From the NCBI GenBank assembly GCA_021732785.1, contig JAKFUG010000033.1, positions 47,671 to 111,670 on the forward strand: a DNA stretch of 64,000 nucleotides, given 5' to 3'. This document shows, one piece after another, positions 1 to 64,000 of the stretch. Below the pieces are notes generated by a model. It searched no databases and had not been told where the DNA came from. It was given only the letters and a program-made list of their open reading frames with translations. Source of the DNA: Planctomycetaceae bacterium. Its GTDB lineage: Bacteria > Planctomycetota > Planctomycetia > Planctomycetales > Planctomycetaceae. The position numbers were made by a program, and so were the translations under genes. Numbering within the stretch: the first letter of the stretch is position 1; each line of letters starts with the position of its first letter.

Positions 1-172
1 AACCATTGAATGGGAACTCAACGGCTTCCACCGTATCGGTCATTGACTCTCATCGAGACCAATCGGTTCGCGGATTTTGGCATTTCCGGCCGGGCGTGTC
101 CAGCGTCGCGCCGCAGAAACTGATTGACGCAGCAAACCGAACCCACTGAACGCGGTCTTTGAGCCCTGTTTT

Positions 173-1126
173 CTAGCCTTTTAGCCTTTGCACCTGTTCT
201 AACGCCAACGCAATATCGCTCAGCGTGGCCGTGGGAATCAATCCGCCGACCAACCGCCGGCAGAATTGATCGAGCATGACCTCGGCGCCACTCCGCTCCA
301 GTTCGAGATGCTCGACATTTTCTGCAGAATCCGCAGTGCTCCAGCGGATCCGGAAGGAGCCCGTGAGAACCGCCCTTCCCCGTTCGCACTCCACAACGGC
401 CTCCAAAGCGATATCCCGAGCGTCGAATAACTCGTTCGGTTCGTGGCAAAGTGTGATTTCGGCCGGTTCGAGATCCGGTCCGCGCGCTTCGGGGCGAAAC
501 GACAGAGCCCACTCGCCCGCATTTTCGCCGAATTTCGTCGAACTTAACGACAACAATTCCGCCCGGCGGCGCGTCACATAACAACACCAGTCGATTGCCG
601 CAGCGACAGCACAGCCGGAATCTTCGCCATCGCTTCGCCTGGGGGAATGAACTTGAACGCGAAGGTGCTTCACGGGCCCCAATCGCGTTGCGATCAACTC
701 GCGCAGCCGCGTTGTGGCGGGTTGAAAACGGAGCGATAACTCCGGCACGAGCATCACGCCGCGCGTTTGGGCGCACTCGGCCAGGTGATGCCAATCCGCC
801 GCCGATTCGTGCCAATTGCCGCCGAAAAACAGCGGTTTTTGGCGATCGCAGGCAAATTCGAGCGGCGTTAATCCATACCAGCCCGCGTCGAGAACCAGCA
901 CGCCGCTTAAACCGGGGTGCTCGATGACCTGCATCAACCCCGCGGCGACTTCGGCCCCGGTTTCCTGTGCCACACCCTGAGCGCGACTGAGAACGGGATC
1001 ATGCACGACCCGGATGCCCATTCGCTGCGACAATCGGCGCACAGCCGGTCGGTACCGTCGCTCCCAGGACGGACCGACACCGATCAACCCCAGGGAAAGC
1101 AGACCTGGAACGGGGCCGCGCCGCAA
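173..1126 (-). CDS. Gfo/Idh/MocA-like oxidoreductase, N-terminal-domain protein
   Basis: The 317-residue product starts with a Rossmann-like segment (GLIGVGPSWERRYRPAVRRL, about residues 13-32) and continues with the alternating strands and helices of the Gfo/Idh/MocA NAD(P)-binding domain, including a PLFFGGNWHESAADWHHLAE stretch and the RLGPVKHLRV segment that usually begins the second domain. Known members oxidise or reduce sugars and cyclitols. Here the nucleotide loop is GVGPSW rather than the usual GxGxxG, and the EKP motif is not obvious, so catalysis is uncertain. It is divergent from the next gene, with about 210 bases between the two starts. Family call is fairly sure; substrate unknown. 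Confidence 0.7.
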   Translation of the reverse strand: MRRGPVPGLLSLGLIGVGPSWERRYRPAVRRLSQRMGIRVVHDPVLSRAQGVAQETGAEVAAGLMQVIEHPGLSGVLVLDAGWYGLTPLEFACDRQKPLFFGGNWHESAADWHHLAECAQTRGVMLVPELSLRFQPATTRLRELIATRLGPVKHLRVQVHSPRRSDGEDSGCAVAAAIDWCCYVTRRRAELLSLSSTKFGENAGEWALSFRPEARGPDLEPAEITLCHEPNELFDARDIALEAVVECERGRAVLTGSFRIRWSTADSAENVEHLELERSGAEVMLDQFCRRLVGGLIPTATLSDIALALEQVQRLKG

Positions 1127-1339
1127 CAGCTTGACTCCTGTCAGTGCATATTGACAACCGGGGGCATGATACGCGAGGACGAATCACAAACACAATTGGC
1201 ATTTCGCTTTCCGGGCCGAAATCGCCGCCGACTTGACTTCTTTCCGCCGCATCCGGAGCATTCTACCAGCGGCCCAACGCGGCGAAAGACCTTCGAATTT
1301 CGACGATGCGGCCCCTGCCCCGCGAAAAGGAATTCCCTT

Positions 1340-2593
1340 ATGTCCGCATCGCATCCGACCAACAACCCGCATCGCTTTCATGAAGTGATTGAACTCCGCG
1401 GGCACATCATCGACAGCCTGATTCTGCCGAAAGTCCTCGACGAAATCACCACGCTGGGCGGAGAATACGAAAGTCAGGAAGTCCGCATCGGCCACCATCG
1501 GCATGACCCGAGTTATGTGCGACTGGAAGTGCGGGCCCCCACGGAAGAATGCCTCGAAACCATTCTCGTCGCCATCGGCCAACACGGGGCGGTTCCGGTC
1601 ACGCATCAGGATTGCCGCCACGTCACGGCGGACATTGCGGGGGCGTTTCCCGAAGGGTTTTACGCTTCGACTAATGAGCCGACCGAAGTGCGGATTGCAG
1701 GGCATTGGGTGCCGGTCGAACGGCAGGAAATGGACTGCGGCATCAAGATCGATGTGGCAGCCAACCGCGCGGTTTGTGTGCCGATGGTCGAAGTCCAACT
1801 CGGCGATCAGATCGTGGTGGGACGCCTCGGAACGCGCGTGCAACCGGTGGGACGGGATGTCGATCGCCCCCACTCGTTCGGCTTCATGAACAGCACGGTT
1901 TCCAGCGAAAAACCGAAGAATGTCACGGTTCGCGAGATCGCCGAGCAAATGCGGGCGGCCGCGCGCGGCGACGGCAAAATCCTGATCGTTGCCGGCCCGG
2001 CCGTCGTTCACACTGGCAGCCGCGAATTGATGAGCTGGATGATCAACAAGGGCTATGTGGACGTCCTCTTCGCCGGCAATGCACTGGCCACCCACGACAT
2101 CGAGCAGTCGTTCTATGGCACGAGCCTAGGAATTTCGATGGAGCACGGCGGCGGCACCGAAGAGGGGCACGAGCACCATCTGCGGTCGATCAACCGCATC
2201 CGCCGCATCGGCAGCATCCGGGCCGCGGTCGATCAGGGCGTGTTGACGCAGGGCATTATGTATGAATGTATTCGCCGCAACATTCCGTATGTATTGGCCG
2301 GCAGTATTCGTGATGACGGCCCGTTGCCGGATGTCATTACCGATTCATTAGTCGCCCAGACTACGATGCGCGATCTGGTACAGGATGTGACCTTCTGCCT
2401 GATGATTGCGACGACGCTGCATTCGATCGCGGTGGGGAATCTGCTGTCGTCGAAAGTGAAAGTCGTGTGCGTCGACATCAACCCCGCGACGGTCACAAAA
2501 CTCGCCGACCGCGGCACGTTTCAATCCATCGGCCTGGTGACCGACGTCGAACCGTTCCTGCGCATTCTCGTTCAGGAATTAGGCGGGCCGTAG
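1340..2593 (+). CDS. LOR/SDH-type (TIGR00300) family protein, putative ornithine cyclodeaminase
   Basis: The product is 417 residues if translation starts at the ATG at 1340, which has an AAAAGGA ribosome binding site just upstream. The reading frame is open for another 141 codons upstream, but that part has no protein-like character. The sequence resembles the LOR/SDH conserved-region family: N-terminal FHEVIELRGHIIDSLILPKV, a middle block with KILIVAGPAVVHTGS, then VDVLFAGNALATHDIEQS and a C-terminal VKVVCVDINPATVTKL. Archaeal members and the C-terminal half of cyanobacterial AgrE/ArgZ act in arginine/ornithine to proline conversion, using NAD. It stands alone here, with no arginine genes beside it, so the reaction is inferred from the family. 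Confidence 0.8.
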   Translation: MSASHPTNNPHRFHEVIELRGHIIDSLILPKVLDEITTLGGEYESQEVRIGHHRHDPSYVRLEVRAPTEECLETILVAIGQHGAVPVTHQDCRHVTADIAGAFPEGFYASTNEPTEVRIAGHWVPVERQEMDCGIKIDVAANRAVCVPMVEVQLGDQIVVGRLGTRVQPVGRDVDRPHSFGFMNSTVSSEKPKNVTVREIAEQMRAAARGDGKILIVAGPAVVHTGSRELMSWMINKGYVDVLFAGNALATHDIEQSFYGTSLGISMEHGGGTEEGHEHHLRSINRIRRIGSIRAAVDQGVLTQGIMYECIRRNIPYVLAGSIRDDGPLPDVITDSLVAQTTMRDLVQDVTFCLMIATTLHSIAVGNLLSSKVKVVCVDINPATVTKLADRGTFQSIGLVTDVEPFLRILVQELGGP

Positions 2594-2634
2594 GCCGAGT
2601 CGTTGAAATACAGAAATACCGTGAAGAAACCCGC

Positions 2635-3144
2635 TTAATTTCGCAACATCGCGGGAACGTGGCAGGCAATGCACGAATCGACCACTGCCTGGGCGTTGCC
2701 GCGCAGGAGGGTGTTTTCATCATCCCGCGGCGGCCACAAGCAGGCCGTCGCCTGTGGGGGAAGTGCATTCGACGTGTTCACGTGCGCGGACTCCGGCGGC
2801 TTGCCGATGGCGAAGACGCCGAAGGCCATGCCGAACATGGCGACTAACGCCATTCCCAATGCTTTGCGGGAGTAGCAGCCCAAGCCGCGGCGCGGAAACC
2901 GGCGGGCCACTTCCGTGGCAATCGCGACCGATTCGTCGGTGAGCAACGGTGAATCACCCGGCGTCCAACTGCGGGCAGACGGCGTGAAATCGTCGTGTGA
3001 CGCGGACTGCAACCAGTCCAACGCGGGCGATAATGTCTGCTGCATCGCCCGGCAACGCGGACACTGTTCGAGATGCCGCACGAGACCGGCATCGGCCGTG
3101 GCATTCGCTTCCGTCAACCGTTCAAAGGCTTGATCGCAATTCAT
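2635..3144 (-). CDS. Anti-sigma factor with zf-HC2-like finger and C-terminal CxxCH motif
   Basis: This 169-residue protein starts with an anti-sigma zinc finger (H24..C28..C31, in HLEQCPRC), which in the zf-HC2/ZAS family binds zinc and holds an ECF sigma factor. One membrane segment follows at about residues 96-114. The C-terminal part, expected outside the cytoplasm, ends with SCIACH (C158, C161, H162), the signature for covalent haem c or for a redox/metal site. The start overlaps the stop of the sigma factor gene by 4 bases (ATGA), so the two are translationally coupled. The finger is well supported; haem binding is only a possibility. Confidence 0.8.
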   Translation of the reverse strand: MNCDQAFERLTEANATADAGLVRHLEQCPRCRAMQQTLSPALDWLQSASHDDFTPSARSWTPGDSPLLTDESVAIATEVARRFPRRGLGCYSRKALGMALVAMFGMAFGVFAIGKPPESAHVNTSNALPPQATACLWPPRDDENTLLRGNAQAVVDSCIACHVPAMLRN

Positions 3145-3707
3145 GATTCCCCTCCCGACAACATCTGCAGACGGTCCGCGAGGCGTTCCAAACCGTGTTT
3201 CACGCGCTGCTTGGCCCCACTCACGCTGGAGTCCATCGCCGCGGCGATTTCTTCAAACTTCAACCCGGCAAAAAAACGTAACCGCAACGCATCCGCCTCG
3301 GCTTCCGGCAACTGCGTTAGCGATTGATGCAACAAATCCTGACGTTCACTCACCAGGAGTTGGTCCAAACCACTTTCATGACAGCCGGCGTTGGCATCCG
3401 CGCACATGGGATCGATGCTCCCCCCGGCCCTGACCGGTCGGCTTTCCCGTTGCCGGTGCTTTTGACACAGCCGCAACAGGATCGTCCACATCCACGTGCG
3501 AAACGCGAATTGCGGGTTGAACGTGTGCCGGGCCGCGAACGCCGCGAGCAGCGCTTCCTGCACCAAGTCTTCCGCGGCCAACCGGTCGCCGAGTTTACTG
3601 GCCGCGACACGAATCAACGGACCGCGATAGCGACGCACCAACTCTTCAAAGGCGGAGCGGTCTCCGACTTGCGAGCGGCACATCAAATCTTCGTCGCGCG
3701 GTTCCAT
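3141..3707 (-). CDS. ECF RNA polymerase sigma factor
   Basis: From the ATG at 3707 the product has 188 residues. The frame stays open 37 codons further upstream, but the extra stretch is basic and not sigma-like. Region 2 is seen in FEELVRRYRGPLIRVAASKL and DLVQEALLAAF, with the FRTWMWTILLRLCQ segment contacting the -10 element. Region 4 is LPEAEADALRLRFF, FEEIAAAM and VSGAKQRVKHGLERLADRL. The linker carries two Cys residues (CADANAGC). It is co-transcribed with the downstream anti-sigma factor gene and overlaps it by 4 bases. Target genes are unknown; such factors often regulate their own operon. Confidence 0.92.
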   Translation of the reverse strand: MEPRDEDLMCRSQVGDRSAFEELVRRYRGPLIRVAASKLGDRLAAEDLVQEALLAAFAARHTFNPQFAFRTWMWTILLRLCQKHRQRESRPVRAGGSIDPMCADANAGCHESGLDQLLVSERQDLLHQSLTQLPEAEADALRLRFFAGLKFEEIAAAMDSSVSGAKQRVKHGLERLADRLQMLSGGES

Positions 3708-3928
3708 CAATGAAGTGTAATCTGTTCGGGTGATGGGTTTCCAGTGGCGTTCTGCGGGGATTCGACGGGAAGCGGGTTTGGCGAGGCGAAAGACTGCTCT
3801 AGGCTGAAAAGCGTTCACCCGCTAGAAATCGGCAGTTCCTGCCGGTCGCCGGGCCTGCGTCCGTTCACCGGGAGAGCATTTTCCTGCCGGAACTCCCATT
3901 CCGGCCGGCACCGGGTGAAGGTCGAATC

Positions 3929-5443
3929 ATGCGGATTTCCTGCGGTTTTTCAATGATATTGATGTCGGCAAGCCTGCTGTTGGCGGGATGTGCCGGTCCC
4001 GCTTACGGCCCCTCGTCGCTGGGCCGCGGCAGCCCGCCCGTGTACATGGGCCAACCACCGATTTACTCGCCGGTCACCGCTCCGACTCTGCCGACCGCTC
4101 CCGTGACTGGCGGTCCCACCACGCCGACGCAACCGGCCGGACCCTCCGCGGGGCAACCGGGCGACCTGGACCTGTCGCTGCAACCGACCTTGATGCGGTC
4201 GACGTTCCTCAAAAGCCCCGGCAACGGCCAGGTGGCGACGATGGGCCAAACGATTGATGGCCGTTCGGCTCCGCTGGGCCTCTCGAGGGTGATGACGCCC
4301 AAAAAGACCATTATCGGCCCGGATTCCGCGGCAGGGCAGAAGAAACAGGCCCGTGTCGAAATGGCGGCCCGCGTCAATGGCATGCCCGCCACTCCCAACG
4401 AAGACTTGCGACGTCGCAGCGGCAAGACCATCAAGGATTTAACGTACCTCAACATCTTCGTCGGTGGTCCCACGAAATGGAACAGCACCGACCGGCAATG
4501 GATCGATTATGCCCTCGAAGCGGGGATGACCGATCCGTACATGAACCATGTCATCATGCAGTATTTCGATAACCAGCCGGTGTCCGCCGACTTTCGCGGC
4601 TCGTTCTGGATGTCGGGATATCAACCGCAAACTGTCACGCAATACAACCTGAAACAAGTCACCAAACTGCTGTATCAACAGGGCAGCTTCAAGGGGATGC
4701 CGCTCGATTCGACAATCATCAACTTCTTCCTGCCGTCCGGCGTGATTCTGCAAGACCCGGATGCGGGTACCGGCGCCTATTCGGGACTCGCGCGAACGAT
4801 TCCCGTCGAAGAAGAAGCCAGTTCCGCGGACGGTCTCGGCGGTTACCACGGCTCGGTCCACATCGATTCCAAAACGACCGTTTACTTCTCCGTGATGGTC
4901 TATTCCGAACGGCGGCCGAACGGTGCGGCGAATGGGATTCCTGCCTTTGCGGAACCGTGGAAGAGCATCACCGCGACGGCGTACCACGAATTGCAGGAAG
5001 CGCGGACCGACCCCGATGTGGACGACGCGATCACCACCGGACAGGAGCGCTATCTCGGCTGGACTTCGGATCGCGGACAGGAAATTGCGGACTACCCCGT
5101 CGAAGCCGCCAAGTCTCTTTCGCAGGTCTTCACGGAAATCCCGCTCGCCGATGGCAGCGGTTCCGTCCCCGTGCAGTTGATGTATTCAAATGCCGTCCAC
5201 GGACCGGAGGGACCGCTCGCGAAACCCTACGGCGGATCACCGCTGCCGCCCGCGAAACGCAAGACCCCGAAGCCCGGCACCACCGGTGGCACGCCCGGTC
5301 CGACCCCGACGCCCACCCCCTCGGGTTCCGATCCGTGGTTGCAGTACATCGACAAAGAATGGTCGCAACTGCCGGATGCGGTGAAAGCCCAGGTGATCAA
5401 GCTGATCCAATCCGCCGCCAGTTCGTCGGGCTCGGGAATCTAA
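3929..5443 (+). CDS. Large lipoprotein with EXORDIUM-like HExxE..TDP motif
   Basis: This is a 504-residue exported protein. The N-terminus has a signal peptide ending in a lipobox (LLLAGC, Cys at about 21), followed by a Pro/Thr/Gly-rich linker to about residue 95. A folded middle domain follows, and a Pro-Thr-rich stretch near 440-475 precedes a helical tail. About residues 351-385 hold HELQEARTDP, then LGW and QEIADYP. That spacing (HEL.EA.TDP ... GW ... EIAD) matches a motif I know from phosphate-induced/EXORDIUM-like secreted proteins, where the HE pair suggests metal binding. The zinc peptidase idea is untested. It stands as a single gene and is followed by a palindromic repeat. Confidence 0.75.
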   Translation: MRISCGFSMILMSASLLLAGCAGPAYGPSSLGRGSPPVYMGQPPIYSPVTAPTLPTAPVTGGPTTPTQPAGPSAGQPGDLDLSLQPTLMRSTFLKSPGNGQVATMGQTIDGRSAPLGLSRVMTPKKTIIGPDSAAGQKKQARVEMAARVNGMPATPNEDLRRRSGKTIKDLTYLNIFVGGPTKWNSTDRQWIDYALEAGMTDPYMNHVIMQYFDNQPVSADFRGSFWMSGYQPQTVTQYNLKQVTKLLYQQGSFKGMPLDSTIINFFLPSGVILQDPDAGTGAYSGLARTIPVEEEASSADGLGGYHGSVHIDSKTTVYFSVMVYSERRPNGAANGIPAFAEPWKSITATAYHELQEARTDPDVDDAITTGQERYLGWTSDRGQEIADYPVEAAKSLSQVFTEIPLADGSGSVPVQLMYSNAVHGPEGPLAKPYGGSPLPPAKRKTPKPGTTGGTPGPTPTPTPSGSDPWLQYIDKEWSQLPDAVKAQVIKLIQSAASSSGSGI

Positions 5444-5461
5444 CCGATCGTTATGGAATTC

Positions 5462-5530
5462 GTGTGCCACTGGCTCTGCCAGTGTCTTTTCGATCCGAAA
5501 AAGGCGGCACTGGCAGAGCCAGCGGCACAC
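5462..5530. repeat. Dispersed palindrome family A, copy 1
   Basis: Inverted repeat with arms at 5462-5486 and 5507-5530; the core of the left arm reads GTGCCACTGGCTCTGCCAGTG. Nearly identical copies lie at 26721-26793 and 30624-30712. Each arm is itself partly palindromic (CACTGGCTCTGCCAGTG). It lies between the convergent genes 3929-5443 and 5568-5909 and could also end transcription. Confidence 0.85.
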
Positions 5531-5567
5531 CAAGTTCAAGTTCACCACGGCATCAAGCACGGCGGCG

Positions 5568-5909
5568 CTAATCGAACAAGCCATCAAACGGTGCGACCGG
5601 CCACCACGGAGATCGTGCCAGCAGGTTGAAACCAGCGAGCAAAACGCAGACAAGTACCGCGAAGTGGAAATAATCACGGCGGTTAAATCGGCTCGGCACG
5701 CTGACGGCGAGACATAATACGAACGTCAGCCATCCCAACGCCAGTAAGTTCATACAGGCTCTGACGCCGTACCTGTGGTGGCCTAAAAGCGTCCGCAAAT
5801 CTTCGGGGGGATGACGGGGCAACCGCAGCATCTCGAACAGAAGCCACTCCGCGAACACAACGTGGATCGTCAAGACCACAACAATCAGACGAATGTGATT
5901 GTTGTTCAC
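5568..5909 (-). CDS. Small membrane protein, function unknown
   Basis: The product has 113 residues if the GTG at 5909 is the start; a GGAAG ribosome binding site lies just before it. The longer open frame up to 6122 overlaps the neighbouring gene and is not credible. The chain has three hydrophobic segments: LIVVVLTIHVVFAEWLLFEM near the N-terminus, LLALGWLTFVLCLAVSV in the middle, and FAVLVCVLLAGFNLLA close to the end. I recognise no family. It follows the L7/L12-like membrane protein gene in the same direction with a 52-base gap, so the two may be one transcript. Confidence 0.6.
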   Translation of the reverse strand: MNNNHIRLIVVVLTIHVVFAEWLLFEMLRLPRHPPEDLRTLLGHHRYGVRACMNLLALGWLTFVLCLAVSVPSRFNRRDYFHFAVLVCVLLAGFNLLARSPWWPVAPFDGLFD

Positions 5910-5961
5910 GATTCGACTTCCGTTAGTTTGCCTTCTGGCGCTGTTTCGCGGCCAAAAATCT

Positions 5962-6378
5962 TCATCCGCCGAAATAGACCGCCGCGATAACGCCACCGAG
6001 AATGAGGGCCATAACCAACATCCAGATGGCAATCGGCATCGGGCTGGCAATCGGAATCCCCTTGCGCTGCGCGAGGGCTTCCATGGCCTGTTTCGAATCG
6101 AACAGATCGTGGCCGGTGGCATCGCGATAGTGCTTGATGGCCCCGACGAAGTTGCCGCCGCGCAAGTGATCGACGAGCTGGTGTTCCAAATCCGCGGCCA
6201 GCTCCGCCGACGATTCGGGAAGTTCGCCGGTCTTCAACGACTGTTCGAGCGCATCGACGAACGACTTGGCCTCGGCCAGTCCCACGCCGGTTTCTTCGCG
6301 ATAGCGTTTGATGGCCTCGATCTTCATTCCGTGCCGCAGTGCGTCCACCACGTCGCGCCGCCACGGTTCATCGGACAT
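5962..6378 (-). CDS. Membrane protein with two ribosomal L7/L12 C-terminal-like repeats
   Basis: The 138-residue product starts at the ATG at 6378 (MSDEPWRRDVVDAL); the open frame upstream has no recognisable protein. Two similar segments occur in tandem: DALRHGMKIEAIKRYREETG..LAEAKSFVDAL and DHLRGGNFVGAIKHYRDATG..LFDSKQAMEAL. Both follow the pattern of the ribosomal protein L7/L12 C-terminal domain (I.AIK..R..TG..L.EAK..V), which in other proteins is an interaction module. A single C-terminal membrane segment (IAIWMLVMALILGGVIAAVY) makes it tail-anchored with the repeats in the cytoplasm. It is not a ribosomal protein; its partner is unknown. Confidence 0.75.
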   Translation of the reverse strand: MSDEPWRRDVVDALRHGMKIEAIKRYREETGVGLAEAKSFVDALEQSLKTGELPESSAELAADLEHQLVDHLRGGNFVGAIKHYRDATGHDLFDSKQAMEALAQRKGIPIASPMPIAIWMLVMALILGGVIAAVYFGG

Positions 6379-6666
6379 GGTTCCGTCTCCGAAACATGCT
6401 CCCGCGCGGAGCCACAAACAACGAGGCGTTTCGTGATGCAGACCCACTTTACTGATCCCCGCGGCGGAGTCATACCGAACGGCCCACATTGGCGTTCGGC
6501 CAGCGAGCCGACTTGAAATGCTTAAGTCCACGACCACACGATGAACGGTAAAGCCCGCTTCCGCGCGGTGCTCATTGGACATCAGGGGCTCGGGATTTCG
6601 GCCTTGTTGGTTCGCGTTTTGCGAACTAACATTGAGGGCGATGCTGCCGGGAGTCAAACTCAAAGA
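6379..6666. other. Intergenic region without visible gene
   Basis: About 290 bases between the L7/L12-like gene and the IS200-type element. I see no credible reading frame, repeat or RNA structure here. Confidence 0.4.
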
Positions 6667-6687
6667 CTACCGGCTAGAAGCCGGTAG
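6667..6687. repeat. IS200-type terminal hairpin
   Basis: A perfect 9-base-pair stem with a 3-base loop at the transposase 3' side. Such subterminal hairpins are the TnpA recognition sites in this family. Confidence 0.6.
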
Positions 6688-6727
6688 GTTCGGGGGAAAT
6701 CGTGAACTACGGACTGAAGTCCTTCGC

Positions 6728-7171
6728 TCACGATGGGGTCACTTGAAAATCGTCACCGCCGTCCTGGGGTTCGGTTCCTTCCTGTTGCCGGATGTACTCC
6801 ATGATCACTTCATCCGTCACCGTCCCGCTCGAGGCCACGAAATATCCCCGCGCCCACAAGTGGCGGCCCCAGTATTGCTTTTGCAGATGGTGGTACTCCA
6901 TCAGCAGCTTTCGAGACGTCTTCCCCTTGATGGATTGCATGACCTGGCTCGGGGAGATGTTCGGCGGGCAAGACAGCAACACGTGGACATGGTCTCGTGA
7001 GACGGCCCCTCGGAGGATCTCGATCTCATGCGTGCGACAAATCTCCCGCACCAGATCCCGCAGGCGAACCCCAACGGGACCGCTTAAAACCCCTTTGCGA
7101 TACTTCGTCACCCACACAAAGTGGTATTTGATGTCGAAGCGGGTGTGAGCCCCTGTCCGATAGTTTTCCAT
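6728..7171 (-). CDS. tnpA: IS200-like transposase (Y1 HUH)
   Basis: The 147-residue product carries the hallmarks of TnpA: FDIKYHFVWVTKYRK near the N-terminus, the metal-binding HUH motif in RDHVHVLLSCPP, the SIKGKTSRKLL helix, RHLWARGYFVASSG, and the catalytic tyrosine helix in IMEYIRQQEG. Known enzymes cut and join single-stranded DNA at hairpin ends through a 5'-phosphotyrosine. The length is normal for the family and no inactivating change is seen, so it is probably functional. No tnpB is next to it. The acidic tail (QDGGDDFQVTPS) is outside the conserved fold. Confidence 0.93.
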   Translation of the reverse strand: MENYRTGAHTRFDIKYHFVWVTKYRKGVLSGPVGVRLRDLVREICRTHEIEILRGAVSRDHVHVLLSCPPNISPSQVMQSIKGKTSRKLLMEYHHLQKQYWGRHLWARGYFVASSGTVTDEVIMEYIRQQEGTEPQDGGDDFQVTPS

Positions 7172-7253
7172 CCCACCGATTGTAACACCGCAGCGTAAAA
7201 CCTAAAGGTTTCGCCTGAAGGCGAGGGTTTCTGACCCATTGCGAGGACAATGA

Positions 7254-7578
7254 ATGCGGGTGATCTCCAAGGCGAGACTGCGAACTTTCTGGCGGGCTCG
7301 CGGCTGCGATGACGCAACGGGACCGCTCCGTAGCATGGCAAACGTGGGCCGATGTCAAAACCGAGTTCGGTTCCGCGAGCCTCGTCGGCAACTGTGTCGT
7401 CTTCAATATTGGCGGCAACAAGTATCGACTGGTAACACGCATCCTGTATCCGAGTCAAAAAGTGTTCGTGCTCAAAATCATGACGCATGCCGAGTACGAC
7501 CGCGATCAGTGGAAAGCCGATTGCGGTTGCTATCAGCCACCGCCGTCTCGTCCTCGAAAGAAGCAGAAACCATCATGA
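7254..7578 (+). pseudogene. higB: HigB-type toxin gene, frameshifted/internally deleted
   Basis: A HigB (RelE-like mRNA interferase) sequence split over two frames. From the ATG at 7254, which has an AGGA site at good distance, the frame reads MRVISKARLRTFWRARG..DATGPLRS, the typical HigB start, and then leaves the family. From about 7333 the +1 frame reads AWQTWADVKTEFGSASLVGN, VVFNIGGNKYRLV, then FVLKIMTHAEYDRDQWKADC, the typical rest of the family. Against the usual pattern roughly nine or ten residues are also missing at the joint, so a small out-of-frame deletion is likely. An 89-residue product from the ATG at 7309 is possible, but it lacks a good ribosome site and the first helix. Confidence 0.7.
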
Positions 7579-8015
7579 CCACGAAAGCGGCCAAGTCGTC
7601 CTTCCGGTTGAAGGGCAGAAACCGCGATTCCTATCTGGAATTGGTGCTCGCCTTTCCGCTGGCCTCCATCCAGTCGGAGGCTCACCTCGCGGAAGCGCAG
7701 GGGGTCATGGACTCATTGCTTGCGCAAGGGCCGCTGGACGGCGGGGCGGAAATGTATTTGGATGCGCTCAGCGATCTCGTCGGCACCTACGAGGATGAGC
7801 ACCACACCGTCGAGCCCGCCTCCGATGCGGAAATGTTGCGGCACTTCATGGACGCGAAGGGCGTGACCCAAATTCAACTCAGCCGTGAAGCCGGGCTGTC
7901 GAAATCCAGCATCTCCGAAGTCCTCGCGGGCAAGAAGCCGTTCAGCCGACAGATGATGCGGAAACTGGCCGAGTTCTTCCAAATTGATGTGGGGATACTC
8001 GCCGCCAATCTCTGA
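7575..8015 (+). CDS. higA: HigA-type antitoxin, XRE family
   Basis: A 146-residue protein whose ATG at 7575 overlaps the toxin stop codon (ATGA), the usual HigBA coupling. The N-terminal half ([29 protein letters not shown]) is the typical region of antitoxins in this family. The C-terminal half is an XRE helix-turn-helix: [20 protein letters not shown] followed by [19 protein letters not shown]. In working systems it binds the toxin and represses the operon. Because the toxin gene appears broken, this copy may remain as an orphan regulator or an anti-addiction remnant. Family call is secure. Confidence 0.88.
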
Positions 8016-8067
8016 GTCTCGGCAAACCCTACGATCTGTGCTGGCGTTCGGTTATTATCGCACAATC

Positions 8068-9030
8068 ATGACGAATGCGGTCTCCATTGTTGTGCCGGTC
8101 TATAACGAGGCGGAAAGTCTGCGCGAATTGCAGCGGCAGATTGCGGCGGTCGCGAATGAGCACGCGCTGAGCGTCGAGGTGATCTTCGTGGATGACGGGT
8201 CGCGCGACGACTCGTGGAAACTCATCACGGCCCTGGCCAACGAAGACCCGCGCGTGTCCGGATTGCGGTTTCGGCGAAACTTCGGCAAGGCGGCGGCGCT
8301 GACGGCGGGGTTACGGATCGCAAAACATCCGCTCGTGCTGATGATGGATGCCGATTTGCAGGACGATCCCGCGGAGTTGCCGGGGTTTTTGATGACGCTC
8401 GATCAGGGATACGACGTCGTCAACGGCTGGAAAGAACGCCGGCTCGATCCCTGGCACAAGGTTTATCCCAGCAAAGTCTTCAACGGCATGGTCGGCTGGA
8501 TGACCGGGCTGAAATTGCACGATCATAACTGCGGGCTGAAACTCTTTCGTCGCGAAGTCGCCGACGAGATTCGGTTGTACGGCGAACTGCACCGCTTCAT
8601 CCCGGTGCTGGCCCATGCCCGCGGATTTCGTGTGACCGAGCGCCCGGTCCATCATCGCCCCCGACAATTCGGGCATTCCAAATATGGTGTGAAACGCTTT
8701 CTCCGCGGCTTTCTCGATCTGCTCACGGTCTCGTTTCTCACCAGCTATGGACAACGCCCGCAACATATTCTCGGCGGCGTGGGCATCGCGTTCTTCGGTG
8801 TGGGAATGCTTGGCCTCGGTTATCTCGCTTTGGCCTGGGTGCTGATGAACGTCTTCCATGCGTGGACACCGACGCCGATTGGTGTGCGGCCGCTGCTAGC
8901 GTATTCGCTGGCGGCGACATTGCTCGGAGCGCAAGCAGTGTCGTTCGGATTGCTCGCCGAGTTGATCGTCCATTACACCAGTCGCGAGAGTGATGCCTTC
9001 AGCGTCGCCGAACGGACGGACTCCAAATGA
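8068..9030 (+). CDS. Polyprenyl-phosphate glycosyltransferase, GT2 (DPM1/GtrB-like)
   Basis: The product has 320 residues from the ATG at 8068. The GT-A fold starts with [20 protein letters not shown]; the nucleotide-sugar site shows [13 protein letters not shown] and the acidic [22 protein letters not shown]-like ([14 protein letters not shown]) and [15 protein letters not shown] are typical of the GtrB/ArnC/DPM1 group, which transfers a sugar to undecaprenyl or dolichyl phosphate. Two C-terminal membrane segments ([20 protein letters not shown] and [20 protein letters not shown]) fit the GtrB topology. The donor sugar cannot be told. A strong hairpin follows the stop codon. Confidence 0.9.
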
Positions 9031-9035
9031 AAGCA

Positions 9036-9056
9036 CCCCGCGTGATCAACGCGGGG
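9036..9056. terminator. Hairpin between convergent genes
   Basis: CCCCGCGT-GATCA-ACGCGGGG, a perfect 8-base-pair GC-rich stem 5 bases after the glycosyltransferase stop and before the end of the convergent TPM gene. There is no U-tract, so termination is inferred from position. Confidence 0.45.
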
Positions 9057-9094
9057 CGCGGATGACACATCGGCATCAATCTACCGATGAAGCG

Positions 9095-10096
9095 TTAGAA
9101 ATCGCCGCCGCTGGAGTCGCCACCACCGGAATCTCCGCCGCCGAAATCTCCCCCGCTGCCGCCGAAATCGCCGCCGGAGGTGCTCCACGTGTCATCGGAT
9201 GAGGACGACGAATCGCCCCAACTCGACGGAGATTGCGGGGAATGTTGTTCCCCGCCGAAGGCAGAATTCGAACGGTGGTTGAATGAGTCGTACAGCCAGC
9301 TTCCGGCCATGCCGCCCAGCAATCCGCCGAGCATGCCGCGACCAAACCCGCCACCCCCACCGCCATCATAATTGGGACCATAACCGCCGCCGCCAGAGCC
9401 CATGGGACCACCCGGCCCGCCGGAGAAGGCCCGACCGATGGCGGAAATGACCATCAGCACGACCACGATCACCGCTCCGATCATCAGCATGCCGCCGATG
9501 GTCCACCCCCCGGTTCCTGTCGTCGGTGCCGGTGAATATCGGGGGGCTTGCGCCGGTGCGGAAGGGGAAATCGGTCGCGATGATGTCGCCACCGGGCGCA
9601 GACTGGCGTAGTCCGTTTCGATGTGTTCCACCGCGTTACTTAAGCCGCGATCAAATTCTTTTTCACGGAACGCCGTCAGGAAGGCATCCACCACAGCTTT
9701 TTTGTTCGCGGTCGTGTAACCGGCCGCTTGCAACTTGCCGCTCACACCGACTTCCACATGACCGGGCTCTTTCGTGATCAACACGAACAACCCTTCCGCG
9801 TGGGCTTGCTTGGCCCGTTGCTTCAGCCAGTCGGAATAGAACTGCGAGCGCTCGCTGGACGACATCGCTTCCACGGCCTTCGCTTTACCACTCGGAAGGG
9901 TAGCATACGTCTCGATGGTGACACCGTGATGGGCTTTCGCCTGAGCCGCGTTCAACTTTTCCTTCGCGGCAGCAACGGTATCCGCACCGAAGATCCCCGC
10001 ATCGTCCCGGATTTCCGCTGCGTGCAGAGTCCACGCGGTCAAACAAATAACGGTCGCCAGCGCGATCCGTTTCACACTCGATGGCCAGTTCGTCAT
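9095..10096 (-). CDS. TPM-domain (YgcG-like) membrane protein
   Basis: A 333-residue exported protein. A GGAG site lies 8 bases before the start. The signal peptide (IALATVICLTAWTLHAAE) is followed by the TPM fold: VAAAKEKLNAAQAKAHHGVT, then YATLP, FYSDWLKQRAKQ, GLFVLITKEPGHVEVGVSG and KAVVDAFLTAFREKEFDRGL. After about residue 180 come a low-complexity linker, one membrane segment (MLMIGAVIVVVLMVISAIGR) and a very Gly/Ser/Asp-rich tail ending in repeated GGDFGG units. TPM proteins include the plant photosystem II repair protein TLP18.3; bacterial YgcG relatives are of unclear function. The Gly-rich tail is typical of that group. Confidence 0.88.
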   Translation of the reverse strand: MTNWPSSVKRIALATVICLTAWTLHAAEIRDDAGIFGADTVAAAKEKLNAAQAKAHHGVTIETYATLPSGKAKAVEAMSSSERSQFYSDWLKQRAKQAHAEGLFVLITKEPGHVEVGVSGKLQAAGYTTANKKAVVDAFLTAFREKEFDRGLSNAVEHIETDYASLRPVATSSRPISPSAPAQAPRYSPAPTTGTGGWTIGGMLMIGAVIVVVLMVISAIGRAFSGGPGGPMGSGGGGYGPNYDGGGGGGFGRGMLGGLLGGMAGSWLYDSFNHRSNSAFGGEQHSPQSPSSWGDSSSSSDDTWSTSGGDFGGSGGDFGGGDSGGGDSSGGDF

Positions 10097-10257
10097 GATC
10101 TTGCTCCGTGAGGAAACGCGGTGTCATCACGACACGGCGTTTCCATAGCTAAGAAGCAAGGTCGATGCCGGATCAAATAAATCGCCCGGCTGACACGACC
10201 GAATTTGCGAGACGCGGGGCCAACTTGTTTCCCGGTCGCGAGTTGGGGCAATTCGCA

Positions 10258-11367
10258 CTAACGAGTTAGCACAGGGAGTTGCACTGAACGAGCGCGGTCG
10301 TCCGTGGTCGGTTCTGGCAGCAAAACTTCCAGTGGAACGGGAGCTTTGCGCTTCGGCGGACCAAGTACGGTCAACCGGGCGACACGCCAGAAGCCCTTCC
10401 ACGAGTTGAACGTCTCGGCGACCGCGGTCGGTTCATAGCCGCAGTGAACCATGCAGTTCGCACACTTCGGATTGCCGCTCGCGCGGCCGTACTGGCTCCA
10501 GTCGGTCGTGTCGAGCAGTTCCTGAAATGTCGCGGCGTGGCCTTCCTGCAGCAGATAACACGGCTTCTGCCAGCCGAAGAGGTTGTACGCGGGGCTGCCC
10601 CACGGCGTGCATTCCAGATCCCAGTGCCCCTGCAAAAACTCCATAAACAACGGCGACAGGTTGAACCGCCACCGCCGTTTCCCCCCGGCGAGCATCCGCT
10701 GGAAGAGATTGATCGTCTGCTTCTGTTGCAGGAACAGCTCCTGCGTCGGGGCTTTTTCGTACGGATAGCCCGGCGACAACATCATCCCTTCGACGCCGAG
10801 GTCCATCAGCGTGTCGAACATCTCACGGATGGCGGCGGGGTCGGCGTTGTTGTAACACGTGGTGTTCGTGGTGACGCGAAATCCCTTCGCGATGGCCACT
10901 TTGATCGCCGAGATGGCGATGTCATAAATTCCTTCGCGACACACAGCGAAGTCGTGTTCTTCCTTCGGTCCGTCGAGGTGAATCGAGAACGTCAGATACT
11001 TCGACGGCTTGAACTTGTCGATGTGCTTTTCGAGGAGAATCGCGTTGGTGCAGAGGTAGACGTACTTCTTCCGCTGCACCAGACCGGCGACGATTTCCTC
11101 AATCTGCGGATGCAACAACGGTTCGCCGCCGGGGATGGAGACGATCGGTGCGCCGCACTCCTCCGCCGCATTGAAACACTGCTCGGGCGTGAGATTCTGC
11201 TTGAGAATGTCCGCAGGATACTGAATCTTGCCACAGCCGAAGCAGGCGAGGTTGCAGCGGAACAGGGGCTCCAGCATGAGCACCAGCGGGTAGCGCTTAT
11301 TTCCGCGCAACCGTTGGGTGATGACATACTTGGCAACCGTCCACATCTGCGACAGGGGCACCCCCAT
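10258..11367 (-). CDS. hpnH: Radical SAM protein HpnH (adenosyl-hopene transferase)
   Basis: The start at 11367 is set by a strong GAGGAGG site; the product has 369 residues. It begins [20 protein letters not shown], then [15 protein letters not shown] with the three cluster cysteines C38, C42 and C45 (CX3CX2C). [11 protein letters not shown] is the SAM-binding GGE motif. [13 protein letters not shown] and [14 protein letters not shown] in the C-terminal part are HpnH hallmarks. The enzyme joins 5'-deoxyadenosine to a hopene precursor as the first step to C35 hopanoids. No squalene-hopene cyclase or other hpn gene lies in the window, so the pathway is dispersed. Very confident. Confidence 0.94.
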
Positions 11368-11458
11368 CCGTTCCCTCCTCGTCCGTGATTTTTCGTGCAA
11401 AAGCCCATCCGGTGTAGCAGGTTTCGCGAGGAATGTCAGCCCCCAGTTCACCGGAAAG

Positions 11459-11845
11459 TCAGTCCATAGGCCGCGGTGAATGTCGTTCCAGACGACCGTG
11501 TTTCCGCAAATGTTGGATTAGGACGAGTTCGACTAGAGCCCAACTCAACACCAGTAGTCTCCAAAATAGAAAAAACTGAATCAGCAACTCATTCACAATT
11601 ACTTTGTCCGAAAATAGCCCACGCGGCCGTAGGATCACGGCGATAGACAAGCAAATCCCGCAGGCGAGAACCACTCCCCAGAACAAAAGCGTGATGCCGA
11701 TCCAGCCAATCCGATACGTAAGCCGTGTTTTACAATAAGGACACCAAATTAAATTTGGCCATCCAGAATGAAATACCGGCCACACTCCGATGTCGCGCCG
11801 ACACTCGGGACAGTGCTTGCCATCGATAGCGTGTTCATCGCTCAT
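11459..11845 (-). CDS. Small zinc-ribbon membrane protein, function unknown
   Basis: Product of 128 residues from the ATG at 11845. Two CxxC pairs ([10 protein letters not shown] and [13 protein letters not shown]) form a cytoplasmic zinc ribbon of the kind often placed before membrane helices. Two hydrophobic segments follow ([20 protein letters not shown] and [20 protein letters not shown]) and a basic tail. I do not recognise a specific family. It lies upstream of hpnH in the same direction with a gap of about 90 bases, so co-transcription is possible, but nothing ties it to hopanoids. Confidence 0.65.
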
Positions 11846-11982
11846 GTCCGATACGCTAAGTGGGCTGTCGCAGGAATTCAATCGGAACTTGAGTCGCAGT
11901 GCGATCGCGACAGCTCCACTCCCTGACTAGGATCGTTTCGTACTACAATCTGCTTTTATGCCGATGTCGTTGAGAATTGAAA

Positions 11983-13164
11983 ATGCGTATCGCCGACCTT
12001 ACCGTGTTTTCCGTGCGGATTCCGTTCAAGAAGAAGATTACGCATGCGTCGCATTCGCGGACGGACACCGATTCGCTGGTGGTGCGGTGCCGGTTGATGG
12101 ACGGGACGGAAGGCTGGGGCGAGGGGCTGCCGCGGCCGTATGTCACCGGGGAAAATCTCGATCAGGCGAGGGATGTCATCCGGGCGACGGATTTGGTGGG
12201 GCAACTCGGCGGCGACTGGCCCGAACTCCCTGCGAGTGTCGAACGTCTCAGCCGATTTGATGTGCATCGCAAGGCTGATGACGACCGCGGGTGCTTCGGC
12301 AACTCCGCCCGCTGTGCGATTGAGTTAAGCGTGCTCGATGCGCTGTGCCGAGTGCATCAGCAACCGTTATCGAGCATCACCGCGTTGCTGCCGATGACCG
12401 CCGCGATTCGCACGCAGGTCGACAGAGTCCGCTACAGCGGGGCATTCACCGCGATGACGCCGTGGAAGCAGATTTCGCGGGCGCTGTTGATGCGGGCGTT
12501 CGGTTTCCATCAGGCGAAAGTGAAAGTCGGTGTCCCCGGCGTCGATGATATCGCGCTGCTGAAAAGGCTGCGGAGTTGGCTGGGGAATGCGGTGGATATC
12601 CGCATTGATGCCAATGAAGCGTGGTCGTGTACCAATCTGCGGGAGAAACTCGAACCGCTGCAACCGTTCGGCATCACCGCGGTGGAACAGCCGGTGCCGC
12701 ATGCGGACATTGATGGTCTCGCCGCGCTGCGAGCGCAACTCGGTGTGCCGATCATGTTTGATGAATCGTTGTGCAGCGAGATCGACGCCCGTCGGGCCAT
12801 CGAGCGCGGTACTTGCGACCTGTTCAACATCCGCCTGTCGAAATGCGGCGGGGTGTTACCGTCGCTGAAACTCGCCGCCCTCGCGCATCAAAATGCGCTG
12901 GGTTACCAACTCGGTTGCCAGGTCGGCGAGACCGGCATTCTTTCCGCGGCGGGACGGGCGTTTGCTGCCACGGTCAAAGACATCCGCTATGTCGAAGGCA
13001 GTTATGACCGCTTCCTCGTTGCCGAACGGTTGACCAAAGAAGATCTGACGTTCGGCTGGGGTGGGTACGCGCCGACACTCACGGGACCGGGGTTGGGGAT
13101 CACGATGGATCCCGATTCGCTGCAACGGGTGATATTGAAAGAAGAAACGATTCGTATCGGATGA
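11983..13164 (+). CDS. Enolase-superfamily enzyme (muconate cycloisomerase / dipeptide epimerase type)
   Basis: A 393-residue enzyme. The N-terminal capping domain starts MRIADLTVFSVRIPFKKKIT and includes GWGEGLPRPYVTGE. The barrel carries the full MLE-subgroup catalytic set: the KxK pair K179/K181 (AKVKVG), metal ligands D209 (RIDANEAW), E235 (AVEQP) and D260 (FDESLC), and the second lysine K287 (LSKCGG). This subgroup includes muconate lactonizing enzyme, o-succinylbenzoate synthase and L-Ala-D/L-Glu epimerase. I cannot choose among them; no menaquinone, aromatic or murein recycling genes sit beside it. A long palindrome follows the stop. Confidence 0.88.
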   Translation: MRIADLTVFSVRIPFKKKITHASHSRTDTDSLVVRCRLMDGTEGWGEGLPRPYVTGENLDQARDVIRATDLVGQLGGDWPELPASVERLSRFDVHRKADDDRGCFGNSARCAIELSVLDALCRVHQQPLSSITALLPMTAAIRTQVDRVRYSGAFTAMTPWKQISRALLMRAFGFHQAKVKVGVPGVDDIALLKRLRSWLGNAVDIRIDANEAWSCTNLREKLEPLQPFGITAVEQPVPHADIDGLAALRAQLGVPIMFDESLCSEIDARRAIERGTCDLFNIRLSKCGGVLPSLKLAALAHQNALGYQLGCQVGETGILSAAGRAFAATVKDIRYVEGSYDRFLVAERLTKEDLTFGWGGYAPTLTGPGLGITMDPDSLQRVILKEETIRIG

Positions 13165-13168
13165 TCTT

Positions 13169-13242
13169 ACGAGCCCGAAGCGCGAGCGCCGGGTGCATTT
13201 TCTTCGTTGAGAAGAGACCCGGCGCTGGCGCTTCGGGCTTGT
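13169..13242. repeat. Long inverted repeat between convergent genes
   Basis: Arms at 13169-13194 and 13217-13242 pair almost perfectly (GAGCCCGAAGCGCGAGCG against CGCTGGCGCTTCGGGCTT) with a 22-base loop. It fills the space between two convergent stops, so it may act as a two-way terminator; its size suggests a dispersed palindromic element. Confidence 0.75.
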
Positions 13243-13249
13243 ATGACGC

Positions 13250-13765
13250 TCAGAAAAACTCGTCGTCGACGAGCAGATCGCCTTCCGTGAGGACTTTCAG
13301 TCCCGCGTCTTCCATCGTCTTCACCGCGCGGTCGACGTCGTCGACATAGATCGCCACTGCGGAGCGACCGCCGCGGTGGTATTTGAGCATGAATACGTGG
13401 TGAATGTTGATCTCGGCCTTCATGAGCGCCGTGCAGACCGTGGCGAAGGGCATCTCGTCTTCGGGGAGTTCCACGCCGACGACGTCACTTTCGCTGAAGA
13501 GGAAATTGGACAGTTCCAGCTTTTCGCGGGCGCGATCGGTGTTGTTGAAGATCAACCGGACCATAGCGAAGTCGACGGAATCGACCATGCTCAGACCGAG
13601 AACTTTGACGTCCATCGTTTCGAGGTGCCGCATCAATTCGTTCAATCGGCCGACGCGGTTTTCCAGGAAAATGCAGAATTGCCGCAAGCACGGCCAGTTC
13701 TGACCGTGCAGCGTTTCCGGTTCGGCAAACTCGCCTCCGTGAGCATGTTCATCCATCATGACCAT
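13250..13765 (-). CDS. Tandem ACT-domain protein
   Basis: The 171-residue product is essentially two ACT domains. The first is around residues 30-95 (FCIFLENRVGRLNELMRHLE, then VKVLGLSMVDSVDFAMVRLI). The second is around 100-165 (FATVCTALMKAEINIHHVFM, then RSAVAIYVDDVDRAVKTMED and AGLKVLTEGDLL). ACT domains bind small ligands, often amino acids, and regulate enzymes; stand-alone double-ACT proteins are seen in several bacterial phyla. Several ATG codons lie close together at the start; the one at 13765 has an AAGG site 5 bases before it. Ligand and partner are unknown. Confidence 0.85.
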   Translation of the reverse strand: MVMMDEHAHGGEFAEPETLHGQNWPCLRQFCIFLENRVGRLNELMRHLETMDVKVLGLSMVDSVDFAMVRLIFNNTDRAREKLELSNFLFSESDVVGVELPEDEMPFATVCTALMKAEINIHHVFMLKYHRGGRSAVAIYVDDVDRAVKTMEDAGLKVLTEGDLLVDDEFF

Positions 13766-14137
13766 GACCGCCTTAGAGATCCGTCATCGCGCATTAGAAG
13801 TCAAAGCGACGGTGAATGGCAATGTAGGTAATTCCACCATGATGGTCAATCTCCGTTGAAACGGAAGAGGCATGTCCGAACCCGTTCCCGACGCCCTCCC
13901 GCCGAGTGAAAATCTGCCGAAGTGGCAGATGGGATTGGACTTTCGACAATCGCCATCGTGCCCTTGTCAGCATGACGAAGCAAAACAGCACGACGATGCT
14001 GCAAGATTTTTTCGGCGTAACCCCCTATAGAAAAACATGTTGAAGCGACTCAGCAACAACAGAATCGCCGACCGTTCTGATGGAACACGGTTTGCTATTC
14101 CAAAGACCAGTGAGACAACTTCCTGGAAGGATTCTCC
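13766..14137. other. Divergent intergenic region upstream of the Hsp20 genes
   Basis: The 372 bases between the ACT gene and the first Hsp20 gene have no credible gene. CCCCCTATAG at about 14021-14030, 15 bases after TGCAAG, vaguely resembles the CCCCAT-type -10 of heat-shock sigma factors, but the -35 match is poor. I see no CIRCE inverted repeat. Confidence 0.3.
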
Positions 14138-14581
14138 ATGGCCATTTTTCGCTGGGGACACCGCTGGGACCCGCTTCAAGACCTGGAGCGCGAGGTTGAT
14201 CGACTCTTGTCGTCGGTGCTGTCGTTTCAGGGCATCCGCTTCGGTCGCCAATATCCCCCGGTCAATGTGATCCAACTCGAATTGGAATACGTTCTGACGG
14301 CAGAGCTTCCCGGCATCCGCCCGGAAGATTTGGAACTGACGGTCGCGAATGGCGTGCTGACAATCAAAGGGGAGCGCGTGGGCCCCGAGGGCATCCCCGA
14401 TGAGCGCTTTCGCCGTCAGGAACGTCCACGCGGCAACTGGCGACGATCCATCTCGCTGCCGGATTCCATCGAAGAAGACAAAATGACGGCCGAATTCGTC
14501 AACGGTGTCCTCAAGGTCCATTTGCCCAGAACACCGGTGGTGCGGCCGCGACAGATCAAAGTGGTCGATGGCAACGCCTGA
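14138..14581 (+). CDS. Hsp20/alpha-crystallin small heat-shock protein (1 of 3)
   Basis: 147 residues; a GGAAGGA site precedes the start. The N-terminal MAIFRWGHRWDPLQDLEREV matches class A bacterial small heat-shock proteins. The alpha-crystallin domain runs from about residue 42 (VNVIQLELEYVLTAELPGI) to FVNGVLKVHLPRT, with the A/G-x-x-NGVL signature complete. Such proteins hold unfolding proteins in the cytoplasm for refolding by DnaK. It is the first of three Hsp20-type genes in a row, spaced 38 and 62 bases apart, which should form one heat-induced operon. It is the most canonical of the three. Confidence 0.95.
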   Translation: MAIFRWGHRWDPLQDLEREVDRLLSSVLSFQGIRFGRQYPPVNVIQLELEYVLTAELPGIRPEDLELTVANGVLTIKGERVGPEGIPDERFRRQERPRGNWRRSISLPDSIEEDKMTAEFVNGVLKVHLPRTPVVRPRQIKVVDGNA

Positions 14582-14619
14582 AATCATTCGCCGCGACTGA
14601 CCGTGGACGGAGCATGAGA

Positions 14620-15033
14620 ATGTCTGAAACGCCCCAAGCACCCACACCGTCGGCAATCGCCGTTACGACGAGTGGTGCGGCACCTCCGCCGACAGAAGCG
14701 CAGGTGGTATTCACTCCGCCGATCGACATTTTTGAAACGACTGCGGGACTGGTCCTGCTCGCGGATTTGCCGGGGGTGGCTCCGGATTCACTCGAACTGC
14801 AAGTGCAGGATAACAAGCTGACATTGTTCGGCCGGGTGGACGCCACGCTGCCGGAAGGGGCGCAGGTGATCCACCAGGAGTATCGCGTGGGGCACTTTCT
14901 GCGGTCGTTCATCCTCAGCGATGAAGTCGACCACGAGAACATTTCCGCAAAGCTGAATCACGGAGTTCTGGAAGTGATTTTGCCGCGGGCGCAGCAGGGT
15001 GAACCCCGCCGCATTCCCGTGGCGATTGAATAG
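14620..15033 (+). CDS. Hsp20/alpha-crystallin small heat-shock protein (2 of 3)
   Basis: The ATG at 14620 is chosen over the one at 14614 because the GGACGGAG site lies 7 bases before it; the product has 137 residues. The N-terminal arm is Pro/Ala-rich (PQAPTPSAIAVTTSGAAPPP) and unlike the first paralogue. The crystallin domain starts at IDIFETTAGLVLLADLPGV and includes YRVGHFLRSFILSDEVD and LNHGVLEVILPRA, with the NGVL position reading HGVL. It ends in IPVAIE. Likely the same operon as the other two. Confidence 0.93.
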   Translation: MSETPQAPTPSAIAVTTSGAAPPPTEAQVVFTPPIDIFETTAGLVLLADLPGVAPDSLELQVQDNKLTLFGRVDATLPEGAQVIHQEYRVGHFLRSFILSDEVDHENISAKLNHGVLEVILPRAQQGEPRRIPVAIE

Positions 15034-15095
15034 ATTTGAGGATCATCGAACGAGGGCCGTTCTTCAACGCGAGTTTGGCTTACAGGAGACGCAGC

Positions 15096-15602
15096 ATGTC
15101 CGCATTTGGAAATGGCGGTGGTCCGCTCGATCGTGTCCGACAGGAATTGGATCGCTGGCTGGATACGGCCCGCACGACCGGTGAGCGGGCGCTCGACGCC
15201 GTGGGCCTGACCTCGGAAACGCGGCCGGCCACTCCGGCAGTGGATGTGCTGGAAACCGAGACCGATCTGCACGTGTTCGCCGACTTGCCCGGTGTCGCGG
15301 TCGATGGCGTGGACCTGGCGCTACAGGGACAAGTCCTGCTGATCAAGGCACATCGCAGTGCCCCGGCGGTGATGACCGAGGCCACCAAACCGGTGCTCCG
15401 TGAACGTCATGCCCTGTTGTTTGAACGATCCGTCACCTTGACGGCGGCGATCGATCCCGAGTCGGTCCGCGCCGTTGTCCGGGATGGTTTGCTGCACATC
15501 ACCTTGCGGAAACGTCCCGAAATCCAGGCCCGACCGATTCCCGTCCAGCGCGGGGGCGAATACCCGCCAGTGGATCCGTCACCGACGCCGCCGATCAGCT
15601 AA
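15096..15602 (+). CDS. Divergent Hsp20-like protein (3 of 3)
   Basis: The ATG at 15096 has an AGGAG site; the product has 168 residues. The N-terminal part MSAFGNGGGPLDRVRQELDR is amphipathic. The crystallin domain is recognisable (VDVLETETDLHVFADLPGVA, then LLFERSVTLTAAIDPESVRA) but the NGVL signature is replaced by RDGLLHITLRK and the tail is Pro-rich (YPPVDPSPTPPIS). Of the three it departs most from the family, suggesting a specialised substrate or hetero-oligomer role. Confidence 0.85.
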   Translation: MSAFGNGGGPLDRVRQELDRWLDTARTTGERALDAVGLTSETRPATPAVDVLETETDLHVFADLPGVAVDGVDLALQGQVLLIKAHRSAPAVMTEATKPVLRERHALLFERSVTLTAAIDPESVRAVVRDGLLHITLRKRPEIQARPIPVQRGGEYPPVDPSPTPPIS

Positions 15603-15611
15603 TTCGTGGCT

Positions 15612-16466
15612 TCATTGGGTGGCCGTGGTGGGATCATCGACGAGTAAACTCTTGTCGACACCCCACACGCAATACGGATCCCCGCGACCGGTCTTGCCCA
15701 ATTGCTCTTCGACTTGCCAGACCGGGGCACCGTCCCAAGTGGCGGCGACGGCCCAGCAGGTCATGGGGGCCAGTTGATAGCGCCACCCCGTGCTTTGACC
15801 ATCGTGAAAGGCCTCCACGACGAGCAGCACTTCGGGATCGGTGCCGTTCACGAACGCGAAGACGGTGCCCGCAAGCACGCCGTGCTTTTCCGAGGTGTAT
15901 TGATAGACCGGCTGTGATGACAATCGCAACTCGAAGCGCGAGGGGGCCGATTTTTCTGTCGTGCGGAAGTCTTCGGATGCCGTGAATCGCCGGGCAATGG
16001 CCCGCGCCTGCACCAGTCGAGCAGCCGGTTTCTCCGCAGGAAGATCGACTTTCTCCAACATCTTGAACGCCGAGTTGGCGGCTGACGGACTCCATACGGG
16101 CTTGCCCGATAACGTGAACCGGAGCGGTTCGCCGATCATCGACTGGCATTCATGCAGCCAGAGATGCTGCGGTGCCGGGAGCTTGAAGACCTGCGCGAAC
16201 ACCGCGGGGCGGTTGTCCTCGTGCCAGAGAACCAGCAGTCCGTGTTCAATCCCGCTGACCGGATTGGTCCATTTGAGCGCCGGGTGGGGATGCAGCGTGA
16301 GCTTCCGCGGGGCCGAAGTTCCGACCTGCGTTTCATAAGCCTGCGCGGTGGCCATCATGAAGGCCACATTCCGATCGGGCGGCGGTTCCTCAACGGCCCA
16401 GACTGCCGACACAAACGAAACGACGAACCCGCTCATCATCAGTGCAGGCGTGCATGGCGATGGCAT
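15612..16466 (-). CDS. Secreted protein of unknown function
   Basis: From the ATG at 16466 the product has 284 residues with a clear signal peptide (ALMMSGFVVSFVSAVWAVEE). After it comes a beta-rich domain with no motif I recognise: KLTLHPHPALKWTNPVSGIE, HGLLVLWHEDNRPAVFAQVF, FELRLSSQPVYQYTSEKHGV, EVLLVVEAFHDGQSTGWRYQ and a C-terminal GDPYCVWGVDKSLLVDD. It is convergent with the Hsp20 genes, its stop only 9 bases from the third one. I assign no function. Confidence 0.7.
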   Translation of the reverse strand: MPSPCTPALMMSGFVVSFVSAVWAVEEPPPDRNVAFMMATAQAYETQVGTSAPRKLTLHPHPALKWTNPVSGIEHGLLVLWHEDNRPAVFAQVFKLPAPQHLWLHECQSMIGEPLRFTLSGKPVWSPSAANSAFKMLEKVDLPAEKPAARLVQARAIARRFTASEDFRTTEKSAPSRFELRLSSQPVYQYTSEKHGVLAGTVFAFVNGTDPEVLLVVEAFHDGQSTGWRYQLAPMTCWAVAATWDGAPVWQVEEQLGKTGRGDPYCVWGVDKSLLVDDPTTATQ

Positions 16467-16567
16467 GCGATCGATCCCGTAATGGAGTGATTGTCGATCG
16501 GGATCGTCCCATCGATCCGACAAGACCCACGATAGACATTCCGACTGGAATTGTCAACCGGGCGATT

Positions 16568-19033
16568 TCACTTCCGCTCGTTCAAGCCGCCGACGATGCC
16601 GCGGGCGATCGATTCCTTTTCGGTGGACCCGGTCAGCGATTCGGTTCGGTCCCACGCCTCCTGGGCTTTGCCCATCCGGGTCAGCACCAGCGCAGCCCAT
16701 TGATACGCCTGTTCGCGCAGGACGTTCTCCTGCTTCGCCAGCAATTCCCACACGGCGGGGATCTCGCCCCGGTTCAGCAAGGCCATCATCCCCCGAATGG
16801 CAATCGCTTCCCGTTGATCGCCTTTCAGCGACTTATCATTCATGACTGCCAGACCCTCGGTCGTCCGCCCGGCGATAAAATGGTCGATCGCGACAGCCAT
16901 CAGCGGCGGTGTAATTTTCCCCGAAGCATGTTGCCCATACGTGGCCACCAGTGCATTCAGGTCGTCCGTGGCTTGCGTCTTTTCAAAACGATAGTGCAGC
17001 CAGCCTGGGACTGCGGACCCGAAATACGGTTCCTGCTGGGCGGGCTCCGGTGCCGACGTGCGCCGGCTGACAATCTCCCAGACCGCGGATTCCAACCCCA
17101 ACCGCGCGGCCCGACCGAGCGCGCGGGTTTGAAAATCGAACCGGGTTGTCGCGCTGGCAGACAATTCGTTCAATGCCTGACGATAGATATTCAGGGACTG
17201 ACGCGCATCGTCGTCATTCCGCAAATCGAGATCTTTCTTGAGCCGATCCCGCATGCCATTCAGCCCCAACCGGTCGAGGTCTTTCTGCAAGGTACTCGCC
17301 GCCGGTACGGAGGGACCGATGGCCCGCGTGATCGACAGCATGCGCACGAGCGAGGCGGCAGCGGCGGTATTGTCCCCAATCGCCTGTTGCGCGAGCGACA
17401 CTTCTCCGGCGGCGGTAGCCATCGCCAACAAATCGCCGGCGGGTGACGGTCGCCACTTCATCAATTGCTTCAGCGGGGGAATTTCGAACTCCGCCGGAAC
17501 GGGCTGGGATTCGAGCACGGCCACCGCTTTCGCGGCGAACGCCTTCGCGCTGTCGGTCCCTTTGCGACTGGCCGCGACGCGGGCCGCCCGTGCCCAGCCA
17601 TAAGCCTGATAGGCAGGGGGCAGACCCGCCAATTCTGGCTCCAGTTCTGCTGGAGCCAAAGCCGGATTGAGCCACACGCGGGCTTCCAGCCATCCGGCCA
17701 AAGCCGCGCGTTGCGGGATGCCCGCCGGAGCGGCTTTCGCAAACGCGAACGCTTCTTTCTCCTGACCGCGGAGAACCAGCACGGCCGCCGTGGCCGCCGT
17801 TTGCGTGGCTTCCCGGGGGACAATCGGGAACAAATCATACAGCGGCTCGATGTCCGTTAACTGACGATCAAATTCAAACCAGCACATGACGAACGCCAAT
17901 TCGCCATCCACGTCCGCCGACTGACGATCCGCCAGGACTTGATGCGCCTCGGCATAACGCTCTACACCGGACAAGGCCGTGGCGAGATACGTGGCGGTGA
18001 CCAGGCGATCGCGTCCGAACTTGGGGAGTGTGGCCGATTCCGCCAGCGCGGAATCCAGCGCCGTTTTCGCGGCCGCGTCTTTCTTCGCCGCGAGTTCGGC
18101 CCACGAGACTTCGATCCACGGGATCACGCGGTAAAACGGCACATCGCGACCCACGGAACCGAGGGCACTGATCTGGTCGCGGGCCTCTTTGATCTGACCG
18201 GCGAGTGCATACGCTTCCGCCGCCAACCGTCGGCAGAGGGGCTTGCTGCGGTTGTGACTTCCCGATAACAGGGCCAGTTCACTCATCGCTTTCAGAATGG
18301 TCGTTTGCAATTCCGCGGTCTTGACCGCTTTCGCCGCGGTCTGATCCACCTTGACGGGCGGAACGGTGTCGCCGGGCGTTTCGGGCCCCACTTTCGTCGC
18401 GGGGCTACCGGAAACGAGCTTGCGCTTCTCGGCTTCCTCTTTCATCTTCCGGATGTCTTCGGGCGTGAGCAATTTTGTCTGGGGAGTGCTGCCGCCGGAC
18501 ATCGTGACGAAGAAATAAGCTCCGCCTCCCAACACGGAGACGACGACTGCCGTGATGATCCCCATCATCACCACATTGCTTTTCGGCTTCGGCGGCGGCG
18601 GGGCGGCCTTCGGGGCTTCGGGAGCCGGGGCTTTGAAGAGCGGGACCATGCACTTGGGATTCGCACACTTCACCATCTTCCCCGCCGCGGAACTCGGGAC
18701 AAAGCCCGTTGTTTCGCACATGGGGCAGATGACTTGCAACGTGCGGCCCTTCCCCGCGGTGGCGGTCGCGGCGATGGCGTCGCTGGCCTGCAACATCTCG
18801 GCATCGAACGGGAAGTCGTCCGCGGCGGCTTTCGGATCGGGCTTGCCGCCCGGCTTCGCTCCCGGTTTGGCAGCGGGACCACCGGCGGGCTTGGCGGCCG
18901 GTGCGGCCGGCTTGGCACCGCCGCTGGGTTTTGCCCCCGCTTTGGCCTTCATCGACGCCCCGCAGAAGGGGCAATCGGCGGCATCATCGTCGAGCACCGA
19001 TTGACCGCAACTCGGGCAAACCGCGAAGTCCAT
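16568..19033 (-). CDS. Zinc-ribbon membrane protein with large helical-repeat domain
   Basis: An 821-residue protein with an unusual architecture. A first zinc ribbon (C6/C9 and C21/C24, CPSCG and CPFCG) is followed by a Lys/Pro/Ala/Gly-rich linker to about residue 73. A second, different ribbon lies at 103-128 (ICPMCETTG...KCANPKCMV). After a Pro-rich stretch comes one membrane helix at about 154-178. The remaining 630 residues are alpha-helical and look like TPR/SEL1-type repeats (AYALAGQIKEARDQISALG, YAEAHQVLADRQS, ISLAQQAIGDNTAAAASLVR-like segments). The ribbons would lie in the cytoplasm and the repeats outside. No function is known to me. Confidence 0.8.
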   Translation of the reverse strand: MDFAVCPSCGQSVLDDDAADCPFCGASMKAKAGAKPSGGAKPAAPAAKPAGGPAAKPGAKPGGKPDPKAAADDFPFDAEMLQASDAIAATATAGKGRTLQVICPMCETTGFVPSSAAGKMVKCANPKCMVPLFKAPAPEAPKAAPPPPKPKSNVVMMGIITAVVVSVLGGGAYFFVTMSGGSTPQTKLLTPEDIRKMKEEAEKRKLVSGSPATKVGPETPGDTVPPVKVDQTAAKAVKTAELQTTILKAMSELALLSGSHNRSKPLCRRLAAEAYALAGQIKEARDQISALGSVGRDVPFYRVIPWIEVSWAELAAKKDAAAKTALDSALAESATLPKFGRDRLVTATYLATALSGVERYAEAHQVLADRQSADVDGELAFVMCWFEFDRQLTDIEPLYDLFPIVPREATQTAATAAVLVLRGQEKEAFAFAKAAPAGIPQRAALAGWLEARVWLNPALAPAELEPELAGLPPAYQAYGWARAARVAASRKGTDSAKAFAAKAVAVLESQPVPAEFEIPPLKQLMKWRPSPAGDLLAMATAAGEVSLAQQAIGDNTAAAASLVRMLSITRAIGPSVPAASTLQKDLDRLGLNGMRDRLKKDLDLRNDDDARQSLNIYRQALNELSASATTRFDFQTRALGRAARLGLESAVWEIVSRRTSAPEPAQQEPYFGSAVPGWLHYRFEKTQATDDLNALVATYGQHASGKITPPLMAVAIDHFIAGRTTEGLAVMNDKSLKGDQREAIAIRGMMALLNRGEIPAVWELLAKQENVLREQAYQWAALVLTRMGKAQEAWDRTESLTGSTEKESIARGIVGGLNERK

Positions 19034-19090
19034 GGAGCGCCTCTCTGTTCAACCCGCAATTTCAATCCGCAGGTGAATCACGATTTCGGA

Positions 19091-19579
19091 TTAATCCACA
19101 ACCAGAATGCTGCGACCCTGGGCTTCACGCAGCACTTTTTCCGTAACACCGCCGATCAAGGAATGCGACATCGCGGAAGCCCCGCGGCGACCCATGCACA
19201 CCAGGTCGTAAGCGTTGTGCTGCATTTCGGCGATGATCGTCAGCGCCGCCGCAACTTTCTTCGATTCCGGCAGACAATCTTTGAGTTCGATCTTGGTTTG
19301 CACCATTTCTGCGGCCACCCCGGCGGCAATGAGGGCCTGCTTCTGTTCGGCCAACAGTGTCTCGCCGTCGGACTTGGCCCGCGTCGCCCAGCGTTCCGCC
19401 AGCGAACGCGTGGTTAACCCCGCCTCGGGAATATCCGTCAGCACGAACTCTGGCAGAAATTCCGCCACATGGTAAATCGTCACTTGATCCTGACCGCCAC
19501 GACCGGCCAGCAATTTCCCGACAAACTGGACCGCTTTCGACGACGCTTCCGAACGGTCGACAGGCAACAAAACTTTCAC
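19091..19579 (-). CDS. Universal stress protein (UspA family)
   Basis: The GTG at 19579 is taken as the start (AAGGAA site 8 bases upstream), giving 162 residues that begin MKVLLPVDRSEASSKAV, the standard Usp opening with the ATP-contacting Asp. The C-terminal MGRRGASAMSHSLIGG resembles the G-2x-G-9x-G-S/T nucleotide loop but ends in GG, so ATP binding may be altered. VTEKVLREAQGRSILVVD is the typical last helix and strand. Usp proteins act in the cytoplasm in stress survival. It lies between the zinc-ribbon gene and the J-like/GspE-N gene, all on the minus strand. Confidence 0.92.
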   Translation of the reverse strand: MKVLLPVDRSEASSKAVQFVGKLLAGRGGQDQVTIYHVAEFLPEFVLTDIPEAGLTTRSLAERWATRAKSDGETLLAEQKQALIAAGVAAEMVQTKIELKDCLPESKKVAAALTIIAEMQHNAYDLVCMGRRGASAMSHSLIGGVTEKVLREAQGRSILVVD

Positions 19580-19794
19580 AGGAGCATTTCCTTGGGGAGA
19601 GCGATCACCAACACCGATGCGGCCCATCCCGCGAGTGGCAAGACAAGGATGTCTCTGAAGCCGGATCGGTCCACCTCACGGCTCCGATTCGCCGCGATCT
19701 TCCATTCTATCCGGAAACACCGAGGTGGAACAAATGTGCGATGCCCTCTCGCTGGTGTGGGTCATGGGTCAGGGGCACACGGAGAATGAACGCT

Positions 19795-20826
19795 TTACTT
19801 CTTTTTGATGTAAGTCAGATACAGACCAGCAATGATCGGTCCGCCAACGACAATCGTGGCAAGGTACGCGACCGAACTCAGCGAGAGCGGCACGAATTTT
19901 TTCCAGAACATGTCCCAGAGCAAAAAGGTATCGAGATTCCACAGAATGACGAAGGTCATCATGCAGAGGACCATGCCCAGCTTCTTGCGTTCTTCGACTT
20001 CGGCATCCGAATATTCGGCCTTCGCGCTCGGAGCCGCCGTTGTTTTCTCCGTCGTCTTCATGCCCATGCTGGATTTCTTGGTCGGCGGGGCTTTTTCCTT
20101 CCGCATGCCGGCGGCGTAGTAACGGTCGATGTTTTCCTTGATCGCGCTCGGCGTCGCGAGAACCCCCCGCATGGGGACACCGCACCGCAGGCGGACTTCC
20201 TCTTCGAGTTCGTCGCTGGGTTCCACCGAACAGGCCACCAGGACGCGTTCGCGATCGATGAAGAGGGGCAGACATGTAAATCGCCGCACCACGGCCTTCG
20301 GCAACATGTCGAGCGCAGCCTCGTCCGGAATCATGTCTCCCAGATCGACAAACGAAAGCCCCAGCTCGTTCGCAAACGCCCGCGTGGCCTGCTCCGAGTC
20401 CACGTATTTCAGTTGGACCACGGCGTCACGCAGCGAGAGTCCGGTGCGCTCGGCATGCGCGACCGCTTCCTTGGCCTGCGACGCCGACAAGGTCCCGTCG
20501 TCCTGCAGGTAGGCCGTCAGCGGGCGACGCCCCGTGGTTTCATCGCGATCGTCGATGACCCGTCCCTGGCTGCGGTCGTAGTCCTTTTTGCCTTCGCTGT
20601 CGGTTAAACACAGCATCGCTTTCGCCAGCTCGTTGAGCAGCGTCTGCGATTGATCGGAGTATTGCCCGGTTGCGTATTTTCGCACATGCGCGTTGAGCTT
20701 TTTATAATTCTTGCGGATCTTGTCGGCGTCGTCCTCGAACTGCACGAGGCGTAACAGCGCGTAGTGATCGGGCGGGCGCGGGCCTTCAGGAATCCCCAAC
20801 CATTCCTTGTAAACATCGAGCGCCAC
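19795..20826 (-). CDS. J-like domain / GspE N-terminal domain / two-helix membrane protein
   Basis: The GTG at 20826 has a GAAGGTG site 8 bases upstream and gives 343 residues. Residues 1-90 are the planctomycete-type J-like domain (PDHYALLRLVQFEDDADKIR ... TLLNELAKAMLCLTD ... YDRSQGR), which lacks the HPD motif needed to stimulate DnaK. Residues about 100-250 match the N-terminal domain of GspE/PilB (SLRDAVVQLKYVDSEQATRA, ELGLSFVDLGDMIPDEAALD, VLVACSVEPSDELEEEVRLR), which in ATPases docks onto GspL/PilM-type partners. After a charged linker come two membrane helices (MVLCMMTFVILWNLDTFLLW and VAYLATIVVGGPIIAGLYLT). There is no ATPase domain. Confidence 0.85.
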   Translation of the reverse strand: MALDVYKEWLGIPEGPRPPDHYALLRLVQFEDDADKIRKNYKKLNAHVRKYATGQYSDQSQTLLNELAKAMLCLTDSEGKKDYDRSQGRVIDDRDETTGRRPLTAYLQDDGTLSASQAKEAVAHAERTGLSLRDAVVQLKYVDSEQATRAFANELGLSFVDLGDMIPDEAALDMLPKAVVRRFTCLPLFIDRERVLVACSVEPSDELEEEVRLRCGVPMRGVLATPSAIKENIDRYYAAGMRKEKAPPTKKSSMGMKTTEKTTAAPSAKAEYSDAEVEERKKLGMVLCMMTFVILWNLDTFLLWDMFWKKFVPLSLSSVAYLATIVVGGPIIAGLYLTYIKKK

Positions 20827-21286
20827 GGGCAAACACCTTCTTGAAAAAGAGAGCGGCAGAACGCCGTCCGCGGGAATTGAACCACCAGTGAATCGTGCCA
20901 CACCGATGCAGCAGGGTCAACCGGCCCGAGTTTCCCGCCGTGGGAACTCCGCTCATGATTGGACGTTCCCCGCTGACGGAGGATTCCCTGAGAACGTAAG
21001 GGACGAACGAAATTCAACAGCCCGACGGTCGCACCGATGAGCGAGAGAATCGTCGAGGGATGAGTGAAAAAGGGGGTAGTGGATCAGTTAAAATCCAAAG
21101 ACGTCGGGGCGGGAGCCCCGACCAATGATTTTTGGTCAAATTTCTCGTCCATAGGTCGGAGCCCCTGCCCCGACTCTTTAAACTGACCCTCGACCAAAAA
21201 CGGCTGGAACTCTTGCGTCACGCATTCAACGGGGTATTCTGAAACGGTTAGGCAACCCAAAAGGATTGTGACAAACATTCCTTAAG
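20827..21286. other. Divergent intergenic region with palindrome family B
   Basis: About 460 bases between divergent genes. The only structure I can support is the family B palindrome at 21085-21187. Promoters for both neighbours should be here, but I see no convincing -35/-10 pair. Confidence 0.4.
21085..21187. repeat. Dispersed palindrome family B, copy 1
   Basis: Core arms GTCGGGGCGGGAGCCCCGACC (21103-21123) and GGTCGGAGCCCCTGCCCCGAC (21154-21174), extended by CAGTTAAAA against TTTAAACTG. The second copy is at 35620-35694. Confidence 0.8.
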
Positions 21287-22522
21287 ATGACTGTGAGTGC
21301 GACCATGCGGTTGTTTCCGATGTCCATTTTTATCCCCGCGATTCTGATCAGCATGTCCGTTCTCGCGGCGGATGCCCCCATCCCCCCCGCGCCCGCATTG
21401 GAAGATGCGGTTCCCCAACCGACATCCAATGCCGTGCAACTCTCGTCCGATGGCCTGCTGCCCGGCGTCATCATGGTGGCAGATCCGGCCACGGGGCTGG
21501 AATCGCCCGCGACCGAATTGACCGTTCGGTTCCTGCAGAAGGGGGAAATCAAAACCGTCGCAAAGCCGGGAATCGGCGGCGTTTTCCAGGCGAAAGGCTT
21601 GGCCTCGGGACGTTATGCCGTGATTGCGTCCGGTAAGGCCGGATACCTGGTTGCGGAAGTGGAGGTTGTCGCCCCGCCTCCACAGGTGCCACAGGTTCGT
21701 CCCACGAAATTCGTGGCGGCAACCGCGCGGACACAATTTCGCGGGCTGGCGGTTCCTCCCGCGGATCTGCCGATGGTGCTGAAACTCGCCAATTCTTATG
21801 TCCCCCCCACAGCGCGAACGGCGGGACCCGCGCCGCTCGTTCCGAACAAGGATGTCCTCACGGCCGACGATTTGAAAAGTGGTTATGCCCAGTCTGGAAA
21901 GGGCTCCGCTGCGCCGGACGCTCCGTATGTGGTGGAACGGCAAGTCGGGGGCAAGGTGCTCGGCCAACTGCATCGGTTCCACCCCATCACGGGACAACCG
22001 GTGCAGTTTCACCATCTGAATGCGTTCCTCGTGCAAGGAAACGCGCTGCCTCAGAAAGTGCTCGTGGCCTCGAATGGGAACTTTGAGTTTGCGGATGTCG
22101 CCCCGGGGCATTATTCGGTGGTCGCCGCCGGGGGGGAAGGATTCATGGCGTTCGGCTTGCATGTTGTCGAAGGCCAGGGAGGCGTGGCTTCCGGTGCGAA
22201 CAAAGCCCTGTTTGTGAATGTGAGTTTCAAAGCCAGGCGAGCGGAACTGGTTGTGATCGACGGAACTGTCATCGACCTGTCGAACTTTCCCGAAGCTCTG
22301 CGCCAACTCGCGGTTTCGATTGCGGCTTCTCAGGGCAATTCTCCCACGCAAGGCAACGCTCCTCCGGGTTCCCTGGGAGCCGGGCCGGGCGGTGGTGGCG
22401 GAGCCGGTGGTGGAGGGGCCGGAGCCGGCGGTTCGGGTTTGGGTCTCCTTGGCGCGGCATTAGGCGCCGCCGGTTTGGGGCTGGCCGCGGCGAATGGCGG
22501 CAGCAGTCCATCGTCGCCGTAA
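21287..22522 (+). CDS. Secreted protein with carboxypeptidase-regulatory-like folds and Gly-rich tail
   Basis: A 411-residue exported protein. A signal peptide (MSIFIPAILISMSVLAAD) follows a short lead; ATG codons at 21287 and 21305 are both possible. Two beta-sandwich-like segments resemble carboxypeptidase regulatory/Cna-B type modules: KTVAKPGIGGVFQAKGLASG with RYAVIASGKAGYLVAEVEVV, and NGNFEFADVAPGHYSVVAAG with GEGFMAFGLHVVEGQGG. The C-terminus has a Gly/Ala-rich stretch and a weakly hydrophobic segment (GLGLLGAALGAAGLGLAAAN), perhaps a membrane anchor. Proteins of this sort are common in planctomycete exoproteomes. No catalytic motif is seen. Confidence 0.7.
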   Translation: MTVSATMRLFPMSIFIPAILISMSVLAADAPIPPAPALEDAVPQPTSNAVQLSSDGLLPGVIMVADPATGLESPATELTVRFLQKGEIKTVAKPGIGGVFQAKGLASGRYAVIASGKAGYLVAEVEVVAPPPQVPQVRPTKFVAATARTQFRGLAVPPADLPMVLKLANSYVPPTARTAGPAPLVPNKDVLTADDLKSGYAQSGKGSAAPDAPYVVERQVGGKVLGQLHRFHPITGQPVQFHHLNAFLVQGNALPQKVLVASNGNFEFADVAPGHYSVVAAGGEGFMAFGLHVVEGQGGVASGANKALFVNVSFKARRAELVVIDGTVIDLSNFPEALRQLAVSIAASQGNSPTQGNAPPGSLGAGPGGGGGAGGGGAGAGGSGLGLLGAALGAAGLGLAAANGGSSPSSP

Positions 22523-22613
22523 TTAGGTGAACGTGTTGCTCGAATCGGCCCGTGGCGCTGGCGATTGCCAGACGGTGCCCGTGCCGGACAGATCATTCTA
22601 AAATCGATATCTT

Positions 22614-25151
22614 GTGTCCCGCTTCCTTTTGGGCCTGAGTCGATTCGTCTTTGCCGCGACCCTATTGGCCGCCCCGTGGCTGTTTTCCGGTCGTCCCCTG
22701 CCCGTTCAAGCTGGCTTGGCGATCGGTTTGAGTGCGGCGTTCGGGTTCTGGCTGCTGTCGAAATGGCTCGACCCAACCGCACGAACTGGTGGCTGGACCG
22801 GTACGACAACGGTGCTTGTCATCGTCTGGTGCGGGTTCATCGGCCTCGCAGCGCTGCAGTTGTTTGGTCCGCTGTCGCCCGGCTTACCGCCCCATCACGG
22901 TGTCGTGGCACGAATCGCCCCGGACTTCATTGGGCCGAGTCCCGAAGCGGAAACCGGCACGCAATCGACGGCGCTCACCCGCACGCAGCTAGCACGCCTG
23001 ATCTGGCCGCTGGTGGCCATCATCCTGGGGGCACAGCTCTATTCCCTCACCGTTTATCGCCGCGGGTTCTACTTGCTGCTGGCTTTGAACGGCGTGGCGT
23101 TGACTGTATTCGGCATTGCCCAACGGCTGACCTGGAACGGAAAGCTGTACTGGCTCTTTCCGCCGCCGCATGAAGGGCAGAACTTTGCGTCGTTCTGGAA
23201 TCGCAATCATGCGGCGGGGTATTTGAATCTGTGTCTGGCTGCCGCCCTCGGGCTGTTGTTTGCGGGAGTTCGTGAATCGCCGTACGAATGGTGGCCGCCG
23301 CGCTCCAGCGATGACCGTCCCACCTGGCGGGCGGCGCTGGTGCAATTGCTGCTGGTTGCGATCCCCATCGGCGTGATCGCGACCGCATCGCGTGGGGGAA
23401 TTTTGTCCGCGGCGGGGGCATTCGTCGTGCTGATCGCCTTCGCCTTTCGCACCCGGCAAACGTCGATTGTTCGGTTACTGATGACCTCCGTCGTGATCGG
23501 ATCGATCCTGGCGGCGTCGCTGGGAATGTGGCAACTCGCGCGCGCCCGCTTTGACGGCTTCTCTTTGGCCGCCGCGACGGAAGAAGGACGCTGGCGGCAT
23601 TGGCGCGACATGGTTCCCGCACTGAACGACGTCTGGCGGTCGGGCACCGGCTTGGGAACCTACCGTTACGCCAATCGCCCGTACCAGAATCATGCACTCT
23701 CAACCACGTACTGGAATGCCGACAACGAATATCTGGAGCTCGCCATCGAAGGAGGGCTGCCCGCGGTTCTGCTGCTGATAATGGGTGGCGGAACGTTGCT
23801 GTTCTTTCTCCGTTCCGTGTGCCGTTCGGTTTGGATGGACGACGAAGAGACGGCCGATCTGGGTCCGGTGACGGCGTTTCTGCTCATCGCCCAGGGACTG
23901 CAAGCCGGGACCGATTACGGCATCAGCATTCCCGCCAATGCGCTGACCTGCGCCGCGATGCTGGGGGCTCTCACCGGCAGCCGTTTCCCCTCGGTCGGCG
24001 AAGTGGCCCACGATGAAGCGGGGTGCCGCTGGAAATGGTGGGCATGGTTTCCTTTTTTGATGGTGATCGGCGGCATGACCGCCAGCAACCGCGAGTTCTC
24101 GTCCGCGGCAACGGCAGCGAGCTTTCTGCAATCGGTGCCGGATTTTGAATCTGCCGAACTGCGCGACCGGTCCGACTTGTTCATCGAGGCTTCCATCGCC
24201 CATGCCGAACAATTGCTGGCGCGGCGACCGGATGATTTTGAATTGCACCGCTGTCTGGCCGAACTCCACCTGCACCGCTATCGCCGGGAATTGTTTGCCC
24301 GCGCGCAAGCTCCCCGCCGAGTTCCGAAACCGCCATCGCCGGAGGACGCGTGGATGCAAACCCACCCGGCCGTGTGGGACGCGCAGTGTCGACAAGCCGC
24401 CCATCAAGGCCACACGGCGGCAATCGACGACATCCGCACGGACCCTGCCTTCCAGCGCGATGTTCCGCACGCTTACGAAGCCTTTTTGCGGGCCCAACAG
24501 CTTTGCCCGTTCGATCCCCAAACCGACTTGCATCTTGCGTCTTTGTCGTATCTGTGCGGGAATGGCCAGGAAGATCGCTCGCGCTGGTTACGCACCGCCC
24601 TTGTGGCATCGCCCGGTGAACCGAAATGGCTCCGGGCCATCGCGCTCATGACGGAACCGGTGATCGAGGACGATCTCGCCGCGTTGTGCTGGCGGCGGGC
24701 GATTGAACTCGATCCGAACTTGCAGGACACGATCTATCGCGAAGCCGGGCGGCGACTCTCCCCGGCCGACACGTTGGAGCACGTGGTGCTCGCGGACGCG
24801 CCGAGCCTGTTGCGTTTCGCGGAACTCGTCGATGATCCACTGATTCAACAAATGGCCGCCGATCGACTGGCGACGCTGTTGAATGCGGGCACCGGTCAAC
24901 CGCAGGGTGAGACGTGGATGCAACTCGGACGATTGGCACTGCTGCAGGGACAGACCGAGGCCGCCTGTGAGCACTTTCGCAAAGCTGTTCAAATCGAGCC
25001 GCTCCGCTGGGAGTTCCGCCTGCGTTATGCGCAAGCCCTGGAGGCTAAGGGCGATCTCACCGAGGCGCTGGAACAAACCAAAGCCGGGCTGCGGATGTCG
25101 CCGGAGCAACCCGAATTGCAGAACCTGCAGAAGCAGTTAATTTCTCGATAA
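22614..25151 (+). CDS. O-antigen ligase/polymerase-like membrane protein with C-terminal TPRs
   Basis: 845 residues, GTG start at 22614. The first 480 residues hold about ten membrane helices. The Wzy_C/O-antigen ligase signature region is a large loop with SFWNRNHAAGYLNLCLAAAL, RGGILSAAGAFVVLIAFAF and GTGLGTYRYANRPYQN followed by WNADNEYLELAIEGGLPAVL. In this superfamily the loop contains the catalytic Arg and His residues for joining polysaccharide to a lipid or protein acceptor. From about residue 490 the chain is helical with TPR-like repeats (AEQLLARRPDDFELHRCLAE and GQTEAACEHFRKAVQIEPLR). It has no surface polysaccharide operon around it. Confidence 0.85.
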   Translation: MSRFLLGLSRFVFAATLLAAPWLFSGRPLPVQAGLAIGLSAAFGFWLLSKWLDPTARTGGWTGTTTVLVIVWCGFIGLAALQLFGPLSPGLPPHHGVVARIAPDFIGPSPEAETGTQSTALTRTQLARLIWPLVAIILGAQLYSLTVYRRGFYLLLALNGVALTVFGIAQRLTWNGKLYWLFPPPHEGQNFASFWNRNHAAGYLNLCLAAALGLLFAGVRESPYEWWPPRSSDDRPTWRAALVQLLLVAIPIGVIATASRGGILSAAGAFVVLIAFAFRTRQTSIVRLLMTSVVIGSILAASLGMWQLARARFDGFSLAAATEEGRWRHWRDMVPALNDVWRSGTGLGTYRYANRPYQNHALSTTYWNADNEYLELAIEGGLPAVLLLIMGGGTLLFFLRSVCRSVWMDDEETADLGPVTAFLLIAQGLQAGTDYGISIPANALTCAAMLGALTGSRFPSVGEVAHDEAGCRWKWWAWFPFLMVIGGMTASNREFSSAATAASFLQSVPDFESAELRDRSDLFIEASIAHAEQLLARRPDDFELHRCLAELHLHRYRRELFARAQAPRRVPKPPSPEDAWMQTHPAVWDAQCRQAAHQGHTAAIDDIRTDPAFQRDVPHAYEAFLRAQQLCPFDPQTDLHLASLSYLCGNGQEDRSRWLRTALVASPGEPKWLRAIALMTEPVIEDDLAALCWRRAIELDPNLQDTIYREAGRRLSPADTLEHVVLADAPSLLRFAELVDDPLIQQMAADRLATLLNAGTGQPQGETWMQLGRLALLQGQTEAACEHFRKAVQIEPLRWEFRLRYAQALEAKGDLTEALEQTKAGLRMSPEQPELQNLQKQLISR

Positions 25152-25190
25152 ACGACGTCATTTCATTTTTGAAGTTTGCCATCTCAACTT

Positions 25191-25276
25191 GCCACTGCTT
25201 CGTCCGCGAAGCAGTGCTGACCGCTGCAGGAAGCGTCCAGAAGACACTGCTTCTCCGAGGACTCCGAAGCAGTGGC
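25191..25276. repeat. Tandem hairpins with shared arms
   Basis: CACTGCTTCG-TCCG-CGAAGCAGTG (25193-25216) is followed by a second hairpin (25245-25274) with the same CACTGCTTC / GAAGCAGTG arms, and the outer arms can also pair with each other. It lies 40 bases after the O-antigen-ligase-like gene and may end its transcription. Confidence 0.65.
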
Positions 25277-25355
25277 ACTTCCTCACTTCGAATCGCGTAT
25301 GCGGTGAATAAAAAACTTTCGGAAACGCATTGACCGTAGCGATAACGCATGCGCG

Positions 25356-25385
25356 TTGTTTCCCCCCTTGCGCGGTGATTACAAT
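25356..25385 (+). promoter_or_regulatory. Candidate promoter of the cyclophilin gene
   Basis: TTGTTT (25356-25361), an 18-base spacer and TACAAT (25380-25385), 45 bases before the start codon at 25430. The -10 fits the sigma-70 consensus in 5 of 6 bases; the -35 fits only in 3. Confidence 0.3.
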
Positions 25386-25429
25386 CGCAACCTTGAACAG
25401 ATTTGAAGAGAATATCAGGGATACATGCC

Positions 25430-26131
25430 ATGCAGCGGCGAATGAGTTGGCACTGGGGAGCATGGATCGTCATGGCCATCGGATGCAGTGGCGGTGAGGC
25501 TCCCACGACCGCGCCGCCGGTCCCGCAAGCGCCGGCCATCGCCGAATCGGCGGGTCCGAAAGGGCCGGATCATTACCGCGTGAAATTCGAAACTACGAAA
25601 GGCGATTTCGTGGTCGAGGTCCATCGCGAATGGTCGCCGAATGGGGCCGATCGCTTTCGTCAACTGGTGCAGGCCGGCGTGTACGACAACTGCAAGTTCT
25701 TTCGGGCCGTGAAGGGTTTCATGGTGCAGTTCGGCATCGCCGCCGATCCGAAAGTCAGCAACGAGTGGAAGGAAAAATTCATCCCCGACGATGCGGCAGG
25801 AAAGTCGAATCAACGAGGCACCATTTCCTTCGCGAAACCGGGCATGCCGAATTCCCGAACCACGCAGGTCTTCATCAACTACGGCGACAACTCCCGGCTC
25901 GATGCGATGGGCTTCACACCATTCGGCGAAGTTGTCGAAGGCATGGACATTGTCGATTCATTGAATCAGGAATACGGCGAAGAGCCGACGCGGTTGCAAG
26001 GCAAAATGTACGAAGAAGGAAATGCCTTTCTCGAACAGGCGTTTCCAAATCTCGACGCCGTAAAAAATGCCACTCTTGTCGCACCCGCCTCGACCACTGC
26101 GAGCGAACCTGCGCCAGATTGCGAGTTCTAA
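25430..26131 (+). CDS. Cyclophilin-type peptidyl-prolyl isomerase, probable lipoprotein
   Basis: 233 residues from the ATG at 25430. The N-terminal WIVMAIGCSGG is a short hydrophobic run with a lipobox-like Cys, so the protein is probably lipid-anchored outside the cytoplasm. The cyclophilin fold follows: VKFETTKGDFVVEVHREWSP, FRQLVQAGVYDNCKFFRAVK, GFMVQFGI, RGTISFAKPGMPNSRTTQVF and FGEVVEGMDIVDSLNQEYGE. These enzymes isomerise Xaa-Pro bonds. The loop EEPTRLQGKMYEEGNAFLEQ is an extension also seen in planctomycete and proteobacterial relatives. Its 3' end overlaps that of the convergent acetyltransferase gene by 4 bases. Confidence 0.9.
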   Translation: MQRRMSWHWGAWIVMAIGCSGGEAPTTAPPVPQAPAIAESAGPKGPDHYRVKFETTKGDFVVEVHREWSPNGADRFRQLVQAGVYDNCKFFRAVKGFMVQFGIAADPKVSNEWKEKFIPDDAAGKSNQRGTISFAKPGMPNSRTTQVFINYGDNSRLDAMGFTPFGEVVEGMDIVDSLNQEYGEEPTRLQGKMYEEGNAFLEQAFPNLDAVKNATLVAPASTTASEPAPDCEF

Positions 26132-26559
26132 AACTGTTCACGAGTCTGGTGAAACAACGCTTTCCGTTCGCCCGGCAGCGTGAAGTCGAAGCCGCATTTC
26201 TGGAAGAATTCTTCCGATGAGGTGATCGTGATCACTTCGAAAATGCGTTCCTCTTTCGCTTTCTGCAAACACGCCTGCACCAGCGCTTTGCCGATGCCCT
26301 GCCCCTGATACTGCGAGCTGACCGCGAGGCTTCGCAGTTCCGCGAGCTTGGGCGAATAGACTTCCAACGCCGCAAAACCGACGATCCGACCGGCGATGAT
26401 CGCGAGAAACCCGTTCTTTGTCAGGTCCTGCAATTCATCGTGCGTGCGGCGCAGCAAGCGGCCCTGCACAACGAAGGGCTCGATGAAGGCATGCAGCGCA
26501 TGGACATCTTCACGCAGCGCCGGTCGAATCGAGAACGGCAACGGTTCCGCAGCGGTCAT
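26128..26559 (-). CDS. GNAT-family N-acetyltransferase (ArgA-like)
   Basis: 143 residues with the GNAT fold. It starts FSIRPALREDVHALHAFIEP; the acetyl-CoA loop is QYQGQGIGKALV (motif A, Q-x-x-G-x-G), preceded by AELRSLAVS, and followed by ITSSEEFFQKCGFDF. This set, with the N-terminal LLRRTHDELQDL, resembles the acetyltransferase domain of N-acetylglutamate synthases, which start arginine synthesis; small stand-alone versions exist in several phyla. A different amine substrate cannot be excluded. Convergent with the cyclophilin gene. Confidence 0.85.
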   Translation of the reverse strand: MTAAEPLPFSIRPALREDVHALHAFIEPFVVQGRLLRRTHDELQDLTKNGFLAIIAGRIVGFAALEVYSPKLAELRSLAVSSQYQGQGIGKALVQACLQKAKEERIFEVITITSSEEFFQKCGFDFTLPGERKALFHQTREQF

Positions 26560-26720
26560 GAAAACGGACTCTTCCGGACAAGAATTCGGTCGAACAATCG
26601 TCGCCGTATCGTCCTCTCCCCCACGAATGTCGTCAAGACCGAGTCGGTGCGCCGCATATCCTCAGCCGGAATGCCAGAGTCACGTTTTTGAGTTATGGCA
26701 GCATCCGATACGCGTGAATT

Positions 26721-26793
26721 TGTGTGCCACTGGCTCTGCCAGTGCTGTCTTTCGCTTTCATCAGAAAGACACTGGCAGAGCCAGTGGCACACA
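26721..26793. repeat. Dispersed palindrome family A, copy 2
   Basis: Arms TGTGTGCCACTGGCTCTGCC (from 26721) and GGCAGAGCCAGTGGCACACA (to 26793) around a 16-base centre. It lies just upstream of the acetyltransferase gene and downstream of the MFS gene. Confidence 0.9.
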
Positions 26794-26825
26794 CCATCAA
26801 GTTCCGCGCTGTACGAAGCACTTCG

Positions 26826-28103
26826 CTAGGGCGTTCCGGTTGGGTCAGCAGCGATGTCCGGTTCATTCCGCCAGCCGATTGCGAGACACACGGCGGCCAG
26901 CAGCGGCAACAATCCGATGGCGCCCAGACCCAGATCGTAACGCTTCGTGGCGTCGATCATGATGCCGAACAATTCCTGCAGCGGCGACAACACCAGCCAC
27001 GCCACCGTGCCCAGCACGCCCGACACCTTGCCCTGATGTCGTCGCGACAGGTCTTGCGCGAAGGCGTAGTAGCACGGAAACAATCCCAGCAGGCCCATCG
27101 AGATGATCATCATCACCACGAAGAACGGCCATCCCGCGGGCAACACCGGCAGGAAGACCGACAGCGACACGAGCAGCGCACAGCCCGTGAACACCACGCC
27201 GCGGGCATACCCGACGGACCAGCTTCCCCGCGCCAGCCAGACGGTGAGCGCCCCCGCGCTGAGACAACCCACATCATGGGCGATGTAGAACCAGAACATG
27301 AAATCGAGCCGTTCCGCACGGGTGAAATGGCGATCGTTCTCCAGATAACCATTCAGCCAGACGCGAAAGAAGTGATAGCTGATATTGATCAGATTCACGA
27401 CCAGCAGCAATGTCAGAAACTGTCGACTGAAGATGACTTTGAGAAAGCCTTCGCCTTTCGCATCCTGGTCGGCGGCCGGCGGTTCGGGCAAGAGTTCGTT
27501 CTGACGGATCGTGAACCACCAGAAGAACGCCCAGCCGAAGCCGATCATGCCGATGACCCGAAATGCCGGTCGCCAACTGCCGGCGTCGTCCGTCAGGTAA
27601 TACTTCAAGATGAGCGGCGTGATGATCGCGCCGATCGCCGTCCCGCTTTGCAGCACGCTGTTGCCGAGCGTGCGCTTATCCGGCGGCAATAACCGCTGCG
27701 TCGTCTTCAGCGCGCACGGCCAATGCCCGGCTTCAAACAGACCGAGAAACAACCGGCACGCAAACAGCCCGGCATACGTTTCGACATATCCGGTGAGAAA
27801 GCCCATCGTCGACCAGGCAATCAGCACCGCCGGATACAACCAGCGGATATTCGTCCGGTCGACGATGAAACCGAACACCGTCGCTCCCAACGCAAACGCC
27901 CAGCCGAACGCGAATTCCAGCCGGCCGTAATACTTGTTGCCGTGCGATTTTCCGCCTTCCACGACATCGTTGAGATGAAATTCTTTTTTGATTTCTTCCG
28001 ACGAATTGCTCAGCGTTTGCCGGTCCATGTAGTTGATGGTGCTCGCGCACAGCAGCAGCGCACAGATCCACCAGACACGCGTGGGTGTTGTCCCATCGTT
28101 CAT
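26826..28103 (-). CDS. MFS transporter, anion:cation symporter type (hexuronate-like)
   Basis: 425 residues from the ATG at 28103. It opens with RVWWICALLLCASTINYMDR, the first helix and signature of the ACS/ExuT branch of the major facilitator superfamily, and shows twelve hydrophobic segments. ACRLFLGLFEAGHWPCALKT is the helix 4-5 region typical for organic anion importers such as ExuT. The middle loop (EPPAADQDAKGEGFL) is cytoplasmic. Likely substrates are hexuronates or other sugar acids by proton symport, but no uronate genes lie nearby. Confident on family, not on substrate. Confidence 0.88.
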   Translation of the reverse strand: MNDGTTPTRVWWICALLLCASTINYMDRQTLSNSSEEIKKEFHLNDVVEGGKSHGNKYYGRLEFAFGWAFALGATVFGFIVDRTNIRWLYPAVLIAWSTMGFLTGYVETYAGLFACRLFLGLFEAGHWPCALKTTQRLLPPDKRTLGNSVLQSGTAIGAIITPLILKYYLTDDAGSWRPAFRVIGMIGFGWAFFWWFTIRQNELLPEPPAADQDAKGEGFLKVIFSRQFLTLLLVVNLINISYHFFRVWLNGYLENDRHFTRAERLDFMFWFYIAHDVGCLSAGALTVWLARGSWSVGYARGVVFTGCALLVSLSVFLPVLPAGWPFFVVMMIISMGLLGLFPCYYAFAQDLSRRHQGKVSGVLGTVAWLVLSPLQELFGIMIDATKRYDLGLGAIGLLPLLAAVCLAIGWRNEPDIAADPTGTP

Positions 28104-28541
28104 GCAAACACTCTCCGCCGAAGACCCGGACCGGCCGCGGCACTCCGCATCAACCGATTTCAATGTGAGTCAGTTGATCGCCTGTGGCGCGGGGAATGTC
28201 AAGGAAGCGGCTCTTCGACCCCGAACGGGGTCACAGACGGTAGCCGGTGGTCGCAGCGAAGCGAAGACCACCGGATCAGGGCCGTTCACATTGCACCCCG
28301 GAGGGTGTGCCAGAGGTATTGACCGTCACGCTGATCTTCTGGCACGCCCTCCGGGGTGCATTTCCATTCCGTCCGCAACCGGGGGTCTCCGCTGCGCTGC
28401 GACCCCCGGCTACCGTCTGCGATCCCTTCGGGATCAAAACACTTCGCAGTTCGATGTTCGATAGACGATCAACCGCCCGGACCGGTACGCTATCGGGATG
28501 TTTGCTGGTTCTGTGTCCGTGTCCGGAAGAGAGATGCTGCG
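28104..28541. other. Divergent intergenic region filled by nested palindromes
   Basis: This 438-base gap lies between the divergent MFS and thioredoxin-fold genes and is mostly the nested palindromic element at 28217-28435. I see no gene in it. Confidence 0.5.
28217..28435. repeat. Nested imperfect palindrome, about 220 bases
   Basis: Several layers pair with each other. The outer arms CAGACGGTAGCCGG (from 28234) and CCGGCTACCGTCTG (to 28420) are flanked by the self-complementary GACCCCGAACGGGGTC (28217-28232) and GATCCCTTCGGGATC (28421-28435). Inner arms at 28292-28314 and 28337-28360 pair as TGCACCCCGGAGGG against CCCTCCGGGGTGCA. It looks like a miniature dispersed element rather than a simple terminator. 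Confidence 0.7.
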
Positions 28542-29141
28542 ATGGTCAAAACTGCCTCCACGATGTTGCCGCTGGGAACCAAAGCTCCGGCGTTTTCGCT
28601 GCCGAATGTTGATGGGAAAACCGTTTCGGTCGGGGACTTCGCCGGGTCCAAGGGACTCGTGGTGATGTTCATCTGCAACCACTGCCCGTTCGTCAAACAC
28701 CTGCGCGACGCCCTCGCCGTGTTCGGCAAGGAATATCAAGCGAAGGGGTTGTCCGTCGTCGCGATCAGTTCCAACGATGTCGCCACGCATCCCGATGATT
28801 CGCCCGAGAAGATGACGCTCGAAGCGCAGTCCGCGGGGTACACGTTCGCGTATCTCTATGACGAATCGCAATCCGTTGCCCAGGCCTACAAAGCCGCCTG
28901 CACGCCAGACTTCTTCCTGTTCGATGCCAACATGGCCCTCGTCTACCGCGGCCAGTTCGATGCCAGCCGCCCGGGGAACGGCAAGCCCGTGACGGGGGCC
29001 GATCTGCGCACCGCCTGCGATCGCGTTCTCGCGGGGGAGTCGCCGCTGATCGAACAACGGGCCAGCATCGGCTGCAACATCAAGTGGAAGGCGGGGCGAG
29101 AACCGGCGTATTTCACGGGGCAATCGGCGGTCGAAGTTTAA
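28542..29141 (+). CDS. Thioredoxin-fold peroxiredoxin-like protein
   Basis: 199 residues from the ATG at 28542, with a GGAAGAGAG site upstream. The fold starts LGTKAPAFSLPNVDGKTVSV and has a CxxC pair in MFICNHCPFVKHLRDAL. VVAISSNDVATHPDDSPEKM and YDESQSVAQAYKAACTPDFF follow, the latter with the cis-Pro loop. This group (AhpC/TSA-like, thioredoxin family with CNHCPF) is common in bacteria and is cytoplasmic here, since no signal peptide is present. It probably reduces thiols or peroxides; the exact substrate is not known. Confidence 0.88.
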   Translation: MVKTASTMLPLGTKAPAFSLPNVDGKTVSVGDFAGSKGLVVMFICNHCPFVKHLRDALAVFGKEYQAKGLSVVAISSNDVATHPDDSPEKMTLEAQSAGYTFAYLYDESQSVAQAYKAACTPDFFLFDANMALVYRGQFDASRPGNGKPVTGADLRTACDRVLAGESPLIEQRASIGCNIKWKAGREPAYFTGQSAVEV

Positions 29142-29219
29142 AAGGATTTTAGCGGCGCGAGTTCTGCGATTCTGCGAAGCGCAAGCGATTGAATTCACAC
29201 CTTTATTGGGCGAACGATC

Positions 29220-30485
29220 ATGCACCACTTCCATCGATGTGTTCGCCTGGGGATGACATTCGCAGCATGGGGATTGCTTTTCCTCACGGCGTTTGCAGAG
29301 GACAAGGGGAGCGACTGGCCGCAGTTCCTCGGGCCGCAGCGGAACGGGCACTCGACCGAAACCGGGCTGATCGACAAATGGCCCGCCAATGGACCAAAAG
29401 AAGTCTGGCGTAAACCCGGCGGTGTCGGCATGTCCGGAATTGCCATTCAAGGGACCACCGCAGTCACGCTGGTACAGAAGGACGAGAAGCAATGGCTGCT
29501 CGCACTGGATGCGCAGACGGGGAACACGAAGTGGGAAACGCCGCTCGCCCCCGAATATCGCAACGGCATGGGCAACGGCCCGCGCGGCACGCCAACCATC
29601 AGTGGGAACTTCGTTTATGCTTTCACCGGGGAAGGCATTCTCGTTTCCGCTGAGCTTGCCACGGGCAAAATCGTCTGGTCGAAAGACACCGTCAAAGACC
29701 TCGGCGGCAAGCCCGCGGAATATGGCATGGCGTGCTCGCCGCTGTTCGACAACGGGCTCGTGATCGTCACCGTCGGCGGGACCGCGGGTACGGTGGCTGC
29801 GTACGATTTCCAGACTGGCAAGCGGAAATGGGCGACCGGCGACAACCCCGCCGGTTACTCTTCGCCGACATTGTTAACGCTGGATGGACGCAAACAAATC
29901 GTCGCTTTCGTCGGCAACGCGGCCCTCGGTTTGCAACCTGCTTCCGGGGCCCTGCTCTGGCAATATCCGTACGAAACGAACTTCGACTGCAACATCGCCA
30001 CGCCGATCGCCGTCGATGGCAACGTCTTCCTCTCCTCCGGCGAGAACCACGGCAGCGTCATGCTCGCGCTCAAGCCGAAAGGCGAACAATTTGACGTGAG
30101 CACCGTATGGCAATCGCAGGGAACGAAAAGCGTCCTGCGTAATGAATGGCAGACGTCGATCCTGCTCGACGATTACCTCTACGGGCTCGATAACGTCGGC
30201 GGTGCGGGGCCGGTGACACACCTTACCTGCATCAACGCCAAGACCGGTGCCCGCGTCTGGCAAAAGCCACGCTGGGGCAAAGGCAATCTCATCGCCGCCG
30301 ACGGCAAACTGTTCTTCTCCACGATGAACGGCGAACTCGTCATCGCCCGTGCGAACCCGAAGGAATACGAAGAACTCGGCCGCAAGGAATACATCGGCAC
30401 CACGCGGCAAGCCCCGGCCCTCTCACGCGGCATGTTGTACCTGCGCGATGATTCTGAGATTGTTTGCCTTGATGTACGGCGGTGA
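29220..30485 (+). CDS. Secreted PQQ-like beta-propeller protein
   Basis: 421 residues with a signal peptide (LGMTFAAWGLLFLTAFAED). The rest is an eight-bladed PQQ-dehydrogenase-like propeller without catalytic extras. Typical blade motifs are seen: DWPQFLGPQRNGHSTE, LLALDAQTGNTKWE, LVSAELATGKIVWSKD, VAAYDFQTGKRKWATGD, LLWQYPYE and LTCINAKTGARVWQKP. Planctomycetes have many such exported repeat proteins, usually of unknown role, often next to ECF sigma genes. No PQQ-binding residues can be claimed. It is 56 codons longer than the minimum propeller and appears complete. Confidence 0.85.
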   Translation: MHHFHRCVRLGMTFAAWGLLFLTAFAEDKGSDWPQFLGPQRNGHSTETGLIDKWPANGPKEVWRKPGGVGMSGIAIQGTTAVTLVQKDEKQWLLALDAQTGNTKWETPLAPEYRNGMGNGPRGTPTISGNFVYAFTGEGILVSAELATGKIVWSKDTVKDLGGKPAEYGMACSPLFDNGLVIVTVGGTAGTVAAYDFQTGKRKWATGDNPAGYSSPTLLTLDGRKQIVAFVGNAALGLQPASGALLWQYPYETNFDCNIATPIAVDGNVFLSSGENHGSVMLALKPKGEQFDVSTVWQSQGTKSVLRNEWQTSILLDDYLYGLDNVGGAGPVTHLTCINAKTGARVWQKPRWGKGNLIAADGKLFFSTMNGELVIARANPKEYEELGRKEYIGTTRQAPALSRGMLYLRDDSEIVCLDVRR

Positions 30486-30623
30486 GCCGTCCCCGATCAT
30501 CGCTGACGAGAGCGATTTCCTTCATTCCGCTCAAAATCGCGTGAGAATTGCGTCCACCGCGGCTTTATCCTGTCGGAATGTGAAACGACTCTCTCTCGTG
30601 ATGCCCATGTTGATGGCTTCGCT

Positions 30624-30712
30624 GTGTGCCACTGGCTCTGCCAGTGTCTCCTTTTTGCAATCACAACGGGTGAAATCCAATTCAAAGACACTGGCAGAGC
30701 CAGTGGCACACA
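30624..30712. repeat. Dispersed palindrome family A, copy 3
   Basis: Arms GTGTGCCACTGGCTCTGCCA (from 30624) and TGGCAGAGCCAGTGGCACAC (to 30712) around a longer centre than in the other copies. It lies 40 bases upstream of the ECF sigma gene, so it may affect that transcript. Confidence 0.9.
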
Positions 30713-30752
30713 AAAAACGTTTCAGCGACCCCCTTCAAGACGTAGTCCGTTC

Positions 30753-31379
30753 ATGTCGATGGCCTCGCCCGAAACCCGCTGGAGTTTGGTGGTTCGTCTG
30801 CAGGACGAGCGGGATGAAGCGGCGTGGCAGGAATTCATTGCCGAATATGAACCGTTTCTGCTGACGTATCTCCATCGGCGGGGCTTGCAGGAGGCCGATG
30901 CGCGGGATGTCGCGCAGCAGGTGATGACGTCGATTTGCCAATCGGTCGCCAACTGGAAACCGGATGGCAAGCCGGGGGCCTTTCGCCGGTGGATCGCCAC
31001 GATTGCCCGGCATGCGGCGATCAAGTTTTTACAACGGAAAGCGCGGCAGCCCGACAGCGGCGGCGGGACCGCGTTCCTCGCCCGCATGAACGAAGTGGCG
31101 GATGGGGAAGACGACACCGCAGCCCAGCAGGAATATCAACAGGCGGTCTTCGCCTGGGCCGCATCGCAAGTGAAAGACGAGTTCCGCGAAACGACGTGGA
31201 AAGCCTTCTGGGAGACGTTGGTCATGCACCGTCCGATTGATGTCGTCGCCAAGGAACTCGGGTTATCGACGGGAGCCGTGTACATGGCCCGCAGTCGGAT
31301 TATGGCCCGCTTGCGAATTCAGGTGGCGAAGGTGCTGGATGAAAGGGGACCACTCCTTGTCGGTGGAGAGCAAACATGA
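30753..31379 (+). CDS. ECF RNA polymerase sigma factor
   Basis: 208 residues from the ATG at 30753 (the one at 30759 is also possible); the open frame upstream runs through the family A repeat. Region 2 is AWQEFIAEYEPFLLTYLHRR, DARDVAQQVMTSICQSV and FRRWIATIARHAAIKFL. Region 4 is FRETTWKAFWETLVMHRPID, VVAKELGLSTGAVYMARSRI and MARLRIQVAKVL. This long-spaced variant with W-K-A-F-W is typical for planctomycete ECF factors linked to protein kinases. The stop overlaps the kinase start by 4 bases (ATGA), so the two are co-translated and surely work together. Confidence 0.92.
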   Translation: MSMASPETRWSLVVRLQDERDEAAWQEFIAEYEPFLLTYLHRRGLQEADARDVAQQVMTSICQSVANWKPDGKPGAFRRWIATIARHAAIKFLQRKARQPDSGGGTAFLARMNEVADGEDDTAAQQEYQQAVFAWAASQVKDEFRETTWKAFWETLVMHRPIDVVAKELGLSTGAVYMARSRIMARLRIQVAKVLDERGPLLVGGEQT

Positions 31380-33844
31380 TTCCTCAAGCCCCGGATTGTC
31401 CGAAAGAGTTACTCACGCGCTGCCTGCAGGATTCGCTGGCCACCGTCGAGGAACAACACCTGGAAGCACACCTCACGCAATGTGCGGCGTGTCGTGCCGA
31501 GTTGGAACGCCTCGCCGCCGAGGAACGCGATTGGGGAACCGCGGGCACCATCCTGCGACAGGTGGCCGATCGGGAAAAACCCACTCCTTCCGTTGAAGAA
31601 GTCGACGGTGCTTCGGGCGAAGGACCGGAGTGGTATCGCGCCTGTCCTGTCGATTTCGCCGTCGATTTTCTGATGCCCGCAGCGACACCGAACGGACTCG
31701 GCCGGCTCGATGACATCGAGATTCTGGAAGTCGTCGGTCGGGGGTCGTCGGGGATTGTGTTGAAGGGCTGGCAGGAAGCGCTCAAGCGGTTGGTCGCCGT
31801 CAAGATGCTGCGTCCTGAAGTCGCGGAGCATGCCGCCGCGCGGAGACGATTTGTCCGGGAAGCGCAAGCCGCGGCGGCGGTGATTCATCCCCATGTGATG
31901 CCGATCCATGCGATTCAAGCCCAGGGGCGGTTGCCGTATCTCATCATGCCGTTCCTCGATTGCGAATCTCTGCAGCAGCGGTTGGACCGTCAGGGACCGT
32001 TGGAACTCGTTGAGCAACTCACCATCGGCCTGCAAATCGCGCAGGCTTTGCAGGCCGCGCATGCTCGTGGGTTGGTCCATCGCGATGTGAAGCCCGCGAA
32101 CATTCTACTGGAAAAGAAAGGCCATCATGCGTGGCTCGCTGACTTCGGTCTGGCCCGCGCGGTTGATGATGCGTCCCTGACGCGCACCGGGGTGATCGCC
32201 GGGACGCCGCAATACATGTCGCCCGAACAGGCCCGCGGCGATGCCATCGATCATCGCACCGATCTCTTCAGCTTCGGCAGCGTGCTGTATGCGATGGCCG
32301 CCGGGCGTCCGCCGTTCCGTGCGGAAACCACGTTCGGCGTGCTCAAACGGATCTGTGGATCGAAAGCCCGCCGGTTGCATGAGATTCAACCCTCCACGCC
32401 CGATTGGCTGGAAACCTTGATCGATCACCTGCATCAGAAGTCGCCGAACGATCGGCTCGGCTCGGCGGCGGATGTCGCAGAATTGCTGGAAGACTGCCTG
32501 CGACACGTGCAGCAACCGGCGATTTACGCGCTGCCCGATGATCTGTGCATCACGCTCACGTCCCCTTCTCCGCCCGTGCTCCGGGAACACGTCCCGGTCT
32601 CGCGCTGGTGGTTCCTCGTCGTCTTTCTGCTCGGAGGCGTCGCCATGTCTGCCGCTTTATTGCCCGTTGGTCTCGTCGCCATGTGGATGCTGGCCGGCAC
32701 AGGGATGCCCCAGCGCCAGTCCGATCCGAATATCCTGACGGAGATTCCCACCACAGTATCGCCTGCCGAACAGCCCACCGTTGAACCGCTCACGATCGTC
32801 AAGAAGGCACGCGCTGCCGATGTGGCGACTCCATCGAGCCATCTCGACACCGTCCCGGAAAAGAATTCGGCGTCCACTCCGGATGGATCGGCGAACCAGC
32901 TCGCTCAGAATGCACCGCGGAACAAGAAGAAAAAAGCCGCCGCGAAGGAAGCCCCCAAGGACGCCCCGGCGGTCGGCGACGAGAAATACGCTTCGGCCGA
33001 AGAAGCATATCGCCTCGGCACAGGTTTCCTGTATGCCCAGGAAAGTGCGAAGGCCCAGGAACCGCTCGAAGCCGCACTCCGAATGGCCCGCGATGACGAA
33101 TATAAAGCCAAAGTCTACCGGGCACTTCTTCCCGCATACACGATTGCGGCCGAGTGGACACTGAAAGCGACCGCCCTGGAATTCATCATCGCGCATTCGG
33201 AACGAGCTGCCGAACGGTCGCTGGCGCGATCGGAACTCCTCAGCTTTCTCCGTCAACGTGGGAAAACCGCCGATGCTGCCAAACGGTATGAGGCGAAGTT
33301 GAAGGAAAACGCGGACGATGTCGGCACGCTCTACATTCTGTGCGAATTCTACGGCCGCCTGGTGGATGATCCGCAACGAGCCGTGGTGATGCTCGAGCGC
33401 TATGCCCGCATCAAAGAGCAGGACGAAGAGGGCTTCAGCGTCTCCGATGCCGCCGATCTTGCAGCTCAATATGTGAAAGCGAAACAACAGGCCAAAGGTG
33501 CGGAACTCTTCGAGAAGACGGCGGCGCGGGACGACAGCCTCGCTGCATGGCATTACAAGGAAGCCGCCGCCGCGTGGCTGGCTGCGAAGGACAAACCGAA
33601 AGCGCTCGCCGCCGCGAAGAAATCGGAAGCCGATCAACCGGAGCGCCGGTCAGAACAGTTGGAATACTTCTGGCACCGCAATCTGGCGGATGTGTTCCTC
33701 GATGCTGGCGACCCCGTCTCCGCCATCCCGCATTACGAAGCCGCTGTTGGTCTTACCAAGATCGAAGGCTATCGCAAAGACAGCGAACAACGCCTGATGG
33801 ACGCCCAACGCAAAGCGGAAAAGCTAACCCCCGAGACGAAATGA
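31376..33844 (+). CDS. Ser/Thr protein kinase with N-terminal anti-sigma zinc finger and C-terminal TPRs
   Basis: 822 residues. The first 50 carry an anti-sigma-type zinc finger (H32, C36, C39 in AHLTQCAACRAEL). The Hanks-type kinase domain runs from about 115 to 375: glycine loop GRGSSGIVLK, catalytic K143 (VAVKML), HRDVKPANILL with D237, DFGLA at 256-260 and GTPQYMSPEQ. All catalytic residues are present. A membrane region (about 411-441) puts the C-terminal, TPR-like part (ASAEEAYRLGTGFLYAQESA, AKQQAKGAELFEKTAARDDS) outside the cytoplasm. The overlapping ECF gene is the obvious partner: the finger may hold the sigma factor until phosphorylation releases it. Confidence 0.93.
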   Translation: MIPQAPDCPKELLTRCLQDSLATVEEQHLEAHLTQCAACRAELERLAAEERDWGTAGTILRQVADREKPTPSVEEVDGASGEGPEWYRACPVDFAVDFLMPAATPNGLGRLDDIEILEVVGRGSSGIVLKGWQEALKRLVAVKMLRPEVAEHAAARRRFVREAQAAAAVIHPHVMPIHAIQAQGRLPYLIMPFLDCESLQQRLDRQGPLELVEQLTIGLQIAQALQAAHARGLVHRDVKPANILLEKKGHHAWLADFGLARAVDDASLTRTGVIAGTPQYMSPEQARGDAIDHRTDLFSFGSVLYAMAAGRPPFRAETTFGVLKRICGSKARRLHEIQPSTPDWLETLIDHLHQKSPNDRLGSAADVAELLEDCLRHVQQPAIYALPDDLCITLTSPSPPVLREHVPVSRWWFLVVFLLGGVAMSAALLPVGLVAMWMLAGTGMPQRQSDPNILTEIPTTVSPAEQPTVEPLTIVKKARAADVATPSSHLDTVPEKNSASTPDGSANQLAQNAPRNKKKKAAAKEAPKDAPAVGDEKYASAEEAYRLGTGFLYAQESAKAQEPLEAALRMARDDEYKAKVYRALLPAYTIAAEWTLKATALEFIIAHSERAAERSLARSELLSFLRQRGKTADAAKRYEAKLKENADDVGTLYILCEFYGRLVDDPQRAVVMLERYARIKEQDEEGFSVSDAADLAAQYVKAKQQAKGAELFEKTAARDDSLAAWHYKEAAAAWLAAKDKPKALAAAKKSEADQPERRSEQLEYFWHRNLADVFLDAGDPVSAIPHYEAAVGLTKIEGYRKDSEQRLMDAQRKAEKLTPETK

Positions 33845-34263
33845 TCGCTTCCCAATGATGACCAGCGGGAAATGGGGCATCCGATGTTTGGCAGGAACAC
33901 CCGTGAAGAATTCGGCGTTCCTGAGCCCTAACAGGGCGTGATTCGATAGCCCAGCCCGAGGGGCTGGGGTAAGACGGCCAGAAATACGCAGCCCCAACGG
34001 GGCGGGACTCTTTTCTCACAACAATGTGACGCCCCGTTGGGGCTGGACGAACTCATCCGCTTCCCTGACCCAGGGCTGCGCGAGGACGCTGCGCCCTGGG
34101 CTTTCGAATCACGCCCCTTCGGGGCTGAAATCCCATTCTTTTCACGCCGTCCCATCATCGGATGAAGCAGGGAAAGCGAAATTCATCCCCCGCTTGCGAT
34201 CACGCCGAAAAATTCTTATGACACATCATCGATCCCCTTCCTGCCCCGCCGGCCCAGGAGTCC
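33845..34263. other. Intergenic region filled by palindromes
   Basis: The 419 bases between the kinase and the thioredoxin/PDZ gene hold the inverted repeat at 33923-34126 and no gene that I can support. An AGGAG site lies just before 34264. Confidence 0.5.
33923..34126. repeat. Nested inverted repeat, about 200 bases
   Basis: Outer arms 33923-33954 and 34096-34126 pair through GGGCGTGATTCGATAGCCCAG-like and CTGGGCTTTCGAATCACGCC. Inner arms are CAGCCCCAACGGGGCG (33989-34004) and CGCCCCGTTGGGGCTG (34030-34045), a perfect 16-base-pair stem. Confidence 0.75.
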
Positions 34264-35592
34264 ATGATGTCTCGTCTGCTGTTCTTCGGCGTGATGTGTC
34301 TAACCGTGACGTTGAGTTCTCTATCCATCGCACAGGACCGTGAAACCAAGGTCCGCAACGACAAGAAACTCCTCGAAGCGAGCGACTTCTGGATCTACAA
34401 CGATCTCTCCAAAGCCGAGCGCGACGCCCGCCGGATGAAGAAGCCGATTCTCGTCGTCTTCCGCTGCATTCCCTGTGAAGCGTGCCATGAATTCGACGAA
34501 CAGGTGGTCGAGCGCGAACCGGTGATCCGCGAGTTGCTCGACAAGTTCGTCTGCGTCCGCATCCCGCAGGCGAACGGGCTCGACCTGTCGCGGTTCCAAT
34601 ACGACTTCGACATGTCGTTTGCCATCATCTATCTGCACCACGATGGCACGATTCTCGGTCGCTTCGGTACCCGCACCGGACGCGACAACGAGAAGGACGA
34701 CATGCATCTGCTCGGGTTTGCCGATTCGATGCAGCGCGTGCTGAAACTCTCCACGGACTTCAACCAGCAGAAGAAGTCTCTGCAGGCGAAGGCGGCGAAA
34801 TCGTCACCGATTGCCGTGCCGGAAGAGTTTCCGTCCCTGAAAGGAAAATACACCGACAAGCTGAACTACGAAGGCAAAGTCGTGCAGAGTTGCATCCATT
34901 GCCATCAGATTCGTGAAGCCCAGCGGATGGTCTTACGGATGGACAACAAGCCGGTGCCGGATGAAGTGCTGTTTCCATGGCCGGGGTTGAGCGTGATTGG
35001 CTTGAAGATGAATCCTCAAACGGCAATCACCGTCGATGCCGTGCTACCGGACAGCATCGCGTCGAAAGCCCAGATCCAACCGGGCGACCGCCTGGCAACG
35101 ATGCAGGGGCAACCGCTGGTGTCCGTCGCCGACGCGCAGTGGGTGCTGCAAAACGCTGGAACATCCGCCACGATTCCGGTCGAACTGGAACGCAATGGCC
35201 AGCGAATCAAAACGACGCTGGAACTCCCCGACGGCTGGCGACGACAGGCTGACATTTCCTGGCGGGCGACGACGTGGGACCTGCGACGGATGGCGTTCGG
35301 GGGGATGCTGCTGGAATCGCTGAACGCCGAAGACCGCGCCAAACTGCCGGTTCCCGCTGGCAAACTCGCGCTGCATGTGAAGCACGTCGGCCAGTACGGC
35401 GATCACGCCCGGGCCAAACAAGCCGGGTTGCTGAAGGACGATATCGTCATCGGCTACGACGGCCGCAACGATTTCCAGACGGAAACCGAACTGCTGGCCC
35501 ACGCGATGCAACACAAGCACCGCGATGACCCCGTGCAGATCGAAGTCCTGCGCGGGGACAAGAAGATGACTTTCACCGTCAAGTTGCAGTAA
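34264..35592 (+). CDS. Exported thioredoxin-fold / PDZ protein with two CxxCH motifs
   Basis: 442 residues with a signal peptide (LLFFGVMCLTVTLSSLSIAQ). Residues about 45-165 form a thioredoxin-like domain (KKPILVVFRCIPCEACHEFD); its CxxC site is at the same time a CxxCH (C71, C74, H75). A second CxxCH lies in VVQSCIHCHQIREAQ (C210, C213, H214). Two PDZ domains follow, at about 240-320 (TVDAVLPDSIASKAQIQPGD RLATMQG) and 360-440 (HARAKQAGLLKDDIVIGYDG). PDZ domains bind peptide ends. The mix suggests a periplasmic redox or haem-linked adaptor. Start has an AGGAG site. Planctomycetes have relatives, but I know of no tested function. Confidence 0.8.
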   Translation: MMSRLLFFGVMCLTVTLSSLSIAQDRETKVRNDKKLLEASDFWIYNDLSKAERDARRMKKPILVVFRCIPCEACHEFDEQVVEREPVIRELLDKFVCVRIPQANGLDLSRFQYDFDMSFAIIYLHHDGTILGRFGTRTGRDNEKDDMHLLGFADSMQRVLKLSTDFNQQKKSLQAKAAKSSPIAVPEEFPSLKGKYTDKLNYEGKVVQSCIHCHQIREAQRMVLRMDNKPVPDEVLFPWPGLSVIGLKMNPQTAITVDAVLPDSIASKAQIQPGDRLATMQGQPLVSVADAQWVLQNAGTSATIPVELERNGQRIKTTLELPDGWRRQADISWRATTWDLRRMAFGGMLLESLNAEDRAKLPVPAGKLALHVKHVGQYGDHARAKQAGLLKDDIVIGYDGRNDFQTETELLAHAMQHKHRDDPVQIEVLRGDKKMTFTVKLQ

Positions 35593-35619
35593 GCGCAGCT
35601 TCGTACCACATCGACCAGA

Positions 35620-35694
35620 GTCGGGGCAGGGGCCCCGACCTGTGGATATCGCGGCAAAAACGGCCCAACCATAGGTCGGGCCCCCTGCCCCGAC
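35620..35694. repeat. Dispersed palindrome family B, copy 2
   Basis: Arms GTCGGGGCAGGGGCCCCGAC (from 35620) and GTCGGGCCCCCTGCCCCGAC (to 35694), with CCTGTGG/CCATAGG next to the centre. It shares the core and the ATAGGTCGG segment with the copy at 21085-21187. It lies between convergent genes. Confidence 0.85.
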
Positions 35695-35730
35695 GCATTT
35701 GGATTCAAACTAGCCCGCGACCGAGCGACC

Positions 35731-37092
35731 CTACGTTGCCGGGGTGGCTTGCTTCTTGTTCTTCTTCGGATTCGCGTTCGCGGGAGCGTCGGGCACGCTC
35801 GGCGGGGTTTGTTCTTTGCTCCAGGCATCCCACATGGCTTGCAGCGTCTTGACTTTGTCCGGATCATTTGCCGCCAGGTCGCTGGATTCGAAGGGGTCTT
35901 TGCCGAGATGGTACAACTCGGGCTGCGGACCGCCGCCGCGCGATTTGACGAGCTTCCAGTCACCGTGGTGAATCGCCCATTGTTCGCCGAAGCGCCAGTA
36001 CAGCGTTTCATGCGGCCGCGCGATGTTCTTGCCCGTGAAATAGGGGAGCAGATCAACGCCATCGAACTTCCACGCGGAATCAACCTTGCCGCCGGCGGCG
36101 ATGAGCGCCGTCGGCATCACGTCCAGGTTCATCACCGGCAGATCGTACGTTTTTCCTTGGGGAATGGTCCCCTTCCACTGCACCAGAAACGGCACGCGCG
36201 TGCCCCCTTCGTAAGTGGTGGCTTTGAATCCGTGCAGTCCACCGTTGTCGGACGTCGTGCTGGGCGTCGGCCCGCCGTTATCGCCGATGAGGAAGTACAG
36301 CGTGTTCTCTTCCTGGCCCTGCTTGCGGATTGTTTCGAGCACCCGGCCGACGGCGTCATCCATCGCGGCCATCATCCCGGCAAACAGTTTTCGCTTTTTG
36401 TCAGTAATATTGGGGAACCGATCGAGATACTTTTGCGGGGACTCAAGCGGCGCGTGCTGGGCATTGAACGGCAGGTACAGGAACTTCGGCTTGTCCTTGT
36501 GCTTTTCGAGCCAGTCAACGGCACGGTCGGCGTAGGCATCGGTGGTGTAGAAACTGTCGTCGTCGATCTTCTGGATCTCTGGAGAGACGCGACTGTCGAT
36601 GAACTTGGTGGGATGAAAGAACGGCGTGTTCGCCAGCGTGCCGAAGAATTCATCGAAGCCGCGCTTCGTGGGATGAAACTGTTCGGCGTCACCCAAATGC
36701 CACTTCCCGACACACGCCGTGGCATAACCGCGGTCCTTCAACCGATCGGCAATCGTCCGTTCGCTGAGAACCAGCCCCGACCTGTTCGCCACGCTGTTGA
36801 ATTCGTGACCAAACCGCGTGGGATACTTGGCCGTCATCAACCCGGCCCGCGACGGACTGCAATACGTCGCCGCGACATATCCCTGCGTGCAGCGCAGACC
36901 GTTTTTGGCGAGGGTATCGATGTGCGGTGTCGGGATATCTTTGCTGCCCTGACAGCCCAGTTCGCCCCAGCCAAGATCATCACAATAGAAAATGACCACG
37001 TTCGGCTGTCGCTCAGCGGCCGCCGCAACGAACGGGAAGGAGGGAACACTCAGCGCGAGCAGCAGGAGCGATACAGTAGACCGCAGGAACAT
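35731..37092 (-). CDS. Secreted arylsulfatase-type sulfatase
   Basis: 453 residues with a signal peptide (VSLLLLALSVPSFPFVAAAA). The sulfatase domain opens PNVVIFYCDDLGWGELGC, with the metal-binding DD pair, and has the formylglycine motif C78-S-P-S-R82 in YVAATYCSPSRAGLM, so it is activated at Cys by a formylglycine-generating enzyme. KWHLGDAEQFHPTKRGFDEF supplies the Lys/His of the active site and FLIGDNGGPT a further metal-ligand region. Such S1-family enzymes remove sulfate esters from glycans; planctomycetes have many. The C-terminal Asn/Lys-rich tail is low complexity. The glycan substrate is unknown. Confidence 0.93.
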   Translation of the reverse strand: MFLRSTVSLLLLALSVPSFPFVAAAAERQPNVVIFYCDDLGWGELGCQGSKDIPTPHIDTLAKNGLRCTQGYVAATYCSPSRAGLMTAKYPTRFGHEFNSVANRSGLVLSERTIADRLKDRGYATACVGKWHLGDAEQFHPTKRGFDEFFGTLANTPFFHPTKFIDSRVSPEIQKIDDDSFYTTDAYADRAVDWLEKHKDKPKFLYLPFNAQHAPLESPQKYLDRFPNITDKKRKLFAGMMAAMDDAVGRVLETIRKQGQEENTLYFLIGDNGGPTPSTTSDNGGLHGFKATTYEGGTRVPFLVQWKGTIPQGKTYDLPVMNLDVMPTALIAAGGKVDSAWKFDGVDLLPYFTGKNIARPHETLYWRFGEQWAIHHGDWKLVKSRGGGPQPELYHLGKDPFESSDLAANDPDKVKTLQAMWDAWSKEQTPPSVPDAPANANPKKNKKQATPAT

Positions 37093-37232
37093 GCGAGCCC
37101 TTTCCTTCAGTCGTGAGACCGTGAGGGAATGTGTCGGCGTTGGAGCGTTAGTTTACGGAGCGACAAATTGTCGCACAACAGGCACTGCGGAATTGGTGCT
37201 TTTTTCATCGATCCGTGGCGATCGGAATGGCG

Positions 37233-37727
37233 TCATCTCGTGCGGACCTCGGCACCGGTCCGTGAGCGCAGCAGTTCGAGGTTCGCTTTGAAATGTTCCT
37301 CGTTGTTCCCGCACCAGGCGAGCACTTCTCTGCCCTTGGCGGTTTCCAGCCAGATTTCGTAGCTGCCACCGAGCGCGGGCATCAGATAATCGAAGATCCA
37401 GATGAAGACCACCATCACCGGACCGAGCAGAAAGAACGTCCCATAACCGGTTTGATTGACGCCGTACTTCGTGTAGATGGAGACCACCGCCGGGAGTTTA
37501 CACCGGTCTTTACCGAAGGGAATGAATCCGAGGTAGAACCGCGTGTGGAAGGCGTCTCCGTCCAGCCTGGATTCGCGATACGTCCCGGCCAGCACGACGG
37601 GAACAAAGCACGCCAGAAGTTGGTAAACGACGCCGATCTTCCATGCCAGCAACACGGGAATCAACATGATGCCGAGCGCCACGAAGCGGCCTTGAAGTTT
37701 CAGTTCGGGCACCAGTTGTCGCGACAT
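37233..37727 (-). CDS. Small membrane protein, function unknown
   Basis: I take the ATG at 37727 as start (164 residues, MSRQLVPELKLQGRFVALGI); 37778 is also possible, and neither has a clear ribosome site. Hydrophobic segments are VALGIMLIPVLLAWKIGVVY with LLACFVPVVLAGTY, and later TFFLLGPVMVVFIWIFDYLM. Between them is a beta-like soluble stretch (DAFHTRFYLGFIPFGKDRCK). The last part, ETAKGREVLAWCGNNEEHFK, is polar. I recognise no family. It is downstream of the RmlD gene on the same strand but separated by a repeat. Confidence 0.6.
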   Translation of the reverse strand: MSRQLVPELKLQGRFVALGIMLIPVLLAWKIGVVYQLLACFVPVVLAGTYRESRLDGDAFHTRFYLGFIPFGKDRCKLPAVVSIYTKYGVNQTGYGTFFLLGPVMVVFIWIFDYLMPALGGSYEIWLETAKGREVLAWCGNNEEHFKANLELLRSRTGAEVRTR

Positions 37728-37788
37728 GATGGAGGAATCCGACGTCGGCGTTGCATAGAACAACCCGGCGAGTTTCATGCGAGGAAAG

Positions 37789-37935
37789 TACCAAATTCCA
37801 ACGTCCAAATTCCAAACAAATCACAAGCTCCAGATTCCAAACGAAGACAAGAATCAGAAGTGCGGCCAACAAAATGGGGCTCATTTTTCCCGTTTGGAAT
37901 TTGGTCCTTTTTTGGAATTTGGAACTTGGAATTTA
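37789..37935. repeat. Clustered CCAAATTCCAA repeats in inverted arrangement
   Basis: AT-rich stretch unlike the surrounding DNA. CCAAATTCCAA occurs at 37791-37801 and again at about 37805-37815, and its complement TTTGGAATTTGG at 37892-37903 and 37911-37922, with a further TTGGAATTT at the end. The two halves can pair into a long imperfect stem. Confidence 0.65.
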
Positions 37936-38778
37936 CCGTAAGTACTCCACGAGGGCTTCGCGCCACGGTCGTAACGAACGGCCGATCGTCTTTGTCAATT
38001 TTTCGCAATTCAACACGCTGTAACCCGGCCGCGGGGCTTTGGCGGCGTACTCGGCACTGGTGATCGGAATGACGTTCGGTGTCAGGCCACGCTGCCGGAA
38101 AACTTCTCGCGCGAACTCGTACCACGTGCAATCGCCGGCATTCGTGGCGTGGTAGAGACCGTAAGCTTCGGTGGCGAGCAGCGCCAACAGCGCCTCCGCC
38201 AGATCGCCTGCATACGTCGGCGTGCAGCGCTGATCGTTCACGATTTTCAATTCCGGTCGTTCACGCCCGAGACGGACCATCGTGTCCACAAAGTTCCCTT
38301 TGCCGCGGGTCGACTGGCGTCCATACAGCCCACACGTCCGCACAATCCACGACTGCGGGCAGTTCTCCTTGACCGCCGATTCCCCCACGCTTTTGCTCGT
38401 CCCATAGACATTAACCGGCCCACAGACGTCGGTCTCCGCATAGGGAGTGTTCCGTCGCGAATCGCGCCCAAAAACGTAATCGCTGCTAATGTGCATCAAG
38501 GGCACGCGATGCACGCCGCACCAATGGGCGATGTTGCGGGCCCCCCACGCATTCACGGCATACGCCGCCTCCGGTTCGCCCTCGGCTTGATCGACGAGGT
38601 TATAGGCCACACAGTTCACGACCGTCGTGGGAGCAGCGGCGGTCAGCGCGTGGCTGAGCGCGACGGCATCCGTAATATCGGCGGCATCGCGTCCCAGCGG
38701 AAGTCCGCGATCTCCCAACCGGGCCACAATTTCGGAGCCGAGCTGCCCATAACCACCGAGGACAATCACGCGGTTCAT
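37933..38778 (-). CDS. rfbD: dTDP-4-dehydrorhamnose reductase (RmlD/RfbD family)
   Basis: 281 residues from the ATG at 38778. It is an extended short-chain dehydrogenase: MNRVIVLGGYGQLGSEIVAR holds the NAD(P) loop (GGYGQLG), DAADITDAVALSHAL and NCVAYNLVDQAEGEPEAAYA are RmlD-type, HISSDYVFGRDSRRNTPYAE marks the active-site strand and YGTSKSVGE is the catalytic YxxxK. The enzyme reduces the 4-keto group in the last step to dTDP-L-rhamnose. The other rml genes are not in the window. Related proteins act in methionine adenosyltransferase regulation, but the bacterial setting favours RmlD. Confidence 0.88.
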   Translation of the reverse strand: MNRVIVLGGYGQLGSEIVARLGDRGLPLGRDAADITDAVALSHALTAAAPTTVVNCVAYNLVDQAEGEPEAAYAVNAWGARNIAHWCGVHRVPLMHISSDYVFGRDSRRNTPYAETDVCGPVNVYGTSKSVGESAVKENCPQSWIVRTCGLYGRQSTRGKGNFVDTMVRLGRERPELKIVNDQRCTPTYAGDLAEALLALLATEAYGLYHATNAGDCTWYEFAREVFRQRGLTPNVIPITSAEYAAKAPRPGYSVLNCEKLTKTIGRSLRPWREALVEYLR

Positions 38779-38855
38779 GCAGCCCGAGTTCCGAAGGAGA
38801 GGTCCCGATACCAAAATCCACCGCCGATCGTACCGACTTCAGCGTGTCGGTCAAA

Positions 38856-38884
38856 TTGAATCGTACCGACGAGTCCGGTACGAT
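38856..38884 (+). promoter_or_regulatory. Candidate promoter with palindromic spacer
   Basis: TTGAAT (38856-38861), a 17-base spacer and TACGAT (38879-38884), 58 bases upstream of the 38942 start. A perfect palindrome, AATCGTACCG-ACGAGTC-CGGTACGATT (38859-38885), overlaps both boxes, a layout expected for a repressor operator. Each box matches sigma-70 in 4 of 6 bases. Confidence 0.4.
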
Positions 38885-38941
38885 TTTCAAATTGCATCAG
38901 GAGTCTTGAAGCTACGGCTTCTTTGAAAAAGGATCGAACGG

Positions 38942-40150
38942 ATGGTCAACTTGCAGCGATGGTGCCTCGGTCTTTTGATGATGGGAGTGTTGACAGGCAG
39001 CGCGCTCGTCATGTCGGCTCGTGCGCAGGATGCCGAGAAGAAAGAGGAAGCGAAGGCCGAAGAACCCAAGAAAGAAGAGCCGAAAAAGGAAGAGGCCAAG
39101 CCCGAAGAGAAGAAGGCCGACGCCCCGGCCGAAAAGAAGGAAGACAAGCCTGCGGATAAGCCGGCCGACAAACCTGCCGACAAACCCGCTGCGGAAGCCC
39201 CGGCCGGGCCGAAGTTCCGGGAATCGATCATTCACCTCGACAATCCGTCGGGCGTGTGCGTCCATCCCGTCACTGGCCACCTGTTCGTGTCGTCACGCCA
39301 GGGCATCTTCCGCCTTGCTCCCGGCAAGCCGCCGAAGATTTATTTGGAAGTCACCGGCTTCCCGACCGACATTTACGGCAAAGGCCCGATGTACAACATC
39401 GGACCGCTGGGTGTCTCGCTATGGGGCAATGATCGCCTGATCGTCGCCGATGGCAGCCGCAAGGATGCCGAAGAACTCGTCCGCATCTACAAGATTGGCG
39501 ACGCGCCGCCGGCCAAGCCGAATGCGGAAGACACCGCCGAATTCACACTCGGCCCAATTCCCGCCGGCGATGTCAGCGCCAAGGGCGAAGGCAACTTCTA
39601 CGCTTCCGTCATCTGGAATGACACGATCTACATCACCGCCAACGGCGATGACACCAAGGGCTGGATCCTCAAGTCGGAAATCAAGGACGGCAAGCCCGGC
39701 CCGCTTTCGCCCGGAATCGCCACGAAGGAACAAACCGAAGTCGATGCTCCGATCGCGATCACCGTCACCCCGGACAAGTCGGCACTCGTCGTCGGTCAGG
39801 GTGGCGAAGTGAGTGTTCCCGGCGATTCGCTCCTCACGATGTACGGTGCCGATGGCAAGATCACCAAGAAGTTGAAGACCGGTCTGCACGACATCACCGG
39901 TTTGGCGTACAGCCCCTCGGGCAAGCTCTACGCCACCGACTTTGCATGGGCCGACACGACTCAGGGCGGGCTGTTTGAACTTGTGATCGAAGGCGAAGAA
40001 GTGAAGCCGAAGAAGATTCTCGGTCTCGACCGCCCGACAGCGCTCGCCTTCGACAAAGAAGGCGGCCTCTACATTACCGTGTTCAGCCTCGGCAAAGACA
40101 CCGGCGACAACCCCGCCGGCGGTTTGATCCGTCTGGAACCGGGCCTGTAA
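38942..40150 (+). CDS. Secreted beta-propeller protein with Lys/Glu/Pro-rich linker
   Basis: 402 residues; an AAGGA site lies 8 bases before the start. A signal peptide (LMMGVLTGSALVMSARAQ) is followed by a low-complexity stretch from about 30 to 92 made of repeated EEPKKE, KKED and KPADKPAD units, probably a flexible charged spacer. The rest is a propeller of the NHL/SMP-30 type (NPSGVCVHPVTGHLFVSSRQ, DITGLAYSPSGKLYATDFAW, RPTALAFDKEGGLYITVFSL). No catalytic residues can be named. The DKPADKPADKPAD repeat in DNA (about 39150-39190) may vary in length between strains. A strong terminator follows. Confidence 0.82.
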   Translation: MVNLQRWCLGLLMMGVLTGSALVMSARAQDAEKKEEAKAEEPKKEEPKKEEAKPEEKKADAPAEKKEDKPADKPADKPADKPAAEAPAGPKFRESIIHLDNPSGVCVHPVTGHLFVSSRQGIFRLAPGKPPKIYLEVTGFPTDIYGKGPMYNIGPLGVSLWGNDRLIVADGSRKDAEELVRIYKIGDAPPAKPNAEDTAEFTLGPIPAGDVSAKGEGNFYASVIWNDTIYITANGDDTKGWILKSEIKDGKPGPLSPGIATKEQTEVDAPIAITVTPDKSALVVGQGGEVSVPGDSLLTMYGADGKITKKLKTGLHDITGLAYSPSGKLYATDFAWADTTQGGLFELVIEGEEVKPKKILGLDRPTALAFDKEGGLYITVFSLGKDTGDNPAGGLIRLEPGL

Positions 40151-40181
40151 GCACCACCGCCCGTGCGACAGGAAACGCAAA

Positions 40182-40213
40182 AAGCCCGGCGTCTTTCAAG
40201 ACGCCGGGCTTTT
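40182..40213. terminator. Bidirectional rho-independent terminator
   Basis: AAGCCCGGCGTCTT-TC-AAGACGCCGGGCTT, a 14-base-pair stem flanked by A-rich sequence before it and TTTTGCTTTT after it. It sits between the convergent genes 38942-40150 and 40318-41160 and can serve both. Confidence 0.85.
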
Positions 40214-40317
40214 GCTTTTGCGATCACGCGGTGGGATCATTCCGCGGCGCGAAACCGCAAGCGGTGATGAGAATTCTCTCTACCTGCCACCGACCGCCTG
40301 CCACCCACCACCTTGCC

Positions 40318-41160
40318 TCAGCCCGCGGTCCGTTTCTTCATGAAGGCCAGCGCGTTCCTGGCGAGGTATTCTTCCGTCGGGAACATCCGCCGCCAGATTT
40401 TCGTTGCGGCGGCGAGTGCCGGAAGCGCAAGACCGAAGGCTTCCACCATCAGCCAGCCGTCGTACTTCAGTTCTTTCAACGTTTTGAACGTCGTGTCCCA
40501 ATCGACGTGGCCCTCGCCCGGCGTCGAGCGGTCGTTCTCGGAAATATGCACGTGGACCACCTGGTCCCAGCAACCCTTCATCGCGGCGGCGAGATCCTTT
40601 TCCTCAATGTTCGCATGGAACGTGTCGTACATCATCTTCAAATTCGGATGATTCACTTCGCGGCAGAACTTCGCATCATCGGCGGCGTTCGTCAGGAAAT
40701 AGCACTCGAACCGGTTGAGGTACTCGCACACCAGCGTGACGTTGTTCTTCTGGGCATAGTCCGCGGCTTGATGGAGCGTGTCCTTGCCCCAGTTCCACTC
40801 ATCGGCGGTGGGACCGGCTCCGCTGAAGGTGCCCAGCGCCGAGTGAATCGGGCCGCAGAGGTGCGTCGCGCCGGACGCCGCGCACATGTCGATCGCCTTC
40901 TTCAACCGCTCGACGGCGGCATCGCGAATGGCTTTGTCCGGTGAGATCGGGTTTTCGGCATCGGTGCAGACCGTCACCGCCGTGCGACCGAGTTGCAAGG
41001 CATCGAGCTTCTTGCCGAGCTTCTGAAACTTGCCGACTTCCATATCAAAAATCGGCAGTTCGACGCCATCGAAGCCCCACGCCTTGAGGTTTTCGAGCAG
41101 CGGATAATGATCCTCGGTCACGTCCGAGGTCCACAACAACATGTTCATGCCGAACTTCAT
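40318..41160 (-). CDS. Sugar phosphate isomerase/epimerase family TIM-barrel protein
   Basis: 280 residues from the ATG at 41160 (MKFGMNMLLWTSDVTEDHYP). The xylose isomerase-like barrel is clear: AWGFDGVELPIFD, GATHLCGPIHSALG, VTLVCEYLNRFECYFL with a catalytic Glu, LKMMYDTFHANIEEKD with the metal Asp and His, VVHVHISENDRSTPGEGHVD and GWLMVEAFG with the second Glu. The pattern is closest to D-tagatose/D-psicose 3-epimerases, which interconvert ketohexoses with Mn or Co. Its start overlaps the stop of the upstream gene by 4 bases, so they form an operon. Exact sugar unknown. Confidence 0.9.
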   Translation of the reverse strand: MKFGMNMLLWTSDVTEDHYPLLENLKAWGFDGVELPIFDMEVGKFQKLGKKLDALQLGRTAVTVCTDAENPISPDKAIRDAAVERLKKAIDMCAASGATHLCGPIHSALGTFSGAGPTADEWNWGKDTLHQAADYAQKNNVTLVCEYLNRFECYFLTNAADDAKFCREVNHPNLKMMYDTFHANIEEKDLAAAMKGCWDQVVHVHISENDRSTPGEGHVDWDTTFKTLKELKYDGWLMVEAFGLALPALAAATKIWRRMFPTEEYLARNALAFMKKRTAG

Positions 41161-41870
41161 GGATGCAATCTCTCTGTTAAAAATGGAGCGGCGGAATCGG
41201 TCACCGGTTCCGGCCAAGGATAATCTGTGGTCGGCAGGACATCCATCACCCGCGAGCGGACGATCTGCCGCGCTTCGGCCAGCCAGCGCGGGGCCTCGTC
41301 CGGCAACGGTGCCAGTTTGACTCGCCGCAGGACCTGATTCAAGCGCCGCAGGAGTCGGTCATCGTCTGCATAATCCCGCAGAATCTCTTCCTGCCGATAA
41401 TGCTCAATGAGCCACGCCAATCCTTCGGGATTCTGGCCGGTGATCTGCGCCACCACGGCTTCCACTCGGGCCGCATCGACTTCGGCGAGCAGTTCGTAGT
41501 ACGTGTCCATCTCGCGCGGAAACCGTTCCCACAACACCGCGTCGAGGAGCAATTCGAGCGCCAGATGCCCGAGGAATCCGCAGCGAAAACCGTCGGTGCC
41601 GCCGAGCCGGTCACGGAACAGCAATCCCAGTTCGGCCGTGACTTCCGCAAATCCGCGGGTGCAGTGAAACCAGCCGTCATCATCGAGATGCCGCTGCGCC
41701 CCGGTGGCGAGCGCCGCGATGAATGGATCGTCACTTTCGAAAAACGGCGCGAGCGTTTTCGGCCGCACACGCACCTTCCGATTCACCACCGACAGCCAAT
41801 CGGGCAAAGCCGTTCCCGCAATGAAAACCGGGTCACGCAAATGCGGCAGCGCATGGGTGAAGTAATTCAT
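41157..41870 (-). CDS. Conserved hypothetical protein, resembles ACP phosphodiesterase (AcpH) type
   Basis: 237 residues, predicted all-alpha and soluble. The start MNYFTHALPHLRDPVFIAGT followed by ALPDWLSVVNRKVRVRP recalls the N-terminus of AcpH-like HD-type proteins (MNxLAH....GN..GD), and HLDDDGWFHCTRGFAEVTAE and FLGHLALELLLDAVL add conserved-looking His/Asp positions that could bind metal. I make this comparison from memory and do not assign the activity. It is translationally coupled to the sugar epimerase gene downstream (4-base overlap). Confidence 0.6.
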   Translation of the reverse strand: MNYFTHALPHLRDPVFIAGTALPDWLSVVNRKVRVRPKTLAPFFESDDPFIAALATGAQRHLDDDGWFHCTRGFAEVTAELGLLFRDRLGGTDGFRCGFLGHLALELLLDAVLWERFPREMDTYYELLAEVDAARVEAVVAQITGQNPEGLAWLIEHYRQEEILRDYADDDRLLRRLNQVLRRVKLAPLPDEAPRWLAEARQIVRSRVMDVLPTTDYPWPEPVTDSAAPFLTERLHP

Positions 41871-41881
41871 TTTAAATGATC

Positions 41882-42040
41882 GGGCGAGCGGGGGGACGTG
41901 AGTCCCCTCGGTGATTGAAATTCATAGTCGATGACATCGTAGCGAGGCGGCAATCCCAGAACGTCGGCGCCAAGATCCCACATCAAGAAGCGGGCGGAAA
42001 AAAGAGAATCACCGGGGGGACTCACGTCCCCCCGCTCGCC
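41882..42040. repeat. Long inverted repeat with about 90-base centre
   Basis: Arms of about 34 bases at 41882-41916 and 42007-42040 (GGCGAGCGGGGGGACGTGAG against CTCACGTCCCCCCGCTCGCC, then GGTGATT against AATCACC) pair with one or two mismatches. The centre has no obvious pairing. It lies between two minus-strand genes. Confidence 0.8.
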
Positions 42041-42054
42041 ATCGCCAAATATCA

Positions 42055-42561
42055 TCACGGCGACGGCAGCGTCGCGACGAGATCATTCACGAGTTTCGCG
42101 AGTTGCTCGTGCGTCAGCCGTAAGGGCGTTGGCATCCGACCGGGAACACCCCGTTCGGCAACGAATCGCTGGAGGGTAAACTGCCCGCCGCCCTGCGACG
42201 ACAACTGTACTTCGTAGTATTTTGTCTGACCGGGAAAGGACGTGCTGTCGGGGGGATTCGAGCGGATGAGGATTTCGCTCCCCTGCTCGTCGAACTCCAG
42301 CGGCTGCAGCGTCTCCAGCAGATACGTCACCCGCCGGCAGAGCCCCGCGGCCCAGCGTTTGAGCACATCCATCGTCGAAGTGGCGAGGGCCGGGATTTCG
42401 AGCCGCAACTCTTCGCACGAGACGCCGACCGCTTCCACACTGGTGAGCAGCAGCGACAACGCCATGCCGTTGCCGTCGCTGACCGAAACCACCATCGGCG
42501 GCGCGAACGACTGCCCCACGAGCGGCGTCAATGCGGCGGCGAGATCCAAGCTTAAACTCAT
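42055..42561 (-). CDS. Hypothetical protein
   Basis: 168 residues from the ATG at 42561 (MSLSLDLAAALTPLVGQSFA). It is soluble, with alternating strands and helices: PPMVVSVSDGNGMALSLLLT, VSCEELRLEIPALATSTMDV, RVTYLLETLQPLEFDEQGSE, and YYEVQLSSQGGGQFTLQRFV. The length and pattern fit a small alpha/beta domain, but no motif identifies a family. It stands alone between two inverted repeats. Codon use looks like that of its neighbours, which supports it as a real gene. Confidence 0.6.
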   Translation of the reverse strand: MSLSLDLAAALTPLVGQSFAPPMVVSVSDGNGMALSLLLTSVEAVGVSCEELRLEIPALATSTMDVLKRWAAGLCRRVTYLLETLQPLEFDEQGSEILIRSNPPDSTSFPGQTKYYEVQLSSQGGGQFTLQRFVAERGVPGRMPTPLRLTHEQLAKLVNDLVATLPSP

Positions 42562-42654
42562 ACCAATAGTATGCCTCACGAGGGGAAGCGGGGAAAGTGA
42601 ACCACGACGTCATCGCGGACGATGGGGCATAGGGACGGGGACGCGATCAATCTT

Positions 42655-42727
42655 GTGAGCGGCACGGCGCTAGCCGCCGGTTCTTCGTATTCCATCAGGA
42701 ACCGGCGGCTAGCGCCGTGCCGCTCAC
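42655..42727. repeat. Perfect 29-base-pair inverted repeat
   Basis: Arms 42655-42683 and 42699-42727 are perfectly complementary (GTGAGCGGCACGGCGCTAGC and GCTAGCGCCGTGCCGCTCAC plus CGCCGGTTC/GAACCGGCG) around a 15-base loop. It is far longer than a terminator stem. Confidence 0.9.
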
Positions 42728-42739
42728 GAAACCCAACGA

Positions 42740-42772
42740 AGAAGCCCAGGGAGCGCCTCCCTGGGCTTCTTT
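42740..42772 (-). terminator. Terminator of the DUF1559 gene
   Basis: AAGAAGCCCAGGGAG-CGC-CTCCCTGGGCTTCTT, a 15-base-pair stem 30 bases beyond the DUF1559 stop codon. It also ends the long minus-strand secretion cluster. Confidence 0.75.
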
Positions 42773-42800
42773 CCGATCACAAGATCACATCCCGCTGCGA

Positions 42801-43967
42801 TTAGCGGTTGAAGTCACTGGCATTCACGATGCCTTGACCGCGGCGTTGTCCATCCCAACTCAAAAGCTGCGCGTAGACACCAGTATTCATATTCGCCGAA
42901 AGCCCTTTTCCGCTTCCATCCGCGAAGAGGAAGTTGCAGGTGCCAGTGTGGTTGGAACTCGGTCGGGGCGCTGCACCTCTTGCAGCCGTTGGATTAATAT
43001 TAATCTGACCGAAGTAGGGTGAGGTCAAATTCACGCTAAATCCTGAGGCGAATTTAAGCGGCTGTGCGGCAGTTGCCGCTAAAGTGGTGGGAGTTCCCGC
43101 ACTCGAAACCGGAAGCGGAACACCAAATCCAATGTAGTCAGCATCGCGAGAAATCCAATTACCTGATTGCAAGTTTTCAGCAATGAGAATCGTTTGCCCG
43201 AGACCATCACCACCAGAAATATCGTCGAGAGTCACTGGGGTGATTCCATAGCCTCGCCAAAAAACTCCCGAAGTCCGAGCAATCGCAACATCAGCAGCGT
43301 TGACCGTACCACTGCCGTCATAATCGATATTTGTCGCAGTGTGAACCGAAGTTGATGCGTAAGGATTGTCACCCCCCCAAAGTCCTTGAGAAACAAACCC
43401 CATGTTGGCTGAGTAACTCAGACCGAGCGGCACCTTGTGATTATTCTGATCGACAGGGCATGAGAAGACGGGAACCCATGTGTTCATTGCACCCGGTGCT
43501 GATCCAGCCGGAGCGTAAGTCCCAATCGAGAGCGCACCAGTTGGGAGTGTACCACCTAATGCAGTAACTTCATCAGTCGAGATAAGATACGTTCCGGTAG
43601 ATCCCTGAAATTCACGCGCCAAGTCAGAACGATCCAGTGCTGAAAGGAGTGCCACAGGCCAACCATAACCTGGATTATTGGTCACGTCCCCGGTTGAAAA
43701 ACCTGCAGTCCCATCATTATCTGCCAAGGTGCTGGTTTCGAGATCCGGCAGTCGACTACCATTCGACGTCGCGACATTCGTAAAGGCGATGCCGAGTTGG
43801 TGCAGGTTGTTCAAGCACTGCATGTTGAACGCCGCCTTGCGGGCCGATTGCACGGCGGGGGCGATCAACGAGATCAGCACGGCGATGATCGAGATCACCA
43901 CCAGCAGTTCGATCAGTGTGAAACCGCGACGCGGCTTCGGGGTCATTGCGGAACGCACGCGAATCAT
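42801..43967 (-). CDS. DUF1559 prepilin-like protein
   Basis: 388 residues. The prepilin cleavage and methylation site is G15|FTLIE20, followed by the hydrophobic helix [20 protein letters not shown] and [20 protein letters not shown], the typical DUF1559 continuation. The C-terminus has the family's H-x-[11 protein letters not shown] motif. Such proteins exist in large paralogue numbers in planctomycetes and are thought to be pilin- or pseudopilin-like surface proteins. The central region (about 42950-43770) is visibly AT-richer than the ends. It is the last gene of the cluster, separated from the GspK-like gene by 499 bases, so it may have its own promoter. Confidence 0.93.
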
Positions 43968-44466
43968 GAAAAAGCCTCCGAAAAAAAATTGCCGCCCATC
44001 TACCGCGGTCAGAACTCAGCCTCTGGAGTGGGCGGGCACCATACCCGCGCTCCGTGTTTCGTCGTCCATCACCGAATCATCATAACCGTATGAACCACTC
44101 GAACCGGAACGTTTTCGCCAGCGACAAGCCGTTCCGTCAGATTTTTCAAGATGTGCCAGGAGCCCACTTCAGGAACGAATTCTCAAACCACTGCTCAACA
44201 AAGTTTCTGTCGATTCTTTTCAAATTTCTGCCGCGGATTCCATTTTCAGCCGCTTTTTACTCTCGCGAAGCCGGGCTTCCCGGAACGTCACGTTCGGAAT
44301 TCCGCATGGAATCGAACGAAGTGTTGCAATTTGCCCCTCTATTATGCGGAGTGTGCCCCACTTGTCACCCCGAAACCCGCTTCCTGTCATCTTTTTAGCA
44401 ATTCCCCTGCCAAGACAGCTTAAAGTGGTGATCTCGCGAACGTTCACCATCCCGTGCTGCTGAATA
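43968..44466. other. Intergenic region upstream of the DUF1559 gene
   Basis: 499 bases without a supported gene; short open frames here lack family features. A candidate minus-strand promoter lies at 44341-44368. The region is AT-richer than most of the window. Confidence 0.4.
44341..44368 (-). promoter_or_regulatory. Candidate promoter reading toward the DUF1559 gene
   Basis: On the minus strand GTGACA (44368-44363), a 16-base spacer and CATAAT (44346-44341) each match sigma-70 boxes in 5 of 6 bases. It would give a leader of about 370 bases before the DUF1559 start. Confidence 0.4.
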
Positions 44467-47400
44467 CTAAGGATTTCCGAGCAGATCCTGCTGAAACTCA
44501 ATCAACGCTCGGAAGTTAAACGTCTTCGACTGCGGATCGTAGGCCTTTTCGATCTGCGATCGGTCAATCACATAGAACCGCCGATACTCCGGTTGCCACC
44601 CCGAGTCATTGCGATTTGGAGGGGTCGTAGGCAGCCCGGTGGTGTCAGCGAACGGTTTAAGCGGGCCGCCGATCTGTACCGCCCCGGACGCCGTGCGATT
44701 GGCGCGGAAGAACTTGACGGACGCGAAGACGGCGAACACGTTGCTGCGCGTGGTCACGTTATTCATCAACTTGTTGAGCAGCCGCGAACGGACATACGGA
44801 TCGAGCGCGGCGACTGGATTTCCCATGCCGTCGTTGCCGCGATGTTCGTTCTGCGTTCCCAGTTCCCACATCTGCCGGGGCTGGTTGGTACTGGTGTCGT
44901 TGACGGGATAACCATCGCCCGGCCAGGAACGCAGCAGCGTATGTTCGATGGACGCATACTGTGGAATCACCCCACCCAAGGTTCCTGCCGCCTGAGTAAA
45001 CCCGCGGAAGGGAACACTGTTGCTGGTCCCCGGAAGATACAAACCGGTCGTGGCATCCGCGGTGGCCAGATAAGAGCCGTTGCGGCCGCCGTCGCGTGAC
45101 GCCAGCAAGGCTTCCCACCAGCTATCGGTGACGACACCATTGTCGGTGCGGAAGAGTTTGGGAGGATGCAGCAGATCGAGTGTACCCGTCACCCCTTTCG
45201 TCGCTGAATCTTCCGATCCGTCGAGCGTGCCATTCAGGTTCGTGTCTTCATCGACCTGCAGAGACATGATGCTGGGATCATCAATGAGGGCCGCCAACGC
45301 TTCCGGATGCCGAACCGTATTGATGTTGATTTTGCCCGCCACGCGCGAGTAATCGACCGGGTTGGGGAAGCCGGGAATGGCGGCTTGCATGCGCGAGGGG
45401 ACTTCCACGATGTCGAGCAACCGATGCCAACGAGTCGCCGTCGTTGCCAAACCCGATCCCCCGTTTGGCATGATGAGCGGTCGGAACATGACTTCGGCGT
45501 CGGACGGAATCGTCGCCACTGTTGTGGTGGTCGACGTCGTGTCACTCGTCAACGTCTGATAGGTACCATTGATATCCAGACCGGTGGCGATCCCGGGCAG
45601 CGGTGCACGGCTGGAGGAAATGGCATTGCCCTGCAAGCCAATGATGTCGGAATACCCACCGAGCGTGACCTGCAACAACTCGCCGACCGATGCAAAGTCC
45701 CGATCAAACACCTTCTGCCAGTTCGTAAAGGCACCCGGACTGTTGCCGTTGTTCGCAGCCAGCGTATTGCCATATGGTCCTGACGGGCTGTGGAAAATAT
45801 AGCCGTTGGTGCTGGCGGTACTGAAAGGCTGCCCCCGTTCGCGGCTCCGCAAATTCGCGAGTTTGGCAGTGATGTCGGCGGCCATGTCGCCCGAAGCGAA
45901 GGTGACCGTGCCGCGCGGACCAGTCGACATGGTATTCGATGGTGCCGTCACGGTGGAACTGCTGAGGGCGATTTCGTCCACGAGGACATAAGGATTATCG
46001 GCTTCTTCGGCGGCCGAACTGGGGAACGCACGATCGGGCGACAGCCGTCGGTACAACCGGAAATACAACGGAGTTGTCTTGCTTTGAATCATCGAATACA
46101 CGATGTTGTCATACAAAGCGCCTGTCGTGACTGTGGAACTGGTGCCGTCGGTCAACACATAATTCGTCGCCTGCGAGGCCTTCTTCAAATCCAGATCGAG
46201 TTGTTGTTGGGCCGGCATGATCCATGTGGTCATATCGGCATCCCAATCACTCGGTGCCGAGCCGGTAATGCCCACTTTCATCACACTTGGGTACGTGCTG
46301 GCAGCGCGCGGATTGTCAGCCGAGCCAATGGTAAAGGTATTCCCTTCAGCCACCGACATGCCGCGCAAATCTAATCGACGAACGGCCTGATAATTTGTCG
46401 CCGGTACGAACAGCGATTGATTGGCGTAATCAGGCCCGACTTCGACGCGCCAGGCGCGGTTCGCAAAGCTGACTGTTCCCGGCCCAGGATTGCGGAGTTC
46501 GACATAAGAAAAATGAGTACCATTGGCAAATTGGTCATCCCATTCGGTGAAGCCCAGATTGCTGCTGGCAACTTCCTCAGACCGTGCGGCGGCCGCTTCA
46601 CTGAGCGTAAGGCCGGTCTGCTCGACGCCATAGACGACAAACCGGTCGCCACTGCCATCTCCGTTGGTATAGGGATCGTCATCGACCGCCCAGCCGTTGG
46701 CATTCGTGGGATCGATGTCGAACTCGAACTTCGTGGCGATATTATCCCGGTCGAGCGAATCCACCAGGTTCACCGCATACTGTGCGAACTGGCGAATCAT
46801 CGCCTGATTCGCCGCCGTCGACCCGAAGCTTGCCGTGGTTGGATTCGTGCCATCGGGCCAGCAGAGAGTGTACATCAACGCAAAGAGATCGCGGGCCATG
46901 AGCTGGCGATCGCGCCGAGCCCAGTATTCCTGATGCGCTGCAGACGAGAAACTACCAACACCTCTACCACCGGAAGGATTTGTAGGATATGGCGCTTGCG
47001 CTCCTATCGCTCCCGCGCCCAGCGTCGTTTGATCGGGATGCGGCGTCAAAGGGCGATAGCTGAGCTGAATGTTCGGCGGCAGTTGGTTCTGTTGGAACGA
47101 CGGCAGTGGATTCCCGTTCGGGCCGACTAACAACTCGTTCAAATTGAGTCGCAACTGGTACCGGGGCTGGTCGAAGTTGTTTTGTTCCACTTCGATCAAC
47201 CGCCGCAGCACAGGCCGAAACAGGTCGGTCGGGCTGTAAGGGTTCTGCGTCCCCAAACGTGGCGGAAATTCGAGTTTGCTGTCGTTGTCGGCGTCGGCAC
47301 TGAATTCCCAACTGCGATTGGAATTGTAGCCCACAGAATGTTGTTTCCGGTCCCAGCTGCGGGTGGTGAACTTGCTGCGGAATTCCTGCGATTCACGGGA

Positions 47401-49413
47401 GTTTGATGCGGGAGCGCCCCATGTCGTTGCCGTGGCTGTCAAGTTATACGGAGCCAGTTGCGTCAGCCGCGATTGCCCCCCGGTAGTGAAGGCGAAATCA
47501 CTGCTGACCAGATGCAGCGCCCGCATTTCTTCCGCACCGAACAAGGCGTCTTCGTCCTTCTTCGCATCGGCATCAATGACCATTTCTCCGGCGTCATTGA
47601 ACAGGCCTTCATATTGAACCGAATTTGCCAATCCCGATGTCGGCCATTGCACGGTCGAAGCCTGCGAACTGTTGCTGTAACGGGTGAAGAGAGGCCATCG
47701 CCCCGGCAACCCAGCGGAACTCCCATAGTTTCCCTGTTTCCCCGAAGCCGTGTTCCAGTAGCTTCCCAGCCCCGTGTAATCGAGCGGCTTGCCGAATGGT
47801 TGATAGGCCGAACCGAAGAAGTCACCGGCGATTTTCATCCGGTCGCCGTTGTCATCGTACTGGGTCTGCCCCGGACCCGGCCAAGGATTTGTCAGCAGTG
47901 TGGGGCTGCTGAGCGAGCTGGCGGGATCCACCGAAAAGTACCGGGGTTGCAGACTGCTGCCATTCACAATCGCACGGTACAGCAGGTGTTCTTCACCCCA
48001 ACGCCCGGGGACGAGATCGGATGGTGCCGTGCTATATCGGCCCATCAGCAGGTACAGCCAATCGCGATTAGCGGCTTCTTTCCAGTTCCCTGGCGCCGGT
48101 GCTCCCACCGTTGTGCCGAAGAACGGGTCAGCCCCGTAGGCACCGTCGTAATTCCCTGAGGAAATACTACCGCTGGTGGTCGGCGGACGGCGGTTAAGCG
48201 CCCACAGCGGATTGACCTCCGAGGCAAACAGCCCTTGATTCGATTTGGAAATGAACGCATCGTTATTTGACGGCCCCCCGAAGGGAACCGTGTCGAGATT
48301 GACGTTGCTATTCCAGACGCGGGCCATATTGCCATGCACGTTCAGATTGAGCAGCGCGTCGACATCTTTCACCGTGAAGGAAAACATGGGGACGTACAAT
48401 TGCCCGGTAGCGTCTTCTAACGGCGGGAAGTCAAGATCGAGCCAGACCCCTTCCCACACGCCGTCGTTGTCGTTGTCGACGTCGTATTCATATTCAATTT
48501 GCGTCGTCGCAGTCGGGGGTGCGGACAATGACCAAACCCCTTGTTGTCCTCGCTGCGGGGTCCGGGCAGGCGTCGGGGCACCGAAGACCGGACTGCCGGG
48601 AGGTGTGATCGGGAAGCCGACGACGTTCGTTCCCCACAGTGCTTGCGCGGCGGCATCTGTCAGATAACGGCTGGTTCCGGAGGGACCACGCGACCCCACA
48701 TATTGATGTCCAACATGAGGCCGGAGCACCTCGTTCGCCGCCGCTGAAGTAAACCAGGGCGTCGCATGAGACCCCTTGATAGAAGTGATCTGGGGGCGAT
48801 GAAACGAGGGAATAATGATTCGGCGACGGCCGAGTGCGCCGTCATTTGTTCCGCCCGAGTATCCTGTGCCGAAGGGTTCGTAGCCGTCGTACGAGAGAAA
48901 CACATTGTTCACGTCGGGGTAGGTGTACTCGGGATCGCGATTCGCCAGATCGGCCGGCCTTCGAATGTTGTTGGGATTTGCGCCGTCCGAGTCATTGATC
49001 AGGTTGTACAGGGCATCCGCGGGAACGAAGGCAACACCATTAAACGGTGCGAAGTCCAACTTGCTGCCGCTGGCATCCAACCCGAGCATGTTGGGCAGCA
49101 GGGCGTGACGGCGATAAGAAAGGGCACTGTTGCGGAAGCTGCTGCTGGGCGGGCCTTCGATCAATTGCCGCACACCGAAATCGAACAGCGTGTCCGCATC
49201 AATGTCGAACTGCTTCACCTTAGCGGCGTCGCTGTAGTAGTTCGCCGAGGCCCGCTCCTGGGCGGCGAAGATGTAGAAGATCACTCCCAGCGAGGCGAGC
49301 ATTGCCATCAGCACCAGCACGATGAGCAGCGTCGACCCGCGGCGTTCATCCCGCTGCCGTCGGAGGTGAGATTGCACACGTTGTCGCTGGCGGCGGAGTT
49401 GCAAAGCAGTCAT
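44467..49413 (-). CDS. Giant GspK-like minor pseudopilin
   Basis: 1648 residues. A basic start (RRQRDERRGSTLLIVLVLMA) leads into a single membrane helix at about 27-50, without the usual Glu+5, as in GspK/XcpX minor pseudopilins; QERASANYYSDAAKVKQFDI follows like the GspK stalk. GspK is normally near 320 residues, so this is about five times larger. The rest is beta-rich and Asn/Asp/Thr-rich, with Ca-binding-like acidic loops (DVDNDNDGVWEGVWLDLDFP, DEDTNLNGTLDGSED) and SRVAGKININTVRHPEALAA, which resembles the helix-hairpin region of GspK. It follows the GspJ-like gene with an 80-base gap. Confidence 0.8.
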   Translation of the reverse strand: MTALQLRRQRQRVQSHLRRQRDERRGSTLLIVLVLMAMLASLGVIFYIFAAQERASANYYSDAAKVKQFDIDADTLFDFGVRQLIEGPPSSSFRNSALSYRRHALLPNMLGLDASGSKLDFAPFNGVAFVPADALYNLINDSDGANPNNIRRPADLANRDPEYTYPDVNNVFLSYDGYEPFGTGYSGGTNDGALGRRRIIIPSFHRPQITSIKGSHATPWFTSAAANEVLRPHVGHQYVGSRGPSGTSRYLTDAAAQALWGTNVVGFPITPPGSPVFGAPTPARTPQRGQQGVWSLSAPPTATTQIEYEYDVDNDNDGVWEGVWLDLDFPPLEDATGQLYVPMFSFTVKDVDALLNLNVHGNMARVWNSNVNLDTVPFGGPSNNDAFISKSNQGLFASEVNPLWALNRRPPTTSGSISSGNYDGAYGADPFFGTTVGAPAPGNWKEAANRDWLYLLMGRYSTAPSDLVPGRWGEEHLLYRAIVNGSSLQPRYFSVDPASSLSSPTLLTNPWPGPGQTQYDDNGDRMKIAGDFFGSAYQPFGKPLDYTGLGSYWNTASGKQGNYGSSAGLPGRWPLFTRYSNSSQASTVQWPTSGLANSVQYEGLFNDAGEMVIDADAKKDEDALFGAEEMRALHLVSSDFAFTTGGQSRLTQLAPYNLTATATTWGAPASNSRESQEFRSKFTTRSWDRKQHSVGYNSNRSWEFSADADNDSKLEFPPRLGTQNPYSPTDLFRPVLRRLIEVEQNNFDQPRYQLRLNLNELLVGPNGNPLPSFQQNQLPPNIQLSYRPLTPHPDQTTLGAGAIGAQAPYPTNPSGGRGVGSFSSAAHQEYWARRDRQLMARDLFALMYTLCWPDGTNPTTASFGSTAANQAMIRQFAQYAVNLVDSLDRDNIATKFEFDIDPTNANGWAVDDDPYTNGDGSGDRFVVYGVEQTGLTLSEAAAARSEEVASSNLGFTEWDDQFANGTHFSYVELRNPGPGTVSFANRAWRVEVGPDYANQSLFVPATNYQAVRRLDLRGMSVAEGNTFTIGSADNPRAASTYPSVMKVGITGSAPSDWDADMTTWIMPAQQQLDLDLKKASQATNYVLTDGTSSTVTTGALYDNIVYSMIQSKTTPLYFRLYRRLSPDRAFPSSAAEEADNPYVLVDEIALSSSTVTAPSNTMSTGPRGTVTFASGDMAADITAKLANLRSRERGQPFSTASTNGYIFHSPSGPYGNTLAANNGNSPGAFTNWQKVFDRDFASVGELLQVTLGGYSDIIGLQGNAISSSRAPLPGIATGLDINGTYQTLTSDTTSTTTTVATIPSDAEVMFRPLIMPNGGSGLATTATRWHRLLDIVEVPSRMQAAIPGFPNPVDYSRVAGKININTVRHPEALAALIDDPSIMSLQVDEDTNLNGTLDGSEDSATKGVTGTLDLLHPPKLFRTDNGVVTDSWWEALLASRDGGRNGSYLATADATTGLYLPGTSNSVPFRGFTQAAGTLGGVIPQYASIEHTLLRSWPGDGYPVNDTSTNQPRQMWELGTQNEHRGNDGMGNPVAALDPYVRSRLLNKLMNNVTTRSNVFAVFASVKFFRANRTASGAVQIGGPLKPFADTTGLPTTPPNRNDSGWQPEYRRFYVIDRSQIEKAYDPQSKTFNFRALIEFQQDLLGNP

Positions 49414-49493
49414 GGTTCTATCCTCTCGCTAGTGGGCCCGCGAGTGATATGGGGACGCCCAGAGATTGCTATCTCCGGGATATTTTTGAGGCA

Positions 49494-51389
49494 TCAATCC
49501 ACCAGTGAATGCACGATGGTTTGTTGCCGCATCTGTTCACTGGTAACGTCATAAAACCGCACGGTAATCTGAATCGCCCGTAACGGCTTCCAGTTCTCGA
49601 CCGCTTCCCAGATATAAAAGTCGGTGTTGGAGGTATCCGGGACTTGAATGCGCCCCCCCGCTACTGCCGGCCATTGCTGCAGCGTCGGCTCGGGCTGGGC
49701 GCCGGGCGATCCCTGCACACGGATACAACGATAATAAAAACGGAGTCCATTGGGACGCTGATTGTCGTCCGGCGGATCGGGTGGACCGACATCCTGCGTC
49801 GGAAAGACCAGATCACCGGCGACATAGGTTTGTGAGGTATCCCACACCGACTGCTGCTTGACCGCCAGATTCGCCGCTTGTCCCACAGCGTAACCATAAG
49901 GTCCAGAGGTCGCCCCGGCACCATAGATCACATGACGAAATGGCGGCGGGTCATCGCCTGCCGAACCGTCGATATCAATTCCAGGAACCGGATGCCAGGT
50001 GTCGAAAACTCGGTTGATGTTGTACGGAGCCGCAAACGGGCTACCCGTGTTGATCGGACCATGTGCCGTGTTGCTGCGATTACTCAGCGCGAAATCGACG
50101 GCGGCGGGGTTATACACATCGGCATCGGCGACAGCGCGACCAATGTCGACAAATGCCCCGGCTCCGCCCAGCGCACCCGCGTCCCAAACTTTCACGTCAA
50201 AGCCATGCACGTTGGATAACAGCAAATCTTCCCCGCGGCGGGCACCGAACGCGAAATCCGGAAACGTGTTGTCCGTGAGCGGATTTGTCGTCGGATCGAC
50301 ATCGAGGTTGATCGTCGCCGTCATGGGGTTGCCGACCGTCGATAAATCATGCGGATAGCGGAAGTTAAAGTTTGACGTCTCTTCGTGCGTAAAACGACCA
50401 AAGAAATTCGCCGAGGAATCAAACTCGCGCGAGCGGCCATTATCCGTTCGGTGTCCAAAGCGGTAGCGTGGATTTCCCAGCGGAAACTGGGTTAATGTCG
50501 AGGCATTGCTGAGGTCGTCGGCACTGTGAAAGACGGCTTGAGGAGGGATTGGGACATTTTGGTACATAGGCAATGAGCCATTGTTCGGATCATCATAGAT
50601 GAACGCGGAATGATCGAAGTCATACCAGAATGTTGTATTGTTATAGTTGGCATGATTGATCCCTCCATAAGCCACCGGATTCGGTGTTGGCCATGACGGA
50701 TCAAGCGGAGTGGCGTTGAACGCATCACGGCCATCGTTGAACGTCGGCTGACCATCCGTTCGGGTTCCGACCGGCAAGGCCTTGCGAATGAGCAGGATGC
50801 GGCGGTAGAGCTTTCCCCCACGAACGAAATACGAGACTTCCGCCGCTGGGGCTTCCGCGGTGCCGTTGGGAATCGTCCAGCCATCATCCGCTTCGGGCTG
50901 ATTGGAAAAATTCAGGTAAGTGACATTCGGCGTCTGCGAGGTGTCCGTCGATGTCCAGCCACTCGATGTTGTCGCCCGGCCATAGTACGAACTAAGGTCC
51001 GTGTTCTTGCTCAGCGCGTTCACATTCATCGTGAACTGCAACCCATCGTCGAGATCGTTCAGCGGATCGTTCTCGGAGATGTAAAAGTAGCCTTCTCGCA
51101 GCGGTGCATTCACTTCCGCCAGCGATCCGTCTTCACCGACCGCCCATGGCATCACCATGCGGAAGGTTCGCTTGTCGAGATCGGCTTTAATCACGTTCTG
51201 GAACGTCCGCGAGCGTTGATCGTTTTCGGCAATGCCGCGCTGCGTGGTGATCGTCCCGCCCGCCAGTTGGAAGACCTGGGCGAACAGCGACATCATAAGC
51301 AGCACGAGCGCCACCGCAACGAGCATTTCCACCAGTGTGAAGCCCACGGGCTGGTGTCTGCGGAAGCTTTTCTGTTTGGTCAATCGCAT
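49494..51389 (-). CDS. GspJ-like pseudopilin (large)
   Basis: 631 residues. Prepilin site G16|FTLVE21 with helix MLVAVALVLLMMSLFAQVFQ, then GGTITTQRGIAENDQRSRTF and IKADLDKRTFRMV, which match the GspJ/PulJ minor pseudopilin N-terminal region. GspJ is usually near 200 residues; here a 430-residue extension holds Asn/Pro-rich loops (YDFDHSAFIYDDPNNGSLPM) and a C-terminal AIQITVRFYDVTSEQMRQQT, which looks like the usual GspJ last strand. So the extension is an insertion. The GspI-like gene ends 3 bases before the start. Confidence 0.82.
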   Translation of the reverse strand: MRLTKQKSFRRHQPVGFTLVEMLVAVALVLLMMSLFAQVFQLAGGTITTQRGIAENDQRSRTFQNVIKADLDKRTFRMVMPWAVGEDGSLAEVNAPLREGYFYISENDPLNDLDDGLQFTMNVNALSKNTDLSSYYGRATTSSGWTSTDTSQTPNVTYLNFSNQPEADDGWTIPNGTAEAPAAEVSYFVRGGKLYRRILLIRKALPVGTRTDGQPTFNDGRDAFNATPLDPSWPTPNPVAYGGINHANYNNTTFWYDFDHSAFIYDDPNNGSLPMYQNVPIPPQAVFHSADDLSNASTLTQFPLGNPRYRFGHRTDNGRSREFDSSANFFGRFTHEETSNFNFRYPHDLSTVGNPMTATINLDVDPTTNPLTDNTFPDFAFGARRGEDLLLSNVHGFDVKVWDAGALGGAGAFVDIGRAVADADVYNPAAVDFALSNRSNTAHGPINTGSPFAAPYNINRVFDTWHPVPGIDIDGSAGDDPPPFRHVIYGAGATSGPYGYAVGQAANLAVKQQSVWDTSQTYVAGDLVFPTQDVGPPDPPDDNQRPNGLRFYYRCIRVQGSPGAQPEPTLQQWPAVAGGRIQVPDTSNTDFYIWEAVENWKPLRAIQITVRFYDVTSEQMRQQTIVHSLVD

Positions 51390-51392
51390 GGT

Positions 51393-53126
51393 TCAGTTCT
51401 CCCACGGCAGACGGGGCTGCAGCGGATAGACGTCAATGATGCCGGGCATAAGAATCGCGCCGGGAAAGCTTGCTGGATCGGAGGCATTCGCGTCGGTGTT
51501 GTAAATGCCGCTGTTTTCCTGCACGGGGTTATCCAGCCAGACAATCGCCCCCGGTCCGGACGTGAGTGCCGTGGCTGAGGCCGCATGCAATAATCCCTGA
51601 GCCACGGAGGCATCGGTCACTTCGGTAAATTTGAGAATCCGATACCATCGGTTGTTCTGCGAATCGCAGATGAATCCACCTTTTTTCAGGAACGGTCGTT
51701 CGCCTGCCGGTACGTCAGAGTTGTAGCGAATCACGATCAGCGGTCTGGGAGTGATGTCGTCGCCATAGCCGAACTCGGAAGCGTTGTCGGTTGTGCCATC
51801 GTTGTTGTCGTCGACACCGGAGACGCCGGGCTGACCATCGGCACCGCTCCGCAGAACCGCCGTAACGACGCCGAGCGGACTGACCGTCAAGTCCGCCACG
51901 TCGTCGGCGGTATTCGGGGAGTTATCAGCTCCCGCCCAGCTATTGAGATTGAAGTGCGCGGGATGAATCAGTTCGTCCGCGGGGTCGGTGGAACGGCGGA
52001 AGAAGACGATCAGATTCAGGTACGACGTCGGGCCATTGCGCCGACCGGCCAGCATCCACGAATAGCGGGCCTCGAAGGTTTCCACGCGGGCTCGCACCGG
52101 CGTAAAGCCCGCGGGTAACGCCGCCGTCCAGGTGAGTTCTTCCACCCCCGCCGAGGGTGAAGTGATGCCCGACAGTTGCCGCACATACGAAAACTTCCCG
52201 GTCGCATCGAACAGTGTCACGCGGGCGGAAATGTCCTGTTCTGCGCCCGTGCCGACAAGGAAATTCACGATGCTGTCGTTATTTCGATCGAGCGTCTGGA
52301 TCAGCGAGGTCGGCAAGTTCGTCAACTGCAGCATCGTCACCGGCGCGGCGGGAATGGTCAGATCGGCCGAGTCCGTCTGCAACACCCAGCTATCGGGCAG
52401 CACGGCCATTTGCCGGGCACCGAACTTGGCCGCGATATCATTATTGCTATTGATCGCCGGGAAGAACGTCATGCTGGACGGATTGACGGCCGAGCCGGGA
52501 ACCCCGCCGCGGAAGCGCACAATGCGATAGGGAGAATCGTACGGCGGCGCATTCGGGCTGACGACGGTATTATTGGTTATTGCCAGCGACGTCCGGCCGA
52601 AGCCATTACGGATATTGGCAGTACTCGACATGGGGGTCTGGCCGTAATCGCGCAGGTCTTCAGTCCGGTTCTGCCAGCCGAGGGGATCAACGACAAACAC
52701 GCGAGCACCGCGCGTTGTCCAGGTGATGTCGTTGTCGACAACGGTATTTCCCAGACTCGGCCAGTTCGGTTCGAGTGACCCGGCCATACGAGGATTTGAA
52801 GCCGCCGTGCATTCGAAGAAGAAACTGGAAGGCGTCGCACCGACGACGAGATCACCGACCGCATACACCTTGCCGGCTTGCCAGGCTTCGGTCCCGGCGA
52901 AAATCTCCGGCCGTGCTCCTGCCATCCCCTCAAAATTGTAGCGCAGTTGAGCCGCATTGGTGAGCTGTGTCGCCTGTACCGTGCGGAGCACGGACAGCGG
53001 AAACAATGTCGCCACCGCGATCACACCGATGCTCATCACCAGCAGCGATACCAACACTTCGCTGAGCGTCACCCCGCGGCGGAATTGGTGATGGTTCGTG
53101 GTTAGTAACGTGTGGAATGTCCTCAT
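51393..53126 (-). CDS. GspI/PilV-like pseudopilin (large)
   Basis: 577 residues. The prepilin site reads G18|VTLSE23, with the helix VLVSLLVMSIGVIAVATLFP and SVLRTVQATQLTNAAQLRYN, as in GspI or PilV. GspI is normally about 120 residues, so here too the globular part is greatly extended. That part is beta-rich, with DPLGWQNRTEDLRDYGQTPM and GYGDDITPRPLIVIRYNSDV. The gene overlaps the upstream GspH-like gene by 4 bases (ATGA) and is followed after 3 bases by the GspJ-like gene, so these three are tightly coupled. Confidence 0.82.
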   Translation of the reverse strand: MRTFHTLLTTNHHQFRRGVTLSEVLVSLLVMSIGVIAVATLFPLSVLRTVQATQLTNAAQLRYNFEGMAGARPEIFAGTEAWQAGKVYAVGDLVVGATPSSFFFECTAASNPRMAGSLEPNWPSLGNTVVDNDITWTTRGARVFVVDPLGWQNRTEDLRDYGQTPMSSTANIRNGFGRTSLAITNNTVVSPNAPPYDSPYRIVRFRGGVPGSAVNPSSMTFFPAINSNNDIAAKFGARQMAVLPDSWVLQTDSADLTIPAAPVTMLQLTNLPTSLIQTLDRNNDSIVNFLVGTGAEQDISARVTLFDATGKFSYVRQLSGITSPSAGVEELTWTAALPAGFTPVRARVETFEARYSWMLAGRRNGPTSYLNLIVFFRRSTDPADELIHPAHFNLNSWAGADNSPNTADDVADLTVSPLGVVTAVLRSGADGQPGVSGVDDNNDGTTDNASEFGYGDDITPRPLIVIRYNSDVPAGERPFLKKGGFICDSQNNRWYRILKFTEVTDASVAQGLLHAASATALTSGPGAIVWLDNPVQENSGIYNTDANASDPASFPGAILMPGIIDVYPLQPRLPWEN

Positions 53127-54217
53127 TTGCCGGCGACCTCCCCTCGTTCGGAATAGAAGAGCGGGTCATCGGCGATGCCATCCGCGTTGGTGTCAGTCGC
53201 ATTCACCGGGCTGACCACCACGTTCCCCGTCCGCGTGAAGATCGATACGAGTATTTTGTCGGGAATGGGCGTCGCCGGATCAATTCCACCCGGTAACGCC
53301 GCCGCAGGGTTGTCCCTGAAACCGGCATTCAGTGTCAGGTCGGCTGCCGCCTGTTCGGTGAGATAGAAATGGATAACTCCCGACGCCGCAGCTAAACCCG
53401 TCACTCCGCCGCGGGGCGAAAACATCAAATCCATGCGGTTCGTGTAACTGAAACTCGCCGATCCCACCGGAGGCCCCACGCGCCATGCGGGCGGCAACCG
53501 GGCCCCCGCTCCATTTGCGGCAGAAGGATTCGCCGAACAGCGATCGAGATCGATGACCACGCCGCGCGGCAGTTGCACCGCTTCCGCGTTCTGCACCACC
53601 GACGGCGGCAATTCAATTTCCGCTTGATCAAAAAGCTGTCCCGTCGCAACCGGATTGCGAATCTCGGTCGTCAGGTAGACGTCCTGATTCGCCCCCAAAA
53701 CATCGATTGACTGAATCACATACCATGTCCCGCGGCTATTCGCCGGAATGCGCATCCGTAAGCCCGCGGTCAGCAAACCCCGGTTCGCCAATTGGGTCCA
53801 GTTGGGAATCTGGTTGGTGTCGCGCAGTCGCACGCGCCGCATCGGATTCGTGGCACTGTTCCAGTTCGCGGCAAACCCATCGGCGGGAAGAATACTAACC
53901 TGGCCCTGCCACGGATCGGTCGGTTCCACATATACCATGCTGGCGACAGTCCGGGGATTCGTCTCGTCACGCAGAAACCGCACACCCCGCGGCTTCTTCG
54001 CATAAATCGCCCGGTCTTTGGCTCCCAGCAGATACGATTGCAATGTTCGGCCCGCACCGCGTACGCGGTCGACATTGTTGTTCACGCGGATGGCCGTCGC
54101 TGTGATCGCCAGCAGAATCAACAGGATCGAAACCGCAATCAACAATTCCAGCAGCGTGAAGCCCGCGGAATGCCTTCCGGGGGGTGTTCTCTGCGGTCGT
54201 AACTTTCGACGGCACAT
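53123..54217 (-). CDS. GspH-like pseudopilin
   Basis: 364 residues. Prepilin site G19|FTLLE24 with the helix LLIAVSILLILLAITATAIR. RVRGAGRTLQSYLLGAKDRA and IYAKKPRGVRFLRDETNPRT match the GspH region where the N-terminal helix meets the first strands. GspH is usually 150-200 residues; the middle here holds extra loops, and a C-terminal VSIFTRTGNVVVSPVNATDT ends in the beta pattern of the family. It lies 12 bases after the first GspG-like gene and overlaps the GspI-like gene by 4. Confidence 0.82.
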   Translation of the reverse strand: MCRRKLRPQRTPPGRHSAGFTLLELLIAVSILLILLAITATAIRVNNNVDRVRGAGRTLQSYLLGAKDRAIYAKKPRGVRFLRDETNPRTVASMVYVEPTDPWQGQVSILPADGFAANWNSATNPMRRVRLRDTNQIPNWTQLANRGLLTAGLRMRIPANSRGTWYVIQSIDVLGANQDVYLTTEIRNPVATGQLFDQAEIELPPSVVQNAEAVQLPRGVVIDLDRCSANPSAANGAGARLPPAWRVGPPVGSASFSYTNRMDLMFSPRGGVTGLAAASGVIHFYLTEQAAADLTLNAGFRDNPAAALPGGIDPATPIPDKILVSIFTRTGNVVVSPVNATDTNADGIADDPLFYSERGEVAGK

Positions 54218-54229
54218 GTTTCCGTCCCT

Positions 54230-55219
54230 CTACTTCTGCTGCTTCTGACGGTTCGTCAGGTTGTCGTTCAATTCACTGTTCAGGATATTCGCCAGGGTGG
54301 CCGCGGTGGCCGATGCCAGACGTCCCATACTGCCCGTGTTGTCGAAGGGTTCGTTCAATCCCAAGGCTCTATCGGGCCCAGATGACACGATCAGCGGCAT
54401 GTGATAGGTGTCCGGCGTGTGATAGAGCGTTTCATAATCGGCCGGGACCATGATCGACGCGTTGACCGTGGCCAGATACACGCCGACCTGATCATCTGGA
54501 TCGAGGCTGAGGGGATCGATATCGCCCGCCGCCGTCGGCGGAGCCGGAAGTCCTTTCATCAGCAATCCCGCCAGAGAGCGATTGATCGGTGTCGCCGGAC
54601 CACCCGGGCGCAACAGCCGTGTGGGCCAGCGGTAGAACCGCAACGGCTGCCCCCAGGCGTCGATGAGTTCCAGGCGTCCGTCACCATCGGTGTCGGCTAC
54701 TTCGGTTGAAGCAAACTCGCTGTCATCAACCGCTGGAACGCCGAACGTATCGGCCTTGGTGAGCATCCAATACAGCATCTCGCTGCTTTCGAGGCGGTCG
54801 GCTGTATTCCCGGCGAACGGTTGCCCTGCCGTCCCCAGCGAAGGGTTGTCACTCATTGACTGGGCAAAACCGTTTCGGTAGTAGTCTTTGTAGACCATCA
54901 GCAGCAGCATCTTTTCGTTCAGACCGCTGATTCCTCCATTCTGCATTTGTTGCTTTTTGGCGGCAATCCGCCCCCGCACTTCGTTCTGTTTCTGCGGCGT
55001 GTCCATCAGCGTGCGGAAGGCTTCCAGACGCTGCTGCAGCATGCCGTCGAGCTTCAGCAGTGTCGTGCGTGTCGCCGCTTCCTTCGCCTGGGTGAGTGCC
55101 TTGCCGATCGCCATCGTCAGAAATGCTGCCAGCACGGCAATCAACGAGACGACGATCAGGATCTCCAACAGCGTGAAGCCGCGGCGAGTTTGTCGGATGT
55201 CGTTTTGGGATCGTTTCAT
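54230..55219 (-). CDS. GspG-like pseudopilin 1
   Basis: 329 residues from the ATG at 55219 (MKRSQNDIRQTRRGFTLLEI). Prepilin site G14|FTLLE19, helix ILIVVSLIAVLAAFLTMAIG, then KALTQAKEAATRTTLLKLDG MLQQRLEAF as in GspG-type major pseudopilins. The C-terminal part has EVADTDGDGRLELIDAWGQP LRFYRWP, close to the calcium-binding D.WG.P..Y segment of GspG. It is about twice the normal length (about 140). It follows the second GspG-like gene after 30 bases. Confidence 0.85.
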   Translation of the reverse strand: MKRSQNDIRQTRRGFTLLEILIVVSLIAVLAAFLTMAIGKALTQAKEAATRTTLLKLDGMLQQRLEAFRTLMDTPQKQNEVRGRIAAKKQQMQNGGISGLNEKMLLLMVYKDYYRNGFAQSMSDNPSLGTAGQPFAGNTADRLESSEMLYWMLTKADTFGVPAVDDSEFASTEVADTDGDGRLELIDAWGQPLRFYRWPTRLLRPGGPATPINRSLAGLLMKGLPAPPTAAGDIDPLSLDPDDQVGVYLATVNASIMVPADYETLYHTPDTYHMPLIVSSGPDRALGLNEPFDNTGSMGRLASATAATLANILNSELNDNLTNRQKQQK

Positions 55220-55249
55220 GATGCACTTTCTCCCACCCACCGGGCGCGG

Positions 55250-56224
55250 TTACTTATCCGACAATCGGCCGCTGTGGAAGTTGGTAATGTTGTCGGCTTC
55301 GGCAGCGCGGTCGGCGGCCGTCCAGGTCGTGACCGGCAGCGGGATGCTTTGAGTCCAACCCGGCAACCCAATCGGTTGCGTCGGCTGGAATGGTCCGCCG
55401 ATACCGTATTGTCCATCCGGCCCCGGGGAAATAATTTGATACTTCGTAGCCAGCCATGCGGGGCTCGTGGACGTGGCTCCTTGCAAATACCAATACCGGA
55501 GTTGGTTCTGCCCCGGAACCGGCGGCGCACCAAGATCACCTAATCGATACCCCTTCCCGCCATAACTCGACACATACACATACGGGGCGGTTTGGCTCGG
55601 CCACGGATCGCGATAGGCAAAAAAACCAGGATTGAATGTAGATTCGATCAGCCGGTCATTGCGGAACTCGAAGAAGGGTCCCTGGCGATTGCCTCCCACG
55701 GCGAACGGGTTCGCCGGGTTTTTGGAAAAGCCGTTGTGATAGACCCTCTCGGTGCCATCGCGATATCCATTCCCGTTCGTGTCATCGACGGCAATCGCTC
55801 CGCCCAAGAAGAAGACAAGACATTCGCTGCCACCGAGGTCGAACGTGTCGGTCATGTCGTTGTCGCGGTTGATGTCGTGGCTCGTCCCGAAATCATATTG
55901 CGGCCAGAGCTGCCGGATGATGGAACGACTTCGTGCCACCGCCGGGTTATTGGCATTGGTTGTCCAGTCGTTGGCATTCTCATAAAAAATGATGCCGCTC
56001 GGCGGTTCGATGCTGCCGAAGTCACTTTTGAATTGGGCAATCGCGGACTCCAGCGCAGAAATATCCGTCCGCACCTGCACAACCCGAGCCCGGAGCTGGG
56101 CACTGCCGAGAGCGGGGACCAGCAACGCCACGAGGATGGCGAGGATGGTGATGACCACCAGGACTTCAATCAGCGTGAAGCCACGGCGGGGGAACGACGG
56201 TTGTGAGGGGCGCGGGCGATTCAT
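55250..56224 (-). CDS. GspG-like pseudopilin 2
   Basis: 324 residues. Prepilin site G15|FTLIE20 with helix VLVVITILAILVALLVPALG, then ARVVQVRTDISALESAIAQF KSDFG, a very typical GspG stalk. Later come YRDPWPSQTAPYVYVSSYGG and QIISPGPDGQYGIGG, the D.W...YVY and SPGPDG motifs of the GspG calcium loop. It is the first pseudopilin after gspF, with 193 bases and a strong hairpin between them. Two GspG-like copies side by side suggest a mixed pseudopilus or different uses. Confidence 0.88.
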   Translation of the reverse strand: MNRPRPSQPSFPRRGFTLIEVLVVITILAILVALLVPALGSAQLRARVVQVRTDISALESAIAQFKSDFGSIEPPSGIIFYENANDWTTNANNPAVARSRSIIRQLWPQYDFGTSHDINRDNDMTDTFDLGGSECLVFFLGGAIAVDDTNGNGYRDGTERVYHNGFSKNPANPFAVGGNRQGPFFEFRNDRLIESTFNPGFFAYRDPWPSQTAPYVYVSSYGGKGYRLGDLGAPPVPGQNQLRYWYLQGATSTSPAWLATKYQIISPGPDGQYGIGGPFQPTQPIGLPGWTQSIPLPVTTWTAADRAAEADNITNFHSGRLSDK

Positions 56225-56313
56225 CGCTGGGTCTTTCGTCGCGGAGTCGGATGGATATGGGGTCCGCCGGCCCGCCGGTCACCCGACCGGCAGGGACAAC
56301 ACCGTGTCTCTTG

Positions 56314-56346
56314 CGATCGCCGGGGAAGGGCTTTCCCCGGCGATCG
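56314..56346 (-). terminator. Strong hairpin between gspF and the pseudopilin genes
   Basis: CGATCGCCGGGGAA-GGGCT-TTCCCCGGCGATCG, a perfect 14-base-pair stem; a second small stem CCCAGGG/CCCTGGG follows at about 56389-56409. No U-tract is seen. It lies about 90 bases upstream of the second GspG-like start and could attenuate or process the transcript, changing pseudopilin levels relative to the ATPase and GspF genes. Confidence 0.5.
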
Positions 56347-56417
56347 GTGCATCGTTCAATGGTCCGCATGGCCCGCGGTTGAAGAGACCCAGGGATCGGA
56401 ACCCTGGGCGTCAGGGG

Positions 56418-57680
56418 TTATGACAAGTCGTTGAGCAGCTTGATGAGGGGCATGAACAACGCGATGACGATGAAGCCGACGATGAGTCCGAGGACCACCA
56501 CCATCAACGGTTCGAGCAGGTTCACCAAGGCTTCGACCAGCACCGAAACTTCTTCGTCGTACACGTCAGCGACTTTATACAACATGTTGTCGAGGGCCCC
56601 GGTTTCTTCACCGACCGCCACCATGTTGACCACCATGTCGTCCACGGTGCGGGTCTCTTTCAGCGGAATCCACATCGATTCCCCTTCGCGAATCGCCCCG
56701 ATGATATGGTCGTAGGCTTTCACGAAAATCTGATTTCCCGAAGTGTCCCGCGTGATGGCGAGGGCTTCGAGAATCGGCACCCCCGAGGCGATTAGCGTTC
56801 CCAGCGTTCGGGCGGTTCGCGCCACAATCGATTTGCGGAGAATGGTTCCCAGCAAGGGAATTTTCAACGAGAGCCAATCGGTGATGAAGATCCCGGTTTT
56901 GTTCTTGCGGATGATCTTCAGCATGATCCAGACCGCCAGCGGAATCACCGGGCCGAGATACCAGTAATTCACCACGGCATCGCTGGTGCCGATGAGCACC
57001 TTCGTAATGGGCGGCAGATCGGTCCCGAAGTCTTCGAAGATCTTTTTGAACTTCGGAATGATGTAATACATGATGAAGCCGACGATGAGCGTCGCCACGG
57101 TGATGACCGCCGCGGGGTAGATCATCGCCCCCTGCACCTTGCGTTTCAGACTTTGAGCCCGTTCCTTGAACTCGGCGAGCCGCTGGAGAATGACTTCGAG
57201 GGCACCGCCCGCTTCCCCGGCTTTCACCATGTTAACGTAGAGATTGTCGAAGGCTTTGGGTTGCTTGGCCATCGCTTCGGAAAGTGTGCTTCCCGATTCG
57301 ATGTCTTCGATGACCCCCATCAGCGCATTCTTCAATGCGCCCGGCTTGGATTGGCCTTCGAGAATTCGCAGGCTGCGGAGAATCGGCAGACCGGCATCCT
57401 GCAGGGTGGACAACTGCCGGGTGAACGTGCAGAGCTTTTTGCCCGACACGCCCCCCATCGTGAAGGTTTTCCCCTTCTTGTTGGCCTTCTTCTTGGGGGC
57501 CTCGCCGGTCTTGGTCTTCTTCGTGTCCTTCTTGGTCGCCCGGCCTTTTTCGGCGATCTTGGTGACGAAGAAGCCTTTTTCACGGATCTTGGCCTGCGCC
57601 TCCTGTTCGGAGTTCGCTTCCACCACGTCCTTGACTTCCAGGCCCGTGTTGTCCATGGCCTCGTAAGCGTATGTCGGCAT
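56418..57680 (-). CDS. gspF: Type II secretion / type IV pilus inner-membrane platform protein GspF/PilC
   Basis: 420 residues from the ATG at 57680 (MPTYAYEAMDNTGLEVKDVV). Two T2SSF domains are seen: CTFTRQLSTLQDAGLPILRS with FDNLYVNMVKAGEAGGALEV, and ARTARTLGTLIASGVPILEA with MVVNMVAVGEETGALDNMLY. Three membrane helices follow the family plan (GAMIYPAAVITVATLIVGFI, YWYLGPVIPLAVWIMLKII, LEPLMVVVLGLIVGFIVIAL). An unusual Lys-rich insertion (about residues 45-75) lies between the start and the first domain. GspF anchors the ATPase in the membrane and drives pilus assembly. Confidence 0.95.
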   Translation of the reverse strand: MPTYAYEAMDNTGLEVKDVVEANSEQEAQAKIREKGFFVTKIAEKGRATKKDTKKTKTGEAPKKKANKKGKTFTMGGVSGKKLCTFTRQLSTLQDAGLPILRSLRILEGQSKPGALKNALMGVIEDIESGSTLSEAMAKQPKAFDNLYVNMVKAGEAGGALEVILQRLAEFKERAQSLKRKVQGAMIYPAAVITVATLIVGFIMYYIIPKFKKIFEDFGTDLPPITKVLIGTSDAVVNYWYLGPVIPLAVWIMLKIIRKNKTGIFITDWLSLKIPLLGTILRKSIVARTARTLGTLIASGVPILEALAITRDTSGNQIFVKAYDHIIGAIREGESMWIPLKETRTVDDMVVNMVAVGEETGALDNMLYKVADVYDEEVSVLVEALVNLLEPLMVVVLGLIVGFIVIALFMPLIKLLNDLS

Positions 57681-57703
57681 CGCAAGGCTCCTTCGGAGCA
57701 AGC

Positions 57704-57788
57704 TGAGAGTCCAGAGTCGAGAGTCAAGAGCCAGAAAAGGCAATTCGCATTTTGTCTGGCTCTTGACTCTCGACTCTCCGCTCTCGAC
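57704..57788. repeat. Palindrome family J, copy 1 (gspE-gspF spacer)
   Basis: Arms at 57704-57734 and 57755-57788 share GTCGAGAGTCAAGAGCCAGA and its complement TCTGGCTCTTGACTCTCGAC. A related repeat lies at 59512-59593 in the next spacer of the same operon. Confidence 0.8.
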
Positions 57789-57793
57789 TTTCC

Positions 57794-59500
57794 CTAATCC
57801 ATATCTTCCACTACTGTTTCGCGAACAATTTCATCGATGGTGGTTTGACCATCGAAAATCAACTTGAGGCCGGCTTCCCGCAGCGTGGACATTCCCTCGT
57901 TGCGGGCCACGTTGCGGATTTCATCCACGCTGGCATTGCTGCTGATCAAGTCCCGGATGTCGTCGGTGACATCGAGCAATTCATGAATGCCCGTTCGGCC
58001 CTTGTAACCGGAGTTGTTACACCGCTGGCAACCACGACCATAATAGAACTTATATTTCCGTGCCTGCTGCACCGGCAGTTGCAATTCCATCAGCAATTCA
58101 TCGCTCGGTTCGAACTGCGTCCGGCACTCGGTGCAGATGCGTCGCACCAGCCGTTGCGCCAGAATGCCTTCCAGCGACGCCGTGATGAGGAACGGTTCGA
58201 TCCCCATGTCGCGCAACCGGGTGATGGACGACGGCGCATCGTTCGTATGCAGCGTGCTGAACACGAGATGCCCCGTCAGCGCACTCTGCACGGCGACTTC
58301 CGCCGTTTCGTAATCGCGAATTTCACCCACCAGAATCGTGTCCGGGTCGTGCCGCAGAATCGCCCGCAGCACTGTCGCGAACGTCACCTGGATGTCCGGA
58401 TTCACCGGCACCTGGATCAACCCCTTGATGTCGTATTCAATCGGGTCTTCCGTGGTGATGATCTTGGTTTCAATGTCGTTGAGATCGTTGAGCGCGGAAT
58501 ACAGCGTCGTCGTTTTTCCGGACCCGGTTGGCCCGGTCACCAGCACGATGCCGTTCGGACGCTTGATCATCGTGCGGAAGCGCGACAGCGTGACGGCTTC
58601 CATACCGATCTTGTTCAAATCGAGTTGCACCACCGTCCGGTCGAGCACCCGCATCACCACCGCTTCGCCGAACAGCGTGGGCAACACGCTCACCCGCAAG
58701 TCAACCGCGTTGCCGCCGACGTTGAGTTCGATGCGACCGTCCTGAGGCAAGCGGCGCTCGGCAATGTCGAGTTCCGACATGACCTTGATGCGGGTCACGA
58801 TGGCATTGGCCAGATGCCGCGGCGGCGGAACCATCTCGTATAACATGCCGTCCGCTTTCACGCGGACTTTGAATTCGTCTTCAAACGGTTCGAAGTGAAT
58901 GTCGCTGGCCTGATCCTTGATCGCCAGCAGCATGATCATGTTCAGCAACTTGCGGATCGGCGCGGCATCGGCGGCTTCGAGTTCACCGGCAAGATCGAAC
59001 CCGCGCGGGCCGGTTTCGTCTTCATTGCCTTCTTCCATCTTGCCGATGACGTCTTCGATGCTCTCTTCTTTGTCGGCGTAGTAGCGGTGAATCGCCGCTT
59101 CCACGTCCTTCAGGTTCGAGACCGCCCCGCGAACTTCCACGCCGAGGAAATTGCGGAGATCGTCGAGCGCCGCGACGTTCTGCGGATCGGCCATCGCCAC
59201 CGTCAGCACGTCGTCCTTGATCGACACCGGCATGATCTTGTAGAGCTCGGCCATCGTCATCGGGACGAGTTCGAGCACCTTCGGCATCACCGTCGTCTCG
59301 GCCAGGTTGACGATCGGCATGCCCCACTGTTCGGCAAGGGCTTCCGTGACCTGCGCCTGTGTCACCAACTGCAAACGGACGGCGACCTGGCCGATAATCT
59401 CGCCGGGGCTGCGCTTCTGTTCTTCGAGCACGTCCCATAGCTGATCCTCGGAGAGGTATCCGAGGTCGATCAGAATCTGTCCGAGCCGTCGATGAGCCAT
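57794..59500 (-). CDS. GspE/PilB-type assembly ATPase 1
   Basis: 568 residues. N-terminal GspE domain (LAEQWGMPIVNLAETTVMPK, VSIKDDVLTVAMADPQNVAA), then the ATPase: Walker A GPTGSGKTT (323-331), Asp box EDPIEYDIKG, Walker B ILVGEIRD (389-396), and the His box in HLVFSTLHTNDAPSSITRL. The CxxC pairs C456/C459 and C491/C494 (CTECR, CQRCN) form the zinc-binding domain of GspE/PilB. It powers pseudopilus or pilus extension at the inner membrane. Two arginine-finger candidates are in RRLPQDGRIELNV and VVMRVLD. The start is followed by gspF after a repeat-filled spacer. Confidence 0.95.
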   Translation of the reverse strand: MAHRRLGQILIDLGYLSEDQLWDVLEEQKRSPGEIIGQVAVRLQLVTQAQVTEALAEQWGMPIVNLAETTVMPKVLELVPMTMAELYKIMPVSIKDDVLTVAMADPQNVAALDDLRNFLGVEVRGAVSNLKDVEAAIHRYYADKEESIEDVIGKMEEGNEDETGPRGFDLAGELEAADAAPIRKLLNMIMLLAIKDQASDIHFEPFEDEFKVRVKADGMLYEMVPPPRHLANAIVTRIKVMSELDIAERRLPQDGRIELNVGGNAVDLRVSVLPTLFGEAVVMRVLDRTVVQLDLNKIGMEAVTLSRFRTMIKRPNGIVLVTGPTGSGKTTTLYSALNDLNDIETKIITTEDPIEYDIKGLIQVPVNPDIQVTFATVLRAILRHDPDTILVGEIRDYETAEVAVQSALTGHLVFSTLHTNDAPSSITRLRDMGIEPFLITASLEGILAQRLVRRICTECRTQFEPSDELLMELQLPVQQARKYKFYYGRGCQRCNNSGYKGRTGIHELLDVTDDIRDLISSNASVDEIRNVARNEGMSTLREAGLKLIFDGQTTIDEIVRETVVEDMD

Positions 59501-59511
59501 TGAGGTGAGTC

Positions 59512-59593
59512 TAGTGCTAAGGGTCGAGAGTCAAGTGCCTAAGGAAATGCGTTTTATTGCCCGGCACTTGACACTTGACTCTTGGCACTTGAC
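59512..59593. repeat. Palindrome family J, copy 2 (pilT-gspE spacer)
   Basis: Left part (59512-59541) has GGGTCGAGAGTCAAGTGCC; right part (59562-59593) has GGCACTTGACACTTGACTC. It shares GTCGAGAGTCAAG with the copy at 57704 and fills the 129-base gap between pilT and the ATPase gene. Confidence 0.7.
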
Positions 59594-59629
59594 CAACAGC
59601 CAGCATCATTTGGCCGGAACGATCACTTG

Positions 59630-60751
59630 TTATTCCTTGTCTTCGCCTTCATCTTCGTCTTCCGGATCATCATCCAGAAGGCCCTTCTTGGCGCGGGCGA
59701 TGCGGGCCTTCAGTTCGCCGGGACCGTTGGACCGCATGATGCAATCATCTTCTTCACACAACCCGTTTTTCCAGAGGTTGTATAGCGCGTCGTCGAGCAA
59801 CTGCATGCCGTATTTACGGCCGGTTTGAATCGAGGAATTGATTCGGTATGTCTTGGCTTCACGAATCAGGTTGGCGATGGCGGGGGTCACCACCAGCAAC
59901 TCGTAAGCAGCGACCACGCCCTTGGGTTTCCGCGGCATCAGCGCTTGCGACAGGATGCCGATGATGGACGCCGACAATTGCGTACGGATCTGTTCTTGCT
60001 GGTTCGTGGGGAACACGTCGATGATGCGGTCGACGGTCCCTTGAGCACTGGAAGTATGCAGCGTGCCGAACACGACGTGGCCGGTTTCGGCCGCAGTAAT
60101 AGCGGATGAGATTGTGGCCAAGTCGCGCATTTCACCGACGAGAATACAGTCGGGGTCCATTCGGAGGGCGCGTCGCAGGGCTTCGGGGAAGTCGGGCACA
60201 TCGACGCCGATCTCGCGCTGGTTGATCGTCGCTTTCTTGTGCGTGTGGTAATACTCGATGGGGTCTTCGAGGGTGATGATGTGCATATCATCGTTGTCGT
60301 TCAGATAGTTAATCATCGACGCGAGGCTGGTCGTCTTGCCCGACCCCGTCGGGCCGGTCACGAGAAACAGACCGCGCGGGCGGCGAATCAAATCCTTGAT
60401 GATCGGCGGCAAACCCAACTGTTCGAAGGACAGGAACTCATTGGGAATTCGCCGGAGCACCATGCCGATGTGGCCGCGTTGCTTAAACACCGCGACGCGG
60501 AAGCGGGCTTTATCACCGAAGGCGAAACCAAAGTCGGTGCCGCCCTGCTCTTGCAGTTCCTGTTGATTTCGTTCCGGCGTGATGGACTTCATCAGCGCGA
60601 CGGTGTCTTCCGGTTCCAGCGACTTGGTTTCCAGCCGGACCATGTGACCGCTGGCCCGCACCACCGGCGGTTGCCCCGTGGTGATGTGCAGATCGCTCAC
60701 TTTTTCGCGAACGACTGTTTCCAGCAGCTTGTCGATCTGGATGAATGCCAT
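59630..60751 (-). CDS. pilT: PilT-type retraction ATPase
   Basis: 373 residues. IDKLLETVVREKVSDLHITT and FGFAFGDKARFRVAVFKQRG form the N-terminal PAS-like part; Walker A GPTGSGKTTS is at 133-142, ITLEDPIEYYHTHKKATINQ the Asp box, ILVGEMRDLATISSAITAAE Walker B, and HVVFGTLHTSSAQGTVDRII the His box. AIANLIREAKTYRINSSIQT GRKYGM is the PilT signature helix (AIRNLIRE), which separates it from GspE. The protein ends in a very acidic tail (about residues 355-373). PilT powers pilus retraction, so its presence suggests that the cluster makes a dynamic fibre rather than only a secretion piston. Confidence 0.95.
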   Translation of the reverse strand: MAFIQIDKLLETVVREKVSDLHITTGQPPVVRASGHMVRLETKSLEPEDTVALMKSITPERNQQELQEQGGTDFGFAFGDKARFRVAVFKQRGHIGMVLRRIPNEFLSFEQLGLPPIIKDLIRRPRGLFLVTGPTGSGKTTSLASMINYLNDNDDMHIITLEDPIEYYHTHKKATINQREIGVDVPDFPEALRRALRMDPDCILVGEMRDLATISSAITAAETGHVVFGTLHTSSAQGTVDRIIDVFPTNQQEQIRTQLSASIIGILSQALMPRKPKGVVAAYELLVVTPAIANLIREAKTYRINSSIQTGRKYGMQLLDDALYNLWKNGLCEEDDCIMRSNGPGELKARIARAKKGLLDDDPEDEDEGEDKE

Positions 60752-61299
60752 GGTCTACCGTCTGGTTCGTGTCGCAAGTGCGCTGAACAGATGAGCGATG
60801 TGCGGTTTCCCGCCGCGTTCCCGAACAGGAACGTGACCAGATATAACGATCCGTCCACCCCTTGTCATGCGTTCGCACGCATTCCACAAAGGTTGACCAG
60901 CAAATTCTGGAATTAAGGCGAATTTCGACTGCGATTGAAGGGGGACGTCTGTGCGTGCTCGTCAATATCTTCGCGCTGAACCTGGCAACGGGAACCGCAC
61001 TGATGGCGGCATGGCCCATGCTTGCAAGGAGACAGCGATTGGGGGCAGCGAGAGAAAAATCGAATGCAAATGAACTCGCCGCGGTCATCCCGATTGTTCG
61101 TGAACCGTCGGGCGAATGGCAACTAAAAGTTCATAAATTGCCCGCCGCTCTCCAAAAAGAAATCTTGACGTCGCGATCTTCGCTTGCCGTTCGCGAAGCC
61201 GTCCTGCACAAGCAGGCCCACCAGACCACTAAAACGTCTCGGGCGTCTGTTGCAAATTGCAACAGGCGTCAAGAGCAATTCCTGACCTTGAGTAGGGAC
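60752..61299. other. Intergenic region between the second GspE-type ATPase gene and pilT
   Basis: 548 bases on the minus strand with no supported gene. The palindrome CTGTTGCAA-A-TTGCAACAG at about 61243-61261 lies about 40 bases beyond the gspE stop and may end that transcript. A separate promoter for pilT is likely but not recognised. Confidence 0.4.
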
Positions 61300-62994
61300 C
61301 TACGTCCCCTTGTCCAACTTGGAAACTTCCATCGTCGTTGTCCGGCCGGCGACCGCTTTATCCAAGGCATCTTCCACCAACGTTTTCATCCCGAACAGCC
61401 GGGCTTGCCGCCGCAGGTTCTGTGCGGGTTCACTTTTGAATGTCATTTCCCGCAGCGTGGAGTTCATGACCATCAGTTCAAACACGGCACAACGACCGCG
61501 ATAGCCAGTGTGCTGACAGTTATTGCAGCCCTTCCCGCGGATGAATTTCCCGGTTGCCAACTGGTCTGGCGTGATCCCGAACTGATCGATTTCGCTTTGT
61601 TCGGGCGTATAGTCTTGCTTGCATTTTGGACAGACCACACGGACCAGCCGCTGGGCCATAATCGCCATGACGGACGAAGCCACGAGGAACGGCTCGACCC
61701 CCATGTCGATCAAACGTGTCACAGAACTGGGCGCATCGTTCGTGTGAAGCGTACTGAAAACCAAGTGTCCCGTCAAAGAAGCTTGGATTGCCATCTCAGC
61801 GGTCTCGGCGTCGCGAATCTCTCCGACAAGGATCACATTCGGGGCCTGCCGAAGCATCGCCCGGATGATGCGTTGAAAGTTGAGTCCGATGTCCGCTTTC
61901 ACTTCCACCTGATTGATGCCGGGCAGGTAGTATTCGACCGGATCTTCCGCGGTGATGATCTTCCGATCAGGTCGATTGATTTCGCCCAGCGCGGAGTACA
62001 GGGTCGTCGTCTTGCCGGAACCGGTTGGCCCCGTCACCAGAAAAATGCCGTTCGGACGGCGAATGAGCGTTTGGAACTTACGGTAGTTTTCCTCCCCGAA
62101 GCCGAGGTTGCGAATCCCGACCTTGATATTGTCGCGGTCGAGGATTCGCATCACGACCGCCTGGCCGTGGTTGGTGGGGAGAATACTGACCCGCAAGTCA
62201 AAATCGCGGCCGGTGATGCGGGTCTTGACGCGACCGTCTTGCGGTCGGCGTTTTTCCGTAATATCCATCCGCCCCATGATCTTGATACGAGAGATCAGAG
62301 CACTGAGCAAACGTTTCGGTGGACTATCCCGTTCTACCAGCACGCCGTCGATTCGGTAGCGGACGCGAATTTTGTCCTCGAACGGCTCGATGTGGATGTC
62401 GCTCGCGCGCATCGTCACCGCTTCGTTCAGAATCAGGTTCACCAGTTTCACGATCGGCGCGGCGTCGTCGCCGTCTTCCAGTTTCCCCCCACCCGCCGAA
62501 TCGGTGACCGTAAAATCGATCGCCGTTTCGGTGAATTCCTGGAGCATCGAGTCGACCGACTCGGTCTGCGAATCACCGTAATGCCGGTTGATAGCCGCCT
62601 GAATCGCCTCTTTCGAGGACACCGCGACCTTCACTTCCCGGTTGAGCACGAACCGCAGTTTATCAAGGACTTCGTAATCCATAGCGTTACTGACCGCCAC
62701 TTTGATCACGTCGTCTTCGACTTCCAGCGGAATGACGTAATTTTCGCGGGCGACCGACTCCGGCACGAGTTCGATCACCGTCCGTGGAATCTCAATCGTT
62801 TCGAGATTCACGAACTCGTACCCATACTGGGACGCCTGCATCGCCGAAAGGTCGGACGTCGACACATACTCCAACCGGGCGAGGGCATCTTCGATGCTTA
62901 CGCCAAGGCTGGCCGCCATGTCGCGGGCTTCTTCCAATTGATCTTCGCTGATGACGCCGTCACGGATCAGCTTCTGCAGATAATCTTCTGCCAT
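61300..62994 (-). CDS. GspE/PilB-type assembly ATPase 2
   Basis: 564 residues from the ATG at 62994 (MAEDYLQKLIRDGVISEDQL). N-terminal GspE domain (ALARLEYVSTSDLSAMQASQ, LEVEDDVIKVAVSNAMDYEV), Walker A GPTGSGKTT (322-330), Asp box AEDPVEYYLPGINQVEVKAD, Walker B ILVGEIRDAETAEMAIQASL, and HLVFSTLHTNDAPSSVTRLI. The zinc pairs are CPKCK and CNNCQ. Together with the other ATPase it gives two extension-type ATPases and one PilT in one locus. Their N-terminal domains differ, which suggests different docking partners. It is first in the cluster. Confidence 0.94.
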   Translation of the reverse strand: MAEDYLQKLIRDGVISEDQLEEARDMAASLGVSIEDALARLEYVSTSDLSAMQASQYGYEFVNLETIEIPRTVIELVPESVARENYVIPLEVEDDVIKVAVSNAMDYEVLDKLRFVLNREVKVAVSSKEAIQAAINRHYGDSQTESVDSMLQEFTETAIDFTVTDSAGGGKLEDGDDAAPIVKLVNLILNEAVTMRASDIHIEPFEDKIRVRYRIDGVLVERDSPPKRLLSALISRIKIMGRMDITEKRRPQDGRVKTRITGRDFDLRVSILPTNHGQAVVMRILDRDNIKVGIRNLGFGEENYRKFQTLIRRPNGIFLVTGPTGSGKTTTLYSALGEINRPDRKIITAEDPVEYYLPGINQVEVKADIGLNFQRIIRAMLRQAPNVILVGEIRDAETAEMAIQASLTGHLVFSTLHTNDAPSSVTRLIDMGVEPFLVASSVMAIMAQRLVRVVCPKCKQDYTPEQSEIDQFGITPDQLATGKFIRGKGCNNCQHTGYRGRCAVFELMVMNSTLREMTFKSEPAQNLRRQARLFGMKTLVEDALDKAVAGRTTTMEVSKLDKGT

Positions 62995-63482
62995 ACGATC
63001 AGCATCCTTCGGGAAAGCCGCCGGAACCACCACACAGGGCAGCCGAGCTTCATTCGAACGAGGTTAGTTTTGACGAAAGCCGACAGACAGGACAGCCGCC
63101 GTCCGCAAAATTTGCGACCGACGAACCGCTCTCTATTATCGTGGCGAAGCGAGGCAGTCTTGTCGACTGATCCTTGCTCAGAATCTAAGTATTTGACGCG
63201 GCAATGATTACCCCCGGCTCTCTCACCGGCTTCTGGCGTCATTTTTCCCCGCGCTGACGAGCGACATCAGGCGCGCAAACCTTCGCGGCGTGACGAATTC
63301 CCCCGCAATGAAACGAAAATGACTTTCCGGAATGAGCCGCAAACTTTATACTGACATCCGTCATCTGAGACTCAGAAGGAAGTAATTCGCGACGGGATGA
63401 AACTTTTCTCCTGACCGCGATTCGCTTTTTGAACGAGTCCGGACGCTTCACTCCTCGGTGAAGTCCGACGAATCCCCACATC
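62995..63482. other. Divergent intergenic region upstream of the secretion cluster and tRNA gene
   Basis: 488 bases. On the minus strand GATAAT (63140-63135) is a -10-like box, but its best upstream TCGACA is 20 bases away. CGGAC-G-CTTCAC / GTGAAG-TCCG forms a hairpin at about 63439-63468, shortly before the tRNA. No gene is supported. Confidence 0.35.
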
Positions 63483-63555
63483 GGGGCGGTAGCTCAGTTG
63501 GGAGAGCGCTGCGTTCGCAATGCAGAGGTCGAGGGTTCAACTCCCTTCCGCTCCA
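63483..63555 (+). tRNA. tRNA-Ala (anticodon CGC)
   Basis: A 73-base cloverleaf. The acceptor stem GGGGCGG pairs with CCGCTCC (one G-T pair), followed by discriminator A. The D-arm is GCTCAGTTGGGAGAGC, the anticodon stem CTGCG/TGCAG encloses TTCGCAA with anticodon CGC (codon GCG, alanine), the variable loop is AGGTC and the T-arm GAGGG-TTCAACT-CCCTT. The G3-T70 wobble pair, the main identity element of alanine tRNAs, is present. CCA is not encoded. Confidence 0.95.
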
Positions 63556-63569
63556 CTCTTGTTGAAGTG

Positions 63570-63603
63570 CGGTTGATCAGATTTGATCAACCGCTCTTTT
63601 TTT
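63570..63603 (+). terminator. Rho-independent terminator of the tRNA gene
   Basis: CGGTTGATCA-GATT-TGATCAACCG followed by CTCTTTTTTTG: a 10-base-pair stem and a run of seven T. Classic form, 15 bases after the tRNA. Confidence 0.92.
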
Positions 63604-63875
63604 GTTTACAGTACAGGACTTGCGCAGTCCGCCGAGCGTCTTGAAAAAGTTCAACTGGCCCACGGGAGAAACCGGTCGAATTTGTAATTCATTGTTCCAA
63701 AGCTTTTGCGGAGTTCAATCCGTCCCTTCCGGGCCTCGGGCGATTCGGATTTTTGCTTGAAACAGGAAGTCTTGCGGCAGTGCAAAATGGGGAACGGTCC
63801 AGGGCTCATCATGCCGTTCGACTTTTGACGTCGGCGCCCGGTCGTGGGGAATGAAAGTCGCTGGTATACTCAACG
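63604..63875. other. Intergenic region without visible gene
   Basis: About 270 bases. A TATACT box (63865-63870) just upstream of the short frame at 63876 is -10-like, but no -35 sits at proper distance. Confidence 0.3.
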
Positions 63876-63959
63876 ATGGCTGTCTGGTTGGCCGCCGTTA
63901 TCGGCGGGGATCGTCGTAACAGCCAACTCGTTCGCGTTGTGAGCCAGGGTGGGTGGTGA
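63876..63959 (+). CDS. Possible 27-residue leader peptide
   Basis: ATG to TGA frame coding MAVWLAAVIGGDRRNSQLVR plus VVSQGGW, starting 5 bases after a TATACT box. Its stop overlaps the next ATG as TGATG, a usual sign of coupled translation. There is no clear ribosome site, so it is only a candidate. Confidence 0.2.
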   Translation: MAVWLAAVIGGDRRNSQLVRVVSQGGW

Positions 63960-64000
63960 TGGCGATGGGTTGCGCACTGGCGCTGGGGCCGACAGGTCGG
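63959..64000 (+). CDS. Possible start of a gene cut by the window edge
   Basis: The frame opened by the ATG at 63959 (MAMGCALALGPTGR) runs off the window. AGGGTGGGTGG lies upstream. Too short to assign. Confidence 0.25.
   Translation, partial: MAMGCALALGPTGR

Follow-up and report, generated by a model that had tools for sequence, protein, structure and literature searches.

A strictly conserved, predicted exported CxxCH motif in the anti-sigma factor of a planctomycete ECF gene pair: a candidate haem c switch

The window (the whole stretch of 64,000 nucleotides analysed here, from a Planctomycetaceae genome of 6.69 Mb in 96 contigs) was found to carry a gene for an ECF sigma factor together with one for an anti-sigma factor whose C-terminal tail bears a haem c attachment motif and a lone cysteine (C135), both kept throughout its family. 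It is proposed that this tail is exported and carries covalent haem c, perhaps with C135 as the distal ligand, and that the chemistry of the haem frees the sigma factor. Taken as a whole, the proposal is judged to have about the same chance of being right as of being wrong.

The sigma factor gene (3141..3707, minus strand) encodes a protein of 188 aa with Sigma70_r2 and Sigma70_r4 domains above the Pfam cut-offs, which places it among the ECF sigma factors (Sigma70_r2 at 56.9 bits against a cut-off of 24; r4_2 at 38.6 bits against 25.7). The anti-sigma factor gene (2635..3144, minus strand; 169 aa), recognised from its translation and its relatives, follows with a 4-base overlap between its ATG and the stop codon of the sigma gene. 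The first-pass annotation of this DNA had described an ECF sigma/anti-sigma pair, and both genes were found at the positions it gave. Across the 87 loci compared, the sigma gene adjoins the anti-sigma gene in 73, with a 4-base overlap in 44, and the anti-sigma protein probably holds back the sigma factor. A gene convergent with the anti-sigma gene (917-2593, plus strand) encodes LOR/SDH and ArgZ-like C-terminal domains; the first ~150 residues of this frame match nothing and its true start may be further in. On the other side of the pair lie a gene for a ribosomal L7/L12 C-terminal-like domain (5962-6663, minus strand; E 8.8e-11), with no ribosomal operon around it as far as seen, and an IS200-like Y1 transposase gene (6728-7171, minus strand; Pfam Y1_Tnp, E 1.6e-42). 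Further along the window, a Ser/Thr protein kinase (31376-33844, plus strand; Pfam Pkinase) has a weak N-terminal zf-HC2 match ahead of the kinase domain.

With 13 near-identical loci of genus g56 left out, the pair itself is the only widely recurring unit among the conserved neighbours. A neighbouring gene that we take to be DUF1501-like occurs in 14 loci, in varied positions and on both strands, and at three loci (L159, L162 and L164) the unlinked sigma gene lies after a gene recognised by eye as encoding a ROK-like kinase. An autoregulated promoter was considered and set aside. The TTGCWT-N18-TAnAAT-like element conserved upstream of the sigma gene in g56 looks, from its sequence, like a housekeeping promoter, and no promoter motif common to the whole class was found; the regulon that the sigma factor would control could therefore not be sought.

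At its N-terminus the anti-sigma protein carries the zinc-finger type motif C3...H24xxxC28xxC31 (3052..3138, minus strand). The finger had been called zf-HC2-type in the first-pass annotation, and its cysteine and histidine residues are all present, but the match to the Pfam zf-HC2 model falls below the cut-off (14.7 against 22.2 bits). This sub-threshold match was the only one in Pfam at E ≤ 1, and NCBIfam at this limit gave nothing beyond its generic 'anti-sigma factor' model, which likewise fell short of the cut-off; of 63 relatives, 44 match that model at E ≤ 0.1. A search of PDB sequences with an N-terminal profile returned just two entries at E ≤ 1, both weak: 3hug_B (E 0.016) and RsiW (E 0.02). 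The former, described in the search output just as a conserved membrane protein, is presumably RslA. Neither the full model nor the N-terminal domain found a usable match in fold searches, where no anti-sigma fold was listed, a result that excludes nothing.

A single membrane helix is predicted at residues 95-113 (2806..2862, minus strand) from hydropathy, from a helix at 94-113 in the structure model and from the distribution of charge. In the window protein, six Lys/Arg residues fall within the 20 residues preceding the helix and one within the 20 that follow it; the means over 80 proteins are 4.3 and 1.5, respectively, with more before the helix in 75, equal numbers in two and fewer in three. 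Given one helix and this excess of Lys/Arg ahead of it, the tail with its CxxCH segment is predicted to lie outside, in agreement with the topology assumed in the first-pass annotation. The tail is 56 residues long, which is short for haem burial. It contains C135, within CLW (2740..2742, minus strand), and ends with C158-I-A-C161-H162, present as first described (CIACH, residues 158-162; 2659..2673, minus strand), followed by seven further residues. The structure model (mean pLDDT 75.6, pTM 0.40) has just one helix in the tail, at 151-168 around CxxCH, and no cytochrome fold. The window protein has no match to a Pfam cytochrome c domain at E ≤ 1 and some of its relatives match cytochrome families weakly (e.g., Cytochrome_C7 in 15 of 63, best 0.012), and it is therefore not filed as a cytochrome.

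Conservation was followed with a profile from 23 relatives, with which 150 genomes from the family and 248 from the class were searched. The best 20 candidates per genome were scored in the family, the best 12 in the class and the best 7 in the phylum, and class loci were taken in on matches stronger than ~1e-8. Strong anti-sigma matches (E below 1e-20) were found in 61 of the 150 family genomes, the next match being at 3.7e-7. After two weak matches without CxxCH (L022 and L023) had been dropped, there were 87 distinct proteins, of which 80 have a C-terminal CxxCH, one runs off the end of its contig and six stop just past the membrane helix. The first-pass annotation had named conservation in relatives as the point to examine, and the motif was found to be kept in all 62 full-length proteins of family f1 (L090, which runs off its contig, was dropped before this count). 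Nine alignment columns are identical in all 62, namely C3, H24, C28, C31, P40, C135, C158, C161 and H162. In the other tail columns the mean modal fraction is 0.34, and on this alignment the tail drifts apart from its three cysteines and one histidine. As the motif is retained in every one of these proteins while the remaining tail columns average so low, CxxCH is, as judged from sequence, more than a chance occurrence. A further alignment (A3) was made after the removal of 17 near-copies and of the proteins lacking CxxCH, and conservation of the motif in it is therefore by selection.

The same three cysteines, invariant as they are, could serve as a thiol-disulfide switch outside the membrane that responds to oxidants and needs no haem, and zinc-type anti-sigma factors are often involved in redox sensing according to the class I passages of PMC7406223. 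Such a switch, however, leaves unexplained why a histidine follows CxxC in 62/62, and it is further at odds with the haem attachment machinery described below; we consider it unlikely.

As a control, three genomes were examined at 30 of their 39 zf-HC2 places, yielding 22 readable Hx3Cx2C frames. When these were read to the end of each stretch, CxxCH followed the finger only in the two orthologues. In a draw of 392 genomes from the phylum, with a limit of E 1e-8 and the seven best candidates per genome, three matches were obtained outside the class (5e-10 to 2e-9), and none of these (L166-L168) has CxxCH after the matched part.

A sigma-first search was also run, because the anti-sigma profile contained the tail and so carried a risk of circularity. 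With a sigma profile from a 31-row alignment and a cut-off of E ≤ 1e-45, the sigma factor was detected in 61 of the 150 genomes, and 59 of these have a strong anti-sigma match (59 genomes with both genes, two with anti-sigma alone, two with sigma alone and 87 with neither). The two genomes with anti-sigma alone are 82% (G136) and 72% (G137) complete. One of the two with sigma alone (G106) has, where another contig begins, the anti-sigma tail complete with CxxCH and the lone cysteine, and counting it brings the anti-sigma gene to 60 of the 61 sigma-bearing genomes. In the other (G125), the protein that matches best is another kind of zinc-finger protein, which has no CxxCH. The two genes are unlinked yet both kept in five genomes (G006, G013, G019, G083 and G108). 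The six tail-less homologues all belong to family f11 (L091, L093, L096, L097, L105 and L108), are flanked by the same neighbours on either side and come from genomes in which no sigma factor of this group was found at E 1e-30; they may have another job.

A fused CcsBA haem c ligase (System II) was recognised in the genome that contains the window, where a single frame of 1201 aa matches both ResB and CcsA (Cytochrom_C_asm), and both domains score above cut-off in all 13 genomes tested, among them G000 and the f11 genomes. An exported CxxCH in a CcsBA-bearing cell should be haemylated by System II, and the motif of the window protein, if exported as predicted, would be expected to receive haem. 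This is the second point against a haem-free thiol switch. It also opens another possibility, in which the switch does not read the redox state of the bound haem: the tail would be a decoy substrate of CcsBA that monitors haem supply or cytochrome c maturation, with the apo tail being degraded at shortage and the freed sigma factor restoring supply. A tail that consists of hardly anything but a CxxCH-bearing helix and otherwise drifts is what a mimic of a ligase substrate could look like, and the relatives do tolerate either one site or two. On the other hand, it has no need of a lone cysteine that is invariant in 62/62, and the conserved neighbours include no recurring haem or ccs gene, and for these reasons this explanation is regarded as rather unlikely. 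The invariance of C135 is one of the grounds for preferring a haem whose own chemistry is read. C135 is put forward as distal ligand because it never varies and because, among the sCache_heme sensors, which carry CxxCH, both Tll0287 and a stand-alone member have haem c with Cys/His ligation (PMC12889525, excerpts).

Two CxxCH motifs are present in 31 of the 80 proteins, and some long-tailed proteins with one site have, by eye, the look of a decayed two-site form. Outside CxxCH, the tails of the 49 one-site proteins contain one cysteine in 41 cases and two in eight, and those of the two-site proteins contain two in 27 of 31. By count this link between sites and lone cysteines is strong, but site number changes only four times on the sigma tree (72 rows; sign-test median p of 1), and it was rejected as independent evidence. 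A metal site of three cysteines and one histidine would fit the same counts. C135, C158, C161 and H162 would in that case bind zinc, copper or another ion which controls the switch; these residues are suitable for the purpose, the number of lone cysteines tends to follow that of sites, and CorE sigma factors sense metal via Cys-rich tails (PMC8999054, excerpt). Nevertheless, the adjacent C161 and H162 would both have to bind one ion and none of the conserved neighbours was recognised as a metal-transport gene, which leaves a metal site improbable.

Other possible components of the switch were looked for. Cytochrome bd (PF01654) is present in 25 of the 61 sigma-bearing genomes vs 16 of the 89 others; 10 of the 25 belong to genus g56, without which the figures (15/50 vs 16/89) are not informative, and cytochrome bd was dropped as a correlate. 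Neither the neighbours, the promoter nor cytochrome bd provided a respiratory or redox link. The first-pass annotation had also drawn attention to two cysteines in the linker of the sigma factor. Both are there (C102 and C109), but the corresponding columns have cysteine in just two and three of 71 sigma factors, respectively, and they were discarded as part of the switch. C81 is a cysteine in 69 of the 71, and the column of C160 in 43.

We think that release of the sigma factor is decided by the haem chemistry or the haem occupancy of the tail. In the proposed mechanism, a class I zinc-finger (ZAS-type) anti-sigma factor anchored in the membrane would bind the product of the adjoining ECF sigma gene on the cytoplasmic side, while the CcsBA ligase would attach haem c covalently to CxxCH in the tail outside. 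H162 would be the proximal ligand of this haem and C135 probably the distal one. A change at the haem, be it in redox state, through NO or another ligand, or through peroxide, would alter the tail, and the altered anti-sigma factor would let go of the sigma factor through proteolysis or a conformational change. The sensor is more likely to be the tail than the zinc finger, since the zinc motif occurs in about half of membrane-bound class I anti-sigma factors and may be structural (PMC7406223, class I passages). More broadly, several planctomycete families may share a class of ECF anti-sigma factor with one or two exported haem c groups and a cysteine as distal ligand, coupling periplasmic haem redox or gas chemistry directly to sigma release, a generalisation for which the case seems evenly balanced. 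If true, it would make covalent haem a part of an ECF sigma/anti-sigma switch and add it to the known inputs of anti-sigma factors, and the cell may by this means monitor redox state, gases or the supply of haem. To our knowledge, few planctomycete ECF systems have a known signal. The strictly conserved motif, predicted to be exported, offers a concrete and testable cofactor for one of them.

The window protein resembles the zinc anti-sigma factors of class I (ASDI), such as RsiW, in its N-terminal Hx3Cx2C, its one helix and the adjoining ECF sigma gene, and differs from them in its predicted exported tail with an invariant CxxCH and lone cysteine. The word heme is absent from the class I passages of PMC7406223 and from the excerpts of two ECF reviews (PMC8103513; PMC8999054), and none of the titles and abstract starts among the full-text matches listed spoke of CxxCH or covalently bound haem in an anti-sigma factor, a search whose scope leaves out most subscription journals. 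In the HasS/HasI system, an outer-membrane receptor binds haem and an anti-sigma factor and ECF sigma factor respond (PMC11442138, excerpts). The pair described here would likewise react to haem located beyond the inner membrane, but here it is the anti-sigma factor that bears the motif, no receptor gene was recognised among the conserved neighbours and the window protein has no match to the FecR domain (FecR/HasS-type) at E ≤ 1. It has none at that limit to the Cache domain of the sCache_heme sensors (DUF3365/Tll0287) either, and its output is a sigma factor and not a kinase, chemoreceptor or cyclic-di-GMP enzyme. What it would have in common with those sensors is a conserved CxxCH in a signalling module that is exported, and if the proposal is correct it would be a further case, after sCache_heme, of a haem c fragment on a signalling protein (PMC12889525, excerpts).
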